64,000 bases of DNA from an uncultured Paracoccaceae bacterium (lineage in GTDB: Bacteria; Pseudomonadota; Alphaproteobacteria; Rhodobacterales; Rhodobacteraceae). The stretch's first letter is position 1. Every line of letters starts with the position of its first letter. Shown in pieces: positions 1 to 64,000 of this stretch. The notes below the pieces were generated by a model, which saw only the letters and a list, made by a program, of their open reading frames with translations, had not been told where the DNA came from and ran no database searches. Made by a program: the position numbers and the translations under genes. The DNA lies in assembly GCA_913041145.1 (NCBI GenBank), contig CAJWHE010000005.1, positions 1 to 64,000 of the forward strand, in the 5' to 3' direction.

Positions 1-654
1 ACTGGTGATAATGCTTATGCGGCATTCCTTAATGGTGGAGAGCTGAGCGCTCCTCTTCCAAGGGTTGGATTTGTTGATGAAACTAAAGTTCAGGTTTTTT
101 GGAGATTTCTAGTAGAAGGGATCCAACATATTATTCCCAAAGGTTTAGATCACATTTTATTTGTGTTTGGGTTATTTTTATTTTCGCTAGCTTGGCGGCC
201 ATTGCTATCACAAATCACTACATTTACTTTAGCTCATACTGTAACATTGGGCCTATCCACACTAAATTTTATTACTATTCCTGCTTCGCAGATGTGGCTT
301 GTTGAGGCGCTTATTGCTATTTCGATTGCTTATGTAGCAATCGAAAATATTCTGCGCCCAAAGCTTGGGTGGTGGCGTATTGTAGTAGTCTTTTTATTTG
401 GACTGTTACATGGATTGGGGTTTGCATCAGTCTTGGGAGATCTTGGGCTTGCACAGGGTCAATTTATCTTATCATTAGTTGCTTTCAATATTGGAGTAGA
501 GTTTGGCCAGCTGACTGTAGTTGCGATAGCATTTATTTTTTTAGCACTACCATTTGGGCGCTTTATTCAGTATCGAAAAGTTGTTGTTTTTCCTTGCTCA
601 TTGGCCATAGCAGTTATAGGAATTTATTGGTTTTTTGAAAGGGCTTTTTTGTAG
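1..654 (+). CDS. HupE/UreJ-family membrane protein, 5' end missing
   Basis: The frame is open from the first base of the window and ends at a TAG at 652-654, so 217 residues of the C-terminal part are visible. The start of the visible domain has the family pattern of a glycine/histidine-rich first helix (HIIPKGLDHILF, about residues 42-53), followed by an AHTVTLGLS segment and a LLHGLGFA segment, with five or six hydrophobic helices. This matches the HupE/UreJ_2 family of inner-membrane proteins, some of which are nickel or cobalt permease-like; the substrate of this branch is not established. The N-terminal part, probably a periplasmic region, lies outside the window. A shorter ATG start at 163 would cut off the family's signature helix and is unlikely. 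Confidence 0.8.
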   Translation, partial: TGDNAYAAFLNGGELSAPLPRVGFVDETKVQVFWRFLVEGIQHIIPKGLDHILFVFGLFLFSLAWRPLLSQITTFTLAHTVTLGLSTLNFITIPASQMWLVEALIAISIAYVAIENILRPKLGWWRIVVVFLFGLLHGLGFASVLGDLGLAQGQFILSLVAFNIGVEFGQLTVVAIAFIFLALPFGRFIQYRKVVVFPCSLAIAVIGIYWFFERAFL

Positions 655-820
655 ACTCCTTTCAAAACTATACGTTTGCATTGCAAGTGCTGTGCACAAG
701 ATCTGCATGAACTATCACCATTCATTCAAACTCCTCTAATTCTTTCTGCACTTTGCTGAGTCATTGTTAGATCAGGGTAGGGGGTTCCATTGTTCTTCCT
801 ATTGAGCATGGTCAGTTCAG

Positions 821-879
821 GGCGGGTTTTTCGTTGTCCCGCCTTGGACGGCCACCACAGGCACAACGAACAAAGGAAA
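821..879 (+). promoter_or_regulatory. Possible H-type pseudoknot leader before the sortase operon
   Basis: A GC-rich island sits in AT-rich intergenic DNA just before the ATG at 884. GGCGGG (821-826) can pair with CCCGCC (838-843). The loop of that hairpin contains TTCGTTGT (830-837), which is perfectly complementary to ACAACGAA (863-870). The two stems are arranged as an H-type pseudoknot with no gap between them. The Shine-Dalgarno-like AAAGGAAA (872-879) follows directly, so folding could affect ribosome access. The pairing is seen in the sequence; a regulatory role and ligand are inference. I recognise no known riboswitch class here. Confidence 0.45.
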
Positions 880-883
880 CCAC

Positions 884-1078
884 ATGATATTTTTAAGAAC
901 CAAAGAGTTCATTAAATACCACCTCATACATAATATCGTTAACAACCTTCTTCTCATTATTCATATTGTAGCAATCCTAAGTATTTCTATCTTGTTATAC
1001 TCAAAAAGTCTAAAAGCAGATGGGATAACCTATGACGCAAAGTTTGTTAAAAACGGTCTGGTTAAGTCAAATGATTAA
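884..1078 (+). CDS. Small putative exported protein at the head of the sortase operon
   Basis: A 64-residue ORF with an ATG preceded by AAAGGAAA at good spacing. Residues about 18-45 are strongly hydrophobic and end in SLKA-D, which looks like a signal peptide cleavage site; the short mature part would be about 18 residues. Its stop codon overlaps the proposed start of the next gene in the sequence ATGATTAA (1071-1078). Exactly the same kind of 8-base overlap joins the next two genes, which supports translation of this ORF. I do not recognise a family. It could instead be a leader peptide that couples translation to the target protein, or a decayed gene. Confidence 0.42.
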   Translation: MIFLRTKEFIKYHLIHNIVNNLLLIIHIVAILSISILLYSKSLKADGITYDAKFVKNGLVKSND

Positions 1079-3248
1079 TAAATGGCATCTTTGCGATAGA
1101 TTAGCAGGGCTCACTTTGGTCATCATTTTTATATTATCAATATCTGTGCCTTTAAGGGCAGAATACTCTCCTAAACAGCCCTCAATTAACCTGGACGATG
1201 TCGAAAGTGGACAACTTCTGATGCGATCAGGTAATAAGCTTAGTTCCGCAATTTTACTCTCAACAGATATAAAAATTGCTGTCGCTGGATCGTCTAGCAG
1301 AACTATCGTTAGTCAACGGTTTATTAATACGAGCGAGACATGGGCAGAAGGCGTTTATGTATTTCCAATAGGAGAAAATGCAGCTGTTGATACATTAAAG
1401 TTAAGGATTGGTGAGAAATTTATTGAGGGCATAATTAAGGAAAAGTTTGAAGCTAAGGTTATTTATGAAGAAGCCAAAGCCGAGGGAAAAAAAGCTTCGT
1501 TAATTGAGCAACAAAAACCAAATCTCTTTACCAATAACATAGCTAATATTGGCCCTGGAGAAGTTGTAGTGGTTCAGATTGAATTCCAGTCAAAATTGAT
1601 ATCAAAAGACGGAACTTGGGAACTTAGAGTGCCACTCGTTAGTGCGCCACGGTTTGATATAAGTGTAATAGAAGAGAAGATTGAGTTTGGAAGTTCAGGG
1701 TTTTCAAACAAATCAATTAACACAGACTATAATGAAAATATTGATGTAAAAATTCTAGGCGAAAAGGAACTCTTCAATCCTGTAGAAATATTTATTGATT
1801 TGAATACAGGTTTTGATCTCAATTCGGTCAAAAGCGCTTTCCATAAAGTGAATATAGATAAGCTTTCAAATGGTCACCATAAGATTAGTTTACCAGGCCC
1901 TATATCGAGTGATAGAGATTTTGTGTTGAGATGGACCGCAAAAGATAAGGATACTCAAACATCATTATTCAAGGAAACTCAGGGCAATCAGGAGCATCTG
2001 CTTCTAACTTTAAACCCACCTCTAACAAATAAAAATAAATATTCTCCAAATAGAGAGATTATCTTTATTCAAGATATTTCAGGCTCTATGGGAGGAGAAC
2101 CTTTGCGCCAATCTAAAATTGGTTTGGAAATGGCAATTAAGCGTTTAAAGCCCAGTGATAAATTCAACATTGTATTGTTCAATGATCGCTACTTAAGTTA
2201 CGCAGAAAATCCTGTTTTAGCCACTGCCAAAGAGCGCGATAAAGCAATCAGATATGTGCGTAGGTTAAACAGTTACGGCGGCACAGAGATGTATCCTGCA
2301 CTTAAATATGCTCTTAAAAACTTTAGATCTGAAAAGTCAGTTTTAAAACAATTAATCTTTTTAACTGACGGCGCTGTAACTCAAGAAAGTAAACTGTTCT
2401 CGCTTATAAATAGAGAGTTAAAGACAGCACGATTATTTACCATTGGTATAGGATCAGCACCTAATAGTTTCTTTATGAGTAGAGCTGCAGAACTTGGAAG
2501 AGGTTCACATATTTACATTGGAGATATGGATGAAATATCTAATCGAATGACAGATCTGTTTGGTAAAATTGAAAACCCTGTGATTACTGATTTAGAGCTT
2601 ATACTTCCAAAAGGCTTTGTGGCGGAAGTGTATCCAAATCCACTACCAGATTTGTATGCAGGAGATCCTTTGTCTATAGCAATTCGAGGCAAGAATGCAT
2701 CAGGAATTGCAAAAGTAATAGGTAAAATAGGCAACCAAAAATGGGTTGCTAGAGTAACATTAGATCAAGGCAGTGACCAAATAGGTATTGCAAAACTTTG
2801 GGCGAGAGAAAAGATTTCAAACCTTGAGCGTAATAGAATTTCGTTAAGTCCAAATGCAAGTCAGAAAGTAGATATTGATAGTGAATTATTACAAACAGCA
2901 CTAAATTATGGATTAGTATCCCGCCTAACTTCCATGGTTGCGGTTGATAAAACACCTTCGCGGCCTCAAGGTGTTAATCTCGACACTTCAAAGCTAAAAA
3001 TTGCAATTCCAAATGGCTGGGATGCAACGCAATTTGAATATAATTACAAAGAAATTATACCACAAAGATTACAAAAAATGTCATCTAATAATGAGTTGCT
3101 TATAACTGCTAGCCTAATTCAAAAATCAGAAATGTACTCACTTCCTCAAACTGCGTTGAATTGGAAGAGTTCTATTCTTTTTGCATTATTGTCTACACTA
3201 TTGGGAGCAATTGTTCTCATCACTATGGGTCGTAAAAATAATGTATAA
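1071..3248 (+). CDS. Marine proteobacterial sortase target protein (VIT + VWA domains)
   Basis: A 725-residue exported protein. It has an N-terminal signal peptide (hydrophobic segment ending near LRA), a VIT domain at about residues 35-165 and a von Willebrand A domain whose MIDAS motif DISGS is at 335-339. The C terminus carries a sorting signal: LPQTA at 691-695, a hydrophobic helix and a basic tail (GRKNN). This is the architecture of the family known as marine proteobacterial sortase target protein, and the sortase gene follows with an 8-base overlap (ATGTATAA, 3241-3248). I chose the ATG at 1071 over the in-frame ATG at 1032 because it overlaps the upstream stop in the same 8-base way; neither has a clear ribosome binding site. 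The protein is probably processed and anchored at the cell envelope, with a metal-dependent adhesion role inferred from VWA. Confidence 0.92.
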   Translation: MINKWHLCDRLAGLTLVIIFILSISVPLRAEYSPKQPSINLDDVESGQLLMRSGNKLSSAILLSTDIKIAVAGSSSRTIVSQRFINTSETWAEGVYVFPIGENAAVDTLKLRIGEKFIEGIIKEKFEAKVIYEEAKAEGKKASLIEQQKPNLFTNNIANIGPGEVVVVQIEFQSKLISKDGTWELRVPLVSAPRFDISVIEEKIEFGSSGFSNKSINTDYNENIDVKILGEKELFNPVEIFIDLNTGFDLNSVKSAFHKVNIDKLSNGHHKISLPGPISSDRDFVLRWTAKDKDTQTSLFKETQGNQEHLLLTLNPPLTNKNKYSPNREIIFIQDISGSMGGEPLRQSKIGLEMAIKRLKPSDKFNIVLFNDRYLSYAENPVLATAKERDKAIRYVRRLNSYGGTEMYPALKYALKNFRSEKSVLKQLIFLTDGAVTQESKLFSLINRELKTARLFTIGIGSAPNSFFMSRAAELGRGSHIYIGDMDEISNRMTDLFGKIENPVITDLELILPKGFVAEVYPNPLPDLYAGDPLSIAIRGKNASGIAKVIGKIGNQKWVARVTLDQGSDQIGIAKLWAREKISNLERNRISLSPNASQKVDIDSELLQTALNYGLVSRLTSMVAVDKTPSRPQGVNLDTSKLKIAIPNGWDATQFEYNYKEIIPQRLQKMSSNNELLITASLIQKSEMYSLPQTALNWKSSILFALLSTLLGAIVLITMGRKNNV

Positions 3249-3813
3249 AATGATTTTCATGGCACTTGGATGTTGCTTAGTTCTAGGTGGAGTTCTTGGA
3301 ATAGCAAAGGCAAGTTTAATGCCCATCAAAGCAATTGTTGGGCAGCATTATCTAGAGGTTGCATGGCAAGAATCTTTGAGAACTAATGAAACAGAAAAGC
3401 CTTGGAAAAACGCTGATTTTTATACGATTGGAGAACTAAAAGTAAAAAGGCTTAAAATCTCTAGAGTTATCTTAAACACTATCTCAGGTGAAGCAATGGC
3501 ATGGGGAATAGGACGAATAAATAATATAAAATCTAAATCATCTAGCGGGCCAGTTATACTAGCAGGCCACCGGGACAGTCATATGAAATTTATGTATGAA
3601 TTAAATGTAGGCGATAAAATTGAATTAATAATGTCTGACGGATTAATGCAAACATATATAGTTTCTAAAACAGAAATTACTAATAAACCTGAGCTGGAAA
3701 TTCCAGAAAGTATATATAAGAAAAATAGCTTGATACTTACAACATGTTGGCCACGTAAATCATCCAAACAAGCGCTTCAAAGATACATTATATTTTCCCA
3801 ACAAGCAGTGTAA
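3241..3813 (+). CDS. Class GN sortase (marine sortase)
   Basis: A 190-residue transpeptidase with one N-terminal hydrophobic segment (about residues 4-25) that would anchor it in the inner membrane. The sortase catalytic residues are visible: His110 in AGHRDSH, Cys169 in the LTTCWP motif and Arg181 in QALQRY. Class GN sortases are found in Gram-negative bacteria next to a single VIT/VWA target, as here. The likely substrate is the LPQTA signal of the preceding protein. The start at 3241 is chosen because it overlaps the upstream stop by 8 bases; an in-frame ATG at 3181 would lie well inside the upstream gene. A pair of genes this size and order is diagnostic of the system, although its biological role is unknown. 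Confidence 0.93.
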   Translation: MYKMIFMALGCCLVLGGVLGIAKASLMPIKAIVGQHYLEVAWQESLRTNETEKPWKNADFYTIGELKVKRLKISRVILNTISGEAMAWGIGRINNIKSKSSSGPVILAGHRDSHMKFMYELNVGDKIELIMSDGLMQTYIVSKTEITNKPELEIPESIYKKNSLILTTCWPRKSSKQALQRYIIFSQQAV

Positions 3814-4050
3814 TTACTTTTTTTCGCACAGATAGAACTTAAAATGTTTGAGTGAAGAATATAGCTAAAAACTATATATATGCATCAAAATAGATTTAAT
3901 CAGATTTTAACAAATTTTGGTATGGCGGACACCCACGCCACCAGATTATGGCGTTCTTTGTACTCACTTGCAAAATTTGATGGTTACTGATTATATAGAT
4001 CTGCAAGGTCGTTATCCCAGCTGAAATTTTATTCAAGAAGAGGAAATACC

Positions 4051-5709
4051 TTGCCCAGTGCTGATCACCCTATCTTAGAAATTATTGATTTGACCATCAC
4101 ATTGCCGATTAGAGCGGATAGAACTTATGCTGTTGAAAACGTTTCCCTTAAGATTAATCGAGGGGAAATAATGTGCGTTGTTGGAGAAAGTGGTTCTGGA
4201 AAATCTGTTATGACAAGTGCGGTTCTTAACGATATTGCAAGCACTCTAACACTTCAGTCTGGTCAGATTTTATTTGATGGAAAAGATGTTTTAAAACTCT
4301 CTCAGAAGGAGTTAAATAAATTACGCGGTGCACGCATTTCAATGATCTACCAAGAGCCAATGGCAGCACTCAACCCTTCAATCAAAATTGGGAAGCAGGT
4401 TGAAGAGGTGTTTAGTTTGCATAGACCTGAGATTTCGGCATCACAGCGTAGGGTAGAGACCATAAAACTTTTAGAGCAGATGAAATTACCAACTCCAGAA
4501 AGGATATATGCAAGTTATCCTCACCAGGTCTCTGGGGGGCAATGCCAACGCATTGTTATAGCAATGGCATTAGCTTGTAAGCCAGACATTTTGATTGCGG
4601 ATGAACCAACAACAGCCCTAGACGTCACCACACAAGCGGAAATTCTTCGACTTATTCAGGATCTTAAAGAAGTTTATGATAATGGAACAATTTTCATTAC
4701 TCATGATTTTGGAATCGTTGCTGATATTGCGGATAGAGTTGCTGTGATGTGTAAGGGAAAAATTATTGAACAAGGTTCAAAAGAAGAAATTCTTATGTCG
4801 CCTAAGGAGCCTTACACAAAATTACTTGTTGATGCGATGCCTCTTTTAAAGACTACCAGAACTCCAGTTTTAGACCGGGATGATGCGCCTGTTTTAGAGG
4901 TTAATTCCTTACATAAAATATATGATACTGGATCTAAAGAAGTCCATGCATTGAAGGATGCAAATTTTTTACTTCGAAAAGGTGAAACACTAGGAGTTGT
5001 TGGAGAAAGTGGATCGGGTAAATCTACTCTGGCAAAGACACTAATAAGACTAGCAGAACCAACATCTGGTTCAATCATGATTAACCATCAGGATTTTTTA
5101 GCTCTATCTGGTGAAGATTTGGTTAAAGCGAGGAAGAATATTCAGATGATTTTCCAAGATCCTTTTGGGTCTCTTAACCCATCGCAGACTGTGGGTTACA
5201 TGGTAACTCGAGGGCTATTGCTTCAGGGGGTACCTGCCGCAGAAGCTCATCAGCGTGCGGTAGAGCTTCTCACGCAAGTAGGATTAGGCGAACAGTCTCT
5301 TCACAGGAAACCCATTAATTTCTCTGGAGGTCAACGACAACGAATTGGTATCGCACGCGCACTTTCTATGGGACCGGATGTGCTTGTTGCTGATGAAAGT
5401 GTATCTGCTTTAGACCTTTCCGTACAAAAACAGGTACTAAAGTTAATGAATGATCTGCAGAAAAGCTATGAAATGGCAATAATTTTTATTACACATGATC
5501 TCAGGGTTGCTGCACAAATATCAGATTATATTACGGTAATGGAAAAGGGGATAATGGTTGAGTTCGGTTCGGCAGAACAAGTCTTTAATAATCCAAAGCA
5601 TGATTATACAAAAAAGCTACTGAATGCAGCACCAGGCCGTAACTGGAATCCTCCAAGGCTTGACCCTAAAGAAGCCGCCAGGATCGTAAGGGAACTTGAA
5701 GAATTTTAA
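4051..5709 (+). CDS. Two-domain peptide ABC transporter ATPase (orphan copy)
   Basis: A 552-residue fusion of two oligopeptide-type ATPase domains, as in GsiA or YejF. The first half has Walker A GESGSGKS (45-52), a VSGGQCQR signature and Walker B ending DEPTTALD. The second has Walker A GESGSGKS (318-325), FSGGQRQR and Walker B ending DESVSALD. The start is TTG, chosen because AAGAGGAA lies just upstream and no ATG is closer. It energises import of peptides or similar solutes from the cytoplasmic face. It has no adjacent permease or binding protein, and the transporter downstream carries its own two ATPases. It may serve a transporter elsewhere, or be an extra energy module for the permeases in this region. 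Confidence 0.9.
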
Positions 5710-5786
5710 ATTCTTAATGATGTTTTACATATAAACTAAAACAGATACAGTAAGTTAATTACAACTTTAATAACTTGAGGTTCGCC

Positions 5787-6971
5787 ATGCCTATTGAAGA
5801 CGACTTTCCACCACTACCAAAGATCCCGAGCATCTTAGGCGTCCGTGTCTCAGGTATAGCCGCAGGTTTAAAGGGCAATGGAAAGCATGACCTATTTGTC
5901 GCTGAATTGGTCCCTGGCTCAACGATAGCGGGAACTTTGACGCGTTCGCGATGTCCTGGGATGCCAGTTGAATGGAGTAAGCGCCAATTACCTGGAGGTA
6001 AGGTTCGAGCCATTGTAGCGAGCTCTGGAAACTCTAACGTCTTTACGGGAAGCCAAGGGCGCAAGCTGGTAGAAAACACTGCGGCTGCTGTTGCAAAGTC
6101 AGTCGGTTGCCGCACGTCTCAGGTTTTTCTCGCATCAACTGGTGTAATCGGTGAGAAGAAAGATATTCGATTTGTTGCTGACAAGGTACCAATGGGCGTT
6201 AAGGCCTTGAAGAACGCGGCATGGCATGACGCGGCGCGAAGTATCATGACAACTGACCGATTTCCAAAAGCGGTTGTGCGTAAAGTGAAGATTGGCAATG
6301 TTGATGTGACCTTGGCAGGTATAGCTAAGGGTTCAACGATGATTGCGCCAGATATGGGAACCATGCTTTCTTTTCTTTTTACGGATGCAAAAATACCAGC
6401 AAAGGTGCTGCAAACTTGTCTAACTCGTGCAGTCGACCGCTCGTTTAATTGTATTTCGGTAGACGGCGATACTTCCACCAGTGATACCGTGTTACTTTCT
6501 GCGACTGGCCAAGTGAAACGTCAGCCGAAGATTGAACGCGCGAGTGATTCCACTTTAAAAGAGTTTCGCGCTGCGCTTGAGGATATGACAATTGAGTTAG
6601 CACAGATGATTGTACGTGATGGTGCTGCCACGGGAAATTTATTGACCTGTGATGTAGTAGGGGCGGAGTCGCAACGGGCAGCTCGGAATATTGGTCGTGC
6701 CATTGTCGATTCCACATTAGTACGCAAGGGTATTGCGGGGGCAGAACCCCGCGCAGGCCGTATTGTTATGGCAGTTGGTAAAGCTGGAGAAAAAGCTGAA
6801 CGTGATCTACTCGGCATTTCTATTGGTGACATCGTTGTAGCAAAATCTGGGGAGTCGTCACCTAATATCGATGAAGGGGCAGTAGTTTCTCATCTTCGTT
6901 CTGGTCAGGTTCATTTCACTGTCGATATCGGAATTGGACGTGGCAACGCCCGTGTTTGGTCTGCATTGTAA
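5787..6971 (+). CDS. argJ: ArgJ-family protein (ornithine acetyltransferase-like), C-terminally short
   Basis: A 394-residue member of the ArgJ family, self-cleaving N-terminal nucleophile enzymes that move acetyl from N-acetylornithine to glutamate. The cleavage/nucleophile region KGSTMIAPDMGTML is present, with the predicted nucleophile Thr192. Two features are odd. The residue before that Thr is Gly where most ArgJ proteins have Ala, and the protein ends at NARVWSAL, roughly 16 residues before the usual C terminus, which in typical ArgJ contributes Asn and Thr/Ser residues to the active site. No frameshift restores the tail. The ATG at 5787 is preferred over TTG at 5775 because GAGG lies 6 bases upstream. 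The gene looks more G+C-rich than its neighbours (6181-6240 is 35/60). It sits among peptide transport genes, not arg genes, so the substrate may be another acylated amino acid. Confidence 0.75.
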   Translation: MPIEDDFPPLPKIPSILGVRVSGIAAGLKGNGKHDLFVAELVPGSTIAGTLTRSRCPGMPVEWSKRQLPGGKVRAIVASSGNSNVFTGSQGRKLVENTAAAVAKSVGCRTSQVFLASTGVIGEKKDIRFVADKVPMGVKALKNAAWHDAARSIMTTDRFPKAVVRKVKIGNVDVTLAGIAKGSTMIAPDMGTMLSFLFTDAKIPAKVLQTCLTRAVDRSFNCISVDGDTSTSDTVLLSATGQVKRQPKIERASDSTLKEFRAALEDMTIELAQMIVRDGAATGNLLTCDVVGAESQRAARNIGRAIVDSTLVRKGIAGAEPRAGRIVMAVGKAGEKAERDLLGISIGDIVVAKSGESSPNIDEGAVVSHLRSGQVHFTVDIGIGRGNARVWSAL

Positions 6972-7094
6972 GTTTTTACTCTCCCAGGTGGACCTGTAAC
7001 TAAAGTTCATGATTCTTGAATCGTATGTCTAGATACAAATAAATGAACCTGAGCTTTTGTGAAGCTAAACCAAATTATTAATTACCTCGACAGT

Positions 7095-7125
7095 TTGAAT
7101 GTTTCATGTTTAGATTTGATATAAT
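7095..7125 (+). promoter_or_regulatory. Promoter-like site before the first peptide transporter operon
   Basis: TTGAAT (7095-7100) and a perfect TATAAT (7120-7125) are separated by 19 bases, slightly longer than ideal. They lie about 45 bases upstream of the binding protein ATG, in a region free of genes. Confidence 0.45.
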
Positions 7126-7167
7126 ATTTTACGGATGCACTAAAACTAGCAAAGAAAGGGACTCATA

Positions 7168-8688
7168 ATGAAAAATAAAAATTTTGTACTTTCATTAATT
7201 GGCGCGTTAGCGGCAACCATGATGTATTCTCCAGCCTATGCCGATAAGTCAAGTGATACACTAAATATAGCAATAGACCGAGAGCTAGAGTCAATTGATA
7301 ACTACTATAATACTGCTCGTGAAGGTATTGTAATATCAAGGATGATCTGGGATGGCCTTTTATATCGTGACCCAGCTACAAATGAATATATTCCAAATCT
7401 AGCTACTTCGTACGAGTGGATCGATTCTAAAACACTCCAGTTTGATCTTAGGTCAGACGTTAATTTTCATAATGGCGAAAAGTTTGATGCGGATGATGTT
7501 GTGTTTACAATGAATTATCTTGCTGACCCTGCTAATGGTGCTAAGCCTGCCCGTAATGTGAACTGGTGGAGTAACGCTGAAAAGCTTGGGGATTACAAAG
7601 TCCAGTTAAACTTGAAAACAGAATTTCCAGCAGCGTTAGAATTTCTTTCTGGTCCTGTTGTGATGTATCCTAACGAATATTATGGTGAAGTTGGACCGGA
7701 GGGTATGGCACTAAATCCTGTAGGGACGGGACCTTATATGGTTACCAGTGTTGAGCCTGGTAAGCGCTACAAATTTTCGAAATATGCTGGCTATCATTCA
7801 GGTAGCCCAAAAGGTTCAGCAAGTATTGGAAAAATAGTTATCCGTACTATTGCGGAAAGCAATACGCAACTTGCGGAGTTGTTCTCTGGTGGAATTGACT
7901 GGATATGGAAAGTTAAGCCAGATCAGGCCCAAAGAGTTGAGGCGCAAGGGAATTTCACAGTAAAAAATTCTTCAACTATGCGAATTGGATATCTTAACTT
8001 TGATGCTTCTGGTCGACATGGTGAAAATCCTATGAATGATGTGCGAGTGCGAAAGGCTATAGCTCACTCGATAAATCGTGAAGGTATAGTTGAGGCATTG
8101 GTGCAGGGAGAATCTATAGTGGTTAATTCACTTTGCTTCCCCACTCAATTTGGTTGCACTCAAGACGTTGCAAAATACGATTATAACCCAGAAAAAGCAA
8201 AAGAACTGCTTGCAGAAGCTGGGTATCCAAATGGTTTTGAAACACCATTCTTGGCATATCGTAACCGTGATTATGCAGAAGCAATGATCAATAATCTAAA
8301 CGCAGTTGGTATTACGGTTAAGTTTACTTACCTTAAATACGCAGCATTCAGAGATAAGGTGCAGGATGGTGGTTCGCCATTTAATTTTGGTACATGGGGA
8401 TCATACTCGATAAACGACGTATCGGCTATTACTAGTCATTTCCAAAGAGGTGGAAAAGATGATTACTCACGGGATTCCGAAGTTATGGAAAATCTGAAGA
8501 CTGGTGACACTTCTGTAGATTTAGCTGTTCGAAAGGATGCCTACAAAAAGGCTCTTTCCCGGATTGCTGAAGAAGTGTTCATGTTTCCCTTATGGTCGTA
8601 TAATACGAACTACGCTTTCTCAAAGGATTTAAATTTTAATCCAACCCCTGATGAGATACCGCGTTTCTTTACGGCAACTTGGAAATAA
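7168..8688 (+). CDS. Peptide ABC transporter substrate-binding protein (family 5)
   Basis: A 506-residue periplasmic binding protein of the DppA/OppA type (SBP_bac_5). Residues 1-25 form a signal peptide ending AYA before Asp26. The body has family segments such as an early ESIDNYYN-like region, RDPATNEYIPNLATSYEW and FDLRSDVNFHNGEKFDADDVVFT. It would deliver peptides or similar ligands to the two permeases encoded next. The ATG is preceded by AAAGAAAGGGA. It is the first gene of a five-gene set (binding protein, two permeases, two ATPases). A strong hairpin separates it from the permeases, a common way to make binding protein more abundant than membrane parts. Substrate specificity cannot be read from the sequence. 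Confidence 0.93.
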   Translation: MKNKNFVLSLIGALAATMMYSPAYADKSSDTLNIAIDRELESIDNYYNTAREGIVISRMIWDGLLYRDPATNEYIPNLATSYEWIDSKTLQFDLRSDVNFHNGEKFDADDVVFTMNYLADPANGAKPARNVNWWSNAEKLGDYKVQLNLKTEFPAALEFLSGPVVMYPNEYYGEVGPEGMALNPVGTGPYMVTSVEPGKRYKFSKYAGYHSGSPKGSASIGKIVIRTIAESNTQLAELFSGGIDWIWKVKPDQAQRVEAQGNFTVKNSSTMRIGYLNFDASGRHGENPMNDVRVRKAIAHSINREGIVEALVQGESIVVNSLCFPTQFGCTQDVAKYDYNPEKAKELLAEAGYPNGFETPFLAYRNRDYAEAMINNLNAVGITVKFTYLKYAAFRDKVQDGGSPFNFGTWGSYSINDVSAITSHFQRGGKDDYSRDSEVMENLKTGDTSVDLAVRKDAYKKALSRIAEEVFMFPLWSYNTNYAFSKDLNFNPTPDEIPRFFTATWK

Positions 8689-8698
8689 TACACATATG

Positions 8699-8735
8699 GC
8701 GTCTATGCTTTTAGAAAGCGTAGACGCTTTTTCTT
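8699..8735 (+). terminator. Intergenic hairpin/attenuator between binding protein and permease genes
   Basis: A 13-base-pair stem (8699-8711 with 8715-8727, one G-T pair) closes a 3-base loop and is followed by a run of T (8728-8735). This has the form of an intrinsic terminator. As it lies inside the transporter operon it probably terminates part of the transcripts or protects the 3' end of the binding protein message. Confidence 0.75.
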
Positions 8736-8761
8736 AAACATTTTAGTAAGGCTTAACAGAG

Positions 8762-9679
8762 ATGATTGCTTATGCATTTAAACGGTCGATACTTGCCATT
8801 TTAGTGGCTTTGACTGTTTCAATGATTAGTTTCAGCCTTCTTTATATTTCCAGTGACCCAGCCATTGCAATGGCAGGGGAAACTGCTTCTGACGCTGACA
8901 TTGAAGCTATACGTCAATTATATGGATTTGATCGTCCTATTGTTGTGCAATACTTAGACTGGCTGAAAAAAGCAATTTCTGGAGATCTTGGTAAAAGCTA
9001 TTATTTTCGTACGGATGTTAGCCACCTAATTGCTGAGCGCTTACCAACCACTATGACCCTTGGACTTTGTGCTATTATTTTTGCAATAGGATTAGCAGTT
9101 CCGCTTGGTGTTGCGTCGGCAATTCGACCAAATAGCATCATTGATAGGGTAGCGTTGTTCCTTTCAGTTATGGGGCAAGCTCTTCCAAGTTTTTGGTTTG
9201 CACTTATTCTAATTGTTTTATTTTCAGTCAATCTCCGTTGGCTACCCGTGTCGGGATCAGACACTTGGTTGCATTTTGTTATGCCGACCATTGTTCTTGG
9301 TTACTATGCGGCTCCCGCAATAATGCGATTAACTAGAACTGGTATGCTAGAAGTGTTAAGCACAGACTATATCCGCACAGCGCGCGCAAAGGGGCTTCGG
9401 CCACCAGTCGTGCTTTTTAAACATGCTCTTAGAAATGCAATTATCCCAGTAGTCAGCCTTGCGGCAGTACAATTTGGGTTTATGCTGGGCGGATCAATCG
9501 TTGTTGAGACAATCTTTGCGTTGCATGGTGCTGGTTTTCTTGCTTGGGAATCTATTACAAGAAATGATCTACCAACAGTGCAAGGACTTATTCTAGCATT
9601 CTCACTGTTTTATATCATCTTAACGTTAATTGCTGATCTTATTAACGCATGGCTAGATCCAAGAATAAGGATCAGTTAA
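8762..9679 (+). CDS. Peptide ABC transporter permease (DppB type)
   Basis: A 305-residue inner-membrane permease with about six hydrophobic segments. The cytoplasmic EAA loop that docks the ATPase is visible as STDYIRTARAKGLRP followed by KHALRNAIIP (about residues 200-225). The N terminus (hydrophobic first helix, then a periplasmic stretch with GFDRPIVVQYLDW) is typical of DppB/GsiC proteins. It pairs with the DppC-type permease that follows almost immediately. Length is normal for the family. Confidence 0.93.
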   Translation: MIAYAFKRSILAILVALTVSMISFSLLYISSDPAIAMAGETASDADIEAIRQLYGFDRPIVVQYLDWLKKAISGDLGKSYYFRTDVSHLIAERLPTTMTLGLCAIIFAIGLAVPLGVASAIRPNSIIDRVALFLSVMGQALPSFWFALILIVLFSVNLRWLPVSGSDTWLHFVMPTIVLGYYAAPAIMRLTRTGMLEVLSTDYIRTARAKGLRPPVVLFKHALRNAIIPVVSLAAVQFGFMLGGSIVVETIFALHGAGFLAWESITRNDLPTVQGLILAFSLFYIILTLIADLINAWLDPRIRIS

Positions 9680-9684
9680 AAATC

Positions 9685-10569
9685 ATGACTAACTTACCTC
9701 AGACAACTTCGACCCTCCCCGTTTCGGGACTGAAAAGTCGCGTTCTTAGGCATAAAGGTATGATGATTGGCTCTACGATTGTTGTTTTTGTTGTCCTTTT
9801 AGCTTTATTAGCTCCACTGATTGCTCCTCACGATCCTTATCAACAAGATTTGCTTAATCGCCTAAAGCCTCCAGTATGGGATCCTCGTGGCAGCTGGGAG
9901 CATATATTTGGTACAGACCATCTGGGACGCGATTATCTTTCTAGACTAATTTATGGGTCACGAATTTCGCTACTGATAGGAATAGGTGCAGCATTAATTT
10001 CTGGAGTAATTGGAACTTTCTTAGGTGTTATGGCGGGTTACTTTGGTGGTCGTGTTGATATGGTGGTCACTTTCTTGATTACTGTTCGTCTATCAATGCC
10101 AGTGGTATTAGTCGCCCTTGCAGTGGTAGCTATTGTTGGTGGTTCGCTGCAAGTTGTTATCGGGGTTTTAGGACTTTTACTGTGGGACAGGTTCGCAGTA
10201 GTTATGCGCTCCTCGACATTGCAAATTAGGTCAATGGATTACGTTACGGCAGCACGAGCTGTTGGTTGTTCGACAACGCGAATACTGATGACTGAGGTTA
10301 TGCCAAATGTAGTTAATAACCTCATAGTAATTGCAACGTTAGAAATTGCTCACGCAATCATCTTAGAAGCTGCGTTATCGTTTCTTGGGTTGGGAGTTCA
10401 ACCACCTCTCCCATCGTGGGGCTTGATGGTATCAGAGGGTAAAGATATGATGTTATTTGAACCATGGCTGATTACCATTCCTGGGGTTGCTCTCTTTGCA
10501 TTAGTACTATCGGTTAATCTTTTAGGTGATGGAATGCGGGATGTGACTGCGCCTGAAAACAGGAATTAG
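9685..10569 (+). CDS. Peptide ABC transporter permease (DppC type)
   Basis: A 294-residue permease, partner of the preceding one. It has the N-terminal OppC_N type helix followed by APHDPYQQDLLNRLKPP and the HIFGTDHLGRDYLSRLIYGSR segment characteristic of DppC/OppC. The EAA loop is MDYVTAARAVGCSTTRI. Helices fill the rest. I prefer the ATG at 9685, just after the upstream stop. An in-frame ATG at 9649 would overlap the upstream gene by 31 bases, and neither start has a convincing ribosome binding site. Confidence 0.92.
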   Translation: MTNLPQTTSTLPVSGLKSRVLRHKGMMIGSTIVVFVVLLALLAPLIAPHDPYQQDLLNRLKPPVWDPRGSWEHIFGTDHLGRDYLSRLIYGSRISLLIGIGAALISGVIGTFLGVMAGYFGGRVDMVVTFLITVRLSMPVVLVALAVVAIVGGSLQVVIGVLGLLLWDRFAVVMRSSTLQIRSMDYVTAARAVGCSTTRILMTEVMPNVVNNLIVIATLEIAHAIILEAALSFLGLGVQPPLPSWGLMVSEGKDMMLFEPWLITIPGVALFALVLSVNLLGDGMRDVTAPENRN

Positions 10570-10577
10570 GAGTGTAA

Positions 10578-11624
10578 GTGGCTGATCAAGTATTAAATGT
10601 TGAAAACCTCTCTATCGACATACCTCTTTCGGGGGATATTTTACATGCAGTTGATGGTATTAGTATTAGTGTCAACAAAGGTGAAACCCTCTGTATAGTT
10701 GGAGAGTCTGGATGTGGAAAGTCTTTAACTTCATTGGCTATAATGGATTTATTACCACAAAAGGCGATCAGAACTGTTGATAAACTTGAACTGAACGGTA
10801 CTAGCATTGCAAATCACTCAGATAAGCAAATGTCTGATATTAGGGGTAGTAAAATTGGGATGATATTCCAAGAACCTATGACAAGCTTAAACCCTTCATT
10901 TACAGTTGAAAATCAGATGGTGGAGACATTAGCACGACATCGAAATATAAGGGGTAAAGAAGCAAAAAAATTAGCAGTTGAAATGTTGGAAAAGGTAGGG
11001 ATATCCCCAGCCAAACAACGCCTTAAACAATATCCACATCAGCTTTCAGGAGGTCTTAGGCAGCGTGTAATGATTGCTATGACACTGTTATGTGAGCCGG
11101 AATTAATTATTGCAGATGAGCCAACGACAGCTCTAGATGTGACCATACAGGCTCAAATCCTTGAATTGTTGGCGAGATTACAGACAGATTTTAATACAGG
11201 GTTGATTTTAATAACCCATGACCTTGGTGTAGTTGCAAAAATTGCTGATCGTGTAGCTGTTATGTATGCGGGGCAAATTGTGGAAGAAGGCAGTGTGTAT
11301 GAAATCTTTGATAATCCTTCTCACCCATATACAAGAGGATTGTTGAGTTGCATCCCAGTTCCAGGAAAAATAAAAAGAGGTGAACATTTGGGATCAATAC
11401 CGGGCATGGTCCCATCGCTAATTGGAGACTTTACTGAATGTCGGTTTTCTGGAAGGTGGGAGGAATCTTCAGATAAAGATGACGAAAAGATTGCAAACCT
11501 TGTCTCTTTAGAAGGCATTGAAAATGCATTTCTGGTGCATGGAACAACGGATCATATTGTTCGATTTTGTTGTGACAGTTGTTTAAAAAAATCTAAATCT
11601 AAGATAAGCAAAGGTGTCAATTAA
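10578..11624 (+). CDS. Peptide ABC transporter ATPase (DppD type)
   Basis: A 348-residue ATPase with Walker A GESGCGKS at 42-49, signature LSGGLRQR, Walker B ending DEPTTALD, and the oligopeptide C-terminal extension containing HPYTRGLLSCIPVPG. The GTG start is preceded by TTAGGAG. In DppD relatives the C-terminal extension carries clustered cysteines; here there are ECRF and FCCDSC cysteines, but the usual downstream Cys of the CxF..RC pattern is Trp (CRFSGRW), so cofactor binding is uncertain. The gene ends 1 base into the next (TAATG). Confidence 0.92.
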   Translation: MADQVLNVENLSIDIPLSGDILHAVDGISISVNKGETLCIVGESGCGKSLTSLAIMDLLPQKAIRTVDKLELNGTSIANHSDKQMSDIRGSKIGMIFQEPMTSLNPSFTVENQMVETLARHRNIRGKEAKKLAVEMLEKVGISPAKQRLKQYPHQLSGGLRQRVMIAMTLLCEPELIIADEPTTALDVTIQAQILELLARLQTDFNTGLILITHDLGVVAKIADRVAVMYAGQIVEEGSVYEIFDNPSHPYTRGLLSCIPVPGKIKRGEHLGSIPGMVPSLIGDFTECRFSGRWEESSDKDDEKIANLVSLEGIENAFLVHGTTDHIVRFCCDSCLKKSKSKISKGVN

Positions 11625-12427
11625 TGACTGAAATAATGATTGATGCAAAAAATATTGTTAAAGATTTTAAAATTTCTAAGGGCCTATTCCGGGGAAAAGA
11701 AAACTTACGCGCTGTAGATGGAGTGTCTCTTCAAGTTATGCGAGGGGAAATATTGGCGATAGTGGGTGAATCTGGTTGTGGTAAAACCACATTAGCGAAA
11801 ATTCTCCTTGGTTTACTACAGCAAGATAGTGGAAGTGTAGAACTCTGTGGATCAAAAATTGAACAAATTCCTCGCCTGGAGCTTGCCAAAATGGTCCAAC
11901 CAATTTTCCAAGATCCATATTCGTCACTGAATCCCCGAAAATCCATTGGATCTATAATTACATTACCCATGCGTATCCAAGGTGAAAAGAATTCTGATGT
12001 TTGGATGAAAAAAGCTCTCCAAATTATGGATTTAGTTGGATTGCCTTCTCGAATGTTTGACCAATACCCAAACCAGTTATCAGGAGGGCAACGACAACGC
12101 GTAGCCATTGCAAGGGCTCTGATAAATAGTCCCAAAATTGTCATATGTGACGAACCTACCTCTGCATTAGATGTCTCTGTTCAATCGCAAATTCTTAATC
12201 TTCTAAATGACCTACGTGAAGAACTAAACCTTACTTACGTTATTATAAGCCACAATCTTGCTGTTGTGGAGCATATGGCGTCGCGTGTTGCTGTAATGTA
12301 TTTCGGAGAGAAGGTCGAAGAGTCTGAGACTGATCAATTATTCTCAAACCCCCAACATTCTTATACTAAAATGCTTCTTAGTTCGATACTTTCACCTGAC
12401 CCGAGGCAACGTATAAAAAAAAATTAG
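11624..12427 (+). CDS. Peptide ABC transporter ATPase (DppF type)
   Basis: A 267-residue ATPase with Walker A GESGCGKT at 48-55, signature LSGGQRQR and Walker B ending DEPTSALD. It is shorter than most DppF proteins (about 320 residues) because the C-terminal oligopeptide extension ends soon after HSYTKMLLSSILSPDPRQR. It overlaps the DppD-type gene by 1 base, so the two are translationally coupled, and it is the last gene of the first complete transporter. Confidence 0.91.
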   Translation: MTEIMIDAKNIVKDFKISKGLFRGKENLRAVDGVSLQVMRGEILAIVGESGCGKTTLAKILLGLLQQDSGSVELCGSKIEQIPRLELAKMVQPIFQDPYSSLNPRKSIGSIITLPMRIQGEKNSDVWMKKALQIMDLVGLPSRMFDQYPNQLSGGQRQRVAIARALINSPKIVICDEPTSALDVSVQSQILNLLNDLREELNLTYVIISHNLAVVEHMASRVAVMYFGEKVEESETDQLFSNPQHSYTKMLLSSILSPDPRQRIKKN

Positions 12428-12757
12428 ATTCTGTATGCGCCTATATAGAAATAGTAATGCAGTTTAAGGTGGTGAACTTTGAGGGTTTAAAGTTGTAAGA
12501 CTTGTTTGGTTAATTGTGAATTTTGTATTTCTTGAGATGCATAGAGTTTAATTGGCGGCGATTATGTGACTTTGGTTGGCTCAAAAACCTAATAACAATG
12601 TCCAATTTAAAATCTGAAGTTAAACTACATCAAACCCCTGCATTTTTAAAACAACAAGCCTTAGGAACTTTTTTGACAATAAGTTGAAACCCTCTTAGCG
12701 TATATTACTAATTAAGCCTTATAACTTTTGTATATTACATTTGAGGAGATCGTCATC
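12428..12757. other. Intergenic region before the M20 peptidase
   Basis: No gene or RNA recognised in about 330 bases. There is a TTGACA (12673-12678) and a TTGAAA (12684-12689); the latter is 17 bases before ACTAAT (12707-12712), a weak promoter candidate for the peptidase gene. No terminator hairpin is evident after the upstream ATPase gene. Confidence 0.4.
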
Positions 12758-14140
12758 ATGAGTCGAGTTCAGGCGTTAGAAAAAATTGAAGAGTATTTTC
12801 AGTCAGGTGGCTTTGAGTCTGATCTGGGTCAACGAATTGCCTATAAAACTGAAAGTAACTTACCCAATTGTGATGTTGCACTAAAAAGTTATCTAGAAGA
12901 AAATCTTTCACCCTATCTTCAAGAGTTAGATTTCACTTGTACCATTCACCCAAACCCGCGTGCGGATGCGGGGCCCTTTTTAGTAGCTTATCGTTCTGAG
13001 GGGGATGATCTACCAACGGTGATGACTTATGGTCACGGTGATGTTGTTGCTGGTTATGATGATAAATGGGATAACAAAATGAACCCCTGGGAAATTACCA
13101 AAATTGGTAATCGGTGGTATGGACGAGGTACCGCTGACAACAAAGGACAGCACACTATTAATCTAGCTTCCTTAAAAGCTGTTATTGAAACTCGAGGTCA
13201 ACTAGGGTTCAACGTTATCGTATTGATTGAAATGGGTGAAGAGAGAGGTTCGCCTGGCCTCAGGGAATTTTGTGCTGCAAATAAGAACCTTTTTAATGCT
13301 GATGTGTTTATTGCTTCAGATGGACCGCGAACTGCTCCAGAAATGCCAACAATTTTTATGGGCGCTCGGGGAGTATTAAATTTCACAATGCGACTTAACT
13401 CGCATACGGGCGCACATCATTCAGGGAACTGGGGTGGATTATTAACGAACCCTGGCGTTGTGATGGCGCATGCACTTGCCAGTATGATTGATCGCAATGG
13501 AAAAATTCTTGTGGAAGGATGGCGCAACACAACACTTTCTAAGTCGGTTCGAGAAGCAATAGCCAAATTAAAAGTAGGTGGAGGTGAAGGCTCGCCAGAG
13601 ATTAACCCTAATTGGGGCGAGCCTGGTATGACACCGGAAGAACGTGTGTTTGGAAGTAACACTTTTGAGGTGCGGGCTTTTGAGACTGGTAATCCACAAT
13701 TTCCAGCAAATGCCATTCCATCAAATGCAGTAGCATTTGGTCATTTACGTTACGTAGTAGGAACTCAACCTGAGGAACTAATACCAATGCTGAGGTTGCA
13801 TCTTGATAGGCATGGGTTTGAAGATATTACTATCACCAGCGAGCCTGACCCGATGTATGCTACCCGTCTTGAACCTAATCACCCATGGGTATTGTGGATA
13901 GCAAAATCACTTACACACACAGCAGGTGCTGATATTGCAATAGTTCCAAATCTTGGAGGCTCCTTGCCAAATGATGTGTTTTCTGAAGTACTTGGCCTAC
14001 CGACTATCTGGGTGCCGCACTCCTATGCCGGCTGCTCTCAACATGCACCAAATGAACATATACTCGAAACAACTTCGCAAAGTGCGTTAAAACTCATGAC
14101 TGGGTTATGGTGGGATCTTGGTGAAAGCGGGACGCCGTAA
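12758..14140 (+). CDS. M20-family metallopeptidase
   Basis: A 460-residue cytoplasmic zinc peptidase of the M20/ArgE/CPG2 superfamily. Metal and catalytic residues are visible: His93 and Asp95 in YGHGDV, Asp127 in GTADNKG, the Glu161-Glu162 pair in MGEERGSPG and Asp188 in ASDGPR. A dimerisation domain follows, and a late His lies in the GCSQHAPNEH region. The ATG at 12758 is chosen because GAGGAG lies 9 bases upstream; the in-frame TTG at 12728 has no such site. Standing alone between two peptide transporter operons, it is likely to hydrolyse an imported dipeptide, acyl-amino acid or similar amide. No signal peptide is seen. Confidence 0.92.
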   Translation: MSRVQALEKIEEYFQSGGFESDLGQRIAYKTESNLPNCDVALKSYLEENLSPYLQELDFTCTIHPNPRADAGPFLVAYRSEGDDLPTVMTYGHGDVVAGYDDKWDNKMNPWEITKIGNRWYGRGTADNKGQHTINLASLKAVIETRGQLGFNVIVLIEMGEERGSPGLREFCAANKNLFNADVFIASDGPRTAPEMPTIFMGARGVLNFTMRLNSHTGAHHSGNWGGLLTNPGVVMAHALASMIDRNGKILVEGWRNTTLSKSVREAIAKLKVGGGEGSPEINPNWGEPGMTPEERVFGSNTFEVRAFETGNPQFPANAIPSNAVAFGHLRYVVGTQPEELIPMLRLHLDRHGFEDITITSEPDPMYATRLEPNHPWVLWIAKSLTHTAGADIAIVPNLGGSLPNDVFSEVLGLPTIWVPHSYAGCSQHAPNEHILETTSQSALKLMTGLWWDLGESGTP

Positions 14141-14527
14141 AAACACAATTTAATCGGGCCATAGCGCTAAAGGATACCAGGTCTATACAGTAACTTCGAA
14201 CTCACGGCTTGTGATTGTTCTAACATTAGCTCTTCGGTCAAATCGGTAATAACTCTGGCACATCCTTCTAGTTGCTTAATCTCCACCACTAAGTTTGGGC
14301 TATAGCTCCCGCAATTTAGACTGTCTATTATGGATATCACCTCTTTAATATAAGATAATTTTTAATAGGAATATATGCTATTATCAAAATTTAAAGAAAA
14401 TATATAATATATATTTACAATATACTTATAAGATGATCTATTTCTAGTGTCTTAGATATAGGCTTTATTTGTGGTAATTTACAAAAAGACACCATTTTTA
14501 ATTATCATTATTTGAACTGAATTTATT
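14141..14527. other. Intergenic region without recognised features
   Basis: About 387 AT-rich bases between the M20 peptidase and the amidase. The stretch 14360-14460 is extremely AT-rich. I see no convincing gene, RNA, repeat or terminator. It may hold the promoter of the amidase gene. Confidence 0.4.
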
Positions 14528-16186
14528 GTGGGTAATTGGCTTATGGGTACAAAAAAAATTACAACCTCAGATATTACTAGTGCTGAGAAACTTTTGGGAA
14601 TTACATATTCTAAAAGTGAAAGAGAGCAGATGGTCCAAAACCTTGAAGGCCAAATTCTCTCAGCAAAGTTACGTAGAGGAATAAAGTTAGATAATACAAC
14701 TCCAATGGCCTCAAAATTTGATCCAAGATTGCCAGGATTCCAAATGCCATCTAGGTCAGGCATTAAATTACAAAAAAAGGATACTAAATTACCAAAAAAT
14801 AAAGAAGACATAGCTTTTTCAAGTATTGGTGAGCAGGGTAAATGGATTAAAGACGGTCTTCTAACAAGTCGAAAATTAACGGAAATATATTTAGAGCGCA
14901 TTGAAAGTTTTGAAAGTAAACTTGAATGTTTTGCAACTGTGACAAAAGATCAAGCATTGGCAGAAGCTGACGCAATGGACTTGTTGACCAGTGCCAACAT
15001 TTATTTGGGTCCCCTTCATGGTATTCCATATGGTTTAAAAGACCTTTTTGATACCAAGGGTGTCAGAACAGGTTGGGGTGCTGAACCCTATCAAAATAGA
15101 GTTCCTTTTGAAGACGCGGAAATAGTAAAACGTTTGCGTGCAGCTGGTGCAGTACTTCTAGGCAAAACAACACTTGGGGCGCTAGCGTACAATGACATTT
15201 GGTACGGAGGGCGAACTAGAAATCCTTGGAACCTTAACGAAGGCAGTAGTGGTTCCAGTGCAGGTTCCGCATCGGCAACTGCTGCAGCTTTATGCAGTTT
15301 CGCTATAGGGACAGAGACTCTTGGATCGATTACTTCCCCAAGTCAGAGGTGTGGTACAACAGGTTTGAGGCCTACTTTTGGACGAGTAAGTAGGCAAGGT
15401 GGTATGGCTTTATGTTGGTCTTTAGATAAGATAGGTCCAATCTGTCGTAGCGTAGAGGATACAGGGATCGTACTGTCAACTTTAAATGGATACGATGAAA
15501 ATGACCTTTCTAGTATTAGAGCTCCATTTAATTTTGATACATCAAAAAATATTAAAGATCTTGTTATAGGTTACCTGCCGGAGGCATTTGAGGACGGAGC
15601 CACAGAAGTTGATCGGGCCACACTAAAGGTCGCAATGGGTCTTGGGGCAAAAGTTAAGGAGGTAAAGCTAGAAGATCTTCCATATATGTCTCTGATTAAT
15701 ATTCTTTATGCTGAAGCGGCTGCAGCCTTTGAACACCTCACTCTGTCTGATGAAGATGATACCCTCACTTGGCAAGACGATGGCGCCTGGCCTAATACCT
15801 TTCGTAAAGCTAGGTTTCTTTCAGCTGTTGATCACGTTCAATTAGATCGGCTTCGCTATTTGGTAATGAAAGCTCTAGACAACCTCTTTAGTGAAATTGA
15901 TATATTAATAGGGCCCTTTGATACTGGACCTATGCTTGTTGCCAGTAATTTTACAGGGCATCCTTGCCTTCACCTTAGAGCTGGTTTTGAGAAGCTCGCC
16001 TCACGAGGTGCGGCATCTCTGGGTGAGGGTAAACTTAGTACTGGTGAAGCTGGCACGGGGACAAAATTTTTAATTCCTCATGGGATTTCACTTTGGGGCC
16101 GCCTCTTTGAGGAAGAAAAAATTCTTAATTTTGGGATAGCTTTAGAAAAGGAGCTTGGTGTTTATAAGACAAGGCCAAATTTATAA
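14528..16186 (+). CDS. Amidase-signature family hydrolase
   Basis: A 552-residue amidase of the Ser-cisSer-Lys type. Lys171 lies in GLKDLFDTKG, the serine-rich loop GSSGSSAGS covers about 239-247, and the nucleophile is Ser267 in GTETLGSIT, where most relatives have GTDTGGS. An N-terminal extension of about 90 residues precedes the catalytic domain. The start is GTG at 14528; an ATG at 14543 would remove five residues and is equally possible. It would release ammonia from an amide. It is not GatA, since no gatB/gatC neighbour exists. Its position just before the second transporter operon suggests the substrate is imported by it. Confidence 0.88.
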   Translation: MGNWLMGTKKITTSDITSAEKLLGITYSKSEREQMVQNLEGQILSAKLRRGIKLDNTTPMASKFDPRLPGFQMPSRSGIKLQKKDTKLPKNKEDIAFSSIGEQGKWIKDGLLTSRKLTEIYLERIESFESKLECFATVTKDQALAEADAMDLLTSANIYLGPLHGIPYGLKDLFDTKGVRTGWGAEPYQNRVPFEDAEIVKRLRAAGAVLLGKTTLGALAYNDIWYGGRTRNPWNLNEGSSGSSAGSASATAAALCSFAIGTETLGSITSPSQRCGTTGLRPTFGRVSRQGGMALCWSLDKIGPICRSVEDTGIVLSTLNGYDENDLSSIRAPFNFDTSKNIKDLVIGYLPEAFEDGATEVDRATLKVAMGLGAKVKEVKLEDLPYMSLINILYAEAAAAFEHLTLSDEDDTLTWQDDGAWPNTFRKARFLSAVDHVQLDRLRYLVMKALDNLFSEIDILIGPFDTGPMLVASNFTGHPCLHLRAGFEKLASRGAASLGEGKLSTGEAGTGTKFLIPHGISLWGRLFEEEKILNFGIALEKELGVYKTRPNL

Positions 16187-16234
16187 ATTTAGCTGACATA
16201 ATTTGAGCAGAAAATCCTATGAACCTTTGATTGA

Positions 16235-16263
16235 TTGGTTGCATAGACAGAGTTCTTTATAAG
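16235..16263 (+). promoter_or_regulatory. Promoter-like site before the second peptide transporter operon
   Basis: TTGGTT (16235-16240) and TATAAG (16258-16263) are 17 bases apart, an ideal spacing, about 60 bases upstream of the binding protein start. Confidence 0.5.
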
Positions 16264-16323
16264 GGACCGTAGAAAATTTAATCATGAAAATATAACTACG
16301 TTATGAAAAGAAAGGATAAAATG

Positions 16324-17862
16324 ATGAAAAATAAAATAATTCATAATGCAATATCCGCCCTTGGTGCAACTGTAATATTAGGACTTTTGTCACCTGCTTG
16401 GGCTGCGTCATGCCCTACTAAAGGTGGAACGCTGATTTGGGGTCATTCTGAAACTACCCAGAACCTTTACACCCATCAGACTGGTACAATATCAACAATG
16501 AGGATTTTACAAAATATCCACGATGGACTTGTGACAACTGATGAAAATCTAAACATTATTCCTGAATTGGCTGAAAGTTATTTAGTTAGCGAAGATGGAA
16601 TGAGTTATACATTCAAGCTTCGTGACGGGGTAAAATTCCACGACGGTTCAGATATGACTTCGGCTGACGTTAAATACAGTTTTGAAAAAGTTATGGACCC
16701 TGATACAGGGGCGGTGAATAAACCCGTGTTTAACAGTGTTGGATCAATTGAAACACCAGATAATCACACCGTCATAATAAAAATGGATAAAATTAATGCA
16801 CCGTTTCTTGGTAGGCTTGCTGCACTTGGAGCGGGAGCTATTATTCCTGAAGGATCTGCTGAAACACAGGGAACAATGCCTACTGGAGCGGGGCCATTTA
16901 AGTTTGTAAGGCGTGAAATTGGGAATGAAGTTGAGCTTGAGCGTTTTGATGATTATTGGAACGGACCTGCATGTATAGATCGACTAATTGCACGAGAAGT
17001 TACTGAACCTACAGTACGTCTTACCGGTTTGAGGACTGGAGAAATGCATCTTATAAATGACATTCCAGCTGATAGAATTGATGAAATCAAGGCTGATAAA
17101 AACCTTGAAGTATTAAGCTGGTCACACGGTGTTTTTGACTTTGTAAATTTGAATTACAAGTTTGAGCCATTCCAAGATCAACGCGTTCGTTTGGCAGTAG
17201 ACTACATAATCGATAAAGAAGTGTTATTACAAGGTGCTCTTTGGGGCCAGGGTAAAACAGCAGCTTCACCAGGATTTGCAAGTAGTGCGTCATACAATAA
17301 CGATCTTAATCAAAGACCTCAAGATATAGCCAAAGCAAAGGCACTTTTGAAGGAAGCTGGCTATGGTCCTGGAGATCTGAAAGTTGTCTTTAAGGCGACA
17401 ACTAATTATCCGTATCATGTAGAAGCAGCCCAAATCTTAGTAGAGTGGTTTCGGGAAGCTGGTGTTGAGTTGACTATAGAACAGTTGACGTGGGCAGATT
17501 GGTTGGGTCAAGTTTGGGTAGATAAAGATTTCCAAATGTCCATGATGAATTTCAATTCTATCTGGGAGGAGGATTTCCTTTATTATAGTCTTTATAATTC
17601 AACAGGTGGGTTTAACTACCGCGGTATTAACGATCCAGTTATTGATGACTTAACAGAGAAAGCACGCGTAACTATAGATGATGCGGCAAGAGCGGATATC
17701 TATAGAGAAGTCCAGCAGCGCGTTTTTGATAAAGTTCACGATATTGTGGTCTGGCATCGAAATAGCTCTTTTGGAGCACAAAAAAGTGTTGGAGGTCTTG
17801 ATACATTAGTTAATGCAGATGGCGCCACCTACCACTTTCATAAAGTGTGGCTAAAAGAATAA
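16324..17862 (+). CDS. Peptide ABC transporter substrate-binding protein (family 5), second system
   Basis: A 512-residue periplasmic binding protein with a signal peptide of 27 residues ending AWA. It has SBP_bac_5 segments such as RDGVKFHDGSDMTSADVKYSFEK and a late DKVHDIVVWHR. I choose the ATG at 16324 because AAAGGA (16311-16316) is 7 bases upstream; ATGs at 16303 and 16321 fit less well. It belongs to a different branch from the first binding protein (little obvious similarity outside family motifs), so the two systems probably import different solutes. It heads an operon of two permeases and one fused ATPase. Confidence 0.92.
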   Translation: MKNKIIHNAISALGATVILGLLSPAWAASCPTKGGTLIWGHSETTQNLYTHQTGTISTMRILQNIHDGLVTTDENLNIIPELAESYLVSEDGMSYTFKLRDGVKFHDGSDMTSADVKYSFEKVMDPDTGAVNKPVFNSVGSIETPDNHTVIIKMDKINAPFLGRLAALGAGAIIPEGSAETQGTMPTGAGPFKFVRREIGNEVELERFDDYWNGPACIDRLIAREVTEPTVRLTGLRTGEMHLINDIPADRIDEIKADKNLEVLSWSHGVFDFVNLNYKFEPFQDQRVRLAVDYIIDKEVLLQGALWGQGKTAASPGFASSASYNNDLNQRPQDIAKAKALLKEAGYGPGDLKVVFKATTNYPYHVEAAQILVEWFREAGVELTIEQLTWADWLGQVWVDKDFQMSMMNFNSIWEEDFLYYSLYNSTGGFNYRGINDPVIDDLTEKARVTIDDAARADIYREVQQRVFDKVHDIVVWHRNSSFGAQKSVGGLDTLVNADGATYHFHKVWLKE

Positions 17863-17868
17863 TTGATT

Positions 17869-17893
17869 AGTGGAGCGCAAAATGCGCTCCACT
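17869..17893 (+). promoter_or_regulatory. Perfect intergenic hairpin after the second binding protein gene
   Basis: An 11-base-pair perfect stem (17869-17879 with 17883-17893) encloses an AAA loop, 7 bases after the stop codon. No T-run follows, so it looks like an mRNA-stabilising hairpin, not a terminator. It sits in the same place as the hairpin of the first transporter operon. Confidence 0.65.
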
Positions 17894-17918
17894 TATACTG
17901 ATTTCGTAAAGGTTAACC

Positions 17919-18860
17919 ATGGCATATTTTATCCAGCGGCTACTCTCTATGGCGGTGACACTTTTCCTTATTTCAATTATTACGTTTACCGTCACAAATA
18001 TTTTGCCAGGCGATGTCGCTATGATGATTATGGGTACACAATCAAACCCAGCAGCATTAGCAAATCTTAGAGAAAACTTAGGGTTAAATGACCCATTAGT
18101 TTACCAATATGGCCGGTGGATTTTTGGTATGTTGACAGGTGATTGGGGCAATTCTTTACTTTTTAAGCAACCTATTGGGCCAATAATATTACAAAAGATG
18201 ACAGCAAGTGCACTTATCGTTCTGTTGTCTATGACGATAGCTCTCACTCTTGCTGTCCCATTAGGAGTTTGGTCTGCCGTTTATAAAAACCGGTGGCAAG
18301 ATACTGCAAGTAGCTCTGTGTCCATACTGGGTGTCAGCCTACCAGATTTTTTTTGGGGAATAATGTTAATATTACTTTTTGCGAGAGCTCTAGGTTGGTT
18401 TCCTTCGTCTGGTTTTGTTCATCCAAACGAAGATTTCTTGATGGCTCTAAAACACGCTTTTTTACCATCTTTGGCCCTTGGGCTCGGATTGATGGCTCAC
18501 CTTACTCGAATGACACGTGCCACGATGACAGGAATATTAAGTCAGGAATTCATTCGTGTAGCTCGTGCTAAGGGCTTGGCAGAAAAAACTGTTATTTGGC
18601 AATACGGCTTAGCAAACGCAATTGGACCGGTTATGACAGTTGCAGGTCTTCAGATGGGATATCTATTTGGTTCGATAATCGTAATGGAAAGCTTATTTAA
18701 TTATACTGGAATGGGTTGGCTTACGTATCAAGCACTCCTAAACAGAGATATGCCACTAATACAGGCGACAGTTTTTGTTATTGCAGCTGTCGTAATGTTG
18801 GTGAACTTGATAGTGGATTTATTGTATCCATTTTTTGATCCAAGGATCCAATTAAAGTGA
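17919..18860 (+). CDS. Peptide ABC transporter permease (DppB type), second system
   Basis: A 313-residue inner-membrane permease. The N terminus has the DppB-like pattern (MAYFIQRLLSM, a long first helix, then NLGLNDPLVYQYGRW). The ATPase-docking loop is SQEFIRVARAKGLAEKTV followed by ANAIGPV. About six helices. Its last four bases (GTGA) are also the start of the next gene, indicating translational coupling. Confidence 0.92.
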   Translation: MAYFIQRLLSMAVTLFLISIITFTVTNILPGDVAMMIMGTQSNPAALANLRENLGLNDPLVYQYGRWIFGMLTGDWGNSLLFKQPIGPIILQKMTASALIVLLSMTIALTLAVPLGVWSAVYKNRWQDTASSSVSILGVSLPDFFWGIMLILLFARALGWFPSSGFVHPNEDFLMALKHAFLPSLALGLGLMAHLTRMTRATMTGILSQEFIRVARAKGLAEKTVIWQYGLANAIGPVMTVAGLQMGYLFGSIIVMESLFNYTGMGWLTYQALLNRDMPLIQATVFVIAAVVMLVNLIVDLLYPFFDPRIQLK

Positions 18861-19684
18861 GTATTTTTAAAAAATTTTTAAACTTTAAGGGTATAATTGG
18901 AATCACTTTAGTACTTTGTGTTGTTCTGATAGCAATTTTTGCACCCCTTATTATTCCTCCCGAATTTGCGACAAAAATGGATATGAGGGCGCGTCTTTCT
19001 CCCCCAAATATGGCACACTGGATGGGCACTGATCAACTGGGGCGAGATCTGTTCTATAGAGTAATGCTTGGGGCGAGAACCTCAATTAACATAGCGACCT
19101 CTGCTGTTTTAATGAGTCTTGTAATTGGCCTTCCCTTAGGGCTTGTGTCTGGGTATTTTGGTGGACGCACTGATAATGTTCTCATGCGTCTTGTTGATAC
19201 CCTCCTTAGCTTTCCAGCCCTTCTTTTGGCACTTACAATTAGTGCTGTACTTGGCCCCAACTTACAAAACACTATTATTGCTATTGGGATTGCATTCACT
19301 CCATACCTTGCTCGGCTTATTCGAGGTGAAGCTCTTAGAGTAGCTCAAATGCCTTACGTAGAGGCGGCAAGATCGTCTGGTGCAACGAACTCTCGTCTGA
19401 TTATTGGTCATGTTTTGCCAAATATTATGCCAGTGGTTATTGTCCAATCTACCATCAGTCTTGCATTTGCTATCCTGGCAGAAGCAGGGCTGTCATTCCT
19501 AGGCTTGGGAACACAACCGCCAGAAGCTTCTTGGGGATTAATGATACAGGCCTCAAGAGACTATCTTGATCGCGCTCCATGGACTGCTTTGGTGCCGGGT
19601 ACAGCGGTTGCTCTGACCGTACTAGGATTAAATATGTTTGGTGATGTTCTTCGTGACGTACTTGATCCGAGGTCACAGTCATGA
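18857..19684 (+). CDS. Peptide ABC transporter permease (DppC type), second system
   Basis: A 275-residue permease starting with GTG inside the stop of the upstream gene and ending with ATGA shared with the ATPase gene. The HWMGTDQLGRDLFYRVMLGAR segment and the docking loop MPYVEAARSSGATNSRL are typical for DppC proteins. The start is tight: four-base overlaps at both ends show the permeases and ATPase are made as a unit. Confidence 0.92.
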   Translation: MSIFKKFLNFKGIIGITLVLCVVLIAIFAPLIIPPEFATKMDMRARLSPPNMAHWMGTDQLGRDLFYRVMLGARTSINIATSAVLMSLVIGLPLGLVSGYFGGRTDNVLMRLVDTLLSFPALLLALTISAVLGPNLQNTIIAIGIAFTPYLARLIRGEALRVAQMPYVEAARSSGATNSRLIIGHVLPNIMPVVIVQSTISLAFAILAEAGLSFLGLGTQPPEASWGLMIQASRDYLDRAPWTALVPGTAVALTVLGLNMFGDVLRDVLDPRSQS

Positions 19685-21537
19685 GTGAAAGAAACAAATT
19701 GTCTTCTAAGCTTGATACACAGGTTGATGATCCTATCGTCTCTTTGGATCATCTTCGAGTTGAGTTTGAAACTGATGGAGGGACAGTTGTTGCGGTAAAT
19801 GATATTAGCTTCAAAGTTTTCCCAGGTGAGACTGTATGTTTAGTTGGCGAGAGCGGTTCTGGAAAGTCTGTTACATCTCTTTCTCTTATGCGTCTTGTTG
19901 AGTTTGGGGGTGGAAAAATCACCGGTGGTAAAATGCTTTTAGCCCGAGACGGAAAAAAAACTGCTAATCTTTCTGAAGTTGATGTTGATACAATGCGTTC
20001 TATACGTGGCAATGAAATTGGTATGATTTTTCAAGAGCCAATGACATCACTTAACCCAGTATTTTCAATTGAACGGCAACTTACAGATGGATTGCGGTTA
20101 CATACTAATTTATCTGCTAGTGAAACTCGAGAGAAGGCTATTGAATTACTTGAAGAGGTTCGAATCCCTGACCCTGAAAAAAGACTTCGTCAGTACCCGC
20201 ACGAACTATCCGGTGGGATGAGACAGCGAGTAGTTATTGCAATGGCAATGGCATGCCGTCCGCGGTTACTTATTGCTGATGAACCAACAACAGCATTAGA
20301 CGTCACGATCCAAGCAGAAATACTGAGTTTGATTAATCGACTTAAAAGAGAAACAGGTATGGCTGTTCTATTTATTACTCATGATATGGCTGTGGTTGCG
20401 CAAATGGCGGATAGAGTGGTTGTTATGTACCAAGGAAATCTAATCGAGGAGGGAACAGTGAATGAGATCTTCTCGGCTCCCAAGGAAGAGTATACAAAAG
20501 CATTATTAGCTGCCGTTCCACAATTAGGTCAAATGGCTGGTACATCACTACCTAGCCCGCTGAATATTCCAGGAGCTAGTGCAACTGTTAAACCCACAAG
20601 TGGGGACATAGGTATTGAAAAGAAAACCCTTTTGGAGGTTAAAAACCTAGTTACACGATTCCCAGTATATGGAGGTATTTTTCGTCGGAAGGTGGCTAAT
20701 GTACACGCCGTTGAAAATGTTTCATTTACAATCGATCGTGGAGAGACGATGGCGCTTGTTGGTGAATCTGGTTGTGGAAAATCTAGTTGTGGACGTTCTA
20801 TCTTAAGATTAGTTGAGCCGGAATCAGGTCAAATATTTTTGGATGGAAAGAATATTATATCATTAAATGGTACCGAATTACGTAGTGCAAGAAGAGATAT
20901 GCAAATGGTATTCCAGGATCCGTATGCGTCGTTAAACCCATATATGAGGCTCCGTGAGCAGATAGCGGAGCCATTAAATAACTTTGGTTTAGCTGGAAGG
21001 TCGGAAGTTGATGACATTGTCCATGATATTTTAGAGAAGGTAGAGCTACCAACATCCTTTCTAAGGCGGTTTCCCCATGAACTCTCAGGTGGACAAAGGC
21101 AGCGAGTAGCAATCGCGCGGGCAATTGTAGTAAATCCAAGTCTTGTTATAACAGATGAGGCTGTATCAGCACTTGATGTATCAGTTCAAGCGCAAGTCCT
21201 AAACTTGATGATGTCTTTGCAAGATGAACTTGGACTATCGTATCTTTTTATTAGTCACGACATGGCGGTCGTTGAGCGTGTTTCGCATAAGGTTGGTGTG
21301 ATGTATTTAGGTCGACTTGTTGAGGTTGGGAGCCGGTCACAAATCTTTGAAAACCCACAACATGAATATACTCGCACGTTAATGGCGGCAGTTCCGATCG
21401 CAGACCCTAAGAAAAGAAATATTTCAAATGATATGAGCTTTAAACCTATTCCTTCTCCAGTTTTTCCTGTTGGTCACACGCCTGAAAACCCTATATATGA
21501 AGAAATTGAGGATGGTCACCTGATCCTTAGAAACTAA
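19681..21537 (+). CDS. Two-domain peptide ABC transporter ATPase, second system
   Basis: A 618-residue fused ATPase of the GsiA type. Domain one has Walker A GESGSGKS (56-63), LSGGMRQR and DEPTTALD; domain two has Walker A GESGCGKS (361-368), LSGGQRQR and DEAVSALD. Both domains carry the oligopeptide extension (EEYTKALLAAVP and HEYTRTLMAAVP). It overlaps the permease gene by four bases. It is a clear paralogue of the orphan fused ATPase at 4051-5709, so the second system has a dedicated one and the first system uses two separate subunits. Confidence 0.93.
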   Translation: MSERNKLSSKLDTQVDDPIVSLDHLRVEFETDGGTVVAVNDISFKVFPGETVCLVGESGSGKSVTSLSLMRLVEFGGGKITGGKMLLARDGKKTANLSEVDVDTMRSIRGNEIGMIFQEPMTSLNPVFSIERQLTDGLRLHTNLSASETREKAIELLEEVRIPDPEKRLRQYPHELSGGMRQRVVIAMAMACRPRLLIADEPTTALDVTIQAEILSLINRLKRETGMAVLFITHDMAVVAQMADRVVVMYQGNLIEEGTVNEIFSAPKEEYTKALLAAVPQLGQMAGTSLPSPLNIPGASATVKPTSGDIGIEKKTLLEVKNLVTRFPVYGGIFRRKVANVHAVENVSFTIDRGETMALVGESGCGKSSCGRSILRLVEPESGQIFLDGKNIISLNGTELRSARRDMQMVFQDPYASLNPYMRLREQIAEPLNNFGLAGRSEVDDIVHDILEKVELPTSFLRRFPHELSGGQRQRVAIARAIVVNPSLVITDEAVSALDVSVQAQVLNLMMSLQDELGLSYLFISHDMAVVERVSHKVGVMYLGRLVEVGSRSQIFENPQHEYTRTLMAAVPIADPKKRNISNDMSFKPIPSPVFPVGHTPENPIYEEIEDGHLILRN

Positions 21538-21604
21538 TTTTTGCTGACCTGTGAATTGATAGATTAGTAAAAGGTCAGAATAAAGAGATTGGGTTAATTA
21601 CATT

Positions 21605-22237
21605 ATGAATTGTGTCGTCTGTGAAAGTAATTTAGTTGAAGTTTTTGATATTATAGATCAAAAGAAATACTTGGAATGCAAAGTATGTTTAGCAAAATTT
21701 CTTGATAAGGCTAATTTACTTAGTCCGGTAGAAGAGAAAAATCACTATTTAACACATCAAAATAATATTTCTGATGTTAGGTATAGAAAGTTTTTGTCCA
21801 AGCTATCAATTCCACTTAAAACTAAGCTGTTTAAGAATGCCAAAGGCTTAGATTATGGTTGCGGCCATGGTCCAGCATTAGTTGACATGTTAAGATCTGA
21901 GGGTTTTCCAATGGACTTATATGATCCGTTCTTTTTTCAAAACGAATTTATATTTTTAAAAAAATATGATTTTATAAGCTGCACTGAAACGATAGAGCAT
22001 TTTTTTAAACCATCGCAGGAATTTAATTTATTAAATCTGTTGCTGAAAGAAAAAGGTTGGTTGGGTTTAATGACATGCTTTATGCCAAAGAATAAATTTT
22101 TCAAAAATTGGTATTACAAAAATGATCCAACTCATGTTGTTTTTTATTGTGAAAAAACTTTTGAGGTAATCGCTCAGAAACGTAATTGGATTTGTGAAAT
22201 AATATCAAAAGATATTGTTTTGTTCAATAAAACCTAA
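21605..22237 (+). CDS. Class I SAM-dependent methyltransferase with N-terminal zinc-ribbon-like motif
   Basis: A 210-residue protein. Cys3-Cys6 and Cys25-Cys28 form two CxxC knuckles, like the small zinc ribbon at the start of some methyltransferases. The SAM-binding motif I is LDYGCGHGP (82-90), followed by an acidic strand end (LYDPF) and a CTETIEHF post-motif. These place it in the Methyltransf_11/23 group. The target is unknown. It lies between a peptide transporter operon and the PLP enzyme gene, in the same orientation, but 67 and 227 bases from its neighbours, so co-transcription is uncertain. Confidence 0.82.
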   Translation: MNCVVCESNLVEVFDIIDQKKYLECKVCLAKFLDKANLLSPVEEKNHYLTHQNNISDVRYRKFLSKLSIPLKTKLFKNAKGLDYGCGHGPALVDMLRSEGFPMDLYDPFFFQNEFIFLKKYDFISCTETIEHFFKPSQEFNLLNLLLKEKGWLGLMTCFMPKNKFFKNWYYKNDPTHVVFYCEKTFEVIAQKRNWICEIISKDIVLFNKT

Positions 22238-22464
22238 GGTAAATCCAGATGTTTAAGGCTCTTAGGGTGAGTAAGTGTTTTACTATTTCTTAACCCTATT
22301 GTTATATTTATTTTCTCAAAGCTTAAGCAGTATCTATTTGCCAAAGATAAGATAATCGATATTATTATAATATTACCGATACTTACTACGTATAAAGTTG
22401 AATATTACGCTTAATAGTTTCATGAAATGAGTAATAAAATATGTAATTTAAGGATGGTCTTACT

Positions 22465-23532
22465 ATGTACACAGAAATAGATACACCCTCAGTATTAATA
22501 GATACCAAAATAGCTAAAGGTAATATTAAAAAGTATCAAACTTACTGTACTGATCAGGGTTTAAATCTAAGACCTCATATTAAAACACACAAACTACCAT
22601 ATTTTGCTGGTTTGCAGGTTGAGGCTGGAGCAGTAGGAATAACATGCCAGAAAATTAGTGAAGCGGAAGCAATGTTAGATGGTGATAAAAGTAATTCTAT
22701 AAAAAATATACTGCTGTCCTATAATATTCTAGGCCGTAGTAAACTCGAACGTTTAAAAAAAATATCTGAACGAGTAAAACTATCTGTAGTTGCAGACAAT
22801 ATAGATTGTATAGAAGGGCTATCGCAGGCTTTTTCTGACCTTAGTGAGGAGCTGCCTATTTTAATAGAGGTAGATACTGGCGCGTTGCGCTGTGGGGTCA
22901 TGACTCCTCAAGAAGCGTGTAATTTAGCTTTAAGAGTTAGTGAACTTCCTGGAGTGAGTTTCGCCGGACTTATGACGTACCCACCCAAGTCAAATGCGGC
23001 AATAATTATGAATAATTTTTTTAATGAAGCTAAAAAATTAATTGAGTCAAATGGATTAGAAATTAAGACTATTTCTATCGGGGGCTCTCCCCAAATGTGG
23101 AAGGCACACGAAGTTCCTTTGGCAACAGAGTATAGAGTTGGCACGTATATTTATAATGATAAATCATTAATAGTTGCAGGAGCATGTGAGATAGAGGATT
23201 GTGCGTTAACTATTCTTACGACAGTTATTTCAACACCAGCGCCAAATCGAGCAGTTATAGATGCTGGCTCTAAGGTTCTTACTTCTGATTTAATGGGGTT
23301 AGAGGGTCACGGACTGATTGTCGGGTATCCAGACTTAACGATCTCGCAGTTATCTGAAGAACACGGATGCATAACTTCTAATACATCAACAAATTTACGA
23401 GTTGGTCAACGCATACAAGTTATACCAAACCACGCATGCGTTGTAAGTAATATGGTAGATCATGTTGTTTTTATAGAAGATGATCAAGTTCTCCTGCACG
23501 AGCCGGTAGTAGCTAGAGGTAAGGTGTGGTAG
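22465..23532 (+). CDS. DSD1-family PLP enzyme (D-threonine aldolase / D-serine dehydratase-like)
   Basis: A 355-residue fold type III PLP enzyme with an alanine racemase-like N-terminal barrel. The PLP lysine is probably Lys40 in PHIKTHK (37-43). The C terminus has the NHACVVSN motif; His323 and Cys325 match the zinc ligands of eukaryotic-type D-serine dehydratases and D-threonine aldolases. It would break down a D-hydroxyamino acid (D-serine, D-threonine or 3-hydroxyaspartate; the sequence does not decide). AAGGATGG precedes the ATG. Being next to peptide importers it may process D-residues from imported peptides, for example cell-wall fragments. Confidence 0.87.
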   Translation: MYTEIDTPSVLIDTKIAKGNIKKYQTYCTDQGLNLRPHIKTHKLPYFAGLQVEAGAVGITCQKISEAEAMLDGDKSNSIKNILLSYNILGRSKLERLKKISERVKLSVVADNIDCIEGLSQAFSDLSEELPILIEVDTGALRCGVMTPQEACNLALRVSELPGVSFAGLMTYPPKSNAAIIMNNFFNEAKKLIESNGLEIKTISIGGSPQMWKAHEVPLATEYRVGTYIYNDKSLIVAGACEIEDCALTILTTVISTPAPNRAVIDAGSKVLTSDLMGLEGHGLIVGYPDLTISQLSEEHGCITSNTSTNLRVGQRIQVIPNHACVVSNMVDHVVFIEDDQVLLHEPVVARGKVW

Positions 23533-23582
23533 GACTTATGTCTTACATTACCTCTTAAAGCTTTACATACATCGCGGTGAAA

Positions 23583-23936
23583 TCATACGGTGCTAGAATT
23601 ATCATAAATTAAGTCACATTTGGCTGCCATAATAAAATCATTTTCATGTAGATTTTGGATTTTGTGGCTCCACCACTTAACTGTAACTTTGCCATATTCT
23701 AAAATAATATCTGGATGATGACCTTCTGCGTCCGATAATTCAGCCACTAAGTTAACAAACTCGAGGCCTAACGTATATTTAGAAAACTTGTACACTCTAG
23801 TTATTTGTGGAAATTCTACATCATTCGACATACTCCAATCACTATATTTAGCTAAAAAATTTGAGAGTGATCCTTCACTTGCCTTTGGTGCGTCAGCATT
23901 ACAAGCCTCGCAGGTTTTTGTTGAATAGTCTTCCAT
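23583..23936 (-). CDS. phhB: Pterin-4-alpha-carbinolamine dehydratase
   Basis: A 117-residue enzyme that dehydrates 4a-hydroxytetrahydropterin, normally recycling the cofactor of phenylalanine hydroxylase. The family signature is clear: AEGHHPDI, VTVKWWSH and LHENDFIMAAK. The N-terminal CEACNADAPKAS segment is common in bacterial versions. GGGAG lies before the ATG. No phenylalanine hydroxylase gene is in the window, so its partner is unknown; it converges with the PLP enzyme gene. Confidence 0.93.
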   Translation of the reverse strand: MEDYSTKTCEACNADAPKASEGSLSNFLAKYSDWSMSNDVEFPQITRVYKFSKYTLGLEFVNLVAELSDAEGHHPDIILEYGKVTVKWWSHKIQNLHENDFIMAAKCDLIYDNSSTV

Positions 23937-24102
23937 ATCTTTCTCCCGTGGTTAAAAACTAGACTTGCTCTAGCAGAGGTTTCTAAAGACATAAACCAAA
24001 ATAGAATGCGTAACTAATACTAAATTGAAAAAATAAATAACTATTGAAATTACATAAAATATTAAAATACTGATAAAAATGAATTAAGACGCCCATAACG
24101 GG

Positions 24103-24131
24103 TTGACGTAACTTAATTCCAGACCTAATAC
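24103..24131 (+). promoter_or_regulatory. Promoter of tRNA-Asp
   Basis: TTGACG (24103-24108) and TAATAC (24126-24131) are separated by 17 bases. The -10 element lies 33 bases before the mature tRNA 5' end, in otherwise gene-free DNA. Confidence 0.62.
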
Positions 24132-24164
24132 CGATGGGCTAGCTTACTAATACTAGTGTAGTGC

Positions 24165-24241
24165 GCGGTTGTAGCTCAGCTGGTTAGAGTATCGGCCTGT
24201 CACGCCGAGGGTCGCGGGTTCGAGTCCCGTCAACCGCGCCA
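24165..24241 (+). tRNA. tRNA-Asp (anticodon GTC)
   Basis: A 77-base cloverleaf. Acceptor stem GCGGTTG (24165-24171) pairs with CAACCGC (24231-24237), followed by discriminator G and an encoded CCA (24239-24241). The anticodon stem TCGGC/GCCGA encloses loop CTGTCAC with anticodon GTC at 24199-24201. The T-arm has GGGTTCGAGTCCC. All conserved positions are present. Confidence 0.98.
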
Positions 24242-24267
24242 TTACTATAATTCAGAAATGTAAACTT

Positions 24268-25146
24268 TTAGGTGTCTGTTCTATTTTTCTTTGAGAACCT
24301 TGGAAGCATTGCACTAAAGTCTTTTCCTTGCCCATCCTCTGTTTCTACAAATGTTTGGTAAAGAGATGTTGCGTGCATTCCTAAGGGTGTGTCGGCATCC
24401 ACCGACTCTGCAGCTTGTTGACTCAGACGTAAATCTTTTAACATTAAGTCAGCAGAGAAACCAGGCTTGTAGTCATTATCAGCTGGACTAGTAGGCCCAA
24501 TGTTTGGAGCAGGGCAGTATGCATTCATTGACCAACTGTAACCTGATGAGGTGCTTACGACGTCATACATTTTTTCTCTGTCTAGACCTAATTTGTCAGC
24601 AAGAGAGAAAGCTTCACAGGTTACTATCATCGTTGCGCCTAATATCATGTTGTTACAGATTTTAGCCGCCTGACCATTCCCTGAATCACCACAGTGGACA
24701 GCTTTTTGACCCATGATATCAAAAAGAGGTTTAAGAGTTGAAAAAGCTTCTGTTGATCCGCCTACCATAAAAGTTAGAGTTCCAGCTACGGCACCACTAA
24801 CACCGCCAGATACGGGTGCATCTGCCATTAATACCCCTTGGTTTATTGCAGCCTCGGCAACTAGGCGAGTGGATTCTACATCTATTGTTGAACAATCTAA
24901 CAGTATCGACCCTTTAGCCATATTAGGTAAAATTTCGTCGGCAACTTCCTTAACTATTCTTCCACTTGGTAACATCGTAATGACAACGTCTGACAATGTA
25001 GATAGCTCCACTGCACTCTTCGCTGCTTTAATATCTTCGGGGCAGGGGCTGACTATATCAAAACCTCGCACTTCGTACCCAGCTAAAACTAAATTTCTAG
25101 CCATTGGTACACCCATATTACCTAAACCAATTACGCCAATTTTCAT
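24268..25146 (-). CDS. mmsB: 3-hydroxyisobutyrate dehydrogenase
   Basis: A 292-residue NAD-dependent dehydrogenase of valine catabolism, converting 3-hydroxyisobutyrate to methylmalonate semialdehyde. The nucleotide-binding motif GVIGLGNMGVPMARN is at the N terminus. The substrate motif DAPVSGGVSGAVAGTLTFMVGG and the catalytic lysine in GNGQAAKICNNM follow. It is the last gene of a four-gene operon on this strand, three bases after the HIBCH gene, and it converges with tRNA-Asp. Confidence 0.95.
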   Translation of the reverse strand: MKIGVIGLGNMGVPMARNLVLAGYEVRGFDIVSPCPEDIKAAKSAVELSTLSDVVITMLPSGRIVKEVADEILPNMAKGSILLDCSTIDVESTRLVAEAAINQGVLMADAPVSGGVSGAVAGTLTFMVGGSTEAFSTLKPLFDIMGQKAVHCGDSGNGQAAKICNNMILGATMIVTCEAFSLADKLGLDREKMYDVVSTSSGYSWSMNAYCPAPNIGPTSPADNDYKPGFSADLMLKDLRLSQQAAESVDADTPLGMHATSLYQTFVETEDGQGKDFSAMLPRFSKKNRTDT

Positions 25147-25149
25147 AAC

Positions 25150-26190
25150 TCAATCCTCCCAGTTGTTTACAGTTTCAGGAAGTACTTCTAACATTTTTTC
25201 GATATTAAGCCGAGGCACATTCCTTATATGCTTATTTTTCCATTTTGGATTTCTATCTTTGTCTATTACTTGCGCACGAACGCCTTCTATAAAATCTCCA
25301 AATTCGAGTGCCCGGTATGTATATCTATACTCATATGCTAGAGATTTACGAATAGTGAGATCATCGCTAGCTCTAAGCTTTCTAATTATGTCGAATGTGC
25401 ACAGCACAGATAATGGAGAATTGCGTTCAATCGACTCTATAGTTTTCTTGGCAAAACTTGTGTTATCTTCATATAAACTATCCAAAATCTCTAATAAGTT
25501 ACTTTTAGAAAAGAAATACTCTATTACCTCTAAGTTTTCGCTTAATGGCCCTTTAGCAGGTGCTCGCTTATAGTTATTTAAAATTGAAATATCCCGAGTC
25601 TTTATTAATTCAGTTTTTAATTCCGTCCAATACTCATTTGGAACATAGAGATCCGCAAATCCAACCATAATAGCGTCATTTGAGTCCATCCTATAACCAG
25701 TAGTTGCAAGATATTCTCCTAAAAAATTCTTTGCTTTAGCTAGAATATAAGAACCGCCTACATCTGGCACTAATCCAATAGCGCATTCTGGCATTGCAAT
25801 TTTGCTACTTTCGCAGACTACTCTATGGCTCACATGGCATCCTAACCCTACGCCACCTCCCATAGTGAACCCCTGCATGAAACTTACTATTGGTTTAGGG
25901 TAATCAAAAAGTTTTTCATTCAATCGGTATTCATCAAGCCAAAATTGTTGACCATATGAGAATTTCTTCTCTAGTCCACTTTGATATAAATCGGTAATAT
26001 CACCGCCAGCACAAAATGCCTTTTCACCTGCAGCATCGATAATCACTAAATCTATATTTTCAGATAACCAGTTGTCTAGTGTTTCTTCTATTTGTGATAT
26101 CATCTCATAAGTAAGGGCATTAAGCGCATTAGGTCGATTCAGAGTAATATGGCCAACATTATTTTCTACTTTTATAATTAAATTTTCCAT
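25150..26190 (-). CDS. 3-hydroxyisobutyryl-CoA hydrolase (HIBCH-type)
   Basis: A 346-residue crotonase-fold protein. The oxyanion-hole segments are LNALTYEM, FCAGGDITDLY and GFTMGGGVGLG. Length and the FCAGGD motif match HIBCH proteins better than simple enoyl-CoA hydratases (about 260 residues), which fits its position between the acyl-CoA dehydrogenase and mmsB. It would release free 3-hydroxyisobutyrate for MmsB. Only 3 and 7 bases separate it from its neighbours, so it is co-translated with them. The step before, enoyl-CoA hydration, would need a separate crotonase, for example the gene at 43870-44676. Confidence 0.92.
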   Translation of the reverse strand: MENLIIKVENNVGHITLNRPNALNALTYEMISQIEETLDNWLSENIDLVIIDAAGEKAFCAGGDITDLYQSGLEKKFSYGQQFWLDEYRLNEKLFDYPKPIVSFMQGFTMGGGVGLGCHVSHRVVCESSKIAMPECAIGLVPDVGGSYILAKAKNFLGEYLATTGYRMDSNDAIMVGFADLYVPNEYWTELKTELIKTRDISILNNYKRAPAKGPLSENLEVIEYFFSKSNLLEILDSLYEDNTSFAKKTIESIERNSPLSVLCTFDIIRKLRASDDLTIRKSLAYEYRYTYRALEFGDFIEGVRAQVIDKDRNPKWKNKHIRNVPRLNIEKMLEVLPETVNNWED

Positions 26191-26197
26191 GGTTTAT

Positions 26198-27337
26198 TTA
26201 CTTTTTGAGCATTGTTCGGCTTACAATCAGACGCATTATCTCATTAGTGCCTTCCAAAATCTCATGAACACGTAAATCCCTTACCAGTTTTTCAATACCA
26301 TATTGAGTGAGATAACCATAACCCCCATGAAGTTGTAAGCAATCATTTACTATTTTAGAACCTGCCTCTGTAACAAATTTCTTTGCCATTGCACAAAAGT
26401 ACGTTGCATCTGTGTCTCCATTATCTAACTTTGAAGCAGCCTGTCTCAGAAAAATGCGAGAAGCCTGTAATTCAATTTCCATATCTGCCAACCTAAATTG
26501 AAGAGCCTGAAATTGATCGATATTTCGTCCAAATGCCTGTCTTTCACTCATATATAATAAAGTTTTATTTAACGCGTGTTGTGCCGCTCCAAGTGAGCAA
26601 GCAGAGATGTTAAGTCGTCCACCGTCTAATCCAGCCATTGCATAAGAAAACCCACTACCTTCGATTCCGATTAAATTAGATAATGGTACGTCACACTGAT
26701 CAAGTTGAACTTGTCGAGTTGGTTGAGCCCTCCAACCCATTTTTTCTTCTAGTGCACCAAAGCTAAGGCCTGCTGACCCATCCTCAAGATAAATCGTCGA
26801 TATCCCTTGCGGCCCAGGTTCACCGGTTCGACACATAACTAAATAGGAATCGGAGTAGCCACCACCAGATATGAATGATTTAGTACCAGTTAACGTGTAG
26901 CAATTGTTTGTTTTCTCAGCGCGAGTTTTTAAAGCTGAGGCGTCAGACCCTGACCCTGGCTCCGTGAGACAGTAGGAAATGACATTGTCCATTTTTAAAG
27001 CGTCGGGCAATACCTTATTAATTAACTCACTCGACCCGTATTTATCTATCATTGAAACACACATATTATGAATCGATAGAAATGCAGCTACTGATGGGCA
27101 AGACATGCTTAATGCCTCAAAAACTAGAGTTGCATCAAGTCGACTTAAGCCTGAGCCGCCATTTTTTTCTGAGACGTATAAACCTCCAAAACCCAATGAA
27201 GCTATATCTTTCCACAAAGTTTTTGGAATAGTACCAGATTTCTCCCAATCTAATGAATGTGGAGCTATTTTCTCTTGCCCAAATTGGTGGGCAAGATCAA
27301 AAATGGCAATTTGTTCCTCCGAAAGTGAAAAATCCAA
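26198..27337 (-). CDS. Acyl-CoA dehydrogenase, probably isobutyryl-CoA dehydrogenase
   Basis: A 379-residue FAD enzyme with the family order: N-terminal helical domain, the FAD/substrate motif CLTEPGSGSDASALKTRA, and the C-terminal helical domain with LHGGYGYL and EGTNEIMRLIV. It would oxidise isobutyryl-CoA to methacrylyl-CoA in valine breakdown; this specificity is inferred from its place in the mmsA-HIBCH-mmsB operon. The start codon is TTG with AAGGAAA five bases upstream; no ATG lies nearby in frame. Confidence 0.93.
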   Translation of the reverse strand: MDFSLSEEQIAIFDLAHQFGQEKIAPHSLDWEKSGTIPKTLWKDIASLGFGGLYVSEKNGGSGLSRLDATLVFEALSMSCPSVAAFLSIHNMCVSMIDKYGSSELINKVLPDALKMDNVISYCLTEPGSGSDASALKTRAEKTNNCYTLTGTKSFISGGGYSDSYLVMCRTGEPGPQGISTIYLEDGSAGLSFGALEEKMGWRAQPTRQVQLDQCDVPLSNLIGIEGSGFSYAMAGLDGGRLNISACSLGAAQHALNKTLLYMSERQAFGRNIDQFQALQFRLADMEIELQASRIFLRQAASKLDNGDTDATYFCAMAKKFVTEAGSKIVNDCLQLHGGYGYLTQYGIEKLVRDLRVHEILEGTNEIMRLIVSRTMLKK

Positions 27338-27387
27338 TAGCTTTCCTTAAGTAATTAAGGGTGATTTAGTTTTAATATTCGTTAACT

Positions 27388-28887
27388 TTATTCCATTACT
27401 GGGATCGAGAATTCCCCACCTTCTTTAATTCCTGAAGGCCATCGAGATGTAATAGTCTTTGTTCTAGTGAAGAATTTGAAAGCATCTGGACCATGTTGGT
27501 TAAGATCTCCAAACATTGATTTTTTCCAACCACCAAAAGTGTGGTAAGCTAATGGGACGGGGATAGGTACGTTAACTCCAACCATGCCTATATTTATTCT
27601 ATTAGAAAAGTCCCGTGCGGTATCCCCATCACGAGTAAAAATAGATGTTCCATTTCCGTACTCATGATCAATTGCCATTTGTATAGCTTCTTCATATGTT
27701 TTAGCTCTAACTGTTGACAATACAGGACCAAATATTTCTTTTTTGTAGATATCCATATCGGTAGTAACATTGTCAAACAAATGAGCTCCAACAAAAAACC
27801 CGTCTTCATAACCTTGTAATTTAAAGCCTCTTCCATCCACTACCAAACTTGCGCCTTGGTCAATTCCAGTTTGCACTAAGTTTTCGATGTTAGCTTTTGA
27901 TGCGGCTGTTATTACTGGACCAAAATCGACATCATCTCCAGAAGTGTATGGTCCAATCTTTAATGCCTCAACACGCGGAATCAATTTTTCAATAAGTTTA
28001 TCAGCTGTTTCATCACCAACTGGAACCGCAACTGATATGGCCATGCATCTTTCTCCTGCAGCTCCATAACCAGAACCCACTAATGCGTCTGCCGCTTGAT
28101 CTAGATCAGCATCAGGCATAATAATCATGTGGTTCTTTGCACCACCAAAACATTGAACTCTTTTACCATTTGCACACCCCGTGGCATAGATATATTCTGC
28201 AATAGGTGTTGAGCCTACAAAACTGACTGATTGAACTGTTTGATTATGAAGTATTGCATCTACTGCCTCCTTGTCACCATTTATCACCTGCAAGATGCCT
28301 TTAGGAAGTCCTGCTTCTTCTAAAAGCTCAGCAAGCATTAATGGAACAGAAGGGTTTCGTTCAGAAGGTTTTAAAATGAATGCATTCCCGCATACTATAG
28401 CCGGAGCAAACATCCACATTGGTATCATGGCTGGGAAGTTAAAAGGTGTTATTCCTGCACAGACGCCTAGAGGCTGTTTCATTGAGTACATATCAATTCC
28501 TGGACCTGCGCTATCTGTGAATTCACCTTTAAGATGGTGTGGTGCTCCCATACAGAATTCTACTACCTCCAGGCCCCTTTGGACGTCACCGGCTGCATCT
28601 GGAAGTGTCTTACCGTGCTCTCTACTAAGAACTTCAGCTAGTTTTTGCATGTCCCGATTGAGAAGATCAACAAACTTCATCATAACTCTAGATCGTCTCT
28701 GGGGATTGACTGACGCCCAGGCTGGCTGAGCGGCTGCAGCAATTTCAATTGCAGTCTCAACTTCAGCTGTAGTTGATAGTGGACACTTCCCTTGAACTTC
28801 TCCTGTCGCGGGATTTAATACATCTCCAAATCTATTTGATGTACCTTTAATGTGCACGCCATTAACGTAGTGAGTGAGCTCTTGCAT
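27388..28887 (-). CDS. mmsA: CoA-acylating methylmalonate-semialdehyde dehydrogenase
   Basis: A 499-residue aldehyde dehydrogenase-fold enzyme that converts methylmalonate semialdehyde plus CoA to propionyl-CoA. Typical segments are GVCAGITPFNFPAMIPMWM, VSFVGSTPIAEYIY and the catalytic cysteine in GAAGERCMAIS. A strong ribosome binding site (AAAGGAGA) precedes the ATG. It is the first gene of the valine operon, with the divergent coaD gene about 200 bases away; the operon promoter must lie there, but I see no regulator gene. Confidence 0.96.
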   Translation of the reverse strand: MQELTHYVNGVHIKGTSNRFGDVLNPATGEVQGKCPLSTTAEVETAIEIAAAAQPAWASVNPQRRSRVMMKFVDLLNRDMQKLAEVLSREHGKTLPDAAGDVQRGLEVVEFCMGAPHHLKGEFTDSAGPGIDMYSMKQPLGVCAGITPFNFPAMIPMWMFAPAIVCGNAFILKPSERNPSVPLMLAELLEEAGLPKGILQVINGDKEAVDAILHNQTVQSVSFVGSTPIAEYIYATGCANGKRVQCFGGAKNHMIIMPDADLDQAADALVGSGYGAAGERCMAISVAVPVGDETADKLIEKLIPRVEALKIGPYTSGDDVDFGPVITAASKANIENLVQTGIDQGASLVVDGRGFKLQGYEDGFFVGAHLFDNVTTDMDIYKKEIFGPVLSTVRAKTYEEAIQMAIDHEYGNGTSIFTRDGDTARDFSNRINIGMVGVNVPIPVPLAYHTFGGWKKSMFGDLNQHGPDAFKFFTRTKTITSRWPSGIKEGGEFSIPVME

Positions 28888-29093
28888 AATATTCTCCTTT
28901 GAAAAATTTAATTTGGATATAGCTATGTAATAATAAATTTAACATAGCTATAACCATGTAAATTAATCTTTAAAAGACCTTGTTTATCAATTTTTAATTT
29001 ATCTATCTATTTTTGTGACTGTTGTTTTAAAATTGAAAATGTTAGAGAGTTAAAAGATCTATTTTTTATATAGTTTTGAATGGAAGCATAAAA

Positions 29094-29585
29094 ATGCGTA
29101 TTGGTTTATATCCTGGGACTTTTGATCCCATAACGGTTGGTCATATTGATATAATCACTAGAGCGTTTGCTCTGGTAGATAAACTTGTTATTGGGGTTGC
29201 AATTAATGCTGATAAATCACCGATGTTTTCTCTCGATGAGCGCGTCCATATGATAAAAACTGAATGTAAGAAAATTCAGAAAAAGTCCCCTATCGAAATT
29301 ATAGTTCATCCTTTTGAGAATCTTTTAATTCATTGTGCAAGAGAAGTGAATGCAAACGTAATAATTCGAGGATTAAGAGCAGTATCTGATTTTGAGTATG
29401 AATATCAAATGGTCGGGATGAATAGGTCGATGGATGATGGGGTTGAGACCGTTTTCTTAATGGCAGAAGCACAACATCAAGCAGTTGCTTCTAGACTCGT
29501 AAAGGAAATTTCCAGGTTAAACGGGAATGTGTCAAAATTTGTAACGCCAGAAGTAGAAAATGCGTTGATAAATAAACAAAAATAA
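29094..29585 (+). CDS. coaD: Phosphopantetheine adenylyltransferase
   Basis: A 163-residue enzyme of CoA synthesis that transfers AMP from ATP to 4'-phosphopantetheine. The nucleotidyltransferase motif YPGTFDPITVGHID is at the N terminus and a C-terminal SRLVKEISR segment matches the ISSTxVR-equivalent region. The ATG at 29094 is preferred over TTG at 29076: TGGAAG lies 7 bases upstream and the family begins right at MRIGLYPG. Two cyclophilin genes follow in the same direction. Confidence 0.95.
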   Translation: MRIGLYPGTFDPITVGHIDIITRAFALVDKLVIGVAINADKSPMFSLDERVHMIKTECKKIQKKSPIEIIVHPFENLLIHCAREVNANVIIRGLRAVSDFEYEYQMVGMNRSMDDGVETVFLMAEAQHQAVASRLVKEISRLNGNVSKFVTPEVENALINKQK

Positions 29586-29648
29586 AGGGCTTTACAAAAC
29601 TACCATGTTGTCTAGTTTAGCCCAAATTATTTATTTAGGAGCTTTATT

Positions 29649-30155
29649 ATGAACGATAAATTAGATCTTGAGAATATTATATTAATTCAACTTAAAGGTG
29701 GAGAGGTTAAGATAGAGTTACTTCCTGATGTCGCTCCTAAGCATTGTGAACGGATGAAAGAATTAGCAAGATCGGGTGCATACGATAACGTAGTTTTTCA
29801 TAGAGTTATTGATGGATTTATGGCTCAGACTGGAGATGTCTCGAACGGAAACACAGAAAAAGACTTTAATTTAAGTTCTGCTGGTACAGGTGGTTCAAAT
29901 TTACCAGATTTACCAGCTGAGTTTTCGAAATTACCTCACGATAGGGGTACTATTGGAGCGGCAAGGTCTCAAAGTCCAGACAGTGCAAACAGTCAATTTT
30001 TTATAAACTTTAGTGATAATAATTTTTTAAATGGACAATATACTGTTTACGGTAGGGTCATAGAAGGCATGGAGCATGTAGACGCTATTGTCAGAGGTGA
30101 ACCACCACAAAGTCCAGATAAGATGATTAGTATGAAAGTTGCTGCTGATGCTTAG
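29649..30155 (+). CDS. ppiB: Cytoplasmic peptidyl-prolyl cis-trans isomerase (cyclophilin)
   Basis: A 168-residue cyclophilin without signal peptide. The active-site arginine region is VVFHRVIDGFMAQTGD, and GTIGAARSQSPDSANSQFFINF carries the substrate-binding Gln and Phe. TAGGAG precedes the ATG. It catalyses proline isomerisation during folding in the cytoplasm. The last eight bases (ATGCTTAG, 30148-30155) are also the start of a second, exported cyclophilin. Confidence 0.95.
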   Translation: MNDKLDLENIILIQLKGGEVKIELLPDVAPKHCERMKELARSGAYDNVVFHRVIDGFMAQTGDVSNGNTEKDFNLSSAGTGGSNLPDLPAEFSKLPHDRGTIGAARSQSPDSANSQFFINFSDNNFLNGQYTVYGRVIEGMEHVDAIVRGEPPQSPDKMISMKVAADA

Positions 30156-30696
30156 AGTTCTACTAATAATATTGATATTTTTCTCTAGCCCGGTACTTGC
30201 TTCAGGTATTATCATTAGTGTTAAGGGGCAGGCTTCAGGTGAAATTACAATTGATCTTTTTGAAGACACAGCTCCACAGCATGTCAAACAGATCATTAAG
30301 TTAGTAGATGATGGTTCATATAATGGGATAGCCTTTCATAGGGTTATAGAGGGGTTTATGGCCCAAACTGGTGACGTTCAGTATGGAAATATATCAGGCG
30401 ATCTTAAAAGGGCTGGTATGGGGGGGTCTGAATTACCTGATTTAAAAGCTGAATTTTCAGATATTAACTATGACAGAGGTATAGTGGGAATGGCTAGGTC
30501 TCAGGATCCTAACTCGGCAAATAGTCAATTTTTCATTATGTTCAGTGAAGGAAGTTTTCTAAACGGCCAGTATACTGTCATAGGTAAGGTAGTTAAAGGT
30601 TTAGATGTACTTGATATGATTAAAAAAGGTGACGGACAAAGTGGTTCAATTTCAGGTGATCCTGACTTTATGGAAAATGTATCTAGTTTTAAGTAA
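30148..30696 (+). CDS. Exported peptidyl-prolyl cis-trans isomerase (cyclophilin)
   Basis: A 182-residue cyclophilin closely related to its upstream neighbour, with an N-terminal signal peptide (MLRVLLIILIFFSSPVLA, cleavage after LA), so it works in the periplasm. Conserved segments are IAFHRVIEGFMAQTGD and IVGMARSQDPNSANSQFFIMF. The ATG at 30148 overlaps the upstream stop by eight bases; the in-frame TTG at 30139 is less likely. The pair looks like a tandem duplication that split into cytoplasmic and periplasmic forms, kept translationally coupled. Confidence 0.93.
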   Translation: MLRVLLIILIFFSSPVLASGIIISVKGQASGEITIDLFEDTAPQHVKQIIKLVDDGSYNGIAFHRVIEGFMAQTGDVQYGNISGDLKRAGMGGSELPDLKAEFSDINYDRGIVGMARSQDPNSANSQFFIMFSEGSFLNGQYTVIGKVVKGLDVLDMIKKGDGQSGSISGDPDFMENVSSFK

Positions 30697-30703
30697 TCTT
30701 ATT

Positions 30704-30722
30704 AATTTCTTTTTAAGAAATT
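30704..30722. terminator. Weak bidirectional hairpin between cyclophilin and tyrS
   Basis: AATTTCTT (30704-30711) pairs with AAGAAATT (30715-30722) across a 3-base loop, in the short gap between converging genes and overlapping the tyrS stop codon. AT-rich, so stability is modest. Confidence 0.4.
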
Positions 30723-31974
30723 AGCTACTTAACTTAACTAATGCGTGACGTTTTTTGCCTGCACTAAGCTTAATGTCTTCTAATAAGTCTTCATGTGTAA
30801 TTACAATTGAGTTATTACTTATAACTTTATCATTCATTTTTGCACCACTTTCAGATATTAACCTCTTCGCTTCTTTACCTGAACTTGCAAGACCTGTTCT
30901 TACAATTAGTTGCACAATAGAAATTCCACTAGATGCTTCCTCTAGAGCAAGCTCAAGAGTAGGTAATTGATCTCCAGAACCTCCCCGCTCAAAGACGTCT
31001 CTTGAAGTTTTTTGGGCCGTTAATGAAGCTTCTTCACCATGAAGTAATTTAGTAACCTCATTTGCTAACGTTATTTTTGCTTCATTAATCTCTGCCCCAC
31101 GTAAAGTTTCTAATTTCTCACATTCAGCTAATGGAAGTTCGGTGTATAACTTTAAAAACCTTCCAACATCTGCGTCAGACGTATTTCGCCAAAACTGCCA
31201 AAACTGATAACTGGAAACTAAATTTTTATCTAACCAAATTGCTCCATCTTGTGATTTACCCATTTTTTTTCCATCTGAAGTCTCTAATAGGGGAGATGTA
31301 ATTCCAAATACCTCAGCATTAAGAGTTCGTCTGGTTAGATCTATTCCATTTACAATATTACCCCACTGATCAGAGCCACCCATTTGGAGCAAACACCCGT
31401 AACGGCTATGTAATTCCATGAAATCATATGCCTGAAGGATCATATAGTTGAACTCTAAAAAACTTAAAGATTGTTCTCTATCTAATCGAGATTTAACAGA
31501 TTCAAAACTTAACATTCTATTAACCGAAAAGTGCCGGCCTATGTCTCTAAGAAAGTCTAAATAATTTAAATTATCAAGCCATTCTCCATTATTGACCATT
31601 ATGGCGGTGCTGTTAGTTTGATTAAAGGTGACGTAGTTTTGGAATACACTTTTTATACCATCAATGTTCTCATTAATTTTTTCAGGTGTAAGTAAAGGGC
31701 GTTCGTCCGCTCTAAAACTTGGATCACCGACTTTCGTAGTGCCGCCTCCCATTAAAACTATAGGTTGATGACCTGTCTTTTGTAACCATCTGAGCATCAT
31801 TATTTGCATTAATGAGCCGACATGCAAAGAGGAAGCGGTTGCATCGAACCCAATATAACCGGGCACAACACCTGATAATAGAGAGCTATCCATACGTTCA
31901 TAATTAGTGCAGTCTGCTAAAAACCCTCTCTCCAACATAATTTTTAAAAATTCTGATTTAGGATTATAATTCAT
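30721..31974 (-). CDS. tyrS: Tyrosyl-tRNA synthetase
   Basis: A 417-residue class I aminoacyl-tRNA synthetase. The HIGH-type motif is LHVGSLMQ (about residue 50), the KMSKS-type motif is KKMGKSQ (about 244), and the C terminus has an S4 RNA-binding domain starting near [17 protein letters not shown]. It charges tRNA-Tyr in the cytoplasm. Length is normal for the TyrRS type of Gram-negative bacteria. It converges with the exported cyclophilin. Confidence 0.96.
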
Positions 31975-32058
31975 TATAAGATTCCACTAATTCTTGCACG
32001 ACTGAGTGTGTATGATTATCGTGTATAAACGCTATTAGAAGAAAAAACGAGATTAAAT

Positions 32059-33360
32059 TTACTGATTTTTTAATATTTCACTTCCAGCATATTTTCCTAA
32101 TGAGCCAAGCTCTTCTTCGATCCGTATAAGCTGATTATACTTTGCTAACCTGTCACTCCTTGCGAGGGATCCTGTCTTAATTTGCCCACAATTTGTTGCA
32201 ACTGCGAGATCCGCAATGGTTGTATCCTCTGTTTCACCAGATCTGTGACTTAGTATGTTAGTGTAGCCTGCTAATTTCGCAATTTCTACTGCCTCTAATG
32301 TTTCTGTGAGGGTTCCTATTTGATTTAATTTTACTAACATTGAGTTTGCACAACCCCTATCTATACCAATTTTTAATCTAGATTTATTAGTTACGAATAA
32401 GTCGTCACCAACAAGTTGCACGGTATTCCCTAATTCATCAGTAAGGGTTTTCCATCCATCCCAATCGTCTTCTGAGCAACCATCCTCAATACTTGCAATT
32501 GGATAGTCAGCGACAAGGGACTTTAGGTACTCCACGTTTTCGTCACTTGTTAAATTTTTTCCTTCGCCAGAAATTATATACTTGTTGTTTTTGTAGTATT
32601 CAGTTGCCGCACAATCTAACGCTAGAAAGATTTCCTTTCCAGGAATATACCCGGTTTTCTCGATTGCCTTTATAATAAACTCAATTGCATCTCTTGTAGA
32701 AGATAAGTCTGGAGCAAACCCACCTTCATCACCTATCCCCGTTGAAAGCCCGGCAGAAGTTAATTCCGACTTTAATGTATGAAAAACTTCAGATCCCATT
32801 CTCACGGCTTCAGATATGCTTGAGGCGGAAGTTGGCATAATCATGAATTCTTGTATATCAATTTTGTTATCTGCGTGCTCTCCACCATTTATAATATTCA
32901 TCATTGGTACTGGAAGAGTTACTGCTTCAGAGCCACCAATATACTTATAAAGTGGCTCCCTTAAAGCTATTGAGGCTGCACGAGCAGCAGCAAGGGATAC
33001 CCCTAAGATCGCATTTGCGCCCAGACGGCCCTTATCTTCAGTTCCATCCAGCGTTATCAATGTGTTATCAATGCTAACTTGATTGCAAGCGTCTGCGCCA
33101 ATTAATTGCTCTTTTATTTCTGAGTTCACCGAGTTTACCGCAAGTTGGACACCCTTTCCGTTATATTTCTTCAAATCATTGTCACGTCTTTCGATAGCCT
33201 CGTATGCTCCAGTTGATGCACCTGAAGGAACTGCCGCACGTCCCATTGACCCATCCTCTAAAATAACATCAACTTCAATTGTAGGATTTCCGCGGCTATC
33301 TATTATCTGCCTTCCCTTAACATGCTTTATGATAGTCATTTTGGAGTTTATGATAGTCAT
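32059..33360 (-). CDS. eno: Enolase
   Basis: A 433-residue glycolytic enzyme converting 2-phosphoglycerate to phosphoenolpyruvate. The catalytic lysine is in the signature [13 protein letters not shown], with SHRSGETED after it and the Mg ligands in ALDCAA, SIEDGC and VGDDLF. The normal N terminus ([12 protein letters not shown]) begins at 33339, but an in-frame ATG seven codons upstream lies in a tandem copy of the same bases. AAAGG six bases before the upstream ATG favours 33360 as the start; the inner ATG has no ribosome site. Confidence 0.95.
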
Positions 33361-33361
33361 T
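33326..33361 (-). repeat. Tandem duplication at the enolase start codon
   Basis: A 15-base sequence (33326-33340) recurs exactly at 33347-33361, a 21-base period equal to seven codons. Both copies contain an in-frame ATG on the minus strand and encode MTII twice. It lengthens enolase by seven residues and duplicates the initiation codon. Confidence 0.85.
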
Positions 33362-33742
33362 CTGGAACCTTTATAAATTGATATTAATAAGTATGCTTTG
33401 AGGTAGTCTTAATAGAATGTTTTAATTGGAAATAGATAACTTTTAGAGTTTATAGGTTAGATGCTTCATAACGTACCTTTAATCAAAAAGAAGCTTAACA
33501 AACAAGAACTAGTATTAAAAATATATTTCTACTGAGAGTGTGAAAGTTTTAATAGTCTATTAATAATCATTCTTGACTTGTAGCAGATAAAGGCTCAATT
33601 GAGCCCTAAATAACCTGTGCCAGAGTTTATAAATTTATTTATTTGTGTTTAATTAAATTTATACTCTTTGATATACTTAGTAATTTATTTTCTTAAATGC
33701 TACTTGAGACTTTACTAATAATAATTTTGAGAAGGATATCAT
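33362..33742. other. Divergent intergenic region between enolase and helicase
   Basis: About 380 AT-rich bases without a recognised gene. It contains a perfect 14-base palindrome GGCTCAATTGAGCC (33592-33605), close to a TTGACT (33573-33578). It could be an operator or part of a long helicase leader; long leaders are common in cold-regulated DEAD-box genes. No promoter is convincing. Confidence 0.4.
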
Positions 33743-34996
33743 TTGAATAAATTTGAAGCTTTGGGAATTACACAAAAGCTAGCAAAAAAGTTAGAAGTAA
33801 ATGGTATTCTAAATCCAACACCCATTCAATTAGAGGCAATACCAATAATTTTACAGGGTCGCGACGTACTTGGGTTGGCTCAAACAGGGACGGGGAAAAC
33901 TGCAGCTTTTGGCCTCCCTCTTATACAAAACCTCGCAAAAGAAGGTTCTGCTCCAAAGAGTAAAGAGGTTAAGTCGTTAATATTAGCTCCAACAAGAGAG
34001 CTAGCCAAGCAAATAACAGATGCATTAAAAAGTTTTCAAGGTGATGGCCATTTAAAAATTAATATGGTGGTAGGAGGTTTATCAATAAACCCACAAAAAG
34101 AGCGTCTTGCAAGAGGCTCAGATATTCTTGTTGCCACCCCTGGAAGACTTATTGACTTACTAGGGCAGGGTTCTCTTACACTAAGTAAAACATCATACTT
34201 AGTTCTAGATGAGGCAGACCAAATGCTCGATATGGGTTTCATCAAACCACTGGAGCAGATTTCTAAATTGATTACGTCAGAAAGACAGACTCTGTTGTTT
34301 TCAGCCACAATGCCTGTTTTGATGGAAAAGCTTGCAGCGGCTTTTTTAAAAAATCCTCGCAAGGTACAGGTTTCTGTTTCTGGTAAAACTGTAGATAAAG
34401 TAGTTCAAAAAATTTGTTTTATAGCTAAGAGTGAAAAAAGTAACTTTTTGCTTGAACACTTAAGTGCACACCAAGATAGTTTGGCCTTAGTATTTGTACG
34501 TACAAAAAGTGGAGCAGAGAAATTATTAAAGTTTTTAGATCGCAACAAATTATCTGTTGCATCAATTCATGGAAACAAAAGTCAAAACCAAAGAGATCGA
34601 GCCCTTTCTTTATTTAAGAATGGAAAGGTGAAAACGTTAGTTGCGACAGATGTCGCTGCAAGGGGAATCGACATACCCGATGTTTCGTTTGTTTATAACT
34701 TTGATTTACCAAATGTACCTGAAAATTATATTCATCGTATTGGACGCACTGCAAGAGCCGGTAAGTCTGGCACTGCAATTACCTTATGTGCATCGGATGA
34801 GATGGCGATGCTTAAGGGGATCGAAAAGTTAATGAAACAAGAAATATCAGTTGAAAGTGGGATACGTTGGATTGTATCGACTGAAAAAGGATCAAAATCA
34901 AAAAAGCCAGAAGGTAAAAAAACATTTAAAAAGAATTTTAAACGCTCAGGTCCAAAAAGAAATAAAAGTCAGTCAAGTAGAAAGAAAACGCAGTAA
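33743..34996 (+). CDS. DEAD-box RNA helicase (RhlE-like)
   Basis: A 417-residue ATP-dependent RNA helicase. Motifs in order: Q motif (NPTPIQLEAIP), motif I AQTGTGKT, PTRELA, TPGR, DEAD, SAT, and HRIGRTARAG. A basic tail of about 45 residues (rich in Lys, Ser, Arg) follows, probably for RNA binding. The start is TTG with AAGGA six bases upstream; no in-frame ATG is near. It likely remodels RNA in ribosome assembly or cold adaptation. Confidence 0.94.
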   Translation: MNKFEALGITQKLAKKLEVNGILNPTPIQLEAIPIILQGRDVLGLAQTGTGKTAAFGLPLIQNLAKEGSAPKSKEVKSLILAPTRELAKQITDALKSFQGDGHLKINMVVGGLSINPQKERLARGSDILVATPGRLIDLLGQGSLTLSKTSYLVLDEADQMLDMGFIKPLEQISKLITSERQTLLFSATMPVLMEKLAAAFLKNPRKVQVSVSGKTVDKVVQKICFIAKSEKSNFLLEHLSAHQDSLALVFVRTKSGAEKLLKFLDRNKLSVASIHGNKSQNQRDRALSLFKNGKVKTLVATDVAARGIDIPDVSFVYNFDLPNVPENYIHRIGRTARAGKSGTAITLCASDEMAMLKGIEKLMKQEISVESGIRWIVSTEKGSKSKKPEGKKTFKKNFKRSGPKRNKSQSSRKKTQ

Positions 34997-35022
34997 ATAT
35001 TAGTAATTCAAATTATTTTATT

Positions 35023-36456
35023 TTATGTACCACAGAAAGTTTGCGAAACGAGATTGCCAGACTCTGGAGGGGTGTAAAGTGCTTCGTTATCCAAGGATTT
35101 TTTAAATGGGTTTTTACTTGCAAGTAATAAATCATTAAACAATTTATAATCTCCTATGATGGCATTTTGTATTGCGTGCTCAATTAAGTGGTTGCGTGGG
35201 ATAAACATTGGATTAGTCTGTGACATAACCTTAATAGGATCCTTTTCTTGCTCGAGTCTATTCGCCCATTTTATTTTCCACTCGTTTAAAAATTTCTGTG
35301 AATGATCTATCTGAGAATTATGATTTAATACGCTCAACTCTATAAAAGTTTGAGTAAAATCTGCTTTAAAATTTGTCATAGAATTTAAAAGATCAGTAAG
35401 AAGCCCTAAATCTCCATTTATCTCATGCGATATACCTATTTTTTTTAAAAATAAGGTTCGAAAATTGTCCTGATAAAGTTTATCAAATTTACTTAAAGAG
35501 AGTTCTGCTTTTTTAATAGCTTCCGATTCTGTGTTATCTATAAGAGGTAGGAGTGATATGGCTAACCTTACAAGGTTCCAAACTATAACCTTTGGTTGCT
35601 CTTCATACGAATACCGGCCGTTAACATCTATTGAAGAGAATACTTTAGAGGGGATATAATCATCCATAAAAGCACACGGTCCGTAATCAATTGTAATGCC
35701 TCCTACATGCGTATTGTCCGTGTTCATGACGCCATGGATAAAACCAACCCCCATCCACTTGGAAATTAATGTAGCCTGTTTTGAAATTACGGCATCTAGA
35801 AAACCGATTGCATCTTTAGAATCAAGTGCTGGAAAGTGAATGGCGATTGAATATTTTAAAAGTTGTGAAATACTTTCAGTGTCCCTTTTAGACGAAAAGT
35901 ACTCAAAAGTTCCTACCCTAATAAGCGATGGTGCAACCCGAGTTAAAATTGCCCCTGGAAGAGGCTTTTCACGGTATACAGTTTCACCAGTAACAACAGA
36001 AGCTAGTGCGCGAGTAGTGGGAATACCAAGTTGATACATCGCTTCGCTAATAAGGTACTCTCTTAGAACAGGTCCTAGCCAAGCTCGTCCATCGCCTGAC
36101 CTTGAGTAGGGTGTTGGTCCGGAGCCCTTAAGTTGAATGTCCCAATTGCTCCCATCTTTTGCCTGCACTTGTCCTATTAGATGTGCTCGTCCATCACCTA
36201 GTCTAGGAGACCAACCTCCAAATTGGTGACCAGCATAAACCTGTGCTATCGGATCGGCTCCTTTAGGTAAGCTATTTCCAGAAAACATCGCTATACCTTC
36301 TTGTGAAGATAGCCACTTAAGGTCAAACCCTAGCTCTGAGGCTAATTCTTCATTTTGATTAATAACACTTGGAGCTTTTACAGGGGTTGGTGTGGACCTG
36401 GAAAAAAAACTTTCAGGTAATTGGGTGTAAATATTATGAAATTTTGGTGAAATCAT
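35023..36456 (-). CDS. selO: SelO/YdiU-family protein adenylyltransferase
   Basis: A 477-residue pseudokinase-fold enzyme of the SelO family, known to AMPylate proteins in E. coli and mitochondria. Family segments include the GWSPRLGDGRAHLIGQV and WDIQLKGSGPTPYSR blocks, and NTDNTHVGGITIDYGPCAFMDDY for metal binding. The C terminus ends FCGT, a cysteine version of the selenocysteine/cysteine tail. Its start shares ATGA with the stop of the nucleoside hydrolase gene, so it is the last gene of a three-gene operon. Confidence 0.94.
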   Translation of the reverse strand: MISPKFHNIYTQLPESFFSRSTPTPVKAPSVINQNEELASELGFDLKWLSSQEGIAMFSGNSLPKGADPIAQVYAGHQFGGWSPRLGDGRAHLIGQVQAKDGSNWDIQLKGSGPTPYSRSGDGRAWLGPVLREYLISEAMYQLGIPTTRALASVVTGETVYREKPLPGAILTRVAPSLIRVGTFEYFSSKRDTESISQLLKYSIAIHFPALDSKDAIGFLDAVISKQATLISKWMGVGFIHGVMNTDNTHVGGITIDYGPCAFMDDYIPSKVFSSIDVNGRYSYEEQPKVIVWNLVRLAISLLPLIDNTESEAIKKAELSLSKFDKLYQDNFRTLFLKKIGISHEINGDLGLLTDLLNSMTNFKADFTQTFIELSVLNHNSQIDHSQKFLNEWKIKWANRLEQEKDPIKVMSQTNPMFIPRNHLIEHAIQNAIIGDYKLFNDLLLASKNPFKKSLDNEALYTPPESGNLVSQTFCGT

Positions 36457-37391
36457 AGTTTTGATAATCTCTCAACAAGTAAATCGAAAAAACGATCAGC
36501 ATCCAACCCACCTATAAACATTGCATTTGGCTCCCTATCTGTCACTTTCCACCAATCAGCGACCGTCATACCCCTAGTAAGCTCAGAGCTTGTTTCAATT
36601 TCGACATTCACATACCTTCCATCGAAAATATTTGGCTCTATCAGATACGCTATTACACAAGGATCATGCAGTGGAGCACCTTTGGAACCATATTTTTCTT
36701 TATCAAAGCGTTCGAAGAAATTTGTCCACTTTGCTACCGCATCCCCTACGGGTGAGTTAATTTCTTTAAAAGCTGTTATCCGTTCCTCGGAAATTAAAGC
36801 TTTATGGGTGACGTCTAAAGGTAGGACGGTTATTTTAATACCAGAATTAAATACTATTTTTGCCGCTTCAGGGTCTACAAAAATATTAAACTCAGCAGCA
36901 GGAGTTATGTTTCCAACTTCAAAGTACGCCCCACCCATTAGGATGATCTGTTTAACTCGCTTTGCAATATTTGGTTCCTTTAGAAGCGCCATTGCAACGT
37001 TTGTTAATGGTCCTAGTGCGCAAAGAGTTATACTGTCACTCGGATTATTTTTTATGGTATCTATTATAAAATCGACAGCATGAAGCTCCTGAATAGCCAT
37101 GCTTGGCTCAGGTAACGTGATACCATCTAAACCTGTTTTCCCATGGACATGCTCTGCTGTTACAAGAGGTCTTTTTAAAGGTTTAGAGCATCCTGAATAA
37201 ATAGGTATAGATGTTTTTTTTGCTAATTCACAGATTATTCTAGCATTTTTTACAGTTAAATCGAGTGGAACATTCCCTGCGACAGCAGTAATTCCTAATA
37301 CATTGATACAATCGGGAGATGCCAGTGCTAAGAGGATAGCAACGGCATCATCTTGCCCTGGATCAGTATCAATTATTATTTGTTCAGGCAT
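36453..37391 (-). CDS. Inosine/uridine-type nucleoside hydrolase
   Basis: A 312-residue ribonucleoside hydrolase that splits nucleosides into base and ribose. The calcium-binding motif DTDPGQDD is at 8-15; a further aspartate lies in the late PLHDPCVIAYLI segment. The sequence cannot tell whether it prefers purines or pyrimidines. It overlaps the CorC-type gene by one base upstream and selO by four downstream. Likely role: nucleoside scavenging. Confidence 0.94.
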   Translation of the reverse strand: MPEQIIIDTDPGQDDAVAILLALASPDCINVLGITAVAGNVPLDLTVKNARIICELAKKTSIPIYSGCSKPLKRPLVTAEHVHGKTGLDGITLPEPSMAIQELHAVDFIIDTIKNNPSDSITLCALGPLTNVAMALLKEPNIAKRVKQIILMGGAYFEVGNITPAAEFNIFVDPEAAKIVFNSGIKITVLPLDVTHKALISEERITAFKEINSPVGDAVAKWTNFFERFDKEKYGSKGAPLHDPCVIAYLIEPNIFDGRYVNVEIETSSELTRGMTVADWWKVTDREPNAMFIGGLDADRFFDLLVERLSKL

Positions 37392-38698
37392 TACAATCTA
37401 CCTATTTTTAATTTAGTCAATCGGTTTGACAGCTTTTGAATTACTTCAAATCTAAATCCAAGAAATGAAAAAACTTGTCCCTTTGATGGTATAGACTGTG
37501 CTTCGTGTATAAGTATTCCAGCCAGCGTATTGGCTTCTTCGTCTGGAAGACTCCATTCAGAAATACGGTTGAAATCGCGAATTGTCATCGATCCATCAAC
37601 TGTGTAACTCCCATCAGTATTCGGCTTAATAGTTTGCACTTCATCTATATCAAACTCGTCAGTGATTTCCCCTACGATTTCTTCTAAGATATCCTCAAGG
37701 GTAATCAGACCTTGAATTCCACCATATTCATCGACAACTAGCGCAAAATGAGTTCGTAACTTTAGAAACTGTCTCATCTGATCGTCAAGAGTTGTAGTTT
37801 CGGGAACGAAGTATGGTTCTCTCATTACATCAATTATATTAAAACCTTTTAATGACTTATTTTCAGTTTTTGAAGAATTGAAATATTTTTCCATTGTTCT
37901 TAATAAATCTTTGACATGTAAGACACCGATTATATTTTCAGGTTCATTTTTATAGACTGGAATTCTCGAGTGGGGGCTTTCTAAGCACTGACGAATTATT
38001 GTTTCGGGAAGTGCACTTCCATCTATCATTTTAATTTCGGAGCGATGTAACATTACTTCTTCAACATTTCTTTCATTTAAATCAAGTGCCCCAAGTAGTC
38101 GGTCGCGATGTTCTTTTTCAACAATCCCTTCACGTCGCCCCAATTCAAGCGTACCTGCTATTTCTTCGTGAACCGATAAGATTTGCGAGTCGGGATCTAT
38201 TTTCACACCGAATAGTTTCAACAACTGCCTTACAACCCAACGAAGGGCAGATACTAACGGGGAAGTCAAAAAAATGAAAAAATTTATTGGAGATGATACT
38301 CTGGCAGCTGCTTTTTCAGGGTTTGTGATTGCGTAAGTCTTAGGAAGAACTTCGGAGAATACTAAAACAAGAACAGTCATAACCACGGTTGCTAAGAGCA
38401 CTCCCGATTCTTTAAAAATATCAGTGAATAATTTTGTAGCAAGAGCCGCTGCCAATATATTAACTAGGTTATTACCTAGTAATATCGAGCCTATAAGTTT
38501 TTCGTTGTCTTCAGTGATTTTAAGCGCTCTAGTTGCTCCAGGCTCTCCTTTGTCAGCCCTTGATCTAAGCTTTGCCCTTGATGCCGCTGTTAGTGCCGTC
38601 TCTGATCCAGAAAAAAATGCTGATAAGAAGAGGAGCAATATTATACTGCTCCCAGTAATCAGGATATTTGAGTTAATCGAGGCTTCTAGTACGTTCAT
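37391..38698 (-). CDS. HlyC/CorC-family membrane protein (DUF21 + CBS)
   Basis: A 435-residue protein. An N-terminal DUF21 domain with three or four helices (about residues 10-190, starting with FLSAFFSGSETALTAASR) is followed by two CBS domains (about 205-340) and a C-terminal CorC_HlyC domain (to the end, FLGFRFEV). This is the CNNM/CorC group linked to magnesium or cobalt efflux. The ATG at 38698 is chosen; a GTG directly before it (38701) is also possible. It heads the operon with the nucleoside hydrolase and selO, a link with no obvious functional reason. Confidence 0.93.
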   Translation of the reverse strand: MNVLEASINSNILITGSSIILLLFLSAFFSGSETALTAASRAKLRSRADKGEPGATRALKITEDNEKLIGSILLGNNLVNILAAALATKLFTDIFKESGVLLATVVMTVLVLVFSEVLPKTYAITNPEKAAARVSSPINFFIFLTSPLVSALRWVVRQLLKLFGVKIDPDSQILSVHEEIAGTLELGRREGIVEKEHRDRLLGALDLNERNVEEVMLHRSEIKMIDGSALPETIIRQCLESPHSRIPVYKNEPENIIGVLHVKDLLRTMEKYFNSSKTENKSLKGFNIIDVMREPYFVPETTTLDDQMRQFLKLRTHFALVVDEYGGIQGLITLEDILEEIVGEITDEFDIDEVQTIKPNTDGSYTVDGSMTIRDFNRISEWSLPDEEANTLAGILIHEAQSIPSKGQVFSFLGFRFEVIQKLSNRLTKLKIGRL

Positions 38699-38861
38699 CA
38701 CTTTAAGTGTCCATTTTGATTGAGTTGCTAAAGTTTAATAATTAATTGAAGGAATTGATGACAATATTATAAAATTTCAAAGAAAACCAGACTCATGATT
38801 TATAGTAATATAAAATGTTACTTTAATGTTTAAAAACTACTTTATACCTATTACCTAATTA

Positions 38862-39800
38862 CTATATTTTTGATAGTGGATGATGATTAAACACTAGGCT
38901 CTTTAACCTTTCATCAAGTACATGAGTGTATATCTCTGTGGTTGATATATCAGTATGCCCTAGGAGTGTCTGTATAGTTCTCAGATCAGCACCATTACCA
39001 AGAAGGTGGGTGGCGAAGGCGTGACGTAGAGTATGGGGGCTTACTTTCTTAGGATCAATATTTGAGCTTAGGGCTATTTCCTTTACAAGTTTATAAAAAC
39101 GATGGCGAGTGAGGTGGCCGTTAACGCTACTTGAGAAAAATAAAAACTTTGAGGTTGAACCTTTTTGTTTTCTAATTAGAGCATCCATTCTATCTCTTAA
39201 TACGAGCCACTCAGCCATTAGAGTCCGAGAGATAGGAGTTAACGGGACCATTCTTTCTTTATTACCTTTTCCTTTTATCAAAATCATGTTGGGGTCTCCT
39301 CTAACTGCCGAGGCTGGAAGGCTTACTAATTCGGTAACACGCATTCCCGTCGCATAAAGTAAATGCATCATGCAGTGATTTCGTTTCCGGTCATTGGACG
39401 TGCGCCCAACAGTTGCAGAGACTTCTAAGAGTTTACTGACTTCAGCTGTAGTTAAAGTTTTGGGAAGCGATTTACCTTTTCTTGGACCAGAAATTTTTAT
39501 TGAAGGGTTTAATTTACACCAACCTTCATCGTAACAAAAGCTGTAGATTTTTTTAAGTGCTGATAGCCTTCTAGCTCGCGTGGAACTAGCCAACCCTACA
39601 TCAGAACAATAAATAATGTATGCCTTAATTTGGTTTTGGTCGACCTCAAGAAAGTTATAATTTTTCTTTGCTAACCAATTTGTGTAATGCTCTATGTCAT
39701 GCTTGTAGGCTAGGATCGTATTTTTAGCTGCATCAAATTCTGCAACTTGAGCATTCAAAAATTGTTCTATTAAATGCTTTAACCCCTTATTTTTATTCAT
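38862..39800 (-). CDS. xerD: Site-specific tyrosine recombinase (XerD-type)
   Basis: A 312-residue recombinase. Catalytic residues are visible: Arg154 (TGMRVTE), Lys178 (KGKGNKER), His256 and Arg259 (HTLRH), His282 (GHTD) and the nucleophile Tyr291 (EIYTHV). The N-terminal SAM-like domain is present (residues 6-95). With its chromosomal partner it resolves replicated chromosome dimers at dif. It overlaps the upstream hypothetical gene by ATGA and sits opposite aroK/aroB, the usual place of xerD in many alphaproteobacteria, so it is a housekeeping gene and not a mobile-element integrase. Confidence 0.93.
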   Translation of the reverse strand: MNKNKGLKHLIEQFLNAQVAEFDAAKNTILAYKHDIEHYTNWLAKKNYNFLEVDQNQIKAYIIYCSDVGLASSTRARRLSALKKIYSFCYDEGWCKLNPSIKISGPRKGKSLPKTLTTAEVSKLLEVSATVGRTSNDRKRNHCMMHLLYATGMRVTELVSLPASAVRGDPNMILIKGKGNKERMVPLTPISRTLMAEWLVLRDRMDALIRKQKGSTSKFLFFSSSVNGHLTRHRFYKLVKEIALSSNIDPKKVSPHTLRHAFATHLLGNGADLRTIQTLLGHTDISTTEIYTHVLDERLKSLVFNHHPLSKI

Positions 39801-41341
39801 TTAACTACCTTATTTGCGAGAAGGTAGACTGACGTCTCTCTGGCTAAATCATCAAAGCCAAGAAAATTAAGCAGCCCTATACTTTCTTTTAAATTTTTAG
39901 GATCTCTTAAGTTTGTTCCTTTAAGTAAAAGTATGGAGCGTAATAATGCATCTCCGTACTTTTCCTCTGCTACCATGTCTTTATAGGCTAAGGGCACTGA
40001 TTTTTCCTGTAGTGCTATTGAAAGGGCGCTTGTTACTTTAGAGTTAGGTTTTCGTTTTAGCGCGGTGCCAAAAATTAAGTTTTGATAAATTGGTGTTAAT
40101 TTTCTTTTATTTTTTAGTTTTCGCAGGCTAATTAAATCTGCTGACTTGAGAAGAAGATTTAACACGGTTTTAGAGTTTTGCTGATTGTTAGCTAGATTTA
40201 ACAACTCATTAGAGTAGTGACGAATAGCTACACTCTCTAACCCTGTTTTTTTTAATTCTCTAAATAACTGAGTAAACTCCTTGGAAGTGTTCGAAGTAGG
40301 CAGTGACTTAAGTTTTTTTTCTAAATTAACAGTTAACCGAGCTCTTTTTGATAAATCACCAGTCGCATCGACCGGTATTTCTAAGTAAGTTGAAATAAGT
40401 TTTTCAAATTTTACTGCACCAGTTTTAACCAGTACTTCCGTTGCAGATGTTTTTGCTTCCCAGTTGGATTCTTCAAGTAAGGTTGAATAATGATACATTT
40501 TAGGAAGCTTATTAAGTGATAATTTTCTCCCAATTTGTTTGTAAATTCTGTAATCTAATGGAGTTATATTACTTTCCAAATCTTCAAAGCTTGAAAGTAA
40601 ATTTATGTCTGGGTGTAAGAGGTTATAAAGTAAAACTTCATCTCTTAAAGGAATAATCTCCAGCGCTTCTAAAGCTGTTAGAGATAATTTTGCTTTTTTT
40701 ATGCTTTTTAAAGTTGTTAAACAAAAAATTTTCTCTTTATATTTTGAGAGCTGGTAGTGCTCGAGAGTTAAAGATTTGCAGGGCTCTTGTTCAGTGTATG
40801 AAAGTAAATTTACATCAAACCATCTGTCAAAAAAATAATTACTATTTCCTTTTTCAGTGTCTAATATGAACTTTGCTTTATCTACTGCACCAAAATTTAA
40901 GAGTTTTTCAACTTTAGCATTTAGTAACTGATGACTGTTTTCATCCTCGAAAGTTTCAATGTTCTTGATGGAAAGAATTTTATAGAAAAATGAAAGAAGT
41001 GGTAGGGGGATGTCACTATCAATTTGTGAAATCATCATATTTAAGTTTTCAAATGTAGATTTCTTTAAAAAAATTTTTGAAAGATCTAAGGGCTTCTTTT
41101 TTGTTTGGCTAATAGCTTTTGTGGAGGTGCTTGGATTTACAGGTTGAGTGGTGCTAAAGGCTGAATCAACATCAATAGATGGATTAATTAAATTAGGGAT
41201 TACTTCATCGCCAAGGTAAATATCAGTTAGCCAATCAATTGCAGATAGAGGTTGTTCTTTAAGTTTGGTTTCACTGAAGCCAATACCAATTATATTAAAC
41301 ATGGAAAGACTAAATAAACATATAAATAACTTAATTTGCAT
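39797..41341 (-). CDS. Exported hypothetical protein upstream of xerD
   Basis: A 514-residue protein not assigned to a known family. Residues 1-23 look like a signal peptide, followed by a low-complexity Ser/Thr/Pro/Lys stretch (about 65-90). The rest is rich in Leu and Lys with helical spacing that suggests alpha-solenoid repeats, such as degenerate TPR units, but I see no clear motif. It overlaps xerD by four bases and a tiny upstream ORF by eleven. Homologues next to xerD would be expected if this arrangement is conserved in the order. Confidence 0.75.
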   Translation of the reverse strand: MQIKLFICLFSLSMFNIIGIGFSETKLKEQPLSAIDWLTDIYLGDEVIPNLINPSIDVDSAFSTTQPVNPSTSTKAISQTKKKPLDLSKIFLKKSTFENLNMMISQIDSDIPLPLLSFFYKILSIKNIETFEDENSHQLLNAKVEKLLNFGAVDKAKFILDTEKGNSNYFFDRWFDVNLLSYTEQEPCKSLTLEHYQLSKYKEKIFCLTTLKSIKKAKLSLTALEALEIIPLRDEVLLYNLLHPDINLLSSFEDLESNITPLDYRIYKQIGRKLSLNKLPKMYHYSTLLEESNWEAKTSATEVLVKTGAVKFEKLISTYLEIPVDATGDLSKRARLTVNLEKKLKSLPTSNTSKEFTQLFRELKKTGLESVAIRHYSNELLNLANNQQNSKTVLNLLLKSADLISLRKLKNKRKLTPIYQNLIFGTALKRKPNSKVTSALSIALQEKSVPLAYKDMVAEEKYGDALLRSILLLKGTNLRDPKNLKESIGLLNFLGFDDLARETSVYLLANKVVK

Positions 41342-41465
41342 CCAAATTTATCAACTTGGTAATTTGTGTTTGTTCTGGAAGGAGCATTCCAAAGTATGCA
41401 TGAATTGAATTTGCTGCTACTGATATTACTAATATTATAAAAAGAAATTTTATTACTTTAAGCAT
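41331..41465 (-). CDS. Small single-helix protein upstream of the xerD operon
   Basis: A 44-residue ORF with an ATG at 41463-41465. Residues 4-20 form a membrane helix or signal anchor, followed by a short tail with AYFGMLLPEQTQITKLINLDAN. Its stop lies inside the start of the next gene (11-base overlap), suggesting coupling. It resembles short helix-plus-AYF-tail proteins I recall beside xerD in Rhodobacterales, but I could not verify this. No clear ribosome binding site. Confidence 0.55.
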   Translation of the reverse strand: MLKVIKFLFIILVISVAANSIHAYFGMLLPEQTQITKLINLDAN

Positions 41466-41589
41466 TGATAACTGGACCCATTTTTATATGATCTTACTAT
41501 AGGTTAAAAACTATTATACCAAGATTTTATTTAGTATACCACTATTTATAATTAAACTGTATTTTATTTCTTGGTTGGTTAGGGCGAAA

Positions 41590-42138
41590 ATGATTTTAAG
41601 AAAATCCATAGTTCTCGTTGGTATGATGGGTTCTGGAAAGACAGCGGTAGGAAATGCCCTTAGTAAAATACTAGCCATAGAGCACGTAGACTCTGACGAA
41701 GAAATTGTTAAGGCTGCAAATAGGTCTATTGCAGAAATTTTTGAAAGAGATGGAGAAACTTTTTTTCGCGAGAGAGAGTCAGAAATTTTAAATAGAATTT
41801 TAGATGGAAAGCCAAAAATTATTTCTATCGGTGGAGGTGCTTTTTCGTCACCTCTTAATCGGAAATTAATTTCTCATAAAGGAGTTTCCATTTGGTTGAA
41901 TGCTAATCTTAATCTCCTTTGGAGTAGAATAAAAAATAATAAAACCAGGCCTTTATTAAACGTAACTAACCCTTTTGAAGTTTTAAAAAAATTAAATAGC
42001 GACAGGAGCACCATTTATGGTACGGCTACTATTTGTGTGGAGATTCGTGAGGAATACACTATAGCTATGACCAGTAATGCTATTATTGAAAAACTGTTAA
42101 ATAATTCTTACCTCGAGAGGGATACGAATGATTTCTAG
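41590..42138 (+). CDS. aroK: Shikimate kinase
   Basis: A 182-residue enzyme phosphorylating shikimate for aromatic amino acid synthesis. Walker A is GMMGSGKT near the N terminus; the substrate residues lie in DSDEEIVKAA and ISIGGGAF; the lid arginine lies in NKTRPLL. The ATG at 41590 is preferred over TTG at 41575 because AGGG lies five bases upstream. It overlaps aroB by 11 bases. Confidence 0.95.
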   Translation: MILRKSIVLVGMMGSGKTAVGNALSKILAIEHVDSDEEIVKAANRSIAEIFERDGETFFRERESEILNRILDGKPKIISIGGGAFSSPLNRKLISHKGVSIWLNANLNLLWSRIKNNKTRPLLNVTNPFEVLKKLNSDRSTIYGTATICVEIREEYTIAMTSNAIIEKLLNNSYLERDTNDF

Positions 42139-43240
42139 CGTAAACGTTGATCTGAAAGACAATTCCTACTCCATAAAAATAGGTAGTGGTTTTATAAAAC
42201 AATTACCCATTTTTTTAAGTTCAGTTCTAAAACGAAAAAAAATTGCAATTGTAACTGATACTAATGTTGAGAAACTATATCTTGGTAGTGTTACCTCTGC
42301 TTTAGTTGAAGGTGGGTATGATGTAATATCATTAAGTCTTAAGCCTGGAGAAATTTCTAAAGATTGGTTGAATTTAAAAATAGTTATTGATTGGATTCTT
42401 GCAAACAAACTGGAACGGGATGATTTTGTTTTAGCTTTAGGTGGAGGAGTAATTGGTGATTTAGTTGGGTTTGCGGCCTCTATAGTACGGCGAGGTATAA
42501 GATGTATTCAGATGCCAACAACTCTACTTGCGCAGGTAGATAGTTCTGTCGGTGGAAAAACAGGAATAAATTCTAAGTTTGGTAAAAATTTAATAGGTAG
42601 TTTTTATCATCCTAAACTTGTTTTGATTGATGTTGATTTATTGAGTACACAAACACATCGAGAGCTTATGTCTGGTTTTGGTGAAGTGGTTAAATACGGT
42701 CTTCTGGGTAACTATAGTTTTTTTGAGTGGCTTGAAGTTAATGGAAAGAAAGTAATAAATGGTGATAGGGCTTCTCTGGTTGAAGTTATTTCTACATGTT
42801 GTCAAATGAAAGCTGATATCGTTGCGCGTGATGAGAAAGAGCACGGTGATCGAGCCTTGCTAAACCTAGGGCACACTTTTGGACATAGCCTTGAAACGGC
42901 TACCGAGTATTCTGACCGACTTTTGCATGGAGAGGGTGTTTCTATTGGGTGTTGTCTTGCATTTGATCTATCTTATAAGCTCGGTATTTGTTCTCAAGAG
43001 GAGCCAGGACGTGTTAGATCTTTTATGAAATCTCTTAATATGATGACTGATATATGGCAAATATCAGGTGAAACTCCAATTAGTGATGATTTAATGGATT
43101 TAATGAAACAAGATAAGAAAGTACGAGATGGAAGGTTACGGTTTATCATTCCTAATAATATTGGCAGCACGTTTGTAGCTGACGGGATTGATATAGACCT
43201 CGTGCGTGAGGTTATAAATAGTTCAAGCGAGAAGCCTTAG
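42128..43240 (+). CDS. aroB: 3-dehydroquinate synthase
   Basis: A 370-residue NAD- and zinc-dependent enzyme making 3-dehydroquinate from DAHP. Family motifs: LALGGGVIGDLVGFAAS, MPTTLLAQVDSSVGGKTG, and zinc ligands in LNLGHTFGHSLE and LLHGEGVSIG. The upstream aroK coding sequence carries an AGAGGGA ribosome site just before the ATG, so the two are coupled. Converges with ssb. Confidence 0.96.
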   Translation: MISSVNVDLKDNSYSIKIGSGFIKQLPIFLSSVLKRKKIAIVTDTNVEKLYLGSVTSALVEGGYDVISLSLKPGEISKDWLNLKIVIDWILANKLERDDFVLALGGGVIGDLVGFAASIVRRGIRCIQMPTTLLAQVDSSVGGKTGINSKFGKNLIGSFYHPKLVLIDVDLLSTQTHRELMSGFGEVVKYGLLGNYSFFEWLEVNGKKVINGDRASLVEVISTCCQMKADIVARDEKEHGDRALLNLGHTFGHSLETATEYSDRLLHGEGVSIGCCLAFDLSYKLGICSQEEPGRVRSFMKSLNMMTDIWQISGETPISDDLMDLMKQDKKVRDGRLRFIIPNNIGSTFVADGIDIDLVREVINSSSEKP

Positions 43241-43254
43241 CAAATAGTATGATT

Positions 43255-43716
43255 TTAAAAAGGTATCTCGTCATCTATATCATTGGTATTTGTAGACAGA
43301 GAATTTTCGTTTGAATTTGGTGTAAAATTATCCGGAGATTTATTAAATTCTTCATTGGAGTTATTTCTGCCATCAAGCATAGTTAGGGTACCTCCAAAGC
43401 CTTGAAGTACAACTTCAGTTGAATATCTGTCTGCCCCAGATTGATCTTGCCACTTTCTAGTTTGCAAACTGCCTTCTACAAAAACTTTTGAACCTTTCTT
43501 GAGATATTGTTCGCAAACTTTAACAAGACCCTCTGAGAAAACGGATACTGAGTGCCATTCAGTTTTTTCGCGTCTTTCTCCAGTATTTTTATCGCGCCAA
43601 TTATCAGATGTAGCGATTCTTAAGTTACATACCTTATTACCATTTTGAAAAGTTCTAACTTCTGGATCTGCGCCTAAATTTCCAATGATCATTACTTTAT
43701 TAAGTGAGCCAGCCAT
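43255..43716 (-). CDS. ssb: Single-stranded DNA-binding protein
   Basis: A 153-residue OB-fold protein. It begins [21 protein letters not shown], carries the central WHSVSVF motif, a flexible Asn/Ser-rich linker, and ends in the acidic tip DDEIPF that binds repair and replication partners. AGGAGAAT precedes the ATG. Functions at replication forks as a tetramer. Confidence 0.97.
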
Positions 43717-43869
43717 TTTTATTCTCCTTTAAGGGTATTCAGATATTTATGTTTATATAATATTTTATATTTTAAGTAATACAAGATCTTCTCTTAATCC
43801 AGTCCTTACATATGTTAATTTAAAACTATTTCCCTCTGTAGTAAGCGTTTTCTACTACTTAATTGTTTT

Positions 43870-44676
43870 CTATTTATTAAACCAGTTAGGCGGCCTTTTC
43901 TCTAGGAAAGCATTGATACCTTCTTGCGTATCTAAAAGGCCCATATTTTCAGCCATAACTTCACCTGTATATTTGTATGCTTCTACTAAAGGCATTTCCA
44001 TCTGTTTGTAAAAAGCTTTCTTACCAATTTTAACTGCTGCACTAAGTTTTTGGCTTACGGTTTTAGCAAGATTCATTGTTTCAACAGATAGCTCAACTTC
44101 TCTTGAAATACGGTTTATTAAGCCCAATTCTTTGGCACGTAGAGCACCAATGAATTCACCTGTTGTTAACATTTCAAAAGCATGTTTTTTTGAAATATTC
44201 CTTGTTAATGCTACCATTGGGGTTGAACAAAAAAGGCCAATGTTGACTCCATTAACTCCGAATTGAGCTTCTTCTGAGGCAACAGCCATGTCACAAGTTG
44301 CTACAAGTTGACATCCAGCTGCTGTAGCTAATCCGTTTACTTGAGCAATTACTGGTTGAGGCATCATTTGAATTGTTTGCATCATTTTAGAGCAACGATT
44401 AAATAGGTCTACCATAGCGACCTTTCCTCCGTCAGCGTCTGATTTTGATGCCATCATTTCTTTAAGGTCATGACCTGCACAAAAAGCTTTACCATTTCCA
44501 CGTATTATTACCGTTTTGATTTCTTTTTTTAAAGATATCTCATCAAAACAGTTCTGAAGTTCTAAAAGCATCGAGTTACTTAGCGCATTAAGTTTGGCAG
44601 GGTTGTTCATTGTAATTATCTCAATGTTATCCTGACATTCCCGCAAAAGAATTGAGTCTGATGGTGTCCCTTTCAT
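43870..44676 (-). CDS. Enoyl-CoA hydratase/isomerase-family protein
   Basis: A 268-residue crotonase-fold protein with the oxyanion-hole segment FCAGHDLKEMM and the GLATAAGCQLVATCD helix. The catalytic glutamates of typical hydratases (in the E..GL and P.E motifs) are not clearly both present, so it may be a hydratase, isomerase or related enzyme. Length fits a simple enoyl-CoA hydratase. It is transcribed away from the thioesterase gene. It might provide the hydration step of branched-chain amino acid breakdown, but that is only a guess. Confidence 0.88.
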   Translation of the reverse strand: MKGTPSDSILLRECQDNIEIITMNNPAKLNALSNSMLLELQNCFDEISLKKEIKTVIIRGNGKAFCAGHDLKEMMASKSDADGGKVAMVDLFNRCSKMMQTIQMMPQPVIAQVNGLATAAGCQLVATCDMAVASEEAQFGVNGVNIGLFCSTPMVALTRNISKKHAFEMLTTGEFIGALRAKELGLINRISREVELSVETMNLAKTVSQKLSAAVKIGKKAFYKQMEMPLVEAYKYTGEVMAENMGLLDTQEGINAFLEKRPPNWFNK

Positions 44677-44729
44677 TTTTAATTTCCTCCTGATAAGTAG
44701 GGTAAACTTAATTTTGGTTGGAGGGAAGT

Positions 44730-45152
44730 GTGGATTTAAAAATGACTATTCCAGACCTTAATGAATTTATTAAGGTTGAATTCCCACAAATAACTGATGA
44801 ATTTGTAATACGAGAAATCTCTAAAGATAGCGCCGTTTTAGGATTTATGACAAACCAAAAACACTTAAGGCCTGGAGATACAGTTTCAGGGCCTACGATG
44901 TTTGCACTGTGTGACGTTACTTCCTACATCTGTCTGCTAGCTATATTAGGCCCAGTGGCTCAATCAGTTACAACTAATTGCTCTATTGATTTTATGAGGA
45001 GGCCAGAAGCGGGACTATTAGTTTGTAGAGCCAACGTTTTAAAATTAGGTAAGCGGCTTGCCGTTTTTGATGGACGTATCTATTCTGGAGCAGTTGAAGA
45101 GAAGCCGGTTGCTCGTTTTTCAGTTACTTACGCCATCCAAGTAAATAGCTAA
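44730..45152 (+). CDS. PaaI-type hotdog-fold thioesterase
   Basis: A 140-residue hotdog-fold protein. The segment HLRPGDTVSGPTMFALCDVTSYI matches the PaaI helix with its catalytic Asp, and TTNCSIDFMRRPEAG the central strand. It would hydrolyse acyl-CoA thioesters. The start GTG at 44730 is preferred: GGAGGG lies just upstream; the TTG at 44718 overlaps that site and the ATG at 44742 is too far. Confidence 0.88.
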   Translation: MDLKMTIPDLNEFIKVEFPQITDEFVIREISKDSAVLGFMTNQKHLRPGDTVSGPTMFALCDVTSYICLLAILGPVAQSVTTNCSIDFMRRPEAGLLVCRANVLKLGKRLAVFDGRIYSGAVEEKPVARFSVTYAIQVNS

Positions 45153-45177
45153 TATAGGTATTATAATACCTATATTA
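45150..45177. repeat. Perfect 28-base palindrome between thioesterase and rplM
   Basis: Bases 45150-45177 are identical to their reverse complement. They could form a 12-base-pair stem with a TATA loop. The palindrome begins at the thioesterase stop codon and no T-run follows, so it may act as an RNA-end hairpin or a dimeric repressor site before the ribosomal protein operon. Confidence 0.6.
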
Positions 45178-45295
45178 TAAATCATTGATAAACATAGATA
45201 ATATGTAATTTTTGTACTTGACTGCGTCTCAAAAAAATAGCAAACAGCTCATAATTATACAATTAAAAATATTAATTTTATTTCGAGGTACAATT

Positions 45296-45757
45296 ATGAA
45301 GACCTTTACCGCTAAACCTGCGGATATTAATAAGACTTGGATATTAATTGATGCGGAAGGAATTGTTTTGGGACGTTTAGCTTCATTTGTAGCAACACGT
45401 CTACGTGGAAAGCATAAGACTACGTTCACACCTCACATGGACATGGGTGACAATGTTATTATCATAAACGCTGAAAAAATTCAGTTGACTGGAAACAAAA
45501 GAGAAAAACCAAATTACTGGCATACTGGTCACCCTGGTGGAATAAAGTCCCGTACTAATCAAGATATTCTTGATGGTAAGTTTCCTGAAAGGGTTCTTAC
45601 GCAGGCTGTGAAAAGAATGCTCCCTGGTGGACCATTGTCTCGACAACAGATGACTAATCTTCGTGTTTATGCAGGATCTGAACATCCACATGATGCACAA
45701 GCGCCTGAAATTTTAGATGTTGCTTCTAGAAACAAAAAAAACACGCGGAGTGAATAA
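45296..45757 (+). CDS. rplM: 50S ribosomal protein L13
   Basis: A 153-residue ribosomal protein. It starts [20 protein letters not shown] and contains the signature [16 protein letters not shown]-like block ([18 protein letters not shown]) and [17 protein letters not shown]. The ATG at 45296 follows GAGG; an upstream in-frame TTG at 45212 is not supported. It is the first gene of the usual rplM-rpsI pair. Confidence 0.97.
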
Positions 45758-45759
45758 TA

Positions 45760-46254
45760 ATGGCTGATGAAATTAAAACACTAAATGATTTGGGCGAGGC
45801 GGCATCTGCTTTACCAGTGGTTGCAGAAGAAGTTGTTACCATAGAGCGTGTCGCAGTGCGAGATAACTTAGGTCGTGCATATGCTACAGGAAAAAGAAAA
45901 GATGCTGTAGCTAGAGTTTGGATAAAGCCTGGCTCTGGAAAAGTTGTAGTAAATGGTAAGGAAATGATTAGTTATTTTGCTAGACCTGTTCTGCAAATGA
46001 TTCTTAGGCAACCATTTACCGTTGCTGGAGTTGAGGGACAATTTGATGTCACTGCAACTGTTAAAGGTGGTGGATTGTCTGGTCAAGCTGGAGCAGTTAA
46101 GCATGGTATTTCAAAGGCATTGCAACTTTATGATCCTGCTCTAAGGGGGGCCTTAAAAGTGGCAGGCTTCCTGACAAGAGATAGTCGAGTTGTTGAACGT
46201 AAGAAATATGGAAAAGCAAAAGCCCGGAAGAGCTTTCAGTTCTCAAAGCGTTAA
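45760..46254 (+). CDS. rpsI: 30S ribosomal protein S9
   Basis: A 164-residue ribosomal protein with an N-terminal extension of about 40 residues found in alphaproteobacteria, followed by [34 protein letters not shown] and the C-terminal basic tail [16 protein letters not shown]. Two bases separate it from rplM, and a terminator follows. Acts in the small subunit near the P site. Confidence 0.97.
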
Positions 46255-46280
46255 TACTAGATTTAAAATTTATACAATTA

Positions 46281-46316
46281 AAACAAGTGCTCATTCATTT
46301 AAGTGCTTGTTTTTTT
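46281..46316 (+). terminator. Intrinsic terminator after rplM-rpsI
   Basis: AAACAAG (46281-46287) pairs with CTTGTTT (46306-46312), extended inward by two wobble and two normal pairs around a 10-base loop, followed by a run of T to 46316. About 25 bases after the rpsI stop. Confidence 0.7.
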
Positions 46317-46532
46317 ATGTTCATAATACGTTGCTTTTTATTTGGTTTATTATAAGAGATTGAGTGTATTACGTTAAAACAGAGATTACGGTCCCTGAAG
46401 CGTTAAAATTATACAGTACTTTAAGTTAATTTAATCTTAAAAAAATAGTTTGCTATTTAAAAACATGCTACTTTTCTAGAAGTACCTTTTTTTAAACGCC
46501 TTTATGCTCGTAATGAGTATCTTTGTGCTAAA

Positions 46533-47252
46533 TTAATTCATCTCAGCCTTATGAGCCTCGACTAATTCCGCCATTGAGTTGAAAACCATGTCATAAGACG
46601 GCATTGGGCCAGGATTCATTGTTGCGCCAAACCCCTCTTGGTCATGCCTCCGGTAAATCCAACAATTTGAAAGCCCGCATTGATTGGCCGGTGCATGATC
46701 ATGAAACATGCTCTCAGCAGTGTGAAGGATCTCTGTTTTTGATACCCCAAGGCGTTCAAGGTTTTCAATCATGTAGTCAAAATTAACTTGGGAGGGTTTG
46801 TATGAACCAATATCTTCAGCAGTATAAACAGCATCAAAAACTACATTTAATTTCTTATTTGAATGTACAAAACTTGTGTTGTCGATATTTGAGAGAACAA
46901 CTAGTGCAAAATGTTGTTTTAGGTATTGAAGAGCTTCGATGCTGTCTTTGAAAGCAGGCCAGTCTTTAACTGAAGCTCCATAAGTCAAACAGTCACTCCA
47001 AGACACCACAACACCCCATTCTTCAGCTAGACGCTTATACACGACTGCAAGAGTATCGCTATATACCTTTGTGGGAGTATATAGTTGGGTTGTTGACTCG
47101 TAATGCGCATGAGCTTCAAGTATTTCATTCCGAGTAATTCTTCGGCTCATCTTGTCAGTTAGGGTTTTGAGTCCATTAACCATGCCTGTTTCCCAGTCAA
47201 TAAGAGTTCCATAAACATCAAATGTTAGCACTTTGAAGTCAGTTAATTTCAT
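46533..47252 (-). CDS. Haloacid dehalogenase type II (HAD superfamily)
   Basis: A 239-residue hydrolase. The nucleophile Asp12 lies in TFDVYGTLIDWE, motif II is in LVVLSNID, motif III in the SYKPSQVNFDYM region, and motif IV near MFHDHAPANQCGLSNCWIYR. Type II dehalogenases hydrolyse short 2-haloacids such as L-2-chloropropionate; many homologues have other small substrates. It is on the same strand as the methanethiol oxidase group but 390 bases downstream of DUF2182, so it is likely a separate unit. Confidence 0.88.
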   Translation of the reverse strand: MKLTDFKVLTFDVYGTLIDWETGMVNGLKTLTDKMSRRITRNEILEAHAHYESTTQLYTPTKVYSDTLAVVYKRLAEEWGVVVSWSDCLTYGASVKDWPAFKDSIEALQYLKQHFALVVLSNIDNTSFVHSNKKLNVVFDAVYTAEDIGSYKPSQVNFDYMIENLERLGVSKTEILHTAESMFHDHAPANQCGLSNCWIYRRHDQEGFGATMNPGPMPSYDMVFNSMAELVEAHKAEMN

Positions 47253-47642
47253 TTTTGTTCCTCTTTTTTAAATATGTTATTTACTAGAGCGCTTGCTTTT
47301 ACTGAGAGTGGAGATAGGGTGTTATACGATTTTTATTTCTTAAAATGAAAATAGCAAGCTTTGTAGGTCTTACCAAGTATTCGTACCTCTTATTTTACTT
47401 TAAAAATATTGTTGATTTTGCTTCCAAAGCCAAAGGTTTTATCGGCTCTAAACCCTAATTTTCGATCTAGAATAATATCTGCTGCTACGTATGTTGAAAA
47501 AGAAAAGGCTAATGTTAATGAAATAAATAATAAATTAACATTTAGTTTTTTAGATAGGTTGAAGATTGGATAACTTAAGTACACTTAATAATCCATTTTG
47601 TTAAAATTTGTTATTTTCAATTTTGTTTTGTCACATGTTTTC
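47253..47642. other. Intergenic region between HAD hydrolase and DUF2182 gene
   Basis: About 390 bases, AT-rich. The only possible gene is the small ORF listed separately at 47390-47584 on the minus strand. No terminator is evident after DUF2182. Confidence 0.35.
47390..47584 (-). CDS. Possible small exported protein
   Basis: A 64-residue ORF with a GTG start and no clear ribosome site. Residues about 13-34 resemble a signal peptide (hydrophobic, ending TYVAA-D), followed by DRKLGFRADKTFGFGSK. This looks protein-like, but I recognise no family and the start is weak. It may be a chance ORF in AT-rich DNA. Confidence 0.3.
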   Translation of the reverse strand: MYLSYPIFNLSKKLNVNLLFISLTLAFSFSTYVAADIILDRKLGFRADKTFGFGSKINNIFKVK

Positions 47643-48479
47643 TTAGGTAATACTATTTATAATAGGTATTAAAAATAAAAAACTTAAAATATAAAGTACA
47701 ATTGATGAAGCGATGGTCGCAGGGCCTTTATGTCCAGAGGTAGTTTCCGCAAGCATAACAATAAGTAAGAAGGCAGTTGCGAGAATATTCATTAACCCAA
47801 ACGCAAACATAGTCATCATCAAAGGGAAGCAACATTTTAAACTTGTTTTCCCAAAGCTGAACCCAGACCTAGCAATTTTAGTGCCACAACAAAGTTTTAA
47901 GTCCGTCTCACTTTTTAAATCTTTTAATTTTTTAAGATTTTTTACTTTGTGATTAGATAATTGATAGGTTGCGACTAGAGCGAGAAGGAGTGCAGCAATA
48001 AACTTGTTTGACAGAACCATATGTCCATCAAGCGTTCCAGTAGATCTGAGGGCCCATTGAAAGAAAACCATAACTATGCAAAAAATTAGCCATACCAAAA
48101 TAAACCCAAAGATAAATCTTAATGTATTTGTATTGTTTAAAGACCTTTTCTTTAAAACAGCGAAAATGCAGGGAAGCATCATAGCAAAAATCATAGCTAC
48201 CCACATACTGAAAGCTTTGAAAAAATCCCAAACTTTCCATAATAATTCTGTAGTAGTGCAAAAGTTTAAAGAGGATTCAAAGCTAAATGGATCATTAAAG
48301 AGAAGAAAGTTTATAAAAGAGAAAATCTCCATCCCTGGACCTGCATCCGCAAAATTACTCAATGAATTAATTGAAACAACTTGAACAATTGAGTATAGCC
48401 AACCTATGCTGATCAAAAAAAATATAAACAACAATGAAATATTATTGTCAGATTTTAATCTGTCAGTTCTTAACGTCAA
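47643..48479 (-). CDS. DUF2182 metal-binding-type membrane protein linked to methanethiol oxidase
   Basis: A 278-residue protein with about six membrane helices. DUF2182 features are visible: W93xxM96xxAMMLP103, a region with a conserved Cys pair LCCGT and the segment LKCCFPLMMTMFAFGLMN near the C terminus. DUF2182 proteins are predicted metal-binding integral membrane proteins of unknown function. The start is TTG inside the ferredoxin stop (TTGA, 48476-48479). It follows the methanethiol oxidase and ferredoxin genes on the same strand. Methanethiol oxidases of this family need copper, and in Hyphomicrobium the gene lies beside SCO1/SenC- and MauG-type genes; DUF2182 could do a similar job here, which is inference. 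Confidence 0.85.
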   Translation of the reverse strand: MTLRTDRLKSDNNISLLFIFFLISIGWLYSIVQVVSINSLSNFADAGPGMEIFSFINFLLFNDPFSFESSLNFCTTTELLWKVWDFFKAFSMWVAMIFAMMLPCIFAVLKKRSLNNTNTLRFIFGFILVWLIFCIVMVFFQWALRSTGTLDGHMVLSNKFIAALLLALVATYQLSNHKVKNLKKLKDLKSETDLKLCCGTKIARSGFSFGKTSLKCCFPLMMTMFAFGLMNILATAFLLIVMLAETTSGHKGPATIASSIVLYILSFLFLIPIINSIT

Positions 48480-48835
48480 CGTGCTTTACCCTTTTCGATT
48501 AATTCCTGAGCATTTGGCATAGAAAATGGATTAACATATAATTTATCGTGAGATTCCACTCCGACATCAAAGACACAATCTTCTTGGGGTCTGGCTACAC
48601 ATAATAACACGTACCCCTCTTTTGATTGACGTTTATTTAGAGCAGTGCCTTTTGGTTGTTTTACTCTGCCTGATATCATTTTAGCGGCACATGTTATACA
48701 ACCCCCGTAGCGACAGGCTATTGGTAGCACGTAGCCACCTTTTTCGACAGCATCTATTACAGGTGTGTCCTGTTCAACAAAGAAGACTTTATTTCCCCTG
48801 TTGCGAAAAACCACTTTGAAAACTTTTTTAGGCAT
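48476..48835 (-). CDS. Plant-type [2Fe-2S] ferredoxin linked to methanethiol oxidase
   Basis: A 119-residue ferredoxin. Cluster ligands are Cys41, Cys46, Cys49 (ACRYGGCITC) and Cys79 (VLLC). It has no signal peptide, so it is cytoplasmic, and a C-terminal extension of about 30 residues. It transfers single electrons; its partner is unknown. It begins 39 bases after the methanethiol oxidase gene, across a strong hairpin, and overlaps DUF2182 by four bases. It may accept or donate electrons in methanethiol oxidation or in maturation of the enzyme. I see no ribosome binding site. Confidence 0.9.
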   Translation of the reverse strand: MPKKVFKVVFRNRGNKVFFVEQDTPVIDAVEKGGYVLPIACRYGGCITCAAKMISGRVKQPKGTALNKRQSKEGYVLLCVARPQEDCVFDVGVESHDKLYVNPFSMPNAQELIEKGKAR

Positions 48836-48844
48836 ATTTAGAAT

Positions 48845-48871
48845 AGAAGGGGGGCATAAATCCCCCCTTCT
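48845..48871. promoter_or_regulatory. Strong hairpin between methanethiol oxidase and ferredoxin genes
   Basis: A perfect 10-base-pair stem, mostly G-C (48845-48854 with 48862-48871), with a 7-base loop. On the minus strand it begins just after the methanethiol oxidase stop and ends about 9 bases before the ferredoxin ATG. A T-run (48871-48875) occurs only in the + direction, so for the minus-strand genes it looks like an intercistronic stabiliser or partial terminator. Confidence 0.65.
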
Positions 48872-48873
48872 TT

Positions 48874-50241
48874 TTAAACCCAGATGTCAGATGAGCAGTC
48901 ACCGCCCGGATATCGAGTTTCATGCGCTCGAGCTGGCCCATTTGGCTCTTTACCAAAGTCTATCATAAAGTCTTCACGTATTTTCATGCCACCATTTTCA
49001 GGGTCACAATCAACGATAAGCATCATACCGCCATTCTCTTTCATGCCTGGATAAAATTGGTTATCCCATGTAGAGAAAAGTGATGTAGTTACAAATAGGC
49101 GTTTACCATCTAGTGAAAGTTGTATCATTTGTGGGGCGCCATCCACTGCTCGACCATTTACTTCGTCGGCTTTTCCGAGCATTCCCCCTAACCAAACTTG
49201 ACCAGTAAGTTTAGGATTTGAAGGATCTGATATATCATATTGACGAAGATCTCCGTGTAACCAATTTGAGAAATATAGATACTTATCATCCATAGAAACG
49301 AGAATATCAGTGATTAGTCCAGGCATTGGAACTGGTAAAATCCCATTATCAATTGATTCAACGTCTATTACTTTTTCAATTTGGAGCTCTCCAGCATCGT
49401 CTTTGTACCAATGAAAGATATTTGAGCTCAATGTTGCACCAACAAATCCATGGGTTGAGTCCGGGTTGTGGAGAAAGCGAGCCTCAAGGGGGATCATGCC
49501 TTCTTCACCTAAATCAATTGATTTTTCAATTGACTTGTTTTTGAAGTCCCAGAAATGAATATGTCTTCCATAATTTCCTTTTCCAACATCTTCTAAGTCA
49601 AAACCCGGCATAAACGTGTTCGGTGCTGCCCATTCCGTCGAAATCATCATATTGTGGCGGGGCTGATACCAAAAATCGTAGCTAAAATTCATGCCTGTGG
49701 TGTCAGTCTCCCAACGCCCCATAATCTCAAAATCCTTATTTAAATGTAAATAACCCCCTGGAGCATTACCATCTGCATCTCCAAGCATTGAAACTATAAT
49801 GTCTGCTCCCAGGCAGTGAACGGTATGTGGAGCTGAGAGATTAGTTTTAGCTTTTATTTCTTCTCCATCTACTGTCTTGTAAAGAGTGGGTGCTCGTGGG
49901 TCTGTAGCAGTATCTACTATATAAAAATTTGACGTCCTAACACCGGGTATAATTAAGTATTTACGTTCCATATCACCATCGCTATTGCATGATGAACATG
50001 CGTTCCATCCCATGTGATGGAGCTCATCGCCAGCACTTCCCATTTCTGTACGATGAATTACTTCTCCATAAGTCGAGCTCGTTTCATCGACATCTACAGT
50101 AGCTAGGTAATCGGGTTTTTCGATTCCTGTACCAGTGTAAATACAAATAGTGTAAACAACTTTCTCTCGTGGAGCTTTAATAGCATCCTGTGGCGATGCG
50201 TAACCGGGGCCCGCACAACAAACTTCATTTTCTGTAGACAT
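48874..50241 (-). CDS. mtoX: Methanethiol oxidase, SELENBP1/SBP56 family
   Basis: A 455-residue protein that matches the selenium-binding protein family along its full length. Conserved segments include ELHHMGWNACSSC (His75-His76 and Cys82, Cys85), the FWYQPRHNMMISTEW block, GFVGATLSSNIF, DKYLYFSNWLHGDLRQYDISD and the C-terminal RYPGGDCSSDIW. Human SELENBP1 and bacterial MtoX of this family oxidise methanethiol to formaldehyde, H2S and H2O2. There is no signal peptide (it starts MSTENEVCCAGPGY), so this version is cytoplasmic like the human protein. GGGAGAG lies before the ATG. Formaldehyde and sulfide-handling genes are divergently encoded next door, which strongly supports the assignment. 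Confidence 0.92.
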   Translation of the reverse strand: MSTENEVCCAGPGYASPQDAIKAPREKVVYTICIYTGTGIEKPDYLATVDVDETSSTYGEVIHRTEMGSAGDELHHMGWNACSSCNSDGDMERKYLIIPGVRTSNFYIVDTATDPRAPTLYKTVDGEEIKAKTNLSAPHTVHCLGADIIVSMLGDADGNAPGGYLHLNKDFEIMGRWETDTTGMNFSYDFWYQPRHNMMISTEWAAPNTFMPGFDLEDVGKGNYGRHIHFWDFKNKSIEKSIDLGEEGMIPLEARFLHNPDSTHGFVGATLSSNIFHWYKDDAGELQIEKVIDVESIDNGILPVPMPGLITDILVSMDDKYLYFSNWLHGDLRQYDISDPSNPKLTGQVWLGGMLGKADEVNGRAVDGAPQMIQLSLDGKRLFVTTSLFSTWDNQFYPGMKENGGMMLIVDCDPENGGMKIREDFMIDFGKEPNGPARAHETRYPGGDCSSDIWV

Positions 50242-50461
50242 TTTTCTCTCCCTATAAATACAGAACTAACTTTGACGTGTATTAATCTCAGTACAAACGA
50301 TTAAAATATAAAGTATAGATAAAATTATATTAATCCATGTTTAATTAAATAGAATGTATTTATAGTTTTGAGAATTATTTTGTGAACATCAGACTAGATT
50401 ATCTTGCCATTTATTAGAAGTGGTGTTTAAGTTTATCGATTATCAGTTTGGGAGATTAGTA
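50242..50461. promoter_or_regulatory. Divergent control region of the methanethiol/formaldehyde genes
   Basis: About 220 very AT-rich bases separate the methanethiol oxidase start (minus) from the formaldehyde dehydrogenase start (plus). Both promoters must lie here, allowing joint control of the two arms. No operator or promoter pattern is convincing. No regulator gene is adjacent. Confidence 0.5.
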
Positions 50462-51574
50462 ATGAGAACTCGTGCAGCGGTAGCTTTGGAAGCAGGTAAA
50501 CCTCTTGAAGTCATGGAGGTAAATCTTGAAGGGCCAAAGTATGGTGAGGTTTTAGTAGAAATAAAAGCTACTGGGATATGTCATACAGATGAATTTACTC
50601 TATCTGGCGCAGATCCAGAAGGTCTTTTTCCTGCAATACTCGGACATGAAGGAGCTGGTGTTGTTGTAGAGGTTGGCCCTGGGGTTAAATCCCTTGAGGT
50701 GGGTGATCACGTTATTCCCCTTTATACCGCGGAATGTCGTGAGTGCGAATATTGTCTAAATCCAAAGACAAATTTGTGCCAAGCAATTCGAACCACTCAA
50801 GGGCAAGGTGTTATGCCAGACGGAACCAGCAGGTTTACTATGTTGAATGGAACACCAATATTACACTATATGGGGTGTTCTACATTTTCCAATCATACAG
50901 TGCTACCAGAAATTGCGTTGGCTAAGGTTAGAAAAGACGCTCCATTTGATAAAATTTGTTATATTGGGTGCGGTGTTACTACAGGTATAGGAGCAGTTAT
51001 AAATACTGCAAAAGTAGAAATTGGTTCTACATCAATTGTTTTTGGACTTGGTGGAATTGGACTTAACGTGGTTCAAGGACTAAGACTTGCAGGTGCTGAT
51101 CAAATTGTTGGTGTTGATATAAACGATAGTAAAGTTGATATGGCTTCGCAGTTTGGTATGACTGATTTTGTTAACCCCTCAAAAGTTGATGGTGACCTAG
51201 TGGCACATCTTGTTGAATTAACTAATGGCGGTGGGGATTATACTTTTGATGCTACCGGTAACGTTAGCGTGATGCGTACTGCTTTAGAAAGTGCTCATAA
51301 AGGTTGGGGCGAAAGTGTTATAATCGGAGTTGCGCCAGCTGGAGCAGAAATTTCAACTAGACCTTTTCAGCTTGTTACGGGAAGGGTATGGCGTGGAACT
51401 GCCTTTGGTGGTGCTAGAGGAAGGACAGATGTCCCAAAAATTGTTGACTGGTATATGGATGGGAAAATTGAAATTGACCCTATGATTACGCATAAGCTAT
51501 CTCTTGATGATATCAATAAAGGTTTTGATCTAATGCATGAAGGAAAATCAATTCGTGCTGTGGTGGAGTATTAA
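50462..51574 (+). CDS. frmA: S-(hydroxymethyl)glutathione dehydrogenase (class III alcohol dehydrogenase)
   Basis: A 370-residue zinc- and NAD-dependent enzyme oxidising the glutathione-formaldehyde adduct to S-formylglutathione. Catalytic zinc ligands are Cys40 (GICHTDE) and His62 (GHEGAG); the structural zinc site is the [15 protein letters not shown] cluster; the nucleotide motif GLGGIGL follows. The ATG at 50462 is chosen since GGGAGA lies upstream and the family begins at MRTRAAVA; an earlier in-frame start at 50420 is unlikely. It is the first gene of a four-gene run on this strand with persulfide dioxygenase, formylglutathione hydrolase and SQR. Confidence 0.96.
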
Positions 51575-52450
51575 TTGGTGGAATCGTCTCTAGCAGAGAT
51601 TTACAGTTACTTTGATGAGAAAACGAATGCGGCTTGCTACATCGTAAAAGATCCAACCTCTACTTCGTGTGCTGTGATTGACTCAATACTTGACTTTGAT
51701 CTTTCAGCAGGAAAAATTACGACTGAACATGCAGATATGATAATAAGCGAAATACAATCTAAGGGATTGAATCTTGAGTGGATTATCGAAACCCATGTTC
51801 ACGCAGATCACTTATCAGCTGCCCCTTATCTCGCGAGTGAGTTAGGGGGAAAAATTGCCATTGGATCTAACATTGATGCCGTTCAGAAAGTGTTTGGAAA
51901 AATTTTTAATGCTGGCACAGAATTTCAAATGGATGGAAGTCAATTTGATCGGTTGTTCGAGGACGGTGACGAATTTCACATTGGTAATTTATCTGTACAG
52001 GTGATGCATACCCCGGGCCATACCCCCGCATGTGTTACATATGTAGTTGGAGACGCTGCCTTTATCGGTGACACATTGTTTATGCCCGATTTTGGGACTG
52101 CTAGAGCTGATTTTCCTGGAGGTTCTGCAACTGAGTTATATAATTCTATCTTGAAAATCTTATCTCTTCCTGAGGAAACACGTTTATTTCTTTGTCATGA
52201 CTATAAGGCACCTGGTAGAGACTGTTTTGCTTGGGAAACTACTGTGAAAGTTCAAAAAGAGAGCAACGTGCATATTGGTGGAAAAAAGACTAAGGAAGAG
52301 TTTATTGAGTTTAGAGTGAAACGAGATTCTCAGCTTTCCATGCCAAAGCTTATAATTCCATCTATTCAAACAAATATGCGAGCAGGTAATTTACCTGAAC
52401 CAGAGGACAATGGGACTCAATATTTAAAGATTCCAATAAATAAATTATAA
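51575..52450 (+). CDS. ETHE1/Blh-type persulfide dioxygenase (MBL fold)
   Basis: A 291-residue metallo-beta-lactamase-fold protein. Iron ligands and neighbours are visible: HVHADH (His74, His76, Asp78, His79), His149 in HTPGHTP, Asp166 in FIGDTLF, and His208 in LFLCHDY. It also has PDFGTARADFPGG. This fits the ETHE1/Blh persulfide dioxygenases, which oxidise glutathione persulfide to sulfite. The insert KVFGKIFNAGTEFQMDGSQFDRLFEDGD is typical of the bacterial Blh branch. It lies immediately after frmA (no gap), with a TTG start or GTG at 51578; it would consume persulfide made by the SQR. Confidence 0.9.
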   Translation: MVESSLAEIYSYFDEKTNAACYIVKDPTSTSCAVIDSILDFDLSAGKITTEHADMIISEIQSKGLNLEWIIETHVHADHLSAAPYLASELGGKIAIGSNIDAVQKVFGKIFNAGTEFQMDGSQFDRLFEDGDEFHIGNLSVQVMHTPGHTPACVTYVVGDAAFIGDTLFMPDFGTARADFPGGSATELYNSILKILSLPEETRLFLCHDYKAPGRDCFAWETTVKVQKESNVHIGGKKTKEEFIEFRVKRDSQLSMPKLIIPSIQTNMRAGNLPEPEDNGTQYLKIPINKL

Positions 52451-52475
52451 AATTAGTTTTTTGAGTGAGGTTTTA

Positions 52476-53300
52476 GTGGAAATTATTTCTGAAAATTTAT
52501 GTTTTGGTGGGATTCAGGGTGTGTATAAGCATGCGTCATCAGCTTGCAGTTGTGATATGACATTTGGTGTATTTCTTCCACCACAAGCTAAATTGGGTAA
52601 TGTTCCAGTAATTTGGTTTCTTTCAGGACTTACGTGTACTCATGAAAATGCCATGGTTAAAGCTGGAGCTCAGGGATGGGCAGCCAAGCACGGGGTAGCA
52701 ATAGTATTCCCAGATACTTCCCCAAGAGGAGACCAAGTTGCCGATGATGAAGCGTACGATTTGGGGCAGGGTGCCGGGTTCTATGTTGATGCAACTGAAA
52801 AACCGTGGTCACCAAATTACAATATGTGGACTTATATAAGTGAGGAATTACAGGGGTTAGTTATAAGTGAGTTTTCTGTAAATGATCAAAAACAAGGGAT
52901 TATGGGTCATTCAATGGGAGGGCACGGAGCGTTAACTCTGGCGTTTAGTTTGCCCAAATTGTTTAGATCAGTTTCAGCATTTTCTCCAATTTGTAATCCA
53001 ACAAAATCTGATTGGGGTAAGAAACAGTTTACTGCATATCTTGGATCTAATGAAGACCTTTGGCGGGCCCATGATGCAACTATTCTTATGGAAGAGAAGG
53101 GCTTTGATAACCGTGTTTTAATTGACCAGGGTAAGGCAGATAACTTTAATGATTTGCTTATGCTTAATTCAATGGAATCTGTGATTTCATCTCGAAAACA
53201 GGTTGCATCATTACGTGTTCATGATGGTTATGATCACAGTTACTTTTTTATTCAAAGCTTTATGGAAGATCATATTCGACACCATATTGAGTTGCTTTAA
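52476..53300 (+). CDS. fghA: S-formylglutathione hydrolase
   Basis: A 274-residue serine hydrolase releasing formate and glutathione. The catalytic triad is Ser146 (GHSMGG), an Asp near residue 222 (IDQGKADNF) and His254 (YDHSYFF). FGGIQGVYKHAS at the N terminus is diagnostic. The GTG at 52476 is chosen because GAGG lies five bases upstream and this gives the usual family start; the in-frame TTG at 52461 is unlikely. It follows the dioxygenase by 25 bases. Formate would need a formate dehydrogenase, which is not in the window. Confidence 0.95.
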   Translation: MEIISENLCFGGIQGVYKHASSACSCDMTFGVFLPPQAKLGNVPVIWFLSGLTCTHENAMVKAGAQGWAAKHGVAIVFPDTSPRGDQVADDEAYDLGQGAGFYVDATEKPWSPNYNMWTYISEELQGLVISEFSVNDQKQGIMGHSMGGHGALTLAFSLPKLFRSVSAFSPICNPTKSDWGKKQFTAYLGSNEDLWRAHDATILMEEKGFDNRVLIDQGKADNFNDLLMLNSMESVISSRKQVASLRVHDGYDHSYFFIQSFMEDHIRHHIELL

Positions 53301-53418
53301 TTGCTTAAAACCTAAATATAGGTTAAATTAATTATATCTATAAAGGTTTTTATTTTCGTTTGTAAAGAGTTCGCTAGAGGTAAAAGCTCGCAGGAGTGAA
53401 TTTTACGGGGGATACAAG

Positions 53419-54627
53419 ATGACCAAAATCCATGAAGTACTTATTGTTGGTGGAGGGGCCTCAGGGCTTGCAACAGCTTCTAGTTTAAGAAAAAGAAATC
53501 CACAGTTAGATATAACAGTTATAGAACCAGCAGAAAAACATTATTATCAGCCTGGTTGGACTATGGTTGGTGCAGGTGTTTTTAGTAAAGAACAAACCGA
53601 AAGAACAATGGACTCTGTTTGGCCAAGTGGGATTAAAAGAATAAAAAGTAAAGTTGTTACATTTGAACCTGATAATTCATTAGTGACGATAACCTCTGGT
53701 GAAAAAATTTCGTATAAAACTCTTGTGGTTGCAGCGGGACTTAAGCTGGACTGGGAAGCAGTTGAGGGTCTAGAAGAAAGCCTTGGGTCGAACGGTGTTA
53801 CCTCAAACTATCGTTACGACTTGGCACCATACACTTGGGAACTTGTTCAAAAGATGTCTGGAAAAAATGCAATCTTTACCCAGCCTCCAATGCCTATCAA
53901 ATGTGCAGGAGCTCCCCAAAAGGCTATGTATCTATCTTGTGATGAATGGTTACGAAAGGGTATTCTTAAAAATTTGAAGGTATCTTTTTGTAATGCAGGA
54001 CCTGTACTGTTTGGATGTGCGGCTTATGTTCCAGGTTTGATGGAGTACATTAATAAGTATTCAATCGATCTTGATTTTGGTCATAATTTAGTAAAGGTGG
54101 ATGGAAATGCTCAAAAGGCTTGGTTTAAGGTAGCAAAAGAGGGTTCAGAGCCTGAAGTAATCGAACGCAGTTTTGATATGTTGCATGTTTGCCCACCTCA
54201 GTGTGCGCCAGATTTTATTAAAAGTAGTCCATTGGCTAATGCCGGTGGTTGGGTGGACGTGGATCCAGCTACACTGCAGCACACAAAATTTAAAAATATA
54301 TTTAGTTTGGGTGATGTGTGTTCTACTTCTAACGCTAAAACTGTTGCTGCAGCACGCAAACAGGCTCCAATAGTTGCCCAAAATGTTATCTCTGTTCTTA
54401 ACGAGAGTACACCGAATATTCAATATGATGGATATGGGTCATGCCCTTTAACTGTTGAAAAGGGTAAAATTATTTTAGCAGAGTTTGGCTATGGTGGGAA
54501 ACTTATGCCTACTTTTAATTGGGATTCGACTAAACCACGTAGATTGGCTTGGTTCCTGAAAAAATCAATCTTACCAACTGTATATTGGAGCTTGATGCTT
54601 AAAGGCAGAGAATGGCTTGCGAAATAA
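53419..54627 (+). CDS. sqr: Type II sulfide:quinone oxidoreductase
   Basis: A 402-residue FAD enzyme. The nucleotide motif VGGGASG is at 10-16. Its redox cysteines match human SQOR: Cys162 in IKCAGAPQKAMYLS and Cys343 in DGYGSCPL. The long similar stretch to the end (ILAEFGY, YWSLMLKG) also matches the human enzyme. It oxidises H2S to a persulfide on a carrier such as glutathione, passing electrons to quinone at the inner membrane. It is separated from fghA by 118 bases and could have its own promoter. Its product feeds the dioxygenase. Confidence 0.94.
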   Translation: MTKIHEVLIVGGGASGLATASSLRKRNPQLDITVIEPAEKHYYQPGWTMVGAGVFSKEQTERTMDSVWPSGIKRIKSKVVTFEPDNSLVTITSGEKISYKTLVVAAGLKLDWEAVEGLEESLGSNGVTSNYRYDLAPYTWELVQKMSGKNAIFTQPPMPIKCAGAPQKAMYLSCDEWLRKGILKNLKVSFCNAGPVLFGCAAYVPGLMEYINKYSIDLDFGHNLVKVDGNAQKAWFKVAKEGSEPEVIERSFDMLHVCPPQCAPDFIKSSPLANAGGWVDVDPATLQHTKFKNIFSLGDVCSTSNAKTVAAARKQAPIVAQNVISVLNESTPNIQYDGYGSCPLTVEKGKIILAEFGYGGKLMPTFNWDSTKPRRLAWFLKKSILPTVYWSLMLKGREWLAK

Positions 54628-54637
54628 CTTCTTAACT

Positions 54638-54665
54638 ATAAAGGGCACAACCTTGTGCCCTTTAT
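54638..54665 (+). terminator. Hairpin terminator after SQR
   Basis: A 13-base-pair perfect inverted repeat (54638-54650 with 54653-54665) with a two-base centre, so a 4-base loop in practice, 10 bases after the SQR stop. It is strong but the following bases have only interrupted T tracts. It marks the end of the formaldehyde/sulfide gene run. Confidence 0.62.
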
Positions 54666-54755
54666 CTAAATATATTTTTAAATTTAGTGGGATTTTAATT
54701 AGTTTTATTTATCAAACTTAGTTTAAATGTTTTTATATCTTATTTATGGGTTTAA

Positions 54756-56162
54756 TCAACTTATAGCCTTCCCAAACTTACTGGCTATTTCATAAACCCG
54801 GAGTACATCTTCCCGAGTTGTCTCAAAAGACCCAACTGATACACGAATTACGAATTTCTCACTGGTCAACGTTTGTGTGAGGTAGCATTCTCCATCTGCA
54901 TTTATTAAATTCAAAAGCTTTTTGGTGCTTTCATCTGAGCTTTCACCTTCTTTTAAAAGTTGAAAAGTAAATAAGCCAAAAGGACTAGAAGTTATAACTT
55001 TAAAGTTTTTATCTGCTTCGAATAAATTTTCGAGCTCTTTTGCCCATGTTATGTGGTTTCGCAACATCCCTCTGAGTTGCTCTAAACCATAAACTCTCAT
55101 TAAAAACCAAATTTTAAGAGCTCGAAATCTACGGCCCAGTGGTATTGTCCACTCATTATAATTAGTAACCTCTTCCACGTCTAATGTTTCTAAGTATGCA
55201 GGCCTTAAGCCTAATGTATTTATTTGGCTTGCCGGGTCTTTCAAAAACTGTATTGAACAATCGAACTGTGCTCCTAACCACTTGTGAGGGTTGAAGACAA
55301 TTGAATCGGCCATATCTACTCCATCCCATAAGTGACGAAACTCAGGACACAACATAGCAGATCCCGCCCATGCAGCGTCAATGTGGGTGTAAAGATTATA
55401 CTTTCTTGCGAGTGACATTAGAGGTAAAATATCATCAGAAGCTCCAATAGATGTCCCTCCAAGGCTTAGAATTAGACCAGCAGGAACGTGACCGTCTTTT
55501 ATATCTTTTTTAATTTTTAACTCTAGTTTAGCACAGTTAATTGATAGGTTCTTATCTAATTCAATTTTGCAAAGATTATTTTCACCTATTCCGGATAATC
55601 GAACTGCCTTCTCTATTGAGCTGTGAGCATTATCCGAAGCATATATTCTTAGTTTCTGTGAACCATAAAGGCCATCCTTTAAGCCAGAAAAGCCTAGTGC
55701 TTTCTCTCGCATAGTTAATACTGCGCAAAAAGTTGCTGTTGTGGCTGTATCTTGAATTGTGCCCTTAAATCCCTCTTTCAGTCCTAGTGCCTGACGTAGC
55801 CAATCAATTACTACAGTCTCCATCTCGGTAGCTGCTGGTGAAGTTTGCCATAACATTGCTTGAGCGCCCATAGAGTTTGACAAGCTCTCTGCGAATATTG
55901 AAGCAGGGGATGCATTAGCTGGAAAGTACGCAAAGAACTTTGGATGCTGCCAATGTGTCATTGCATCGGGAACAATATTTTTAAAGTCCTCGAATACAGT
56001 TTTAACGCTTTGGGCCTTTTCGGGCGGTGATAATGATAATTTTTTGGTGAAATCCCCTGGAGCTATATTTGGTCTTACGGGCCTTTTGGAGAGGGTTGAA
56101 TAGTAGTGATCTACCCATTTTGCAGATTCAGTTAGCCAATACCCTAATTCGTGATATTTCAT
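54756..56162 (-). CDS. Pyridoxal-dependent decarboxylase, aromatic-L-amino-acid type
   Basis: A 468-residue group II PLP decarboxylase. The PLP lysine is Lys294 in NPHKWLG; HIDAAWAGS carries Asp262, and SDNAHSSIEKA carries the stacking His180. WQHPKFFAYFPANASPASIFAE near the N terminus is typical of tyrosine, tryptophan and related decarboxylases. The substrate cannot be told from sequence. It faces the SQR gene and shares no obvious pathway with it. Confidence 0.92.
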   Translation of the reverse strand: MKYHELGYWLTESAKWVDHYYSTLSKRPVRPNIAPGDFTKKLSLSPPEKAQSVKTVFEDFKNIVPDAMTHWQHPKFFAYFPANASPASIFAESLSNSMGAQAMLWQTSPAATEMETVVIDWLRQALGLKEGFKGTIQDTATTATFCAVLTMREKALGFSGLKDGLYGSQKLRIYASDNAHSSIEKAVRLSGIGENNLCKIELDKNLSINCAKLELKIKKDIKDGHVPAGLILSLGGTSIGASDDILPLMSLARKYNLYTHIDAAWAGSAMLCPEFRHLWDGVDMADSIVFNPHKWLGAQFDCSIQFLKDPASQINTLGLRPAYLETLDVEEVTNYNEWTIPLGRRFRALKIWFLMRVYGLEQLRGMLRNHITWAKELENLFEADKNFKVITSSPFGLFTFQLLKEGESSDESTKKLLNLINADGECYLTQTLTSEKFVIRVSVGSFETTREDVLRVYEIASKFGKAIS

Positions 56163-56459
56163 ATTATCTTTCCTATGGTCATAATAAAAATTTACATAAA
56201 GACTTTATGCTAAGTTATCGATTTAAAACATGTGCTACAATGAATTTATTTAACTGAGTAGTTTTTTTCACGAAAGACATGGTTGTAATATTATGCGTTT
56301 CACTTTTTAGCAGAAATATAAGTTTTATGTTTTTTGGTTCTTCGGGTATGTCTTAGCTTATCGTCTTACTTTAGTAAGAGGACTCTTTTCTCCTAAATAT
56401 TTTTCTTTCGTACCAGAGTAATAGATCTTATTAAGTGTCATTAGATTAGTTAATTGCTA
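56163..56459. other. Intergenic region downstream of the IalB-like gene
   Basis: About 300 bases. A 7-base-pair inverted repeat TCTTACT/AGTAAGA (56364-56370 with 56373-56379) could be a weak terminator for the gene at 56460, but no T-run is in the right direction. No gene recognised. Confidence 0.35.
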
Positions 56460-57050
56460 TTATTCTAAGATAATTTTATTTAGTGATTTCAGAGCTGCAG
56501 TAAACCCTTTTAATGAAAGTGATGCTGTAACTTCTAGATTTGGATTTCTGGCAGAGTATATTTTTGCTTGAGCCCAATTACCCAGTTTTAAGTTACTTAA
56601 ATCGTCTTGCGTAAGTCTCATTCTAGCTACGCATCCTGAAACATTGCAAAAAGAGAATTCATAAATTTTTATGGGACCATTATCGATAGAAAATAAAATA
56701 TTTTCAGTCAAAAGAGTTTCTAATGGTGTCATCAAGGAGGCTCCCGCTTGAGTATTACCACCATCTGACAAAATAAAGATATGTATATCGGCAACTGGGT
56801 TTGAATTGATATCGAAAAGTTGTTGATATAGTTGACATGGATCTGTTTGACCATCAGGAGCCTTGATACACTTAATAGACCAATCATCATATTGAGCTAA
56901 GAAGTAAGTGTCCCCAACCAGTGCTACTGAATTTTTGGATAATTTCTTTACTGTATTAGATGATTCAGCAGCGTGTGAAGGCACAGAAAATTGCGATATA
57001 CTGGTCAAAAAGTATATTAATACTAAACAAAATTTTTTTTTAAAATCCAT
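56460..57050 (-). CDS. Invasion associated locus B (IalB)-family exported protein
   Basis: A 196-residue protein with a signal peptide of about 28 residues (ending SHA). The mature part has the IalB pattern: YDDWSIKCIKAPDGQTDPC, NPVADIHIFILSDGG, TPLETLLTE, and cysteines in FCNVSGCVAR. In Bartonella IalB affects cell invasion; in free-living marine bacteria the role is unknown, possibly envelope stability. It starts 27 bases after the Fe(3+) permease gene, so it is likely the last gene of that operon. Confidence 0.9.
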   Translation of the reverse strand: MDFKKKFCLVLIYFLTSISQFSVPSHAAESSNTVKKLSKNSVALVGDTYFLAQYDDWSIKCIKAPDGQTDPCQLYQQLFDINSNPVADIHIFILSDGGNTQAGASLMTPLETLLTENILFSIDNGPIKIYEFSFCNVSGCVARMRLTQDDLSNLKLGNWAQAKIYSARNPNLEVTASLSLKGFTAALKSLNKIILE

Positions 57051-57077
57051 TTTATACTCCCAATAGTGTTATAATGC

Positions 57078-58703
57078 CTATTTGTAATTACTTCTGAGTA
57101 TTTTGTTAAGAAAAATAATTGGAACTAAGCCTGCTAAAATAATCATTAAAGCCGGCAATGATGCCTCACTCATAAGTTCATCATGAGCAAACTGATATGT
57201 ATGCGTTGCTAATGTATCAAAGTTAAAAGGCCTAAGTAAAAGTGTCATTGGGAGTTCCTTCATTATATCAACGAAAACTAACACTCCGCCTGCAATTATA
57301 GAGGGTCTTATTAATGGGAGGGTAATTTTTGTGATAGTACCTGAAAAACTAATTCCAAGAGTTCTACTTGCCCAAATTAGGTTTGGTGAAGTTTTTTCGA
57401 GCCCTGATAAAATTGCACCATAACCAACAGCTAAAAACCTTATTAAATAAGCAAAAATTAGAACGAATAAACTTCCGCTAATATAAAAAGTACTGTTTGA
57501 ATTTGTAAAATCAAATAATAAAAATATTTTGTCAAAATAACCAACTGTAATTATGACACCTATTGCGAGGATAGTGCCTGGAAAAGCGTAACCTGTTGCA
57601 GATAGCTTCGAAAAAACTTGTAGTTTCTTGTCATCTGTTATTTTTGACACTGTTACACATAGTGTTGCTATAAACATTACAGTGAGAGAACCTACAAACG
57701 AGACTAGTAAGGTATTCTTTAAAATTACAAAACTCTCCAGAATGCTAGGCCAACTGAGACCACCTAGTGCATTAGAAAGAAGAATAGAAATCGGAATTAA
57801 AAAACCAAAACTAACGGGTAATAAGCAGATAAAGCAACAGAAAAAGGCTTTAGTTCCTTTTAAATTTAGTATTTCAGGTCTTCTTTGTTTTCTGCTTGTA
57901 TCATTAAATCTTCTTCCATAACGCGATTTTATTTCAAGAATTAGCAATGCAATTATAAAGATAAAACTAAAGGTCGCTAACTGAGCTGCCGCGGTTATAC
58001 TATTCATGCCTATCCAAACATTAAATATTCCCAAGGTTAGGGTCTCTAGAGAAAAATATTCAACCGTTCCAAAATCAGAAACAACCTCCATGCAGACCAG
58101 TGCTACGCCAGCGACTATAGCTGGTCTAGCTATTGGTAGACCTAATTTCCAAAATGAACTTTTATTGTATAGACTTGTGATTTCAAGAAGACTTTCAGGG
58201 ATTTGCCTGAATGCAGTTCGAGCAAGCAAATAAATATAGGGATATAGAACAGACGATAAAACAAAAATTGCCCCACCTAAAGACCTGATTTCAGGAAAAA
58301 AGTACTCGGATGGTGAGGACCAAGACATTAAGTTTCGCAGTATAACTTGAATTGGGCCTGCATATTCAAAGAAATCAGTATAAGCATAGGCAACTAGGTA
58401 TGCGGGACAGGCTGCAGGTAGTAACATCATTAAATCAATTACTTTAGAAAATTTAAACCGATACCTCGCAATAATCCACGCTGTAAAAATTCCAAACACT
58501 GATGATAGTGCTGCCACCCCTAGCATTAGGAGTATAGTATTCATAACGTACCGAGCTAAGACGGTTTCTACTAAATGTGTCCAGAGACCGTGAGTATTGC
58601 CAAAACTAATTAGAAGTAAAGATATCAAAGGGCTCAGTAACGCAACTGAAAGAAAATAGACTAAAATTTTCCACAAAAGTGTATTATTGACTACAGGAAA
58701 CAT
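57078..58703 (-). CDS. Fe(3+)-type ABC transporter permease (FbpB/FutB-like)
   Basis: A 541-residue membrane protein with about twelve helices, formed by two repeated permease domains. Each half has an EAA-type docking loop: SSFWKLGLPIARPAIVAG and TLGISFSGTITKITLPLIRPSIIAGG. This fused form is typical for Fe(3+) importers of the FbpB/SfuB/FutB type. It would accept iron from the upstream binding protein. No ATPase (FbpC) gene is seen within the window; it may be encoded elsewhere. The ATG at 58703 is chosen; a GTG three bases earlier is possible. Confidence 0.92.
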   Translation of the reverse strand: MFPVVNNTLLWKILVYFLSVALLSPLISLLLISFGNTHGLWTHLVETVLARYVMNTILLMLGVAALSSVFGIFTAWIIARYRFKFSKVIDLMMLLPAACPAYLVAYAYTDFFEYAGPIQVILRNLMSWSSPSEYFFPEIRSLGGAIFVLSSVLYPYIYLLARTAFRQIPESLLEITSLYNKSSFWKLGLPIARPAIVAGVALVCMEVVSDFGTVEYFSLETLTLGIFNVWIGMNSITAAAQLATFSFIFIIALLILEIKSRYGRRFNDTSRKQRRPEILNLKGTKAFFCCFICLLPVSFGFLIPISILLSNALGGLSWPSILESFVILKNTLLVSFVGSLTVMFIATLCVTVSKITDDKKLQVFSKLSATGYAFPGTILAIGVIITVGYFDKIFLLFDFTNSNSTFYISGSLFVLIFAYLIRFLAVGYGAILSGLEKTSPNLIWASRTLGISFSGTITKITLPLIRPSIIAGGVLVFVDIMKELPMTLLLRPFNFDTLATHTYQFAHDELMSEASLPALMIILAGLVPIIFLNKILRSNYK

Positions 58704-58783
58704 CACATTCCATTAACAGGTTAAAATTTAGATTTATAGTTGAAATAAAAATTAATTGCACAAGCTCTTAAAGAAGTATTAGA

Positions 58784-58802
58784 TTTCCAGTTGATCTGGA
58801 AA
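58784..58802 (-). promoter_or_regulatory. Hairpin between iron binding protein and permease genes
   Basis: TTTCCAG (58784-58790) and CTGGAAA (58796-58802) form a 7-base-pair stem with a 5-base loop in the 255-base gap between the two genes. It is in the same position as the hairpins of the two peptide transporters. No T-run on the minus strand. Confidence 0.4.
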
Positions 58803-58961
58803 CCTTAACTAATTTAATTCAATTATACTTATAAAAAATCATTACAGTTCCTCGCAATCTAAAATACTTGAAAACTGTAGCTGCTAACAAGTACCCATTA
58901 ACCGTTTTACTGTTTTCTTATTAATAGTCTTTGCATTGTAAAAGGATAAAATACAACTCTA

Positions 58962-59978
58962 CTACCAGCCAACCCGATCTATAATTTTTTGTGCTTCACC
59001 TGATAACTTTGCGATCTTGTCGATAGGTAATTTATCTTCTTTAAATGAACCCCATGATTTTAGTTCCTCTGACGCATTAATACTTGGATTGACCGGGTAT
59101 TCAAAATTTATATCTCCATAAAGTTTTTGAGCAGTTGGATCAGTCAAGAATTCCAAAAGTAAGATTGCCTCTACTTTATTTTTTGAATACTTTGCAACTC
59201 CGCCACCAGATATATTTACGTGAGCGCCACGTTCACTTTTTGCTTGATTAGGAAAGACAAGGTTTAATGATTTTGCCCATTCACGTTGATCGGGGTCTTC
59301 AGAATATTTTAGTTTTCCAAAGTAGTAGTTATTTATTATCGCAATATCACATTGACCATGATAGATTGCTTTTACTTGAGCTCTATCGTTTCCTTGTGGT
59401 CGTCTAGCCAAATTTGAAACTAGCCCTTTAGCCCATATTTCAGCCTTATCTAAACCATGCTCGGCAATAATTGATGCGAGTAGAGCTCTGTTATAGACAT
59501 GACTTCCAGGTCGACTACATATCTTTTTTTTCCAACGTGGGTCTGATAGGTCTTCTATGTTTTTTATAGAACCAACTGGCACCCGTTCCTTTGAGGTAAC
59601 TATTATACGTGCCCGTTTGGATAACCCAAACCAGGTGTTGTCTATACTTTTTAAATGTGAAGGAATATTTTTATCAAGTTTAAGTGAAGAAATAGATGCG
59701 AGTAACCCCATATCCTGATAAATGTATAATCTACCAATATCTACGGTTAAGATTAAATCTGCTGGACTATTTTTTCCTTCTGCCTTGAGTCGTTGTGCTA
59801 ACCCTTTTGTTGAGTAAACAACATTAGTCTTAATACCAGTTTTATTACTAAATGCTTCAAGAAATGGATTTATTAAAAAAGGTTGACGGTGAGAGTAAAT
59901 ATTGACTTCAGCTGAGTGTGCCAAGTTTGCAAAAAAGATAAGAAATGCAAAAAATGTTGGAATTTTAAATTTTAACAT
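58962..59978 (-). CDS. Fe(3+) ABC transporter substrate-binding protein (FutA/FbpA-like)
   Basis: A 338-residue periplasmic binding protein with a signal peptide of about 22 residues (ending AHS-A). VNIYSHRQPFL starts the mature protein as in FutA/IdiA, and the paired iron-ligand tyrosines Tyr218-Tyr219 lie in INNYYFGKL. Another segment, RGAHVNISGGGVAKYSKNK, is typical of the family. Its first 14 bases overlap the end of the upstream sterol-desaturase-type gene, so the two are coupled. Role: capture of ferric iron in the periplasm. Confidence 0.93.
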   Translation of the reverse strand: MLKFKIPTFFAFLIFFANLAHSAEVNIYSHRQPFLINPFLEAFSNKTGIKTNVVYSTKGLAQRLKAEGKNSPADLILTVDIGRLYIYQDMGLLASISSLKLDKNIPSHLKSIDNTWFGLSKRARIIVTSKERVPVGSIKNIEDLSDPRWKKKICSRPGSHVYNRALLASIIAEHGLDKAEIWAKGLVSNLARRPQGNDRAQVKAIYHGQCDIAIINNYYFGKLKYSEDPDQREWAKSLNLVFPNQAKSERGAHVNISGGGVAKYSKNKVEAILLLEFLTDPTAQKLYGDINFEYPVNPSINASEELKSWGSFKEDKLPIDKIAKLSGEAQKIIDRVGW

Positions 59979-61017
59979 TAGTATTGTCCTTACGTTGACT
60001 AATTAATTTTTTCTTAATTTGTCGTTTTATTTTTAAAAATTGATAAATTATTTTTTTAATATTTTGGTAAGAACTTATAATTTTTGTTCTTATAATTTCA
60101 ATTACTTCTACCACTGGTGATATATATATCGTATAAAGACTGTGCTCTTTAGATGTCTGGTTCTCATCTAAACCTAAAGTAAGTTTTTCTGTGTCTGTAG
60201 AGTAATGAAGAGATTTGAATATCCAATCCCATAATGCCAACGTAGCACCAAAATTTTTATCGTGATGTTCTTTTGCTATGGAATGATGTAACTGATGTTG
60301 AGCTGGAGAAATTAATATAAACTCTAACCACCTCCAATATCGTATGCCTATATGAGAATGACGCAAATTCGATCCAGCTACATTGAATAGAAATATCACA
60401 ACGTTTACCCCTAGAACGGTGGCTAAGCTTACCTTATCTCCAAATAAAAAGAAAAAAACTGATATTGCTAGACCCTGAGTGAATGCGCTTCTTAATGAAA
60501 AAACAATTCCCTCTAATGGGTGAGTTCTGTATATTGTAAGGGGCGTCAATTCTGTAGCTGAGTGATGTACTTTATGTAGAGCCCATAAAATAGGGTATTT
60601 ATGCATCCATCGGTGGACAAAATATTTAGTTAGATCATCAAGTAAAAATATAAAGAGTGTAAAGAGACCAACTATTATGGTCTTTGGAACTTCTTTAAAC
60701 ATGTTTACATCAAGCCAAGTAATTTGATGCAACGCATGAAAAATAAAAGTCGCAATTACAATTTGAGTAATCAGCATTGGTGAAATAAAAAGTGTAAAAA
60801 CTCTATTTAACAAAAATATTAAATAGTCACTTTTAGACGACTTAGAAAAAAAAATTCTTTTATCGAATACCTTTGAAAAAGCGTCGTTTAAACTAAATTT
60901 TTTTATAAAAATTAACCAAATGAAAGCTATTACTAATGATAAAATTATATACCCTAAAAAAATTCGTTTTTTTGGGTCAACAAAATGTTCAAATATGCTA
61001 ATTAAAAAATCAATCAA
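59965..61017 (-). CDS. Sterol desaturase/fatty acid hydroxylase-family membrane enzyme
   Basis: A 350-residue protein with about five helices and the three histidine clusters that bind a di-iron centre: HRWMH, HKVHH, and HQLHH. The C-terminal 70 residues are basic. It belongs to the sterol desaturase superfamily of lipid hydroxylases; its lipid substrate is unknown. The TTG start is inferred, with GGA six bases upstream and no ATG in frame nearby. It overlaps the Fe(3+) binding protein by 14 bases and lies 81 bases from the imelysin-type gene, in an iron-related operon. It may use the imported iron or be iron-regulated. Confidence 0.88.
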   Translation of the reverse strand: MIDFLISIFEHFVDPKKRIFLGYIILSLVIAFIWLIFIKKFSLNDAFSKVFDKRIFFSKSSKSDYLIFLLNRVFTLFISPMLITQIVIATFIFHALHQITWLDVNMFKEVPKTIIVGLFTLFIFLLDDLTKYFVHRWMHKYPILWALHKVHHSATELTPLTIYRTHPLEGIVFSLRSAFTQGLAISVFFFLFGDKVSLATVLGVNVVIFLFNVAGSNLRHSHIGIRYWRWLEFILISPAQHQLHHSIAKEHHDKNFGATLALWDWIFKSLHYSTDTEKLTLGLDENQTSKEHSLYTIYISPVVEVIEIIRTKIISSYQNIKKIIYQFLKIKRQIKKKLISQRKDNTNVKI

Positions 61018-61098
61018 TTGTAATCCATTATTTGTTTAAAAAGTTATGTTTTAGCCCAAAGGCAAAGTGGAGCTCAATGGACTAAAACAGTTTCTTTA

Positions 61099-62511
61099 CT
61101 AGTCGTTTTCAGCACTTTCTGAAGTACCTAAAGATGCTGCTAGTGCTGCAAGACCTTCAGTTTGGTCATTCGCTCGGGCTTCTACTCCAAATGCGTCGAT
61201 CATTAGCTTTTGAATCTTTAGCATATGAAGCTTGTACTCACCCCAAGACAATGCCTCATCCTTAAGGAACTCTCCAGATGAGTTTATACCAGTCACCTGA
61301 GAAGCATTAAGCAATACAGGTCCAAAACCAATCATTCTATTCATTTTTACGGCTGTTTCGCCTAGATTATTTTTACCTGACTGAATTGCCATTGAAAAAC
61401 CCTTAAGTTCTCCCCAATGCTTACAATAGTTTGCAAATGCTTTTGTTGTATCACCATTTGAGTCTAATAGCCCTTCAAGCTTTCCAATATCCTTGTAAAC
61501 TGACCCAGCATATTTAAATACTGACTCCGCAATAACTTTTTCCCAGTTACTTGATATAACTGCGGCATATCCAACGAGCTGATCTCTTTGGGCATCAGTT
61601 AGATTTTTACTATTAGCGGCAGATATTAATTCCCTACCATCAACAAATGCTTTTGTTACGGTATGCAAATAATTTGTTTTTCCACCTTTATCATAGCTTG
61701 ATGCGTAATATGCATGTGCAAAAGTCATTTCAGTTTTCAGGTCTACTTCACCATCATTATTGAAATCTGCCGCTGTGAAGTTTTTCATTTTAGCAACTTC
61801 ATAATTTTCTTTAGCACTAAGGTTTAGCGCGTTAGCAGCAGCGCCCCAATAACCAAATCCTTCGTCCCAAACGTGCTCTTTACCACTATAATAGGCGCCA
61901 TCTTTGTAAGGTTTTGCATTTGGCTTGTTGTCTGCACCAAGTTTTTCATCTAAATAATTATCTACTGCTTGATTATAAAAAACTGCGCCCATTGCAAATT
62001 TTGAAATTAGTTGTGGATAGTTATAGCCAGTATTTGGATCAAAACCACCTTTTGCTGAAGCTGCCTTCTTAATCATATGCTCTAAAACTTCCGCACCAGT
62101 CATCTGTCCAGGCCATCCGTTAACAACGCCCTTATAGGATTTTCCAGAGAGATTCTTTCCAGAAGAAATACTGTTTACAAGAGTCTGTTTTAGCTTGAAC
62201 CCATCCTTAGAAACAGGCGCAATAATTGCTTTGTTTTTCTTAGAACCAGAAAAGTATGCCATCATTTCGGCTTCTAGTGCAGGGTTAGCTTCTCCTGTGC
62301 CTGTCCCTGCAAGTTTCTTTAAACTATCATGTAAAACATGTCGGGCCATTTGCCCGGTATAAGATACTGAGTTTGTTTTAGTTCCAGTATAACCCTTAAC
62401 CGTAATAGGGAAAGGACCATAAGTTGTGTCGCTAATTGCTTGACTTGCAAGAGCAGAGCAGCTTGCAAATATAACGGCTAATGTTGTTAGTTTTGATTTT
62501 TTCATTGTCAT
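61099..62511 (-). CDS. DUF4856 / imelysin-like exported protein
   Basis: A 470-residue protein with a signal peptide (ending near ASQA). The segment HVWDEGFGYWGA (213-224) is typical of DUF4856, which is related to the imelysin family of iron-uptake proteins. A D-x-N-x-DG-x-x-D sequence (249-257) resembles an EF-hand or dockerin-like calcium loop. The gene likely heads the iron operon on this strand and may bind a metal or haem-like ligand at the envelope. GAGG lies upstream of two ATGs six bases apart; either may be used. Confidence 0.85.
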   Translation of the reverse strand: MTMKKSKLTTLAVIFASCSALASQAISDTTYGPFPITVKGYTGTKTNSVSYTGQMARHVLHDSLKKLAGTGTGEANPALEAEMMAYFSGSKKNKAIIAPVSKDGFKLKQTLVNSISSGKNLSGKSYKGVVNGWPGQMTGAEVLEHMIKKAASAKGGFDPNTGYNYPQLISKFAMGAVFYNQAVDNYLDEKLGADNKPNAKPYKDGAYYSGKEHVWDEGFGYWGAAANALNLSAKENYEVAKMKNFTAADFNNDGEVDLKTEMTFAHAYYASSYDKGGKTNYLHTVTKAFVDGRELISAANSKNLTDAQRDQLVGYAAVISSNWEKVIAESVFKYAGSVYKDIGKLEGLLDSNGDTTKAFANYCKHWGELKGFSMAIQSGKNNLGETAVKMNRMIGFGPVLLNASQVTGINSSGEFLKDEALSWGEYKLHMLKIQKLMIDAFGVEARANDQTEGLAALAASLGTSESAEND

Positions 62512-62559
62512 TTATTGACCTCGTTATTTTATTTAAAGTGACGATTTTATTACGTGACC

Positions 62560-62589
62560 GTTTTAGTCAGATATACATAAAAATGTCAA
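62560..62589 (-). promoter_or_regulatory. Possible promoter of the iron-related operon
   Basis: On the minus strand TTGACA (62589-62584) is 18 bases from TAAAAC (62565-62560), about 50 bases before the DUF4856 gene. CCTGA/TCAGG (62591-62595 and 62605-62609) forms a short inverted repeat just upstream and might be a mazG terminator or a regulator site. Confidence 0.35.
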
Positions 62590-62645
62590 TCCTGATTTTT
62601 TTTGTCAGGTTAAAATAACTGTGAGCATAAACTCAAAAGAGTAGA

Positions 62646-63452
62646 TTAGCCCTTTTCATTTTTTTTTGCTTCCTCCCACTGGCCTTCCCATTGGGTTTCA
62701 CTCAACGATTTAAGTGCCTGATGTTTTTTACTGGCAGCTTTCTCGATATAATCAAAACGCTTGATAAACTTAAGGTTAGCCCTCCTAAGAGCGTCTTCTG
62801 GTTCAATGGATAAATGCCTAGAAAGGTTAACGACCGAAAATAATAAATCTCCTAATTCTTCTCTTACCTCGACTTCTGTCCCACTTACCGAGGCATTTTT
62901 AAGCTCCTCAATCTCTTCAAGTATTTTATCGTAAACTGGACTAATTGACTTCCAATCAAAACCAACCCGCGACGCTCTCTTTTGAATTTTAAAACTTCTA
63001 GTTAAAGCGGGTAATGCTAATGCTATTCCAGAAAGAGCTCCACTATCTGGTTCAATAGATCGCTCTTTTTCTTTTATGGATTCCCACTCAATCATTTGTT
63101 CATCGATTGTTCGATCAGGAGAACTCTCTTCAAAGACATGAGGGTGTCTGTCCACCATTTTTTGAGAGACCTTGCTTATTACGCTGTTCAGATCGAATAG
63201 GCCTTTCTCGGAGGCAATTTGAGATTGATAAACTGTCTGCAATAGTAAGTCGCCTAACTCGTTTTCGAGATTAGCCCAGTTTTCTTTTGAGACGGCATCA
63301 AATACTTCATATGCTTCTTCAATGGCGTATGGAGCGATTGAAGAGAACGTCTGTTCGATATCCCATGGACAACCACTTTCTGGATCTCGAAGAGCTGAAA
63401 CAATTTCTCGAAGTTTATCTAATCGTTCAGTAGAAGTATTAAACTTCTTCAT
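62646..63452 (-). CDS. mazG: Nucleoside triphosphate pyrophosphohydrolase MazG
   Basis: A 268-residue enzyme of two MazG domains that hydrolyses (d)NTPs to monophosphates. The first domain has CPWDIEQTFSSIAPYAIEEAYEV and ENELGDLLLQTVYQSQIA; the second has EELGDLLFSVVNLSRHL, each with the ExxE/ExxD metal-binding pattern. It helps to clear abnormal nucleotides and to control the stringent response. It is flanked by intergenic gaps and transcribed with the flavin reductase gene 38 bases upstream. Confidence 0.95.
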   Translation of the reverse strand: MKKFNTSTERLDKLREIVSALRDPESGCPWDIEQTFSSIAPYAIEEAYEVFDAVSKENWANLENELGDLLLQTVYQSQIASEKGLFDLNSVISKVSQKMVDRHPHVFEESSPDRTIDEQMIEWESIKEKERSIEPDSGALSGIALALPALTRSFKIQKRASRVGFDWKSISPVYDKILEEIEELKNASVSGTEVEVREELGDLLFSVVNLSRHLSIEPEDALRRANLKFIKRFDYIEKAASKKHQALKSLSETQWEGQWEEAKKNEKG

Positions 63453-63490
63453 TTTTTTATCTCCATCACGTTTTGTTTAGTTAGTATAAT

Positions 63491-63970
63491 CTAGGAAACG
63501 TAACCTCTGTTACCATATAATAAGGGCAAACCGGGTTGTGTTTTTAAATTTTGAACTTCACCTATAAGTACGTGATGAGTTCCAATTAATTCAGAAGATA
63601 ATAATCTGCAGTCAAGGGAGATAAGACAGTCTGAAAGAACAGGTGCACCAGTTGTTAAACTTTCAAATATTGACACTTGAAATTTACTGTCAGTGTTATC
63701 ACTTCCACGAGTAGAAAAGACATTTGCAACTTCCTTTTGATTGTTTTTTAAAGTGTTGATGCAAAAACATTTATTTTTTATAATTAGTGGTGCGGCTGTT
63801 GAATCCTTATGTAAACAACATAAGATTGTTGGGCTATTACTATCGACAGAAACACTAGTTACAGAAGAAACAGTTGCCCCAGCTTTTCCAAAACTTCCGT
63901 CAGTTGTTACTATATGAACTGAAGAAATTAACTTACTCATTGCGTCTAAAAATTCGGACTTCAAGTTCAT
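63491..63970 (-). CDS. Flavin reductase-like FMN-binding protein
   Basis: A 159-residue protein with the split-barrel flavin reductase fold. GKAGATVSSVTSVSVDSNSPTILCCLHKDS and FCINTLKNNQKEVANVFS are typical of this family, which supplies reduced flavin to two-component monooxygenases. AGGAAAGGA precedes the ATG, just inside the window edge. It may have a monooxygenase partner outside the window. Confidence 0.9.
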   Translation of the reverse strand: MNLKSEFLDAMSKLISSVHIVTTDGSFGKAGATVSSVTSVSVDSNSPTILCCLHKDSTAAPLIIKNKCFCINTLKNNQKEVANVFSTRGSDNTDSKFQVSIFESLTTGAPVLSDCLISLDCRLLSSELIGTHHVLIGEVQNLKTQPGLPLLYGNRGYVS

Positions 63971-64000
63971 ACTGTCCTTTCCTGTATTAATAGTAAGGGT

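What the first reader, a model, noticed from the sequence alone, without database searches (positions are those of the whole stretch)
46533..54627. Compact gene cluster that would fully process methanethiol, matching a human enzyme set
A SELENBP1-type methanethiol oxidase is divergent from class III formaldehyde dehydrogenase, ETHE1/Blh dioxygenase, formylglutathione hydrolase and human-like SQR (both redox cysteines conserved). Methanethiol oxidase yields formaldehyde and H2S; the neighbours convert these to formate and sulfite. Established knowledge: each family's reaction. Inference: the genes act as one pathway, perhaps fed by DMSP-derived methanethiol in seawater.
Basis: partly seen in the sequence, partly recalled or inferred. 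Interest (0 to 1): 0.85.

Follow-up and report, generated by a model that had tools for sequence, protein, structure and literature searches.

The report
Methanethiol oxidase with its own ferredoxin
A marine bacterium carries a close bacterial relative of a human enzyme that breaks down the foul-smelling gas methanethiol, next to genes that would dispose of both toxic products, and this enzyme class is tied to one particular electron-carrying protein whose part in the reaction is still untested as far as I could find.

Summary
A SELENBP1-class methanethiol oxidase (MTO, 48874-50241 -) is divergent from class III formaldehyde dehydrogenase, a persulfide dioxygenase (PDO, bacterial rather than ETHE1 type), formylglutathione hydrolase and human-type SQR. 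The exact five-gene set is lineage-specific: complete in the window and one near-identical locus, cut by a contig end in a third. Subsets recur in other marine lineages (17 of 52 loci of the window's MTO clade; 0 of 26 loci of other SBP56 clades), which supports one pathway. The genome also has DmdA and formate dehydrogenase. MTO-PDO-SQR clusters are already published for MtoX-type MTO in Methylophaga.

The ferredoxin follows SELENBP1-class MTO in 82 of 90 loci with room. In sampled whole genomes the two match one for one (12 and 12 in 149; 6 and 6 in 398), with a score gap from 174 to 68 bits. My searches found no paper on this link. Best reading: the ferredoxin is the MTO's dedicated redox partner, perhaps why published products disagree (H2S + H2O2, or sulfane sulfur without H2O2). 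Electron direction is untested. Six small, possibly incomplete assemblies carry this MTO without it.

The parts
48874..50241 (-). SELENBP1-class (SBP56 clade A) methanethiol oxidase, 455 aa; no signal peptide visible at the N-terminus (read by eye, no predictor run)
   Evidence: Pfam SBP56 710 bits; MtoX equivalog only 156 bits against a cut-off of 650; copper/active-site residues H75 H76 H139 H142 D189 E253 H440 conserved; H329 in 93 of 93 clade A rows and in none of the 28 rows of other clades
48476..48835 (-). Plant-type [2Fe-2S] ferredoxin of a subfamily tied to SELENBP1-class MTO; 38 bp after the MTO gene
   Evidence: Pfam Fer2 49 bits; C41 C46 C49 in 81 of 81 rows and C79 in 79 of 79, plus C-terminal GVESHDxLYxNPF signature; one-to-one with clade A MTO in sampled genomes (with 63, 22 with 64)
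47643..48479 (-). PpoB2 (DUF2182) membrane copper chaperone; overlaps the ferredoxin gene by 4 bp
   Evidence: Pfam PF09948 90.6 bits, cut-off 28.7; about six hydrophobic segments and conserved Met/Cys motifs among 15 sequences, window included; function of the founding member PpoB2 from PMC2855505
50462..51574 (+). Class III (glutathione-dependent) formaldehyde dehydrogenase, 370 aa from ATG 50462
   Evidence: TIGR02818 607.7 bits, cut-off 543.95; start chosen and the 370-aa ORF of L072
51575..52450 (+). Glutathione persulfide dioxygenase, bacterial (Blh-domain / 4ysk-like) type rather than ETHE1 type; HVHADH motif starting at residue 74
52461..53300 (+). S-formylglutathione hydrolase
   Evidence: TIGR02821 414 bits, cut-off 281.7
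53419..54627 (+). Sulfide:quinone oxidoreductase of the human (SQOR) type; redox cysteines C162 and C342
   Evidence: human SQOR chains 326 bits, E 2e-96; cysteine positions
50242..50461 (.). Divergent intergenic region (220 bp) between the MTO and FDH genes, presumed to hold both promoters
   Evidence: coordinates; sequence read; no promoter tested

Best explanation
This is a methanethiol catabolism module of a marine Rhodobacteraceae-like bacterium, built around a SELENBP1-class, copper-dependent MTO that is probably cytosolic and works with a dedicated [2Fe-2S] ferredoxin. Proposed steps: PpoB2 helps load copper into MTO. MTO, exchanging electrons with the ferredoxin (most likely receiving them), cleaves methanethiol to formaldehyde and a sulfide-level sulfur; with electrons supplied, CH3SH + O2 + 2e- + 2H+ gives HCHO + H2S + H2O and no H2O2. 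Formaldehyde is removed as glutathione adducts by FDH and FGH to formate. Sulfide is removed by SQR (to quinone, sulfur passed to glutathione) and PDO (to sulfite). The likely source of methanethiol is DMSP demethylation by DmdA elsewhere in the genome. Shown here: gene identities, conserved pairing of MTO with the ferredoxin, recurrence of the neighbours, DmdA and formate dehydrogenase in the genome. Inferred: substrate, copper loading, the ferredoxin's role and the direction of its electrons.
For: Gene identities. Ferredoxin downstream of clade A MTO in 82 of 90 loci with room, 0 of 26 loci of other SBP56 clades, 0 of 2 MtoX loci. Whole genomes: 12 clade A MTOs and 12 ferredoxins of this subfamily in 149 genomes, at the same places, next ferredoxin-like hit 56.6 bits against 174 or more; 6 and 6 in 398 genomes, next 67.9 bits (the two samples overlap, and one search scored at most 11 first-look candidates a genome). 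The second MTO of this genome also carries its own ferredoxin. MTO and ferredoxin distances correlate (Mantel r 0.80, n = 81, best of 999 shuffles 0.20). SQR 12 of 36, FDH 13 of 37, PDO 9 of 36, FGH 6 of 37 loci with room in the window's clade, 0 of 26 in other clades, spread over different branches. DmdA in the genome and just downstream of MTO and ferredoxin, one small ORF between, in a Granulosicoccaceae MAG, L140. IclR-family genes upstream of MTO in 24 of 120 loci, including an MtoX locus; in R. pomeroyi, where an IclR gene lies directly upstream of mtoX, mtoX transcription rises about 14-fold with methanethiol (PMC5739008, passages).
Against: Eight of 90 loci with room lack the ferredoxin downstream; two of those genomes have a strong homologue elsewhere (110 and 121 bits), six do not (small assemblies of unknown completeness), so it can apparently be lost or replaced. 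No ferredoxin reductase is among the window's neighbouring genes; I did not search the other loci for one. Recombinant RdMTO, a Rhodobacteraceae MTO whose cysteine numbering fits this clade, acts on methanethiol in vitro, and that paper's text never mentions ferredoxin, NADPH or an electron donor (PMC10936201), so the partner is not strictly needed. The same paper found sulfane sulfur rather than H2S, and only a mild effect of losing SQR and FccAB in R. pomeroyi (an MtoX-type enzyme). PpoB2 is present in only 17 of 46 loci of the clade with room. No DmsC-type sulfite oxidation gene was found.
Confidence: 0.62

Rival explanations
1. The ferredoxin serves maturation, not turnover: it reduces Cu(II) or a protein-derived cofactor during assembly, doing for cytosolic MTO what SCO1/SenC and MauG do for periplasmic MtoX.
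For: In MtoX operons the conserved partners are SCO1/SenC and MauG, thought to mature the enzyme (PMC5739008, passages). In the window the ferredoxin gene overlaps that of a PpoB2 copper chaperone. The ferredoxin-less small genomes could mature MTO by other means.
Against: PpoB2 is patchy (17 of 46 loci in the clade, 0 of 32 in the sister clade A2) while the ferredoxin is nearly constant (43 of 50 and 32 of 32), so ferredoxin and copper chaperone do not travel as one unit. Recombinant human SELENBP1 made in E. coli already holds copper and is active (PMC10362175, passages).
Confidence: 0.2
2. MTO makes sulfane sulfur directly (CH3SH + O2 gives HCHO + S0 + H2O), so PDO is the on-path sulfur enzyme and SQR handles sulfide from other sources; the ferredoxin could be a reductant that releases bound sulfane sulfur from the enzyme.
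For: Measured for three Rhodobacteraceae MTOs, including RdMTO whose cysteines C82, C143, C448 match this clade's numbering (window C82, C143, C449) (PMC10936201). PDO without SQR occurs beside the clade A2 MTOs L033, L135 and L141.
Against: In the window's clade SQR is at least as frequent a neighbour as PDO (12 of 36 against 9 of 36), and L074 and L076 (SAR116 MAGs) and their relative L079 have SQR without PDO on the stretch held (L079 and L076 are short contigs).
Confidence: 0.25
3. The MTO accepts electrons from methanethiol and passes them to the ferredoxin (dehydrogenase-like, energy-conserving), rather than the ferredoxin feeding the MTO.
For: The same gene pairing would be expected.
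Against: Hyphomicrobium MTO was shown to consume O2 (PMC5739008, passages) and H2O2 is reported from human SELENBP1 (PMC10362175); low-potential ferredoxin reduction by a thiol is unfavourable (general knowledge).
Confidence: 0.1
4. The cluster is a general formaldehyde and sulfide detoxification island and the SBP56 protein has another substrate or a selenium or thiol stress role.
For: FDH, FGH, PDO and SQR are general enzymes; SELENBP1 accepts other thiols (PMC10362175, passages).
Against: An MTO-type reaction would yield both products in one step; IclR genes recur upstream; DmdA is just downstream in L140.
Confidence: 0.12

Closest known systems
mtoX gene clusters of Methylophaga thiooxydans (PMC6548844)
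   Same: MTO clustered with persulfide dioxygenase and sulfide:quinone oxidoreductase; same proposed sulfur route
   Different: MTO there comes with SCO1/MauG and TlpA-like partners and SqrB; 'ferredoxin' does not occur in the text (PpoB2 not looked for), and formaldehyde goes through other pathways (fghA not detected in the six Methylophaga species compared)
MtoX / SCO1-SenC / MauG operon of Hyphomicrobium and Ruegeria pomeroyi (PMC5739008)
   Same: SBP56 superfamily, copper-dependent MTO, maturation genes next door, IclR regulator upstream in R. pomeroyi
   Different: Periplasmic, with signal peptide; different clade (window MTO scores 156 bits against the MtoX model's cut-off of 650); ferredoxin and PpoB2 instead of SCO1 and MauG
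Human SELENBP1 (PMC10362175)
   Same: Same SBP56 class: copper-site residues, CSSC and H329 (site of a tested human change) present in the window protein; cytosolic
   Different: No ferredoxin partner mentioned ('ferredoxin' does not occur in that paper); reported products H2S, H2O2 and formaldehyde
RdMTO and RlMTO, cluster 1 Rhodobacteraceae MTOs (PMC10936201)
   Same: Three conserved cysteines GWNACS, HTVHC, GGDC; RdMTO numbering fits clade A
   Different: Studied as single proteins; 'ferredoxin', 'operon' and 'gene cluster' do not occur in the text
PpoB1-PpoB2 tyrosinase operon of Marinomonas mediterranea (PMC2855505)
   Same: A PpoB2-family membrane protein encoded with a copper enzyme
   Different: Client is a tyrosinase, not an MTO; no ferredoxin mentioned in the passages seen

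Membership tests
SELENBP1-class SBP56 methanethiol oxidase | SBP56 fold family over full length | tested here: met
   PF05694 710 bits, residues 8-455
SELENBP1-class SBP56 methanethiol oxidase | Copper and active-site residues named for human SELENBP1 (H73, H74, H137, H140, D189, E252) and H329 | tested here: met
   Equivalent window residues H75 H76 H139 H142 D189 E253 H329 conserved in clade A; list from PMC10362175; pairing with human numbering rests on my recall of the human sequence
SELENBP1-class SBP56 methanethiol oxidase | Methanethiol oxidase activity | not testable with these tools
   No assay; RdMTO of probably the same clade was active (PMC10936201)
MtoX (periplasmic, SCO1/MauG-linked) | Match to the MtoX equivalog model | tested here: not met
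   156 bits, cut-off 650
MtoX (periplasmic, SCO1/MauG-linked) | SCO1/SenC and MauG neighbours | tested here: not met
   Neighbours are ferredoxin, PpoB2 and HAD on one side, FDH, PDO, FGH, SQR on the other
ETHE1 (type I persulfide dioxygenase) | Closest to human ETHE1 among solved structures | tested here: not met
   4chl 76 bits against 332-356 bits for 4ysk, 4efz and 9g8t
Human-type (SQOR) sulfide:quinone oxidoreductase | Closest to human SQOR, with two redox cysteines | tested here: met
   326 bits to 6oi5; next other chain 88 bits; C162, C342
Class III formaldehyde dehydrogenase | Equivalog model above cut-off | tested here: met
   607.7 bits, cut-off 543.95
S-formylglutathione hydrolase | Equivalog model above cut-off | tested here: met
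   414 bits, cut-off 281.7
PpoB2 copper chaperone | PF09948 above gathering score; membrane protein | tested here: met
   90.6 bits, cut-off 28.7; hydrophobic segments
PpoB2 copper chaperone | Copper transfer to the partner oxidase | not testable with these tools
   no assay
Plant-type [2Fe-2S] ferredoxin | Fer2 domain with four cluster cysteines | tested here: met
   PF00111 49 bits; C41 C46 C49 C79 invariant; below the subfamily cut-off of TIGR02008 (65.9 against 81.15)

The most novel reading that the evidence does not exclude
SELENBP1-class methanethiol oxidases are ferredoxin-dependent copper oxygenases: in the cell a dedicated [2Fe-2S] ferredoxin supplies two electrons, so methanethiol is cleaved to formaldehyde, H2S and water, and the H2O2 or sulfane sulfur seen with isolated enzymes reflects the missing electron partner. 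If so, human and plant SELENBP1 should also have an electron donor still to be found.
Probability: 0.3. Interest if true: 0.85.

Novelty: new variant of a known kind. Interest (0 to 1): 0.62.

Why it matters
Methanethiol is a main product of DMSP breakdown in the sea, and SELENBP1 is its human oxidase. Published products of these enzymes disagree: H2S with H2O2, or sulfane sulfur without H2O2. A near-exclusive pairing of this enzyme class with one ferredoxin subfamily offers a simple cause that can be tested: the assays may have lacked the electron partner. It also gives a marker (the MTO-ferredoxin pair) for annotating methanethiol oxidation in SAR116, Planktomarina and other marine bacteria, and a candidate copper-loading protein for a cytosolic copper enzyme.

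Tried and rejected
Rejected: that the conserved alpha/beta hydrolase beside MTO in SAR116 and Planktomarina loci replaces formylglutathione hydrolase. All 12 of 12 genomes tested have a true FGH above cut-off (nine of the ten hydrolase loci, plus L072, L075 and the window's genome; L111, the tenth, was not put in, but its record has the same name stem, CAJWTH01, as L078's).

Rejected: that PDO is the human ETHE1 type. Rejected: that MTO is an MtoX-model member.

Weak or led nowhere: the ferredoxin-less MTO lineage shows few shared changes at otherwise conserved positions (V101, R102, N208 and T391 in 5 of 7 rows), too few to claim a lost docking site; one of the seven, L106, is cut by its contig end, so its lack of ferredoxin is assumed from kinship. 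Ferredoxin charge does not separate it clearly (median pI 7.0, range 4.3-11.2, n = 78). No DmsC-type sulfite dehydrogenase anchor in the genome. No IclR match in the window. No structure was predicted: only single chains are offered and the question is about a complex.

Loci cut just after MTO (L105, L106, L147) were dropped from the ferredoxin count. The tree is a quick LG+G4 one, warns of long branches meeting at the outgroup, and its counts of change cannot tell gain from loss. SBP56 clades A, B and C are my labels from bit scores and the tree. Neighbours were called by phmmer with window proteins and score thresholds that I set. A SCO1, MauG or copper-exporter search of the whole genome was not made. 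The literature searches cover one open-access library only.

Mended on checking: second SQR cysteine is C342, not C341; repeated gains of neighbours are no longer claimed as shown; one small ORF lies between ferredoxin and DmdA in L140.
Full report
Observation. The window holds the five named genes as intact ORFs. On the minus strand lie MTO (48874-50241), a ferredoxin (48476-48835) and PpoB2 (47643-48479). On the plus strand lie FDH (ATG at 50462), PDO, FGH and SQR up to 54627. Family assignments come from Pfam and NCBIfam and from solved structures. SQR is of the human type (326 bits, both cysteines). The dioxygenase is not of the human ETHE1 type.

Where it is. The window is part of a 2.42 Mb assembly; every genome listed in the sample of its order belongs to its own family (63 without a match were not listed). 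The nearest named loci are Rhodobacteraceae MAGs (99 and 98 percent identical MTO). The genome has a second MTO with its own ferredoxin and a CoA-binding protein.

Which MTO. SBP56 proteins in sampled Proteobacteria fall into score classes: about 676-710 bits (clade A, the window's), 646-665 (C), 549-604 (B) and 127-150 (MtoX-like), leaving aside a few fragments and weak hits. Clade A has CSSC and, at window H329, histidine in 93 of 93 rows; the 20 B, 6 C and 2 MtoX rows have other residues there. In human SELENBP1, H329Y and changes at H73, H74, H137, H140, D189 and E252 each cost about 90 percent or more of the activity (PMC10362175, passages including its Table 1). I paired human and window numbers from recall of the human sequence. 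The window protein misses the MtoX model's cut-off by far. It is therefore a SELENBP1-class enzyme.

The ferredoxin. Among 90 clade A loci with room downstream, 82 have this ferredoxin next to MTO: 43 of 50 in the window's clade (A1), 32 of 32 in A2 and 7 of 8 in the basal group; 0 of 26 B/C and 0 of 2 MtoX loci do. The reverse test is stronger. In 149 genomes of the order, 12 clade A MTOs and 12 ferredoxins scoring 174 bits or more lie at the same 12 places, and the next ferredoxin-like hit has 56.6 bits. In 398 genomes of the phylum it is 6 and 6, then 67.9 bits. These samples share some genomes, and one search scored at most 11 first-look candidates a genome. The ferredoxin has the four cluster cysteines and a conserved C-terminal signature, GVESHDxLYxNPF. 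MTO and ferredoxin distances correlate (Mantel r 0.80, n = 81), as expected of genes inherited together. Exceptions: eight loci with room lack it; two of those genomes have a strong homologue elsewhere and six do not. The six, with the contig-cut L106, form one group beside the window's own branch, so the partner can apparently be lost; these are small assemblies (0.9-2.0 Mb) whose completeness I do not know.

PpoB2. Seventeen of 46 A1 loci with room have PpoB2 after the ferredoxin, none of 32 A2 loci, and 1 of 25 B/C loci has a weak one nearby. The founding PpoB2 transfers copper to a tyrosinase (PMC2855505, passages). Homologues here share Met- and Cys-containing motifs. Copper loading of MTO is inferred.

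The neighbours. Within 6 kb in A1: SQR 12 of 36, FDH 13 of 37, PDO 9 of 36, FGH 6 of 37 loci with room; in total 17 of 52 loci have at least one. In A2 it is 0 of 29, 1 of 29, 3 of 29 and 0 of 29. The five-gene set is complete only in the window and L072; L073 is cut by its contig end before SQR. Minimum numbers of changes on the MTO tree are 4 (SQR), 4 (FDH), 7 (PDO) and 2 (FGH). These counts cannot tell gain from loss; repeated joining is my inference, from different subsets and orders in different branches, for example FDH and FGH alone in L119-L121. Four enzymes that act on formaldehyde, sulfide and their glutathione adducts beside one enzyme that would make both is the main argument for one pathway.

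Source and fate. The genome holds DmdA (521.9 bits, cut-off 410) and a formate dehydrogenase alpha subunit (752 bits). A DmsC-type anchor of sulfite dehydrogenase was not found, so the fate of sulfite is open. In L140 DmdA lies just downstream of MTO and ferredoxin, with one small ORF between. Other DmdA-like hits, near A2 loci (L032, L040, L043, L126, L135; 289-310 bits) and a clade B locus (L068; 436 bits), were not tested against the DmdA model. IclR genes lie upstream of MTO in 24 of 120 loci, one of them an MtoX locus; in R. pomeroyi, with an IclR gene directly upstream, mtoX responds to methanethiol (PMC5739008, passages).

Mechanism. Reported products differ: H2S, H2O2 and formaldehyde (PMC5739008 and PMC10362175, passages), or sulfane sulfur without H2O2 (PMC10936201, abstract, part 2 of Results and passages). 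A ferredoxin that supplies electrons would turn the reaction into CH3SH + O2 + 2e- + 2H+ to HCHO + H2S + H2O. This is inference; maturation or the reverse electron flow would leave the same gene pattern.

Literature. Searches for the MTO-ferredoxin link: 'methanethiol oxidase' + ferredoxin + 'selenium-binding protein' (4 papers), 'selenium-binding protein' + '2Fe-2S ferredoxin' + operon (0), methanethiol + ferredoxin + MtoX (1), SELENBP1 + ferredoxin (13, 10 listed). In four of these hits I looked at the passages and 'ferredoxin' stands in other matters (PMC10433728, PMC11918410, PMC11142342, PMC10974252); the rest I know from the listing only. 'Ferredoxin' does not occur in PMC10277263 (SBP evolution), PMC13360808, PMC6548844, PMC10936201 or PMC10362175. 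MTO with PDO and SQR in one cluster is known from Methylophaga (PMC6548844, passages). SAR116 was already predicted to couple DMSP demethylation, MTO and sulfide oxidation (PMC12262181, passages).

Verdict. Methanethiol catabolism by a linked cluster is a known idea, extended here to the SELENBP1 class and to the formaldehyde branch. The dedicated ferredoxin and the PpoB2 gene are, as far as my searches go, undescribed.

Noticed in passing
L002:1471-3664 (same genome, contig C9): A second SELENBP1-class MTO (about 70 percent identical) followed by its own ferredoxin and a CoA-binding-domain protein; this trio is fixed in clade A2 (32 of 32 loci with room).
   Followed up: partly
L074, L076, L078, L079, L080, L081, L085, L109, L111, L116: A conserved alpha/beta hydrolase lies close to the MTO in 10 of 80 loci; in L109 it follows the ferredoxin in the same direction. 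It is not a substitute for a missing FGH. Function unknown.
   Followed up: partly
L044, L052, L053, L056-L058, L061, L063, L065, L066 and four more of clades B/C: SBP56 of clades B/C is followed by a multi-pass membrane protein with a G(L/V)(Y/F)HGxNPxMGW motif in 14 of 26 loci (nine loci inspected); one representative had no Pfam match (L057). Perhaps that class's own maturation or copper protein.
   Followed up: partly
L077, L103, L106, L108, L113, L117, L132: One group of small marine genomes carries SELENBP1-class MTO without the ferredoxin beside it, and in the six searched without it in the assembly (L106 is cut by its contig end and its genome was not searched): a natural test of what the ferredoxin does.
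   Followed up: partly
L140:12540-13667; also L032, L040, L043, L126, L135, L068: DmdA (L140, above the model's cut-off) or DmdA-like genes lie near clade A2 MTOs and one clade B MTO.
   Followed up: partly
L033, L135, L141, L143, L144: A rhodanese-domain gene follows the MTO-ferredoxin-CoA-binding trio; in L033, L135 and L141 a persulfide dioxygenase is near too.
   Followed up: no
L038: One genome region holds a clade B MTO, a class III FDH and a clade A2 MTO with its ferredoxin within about 7 kb.
   Followed up: no
window 46533-47252: Type II HAD (2-haloacid dehalogenase-like, 146.9 bits, cut-off 125.4) downstream of PpoB2; no evidence that it belongs to the module.
   Followed up: no
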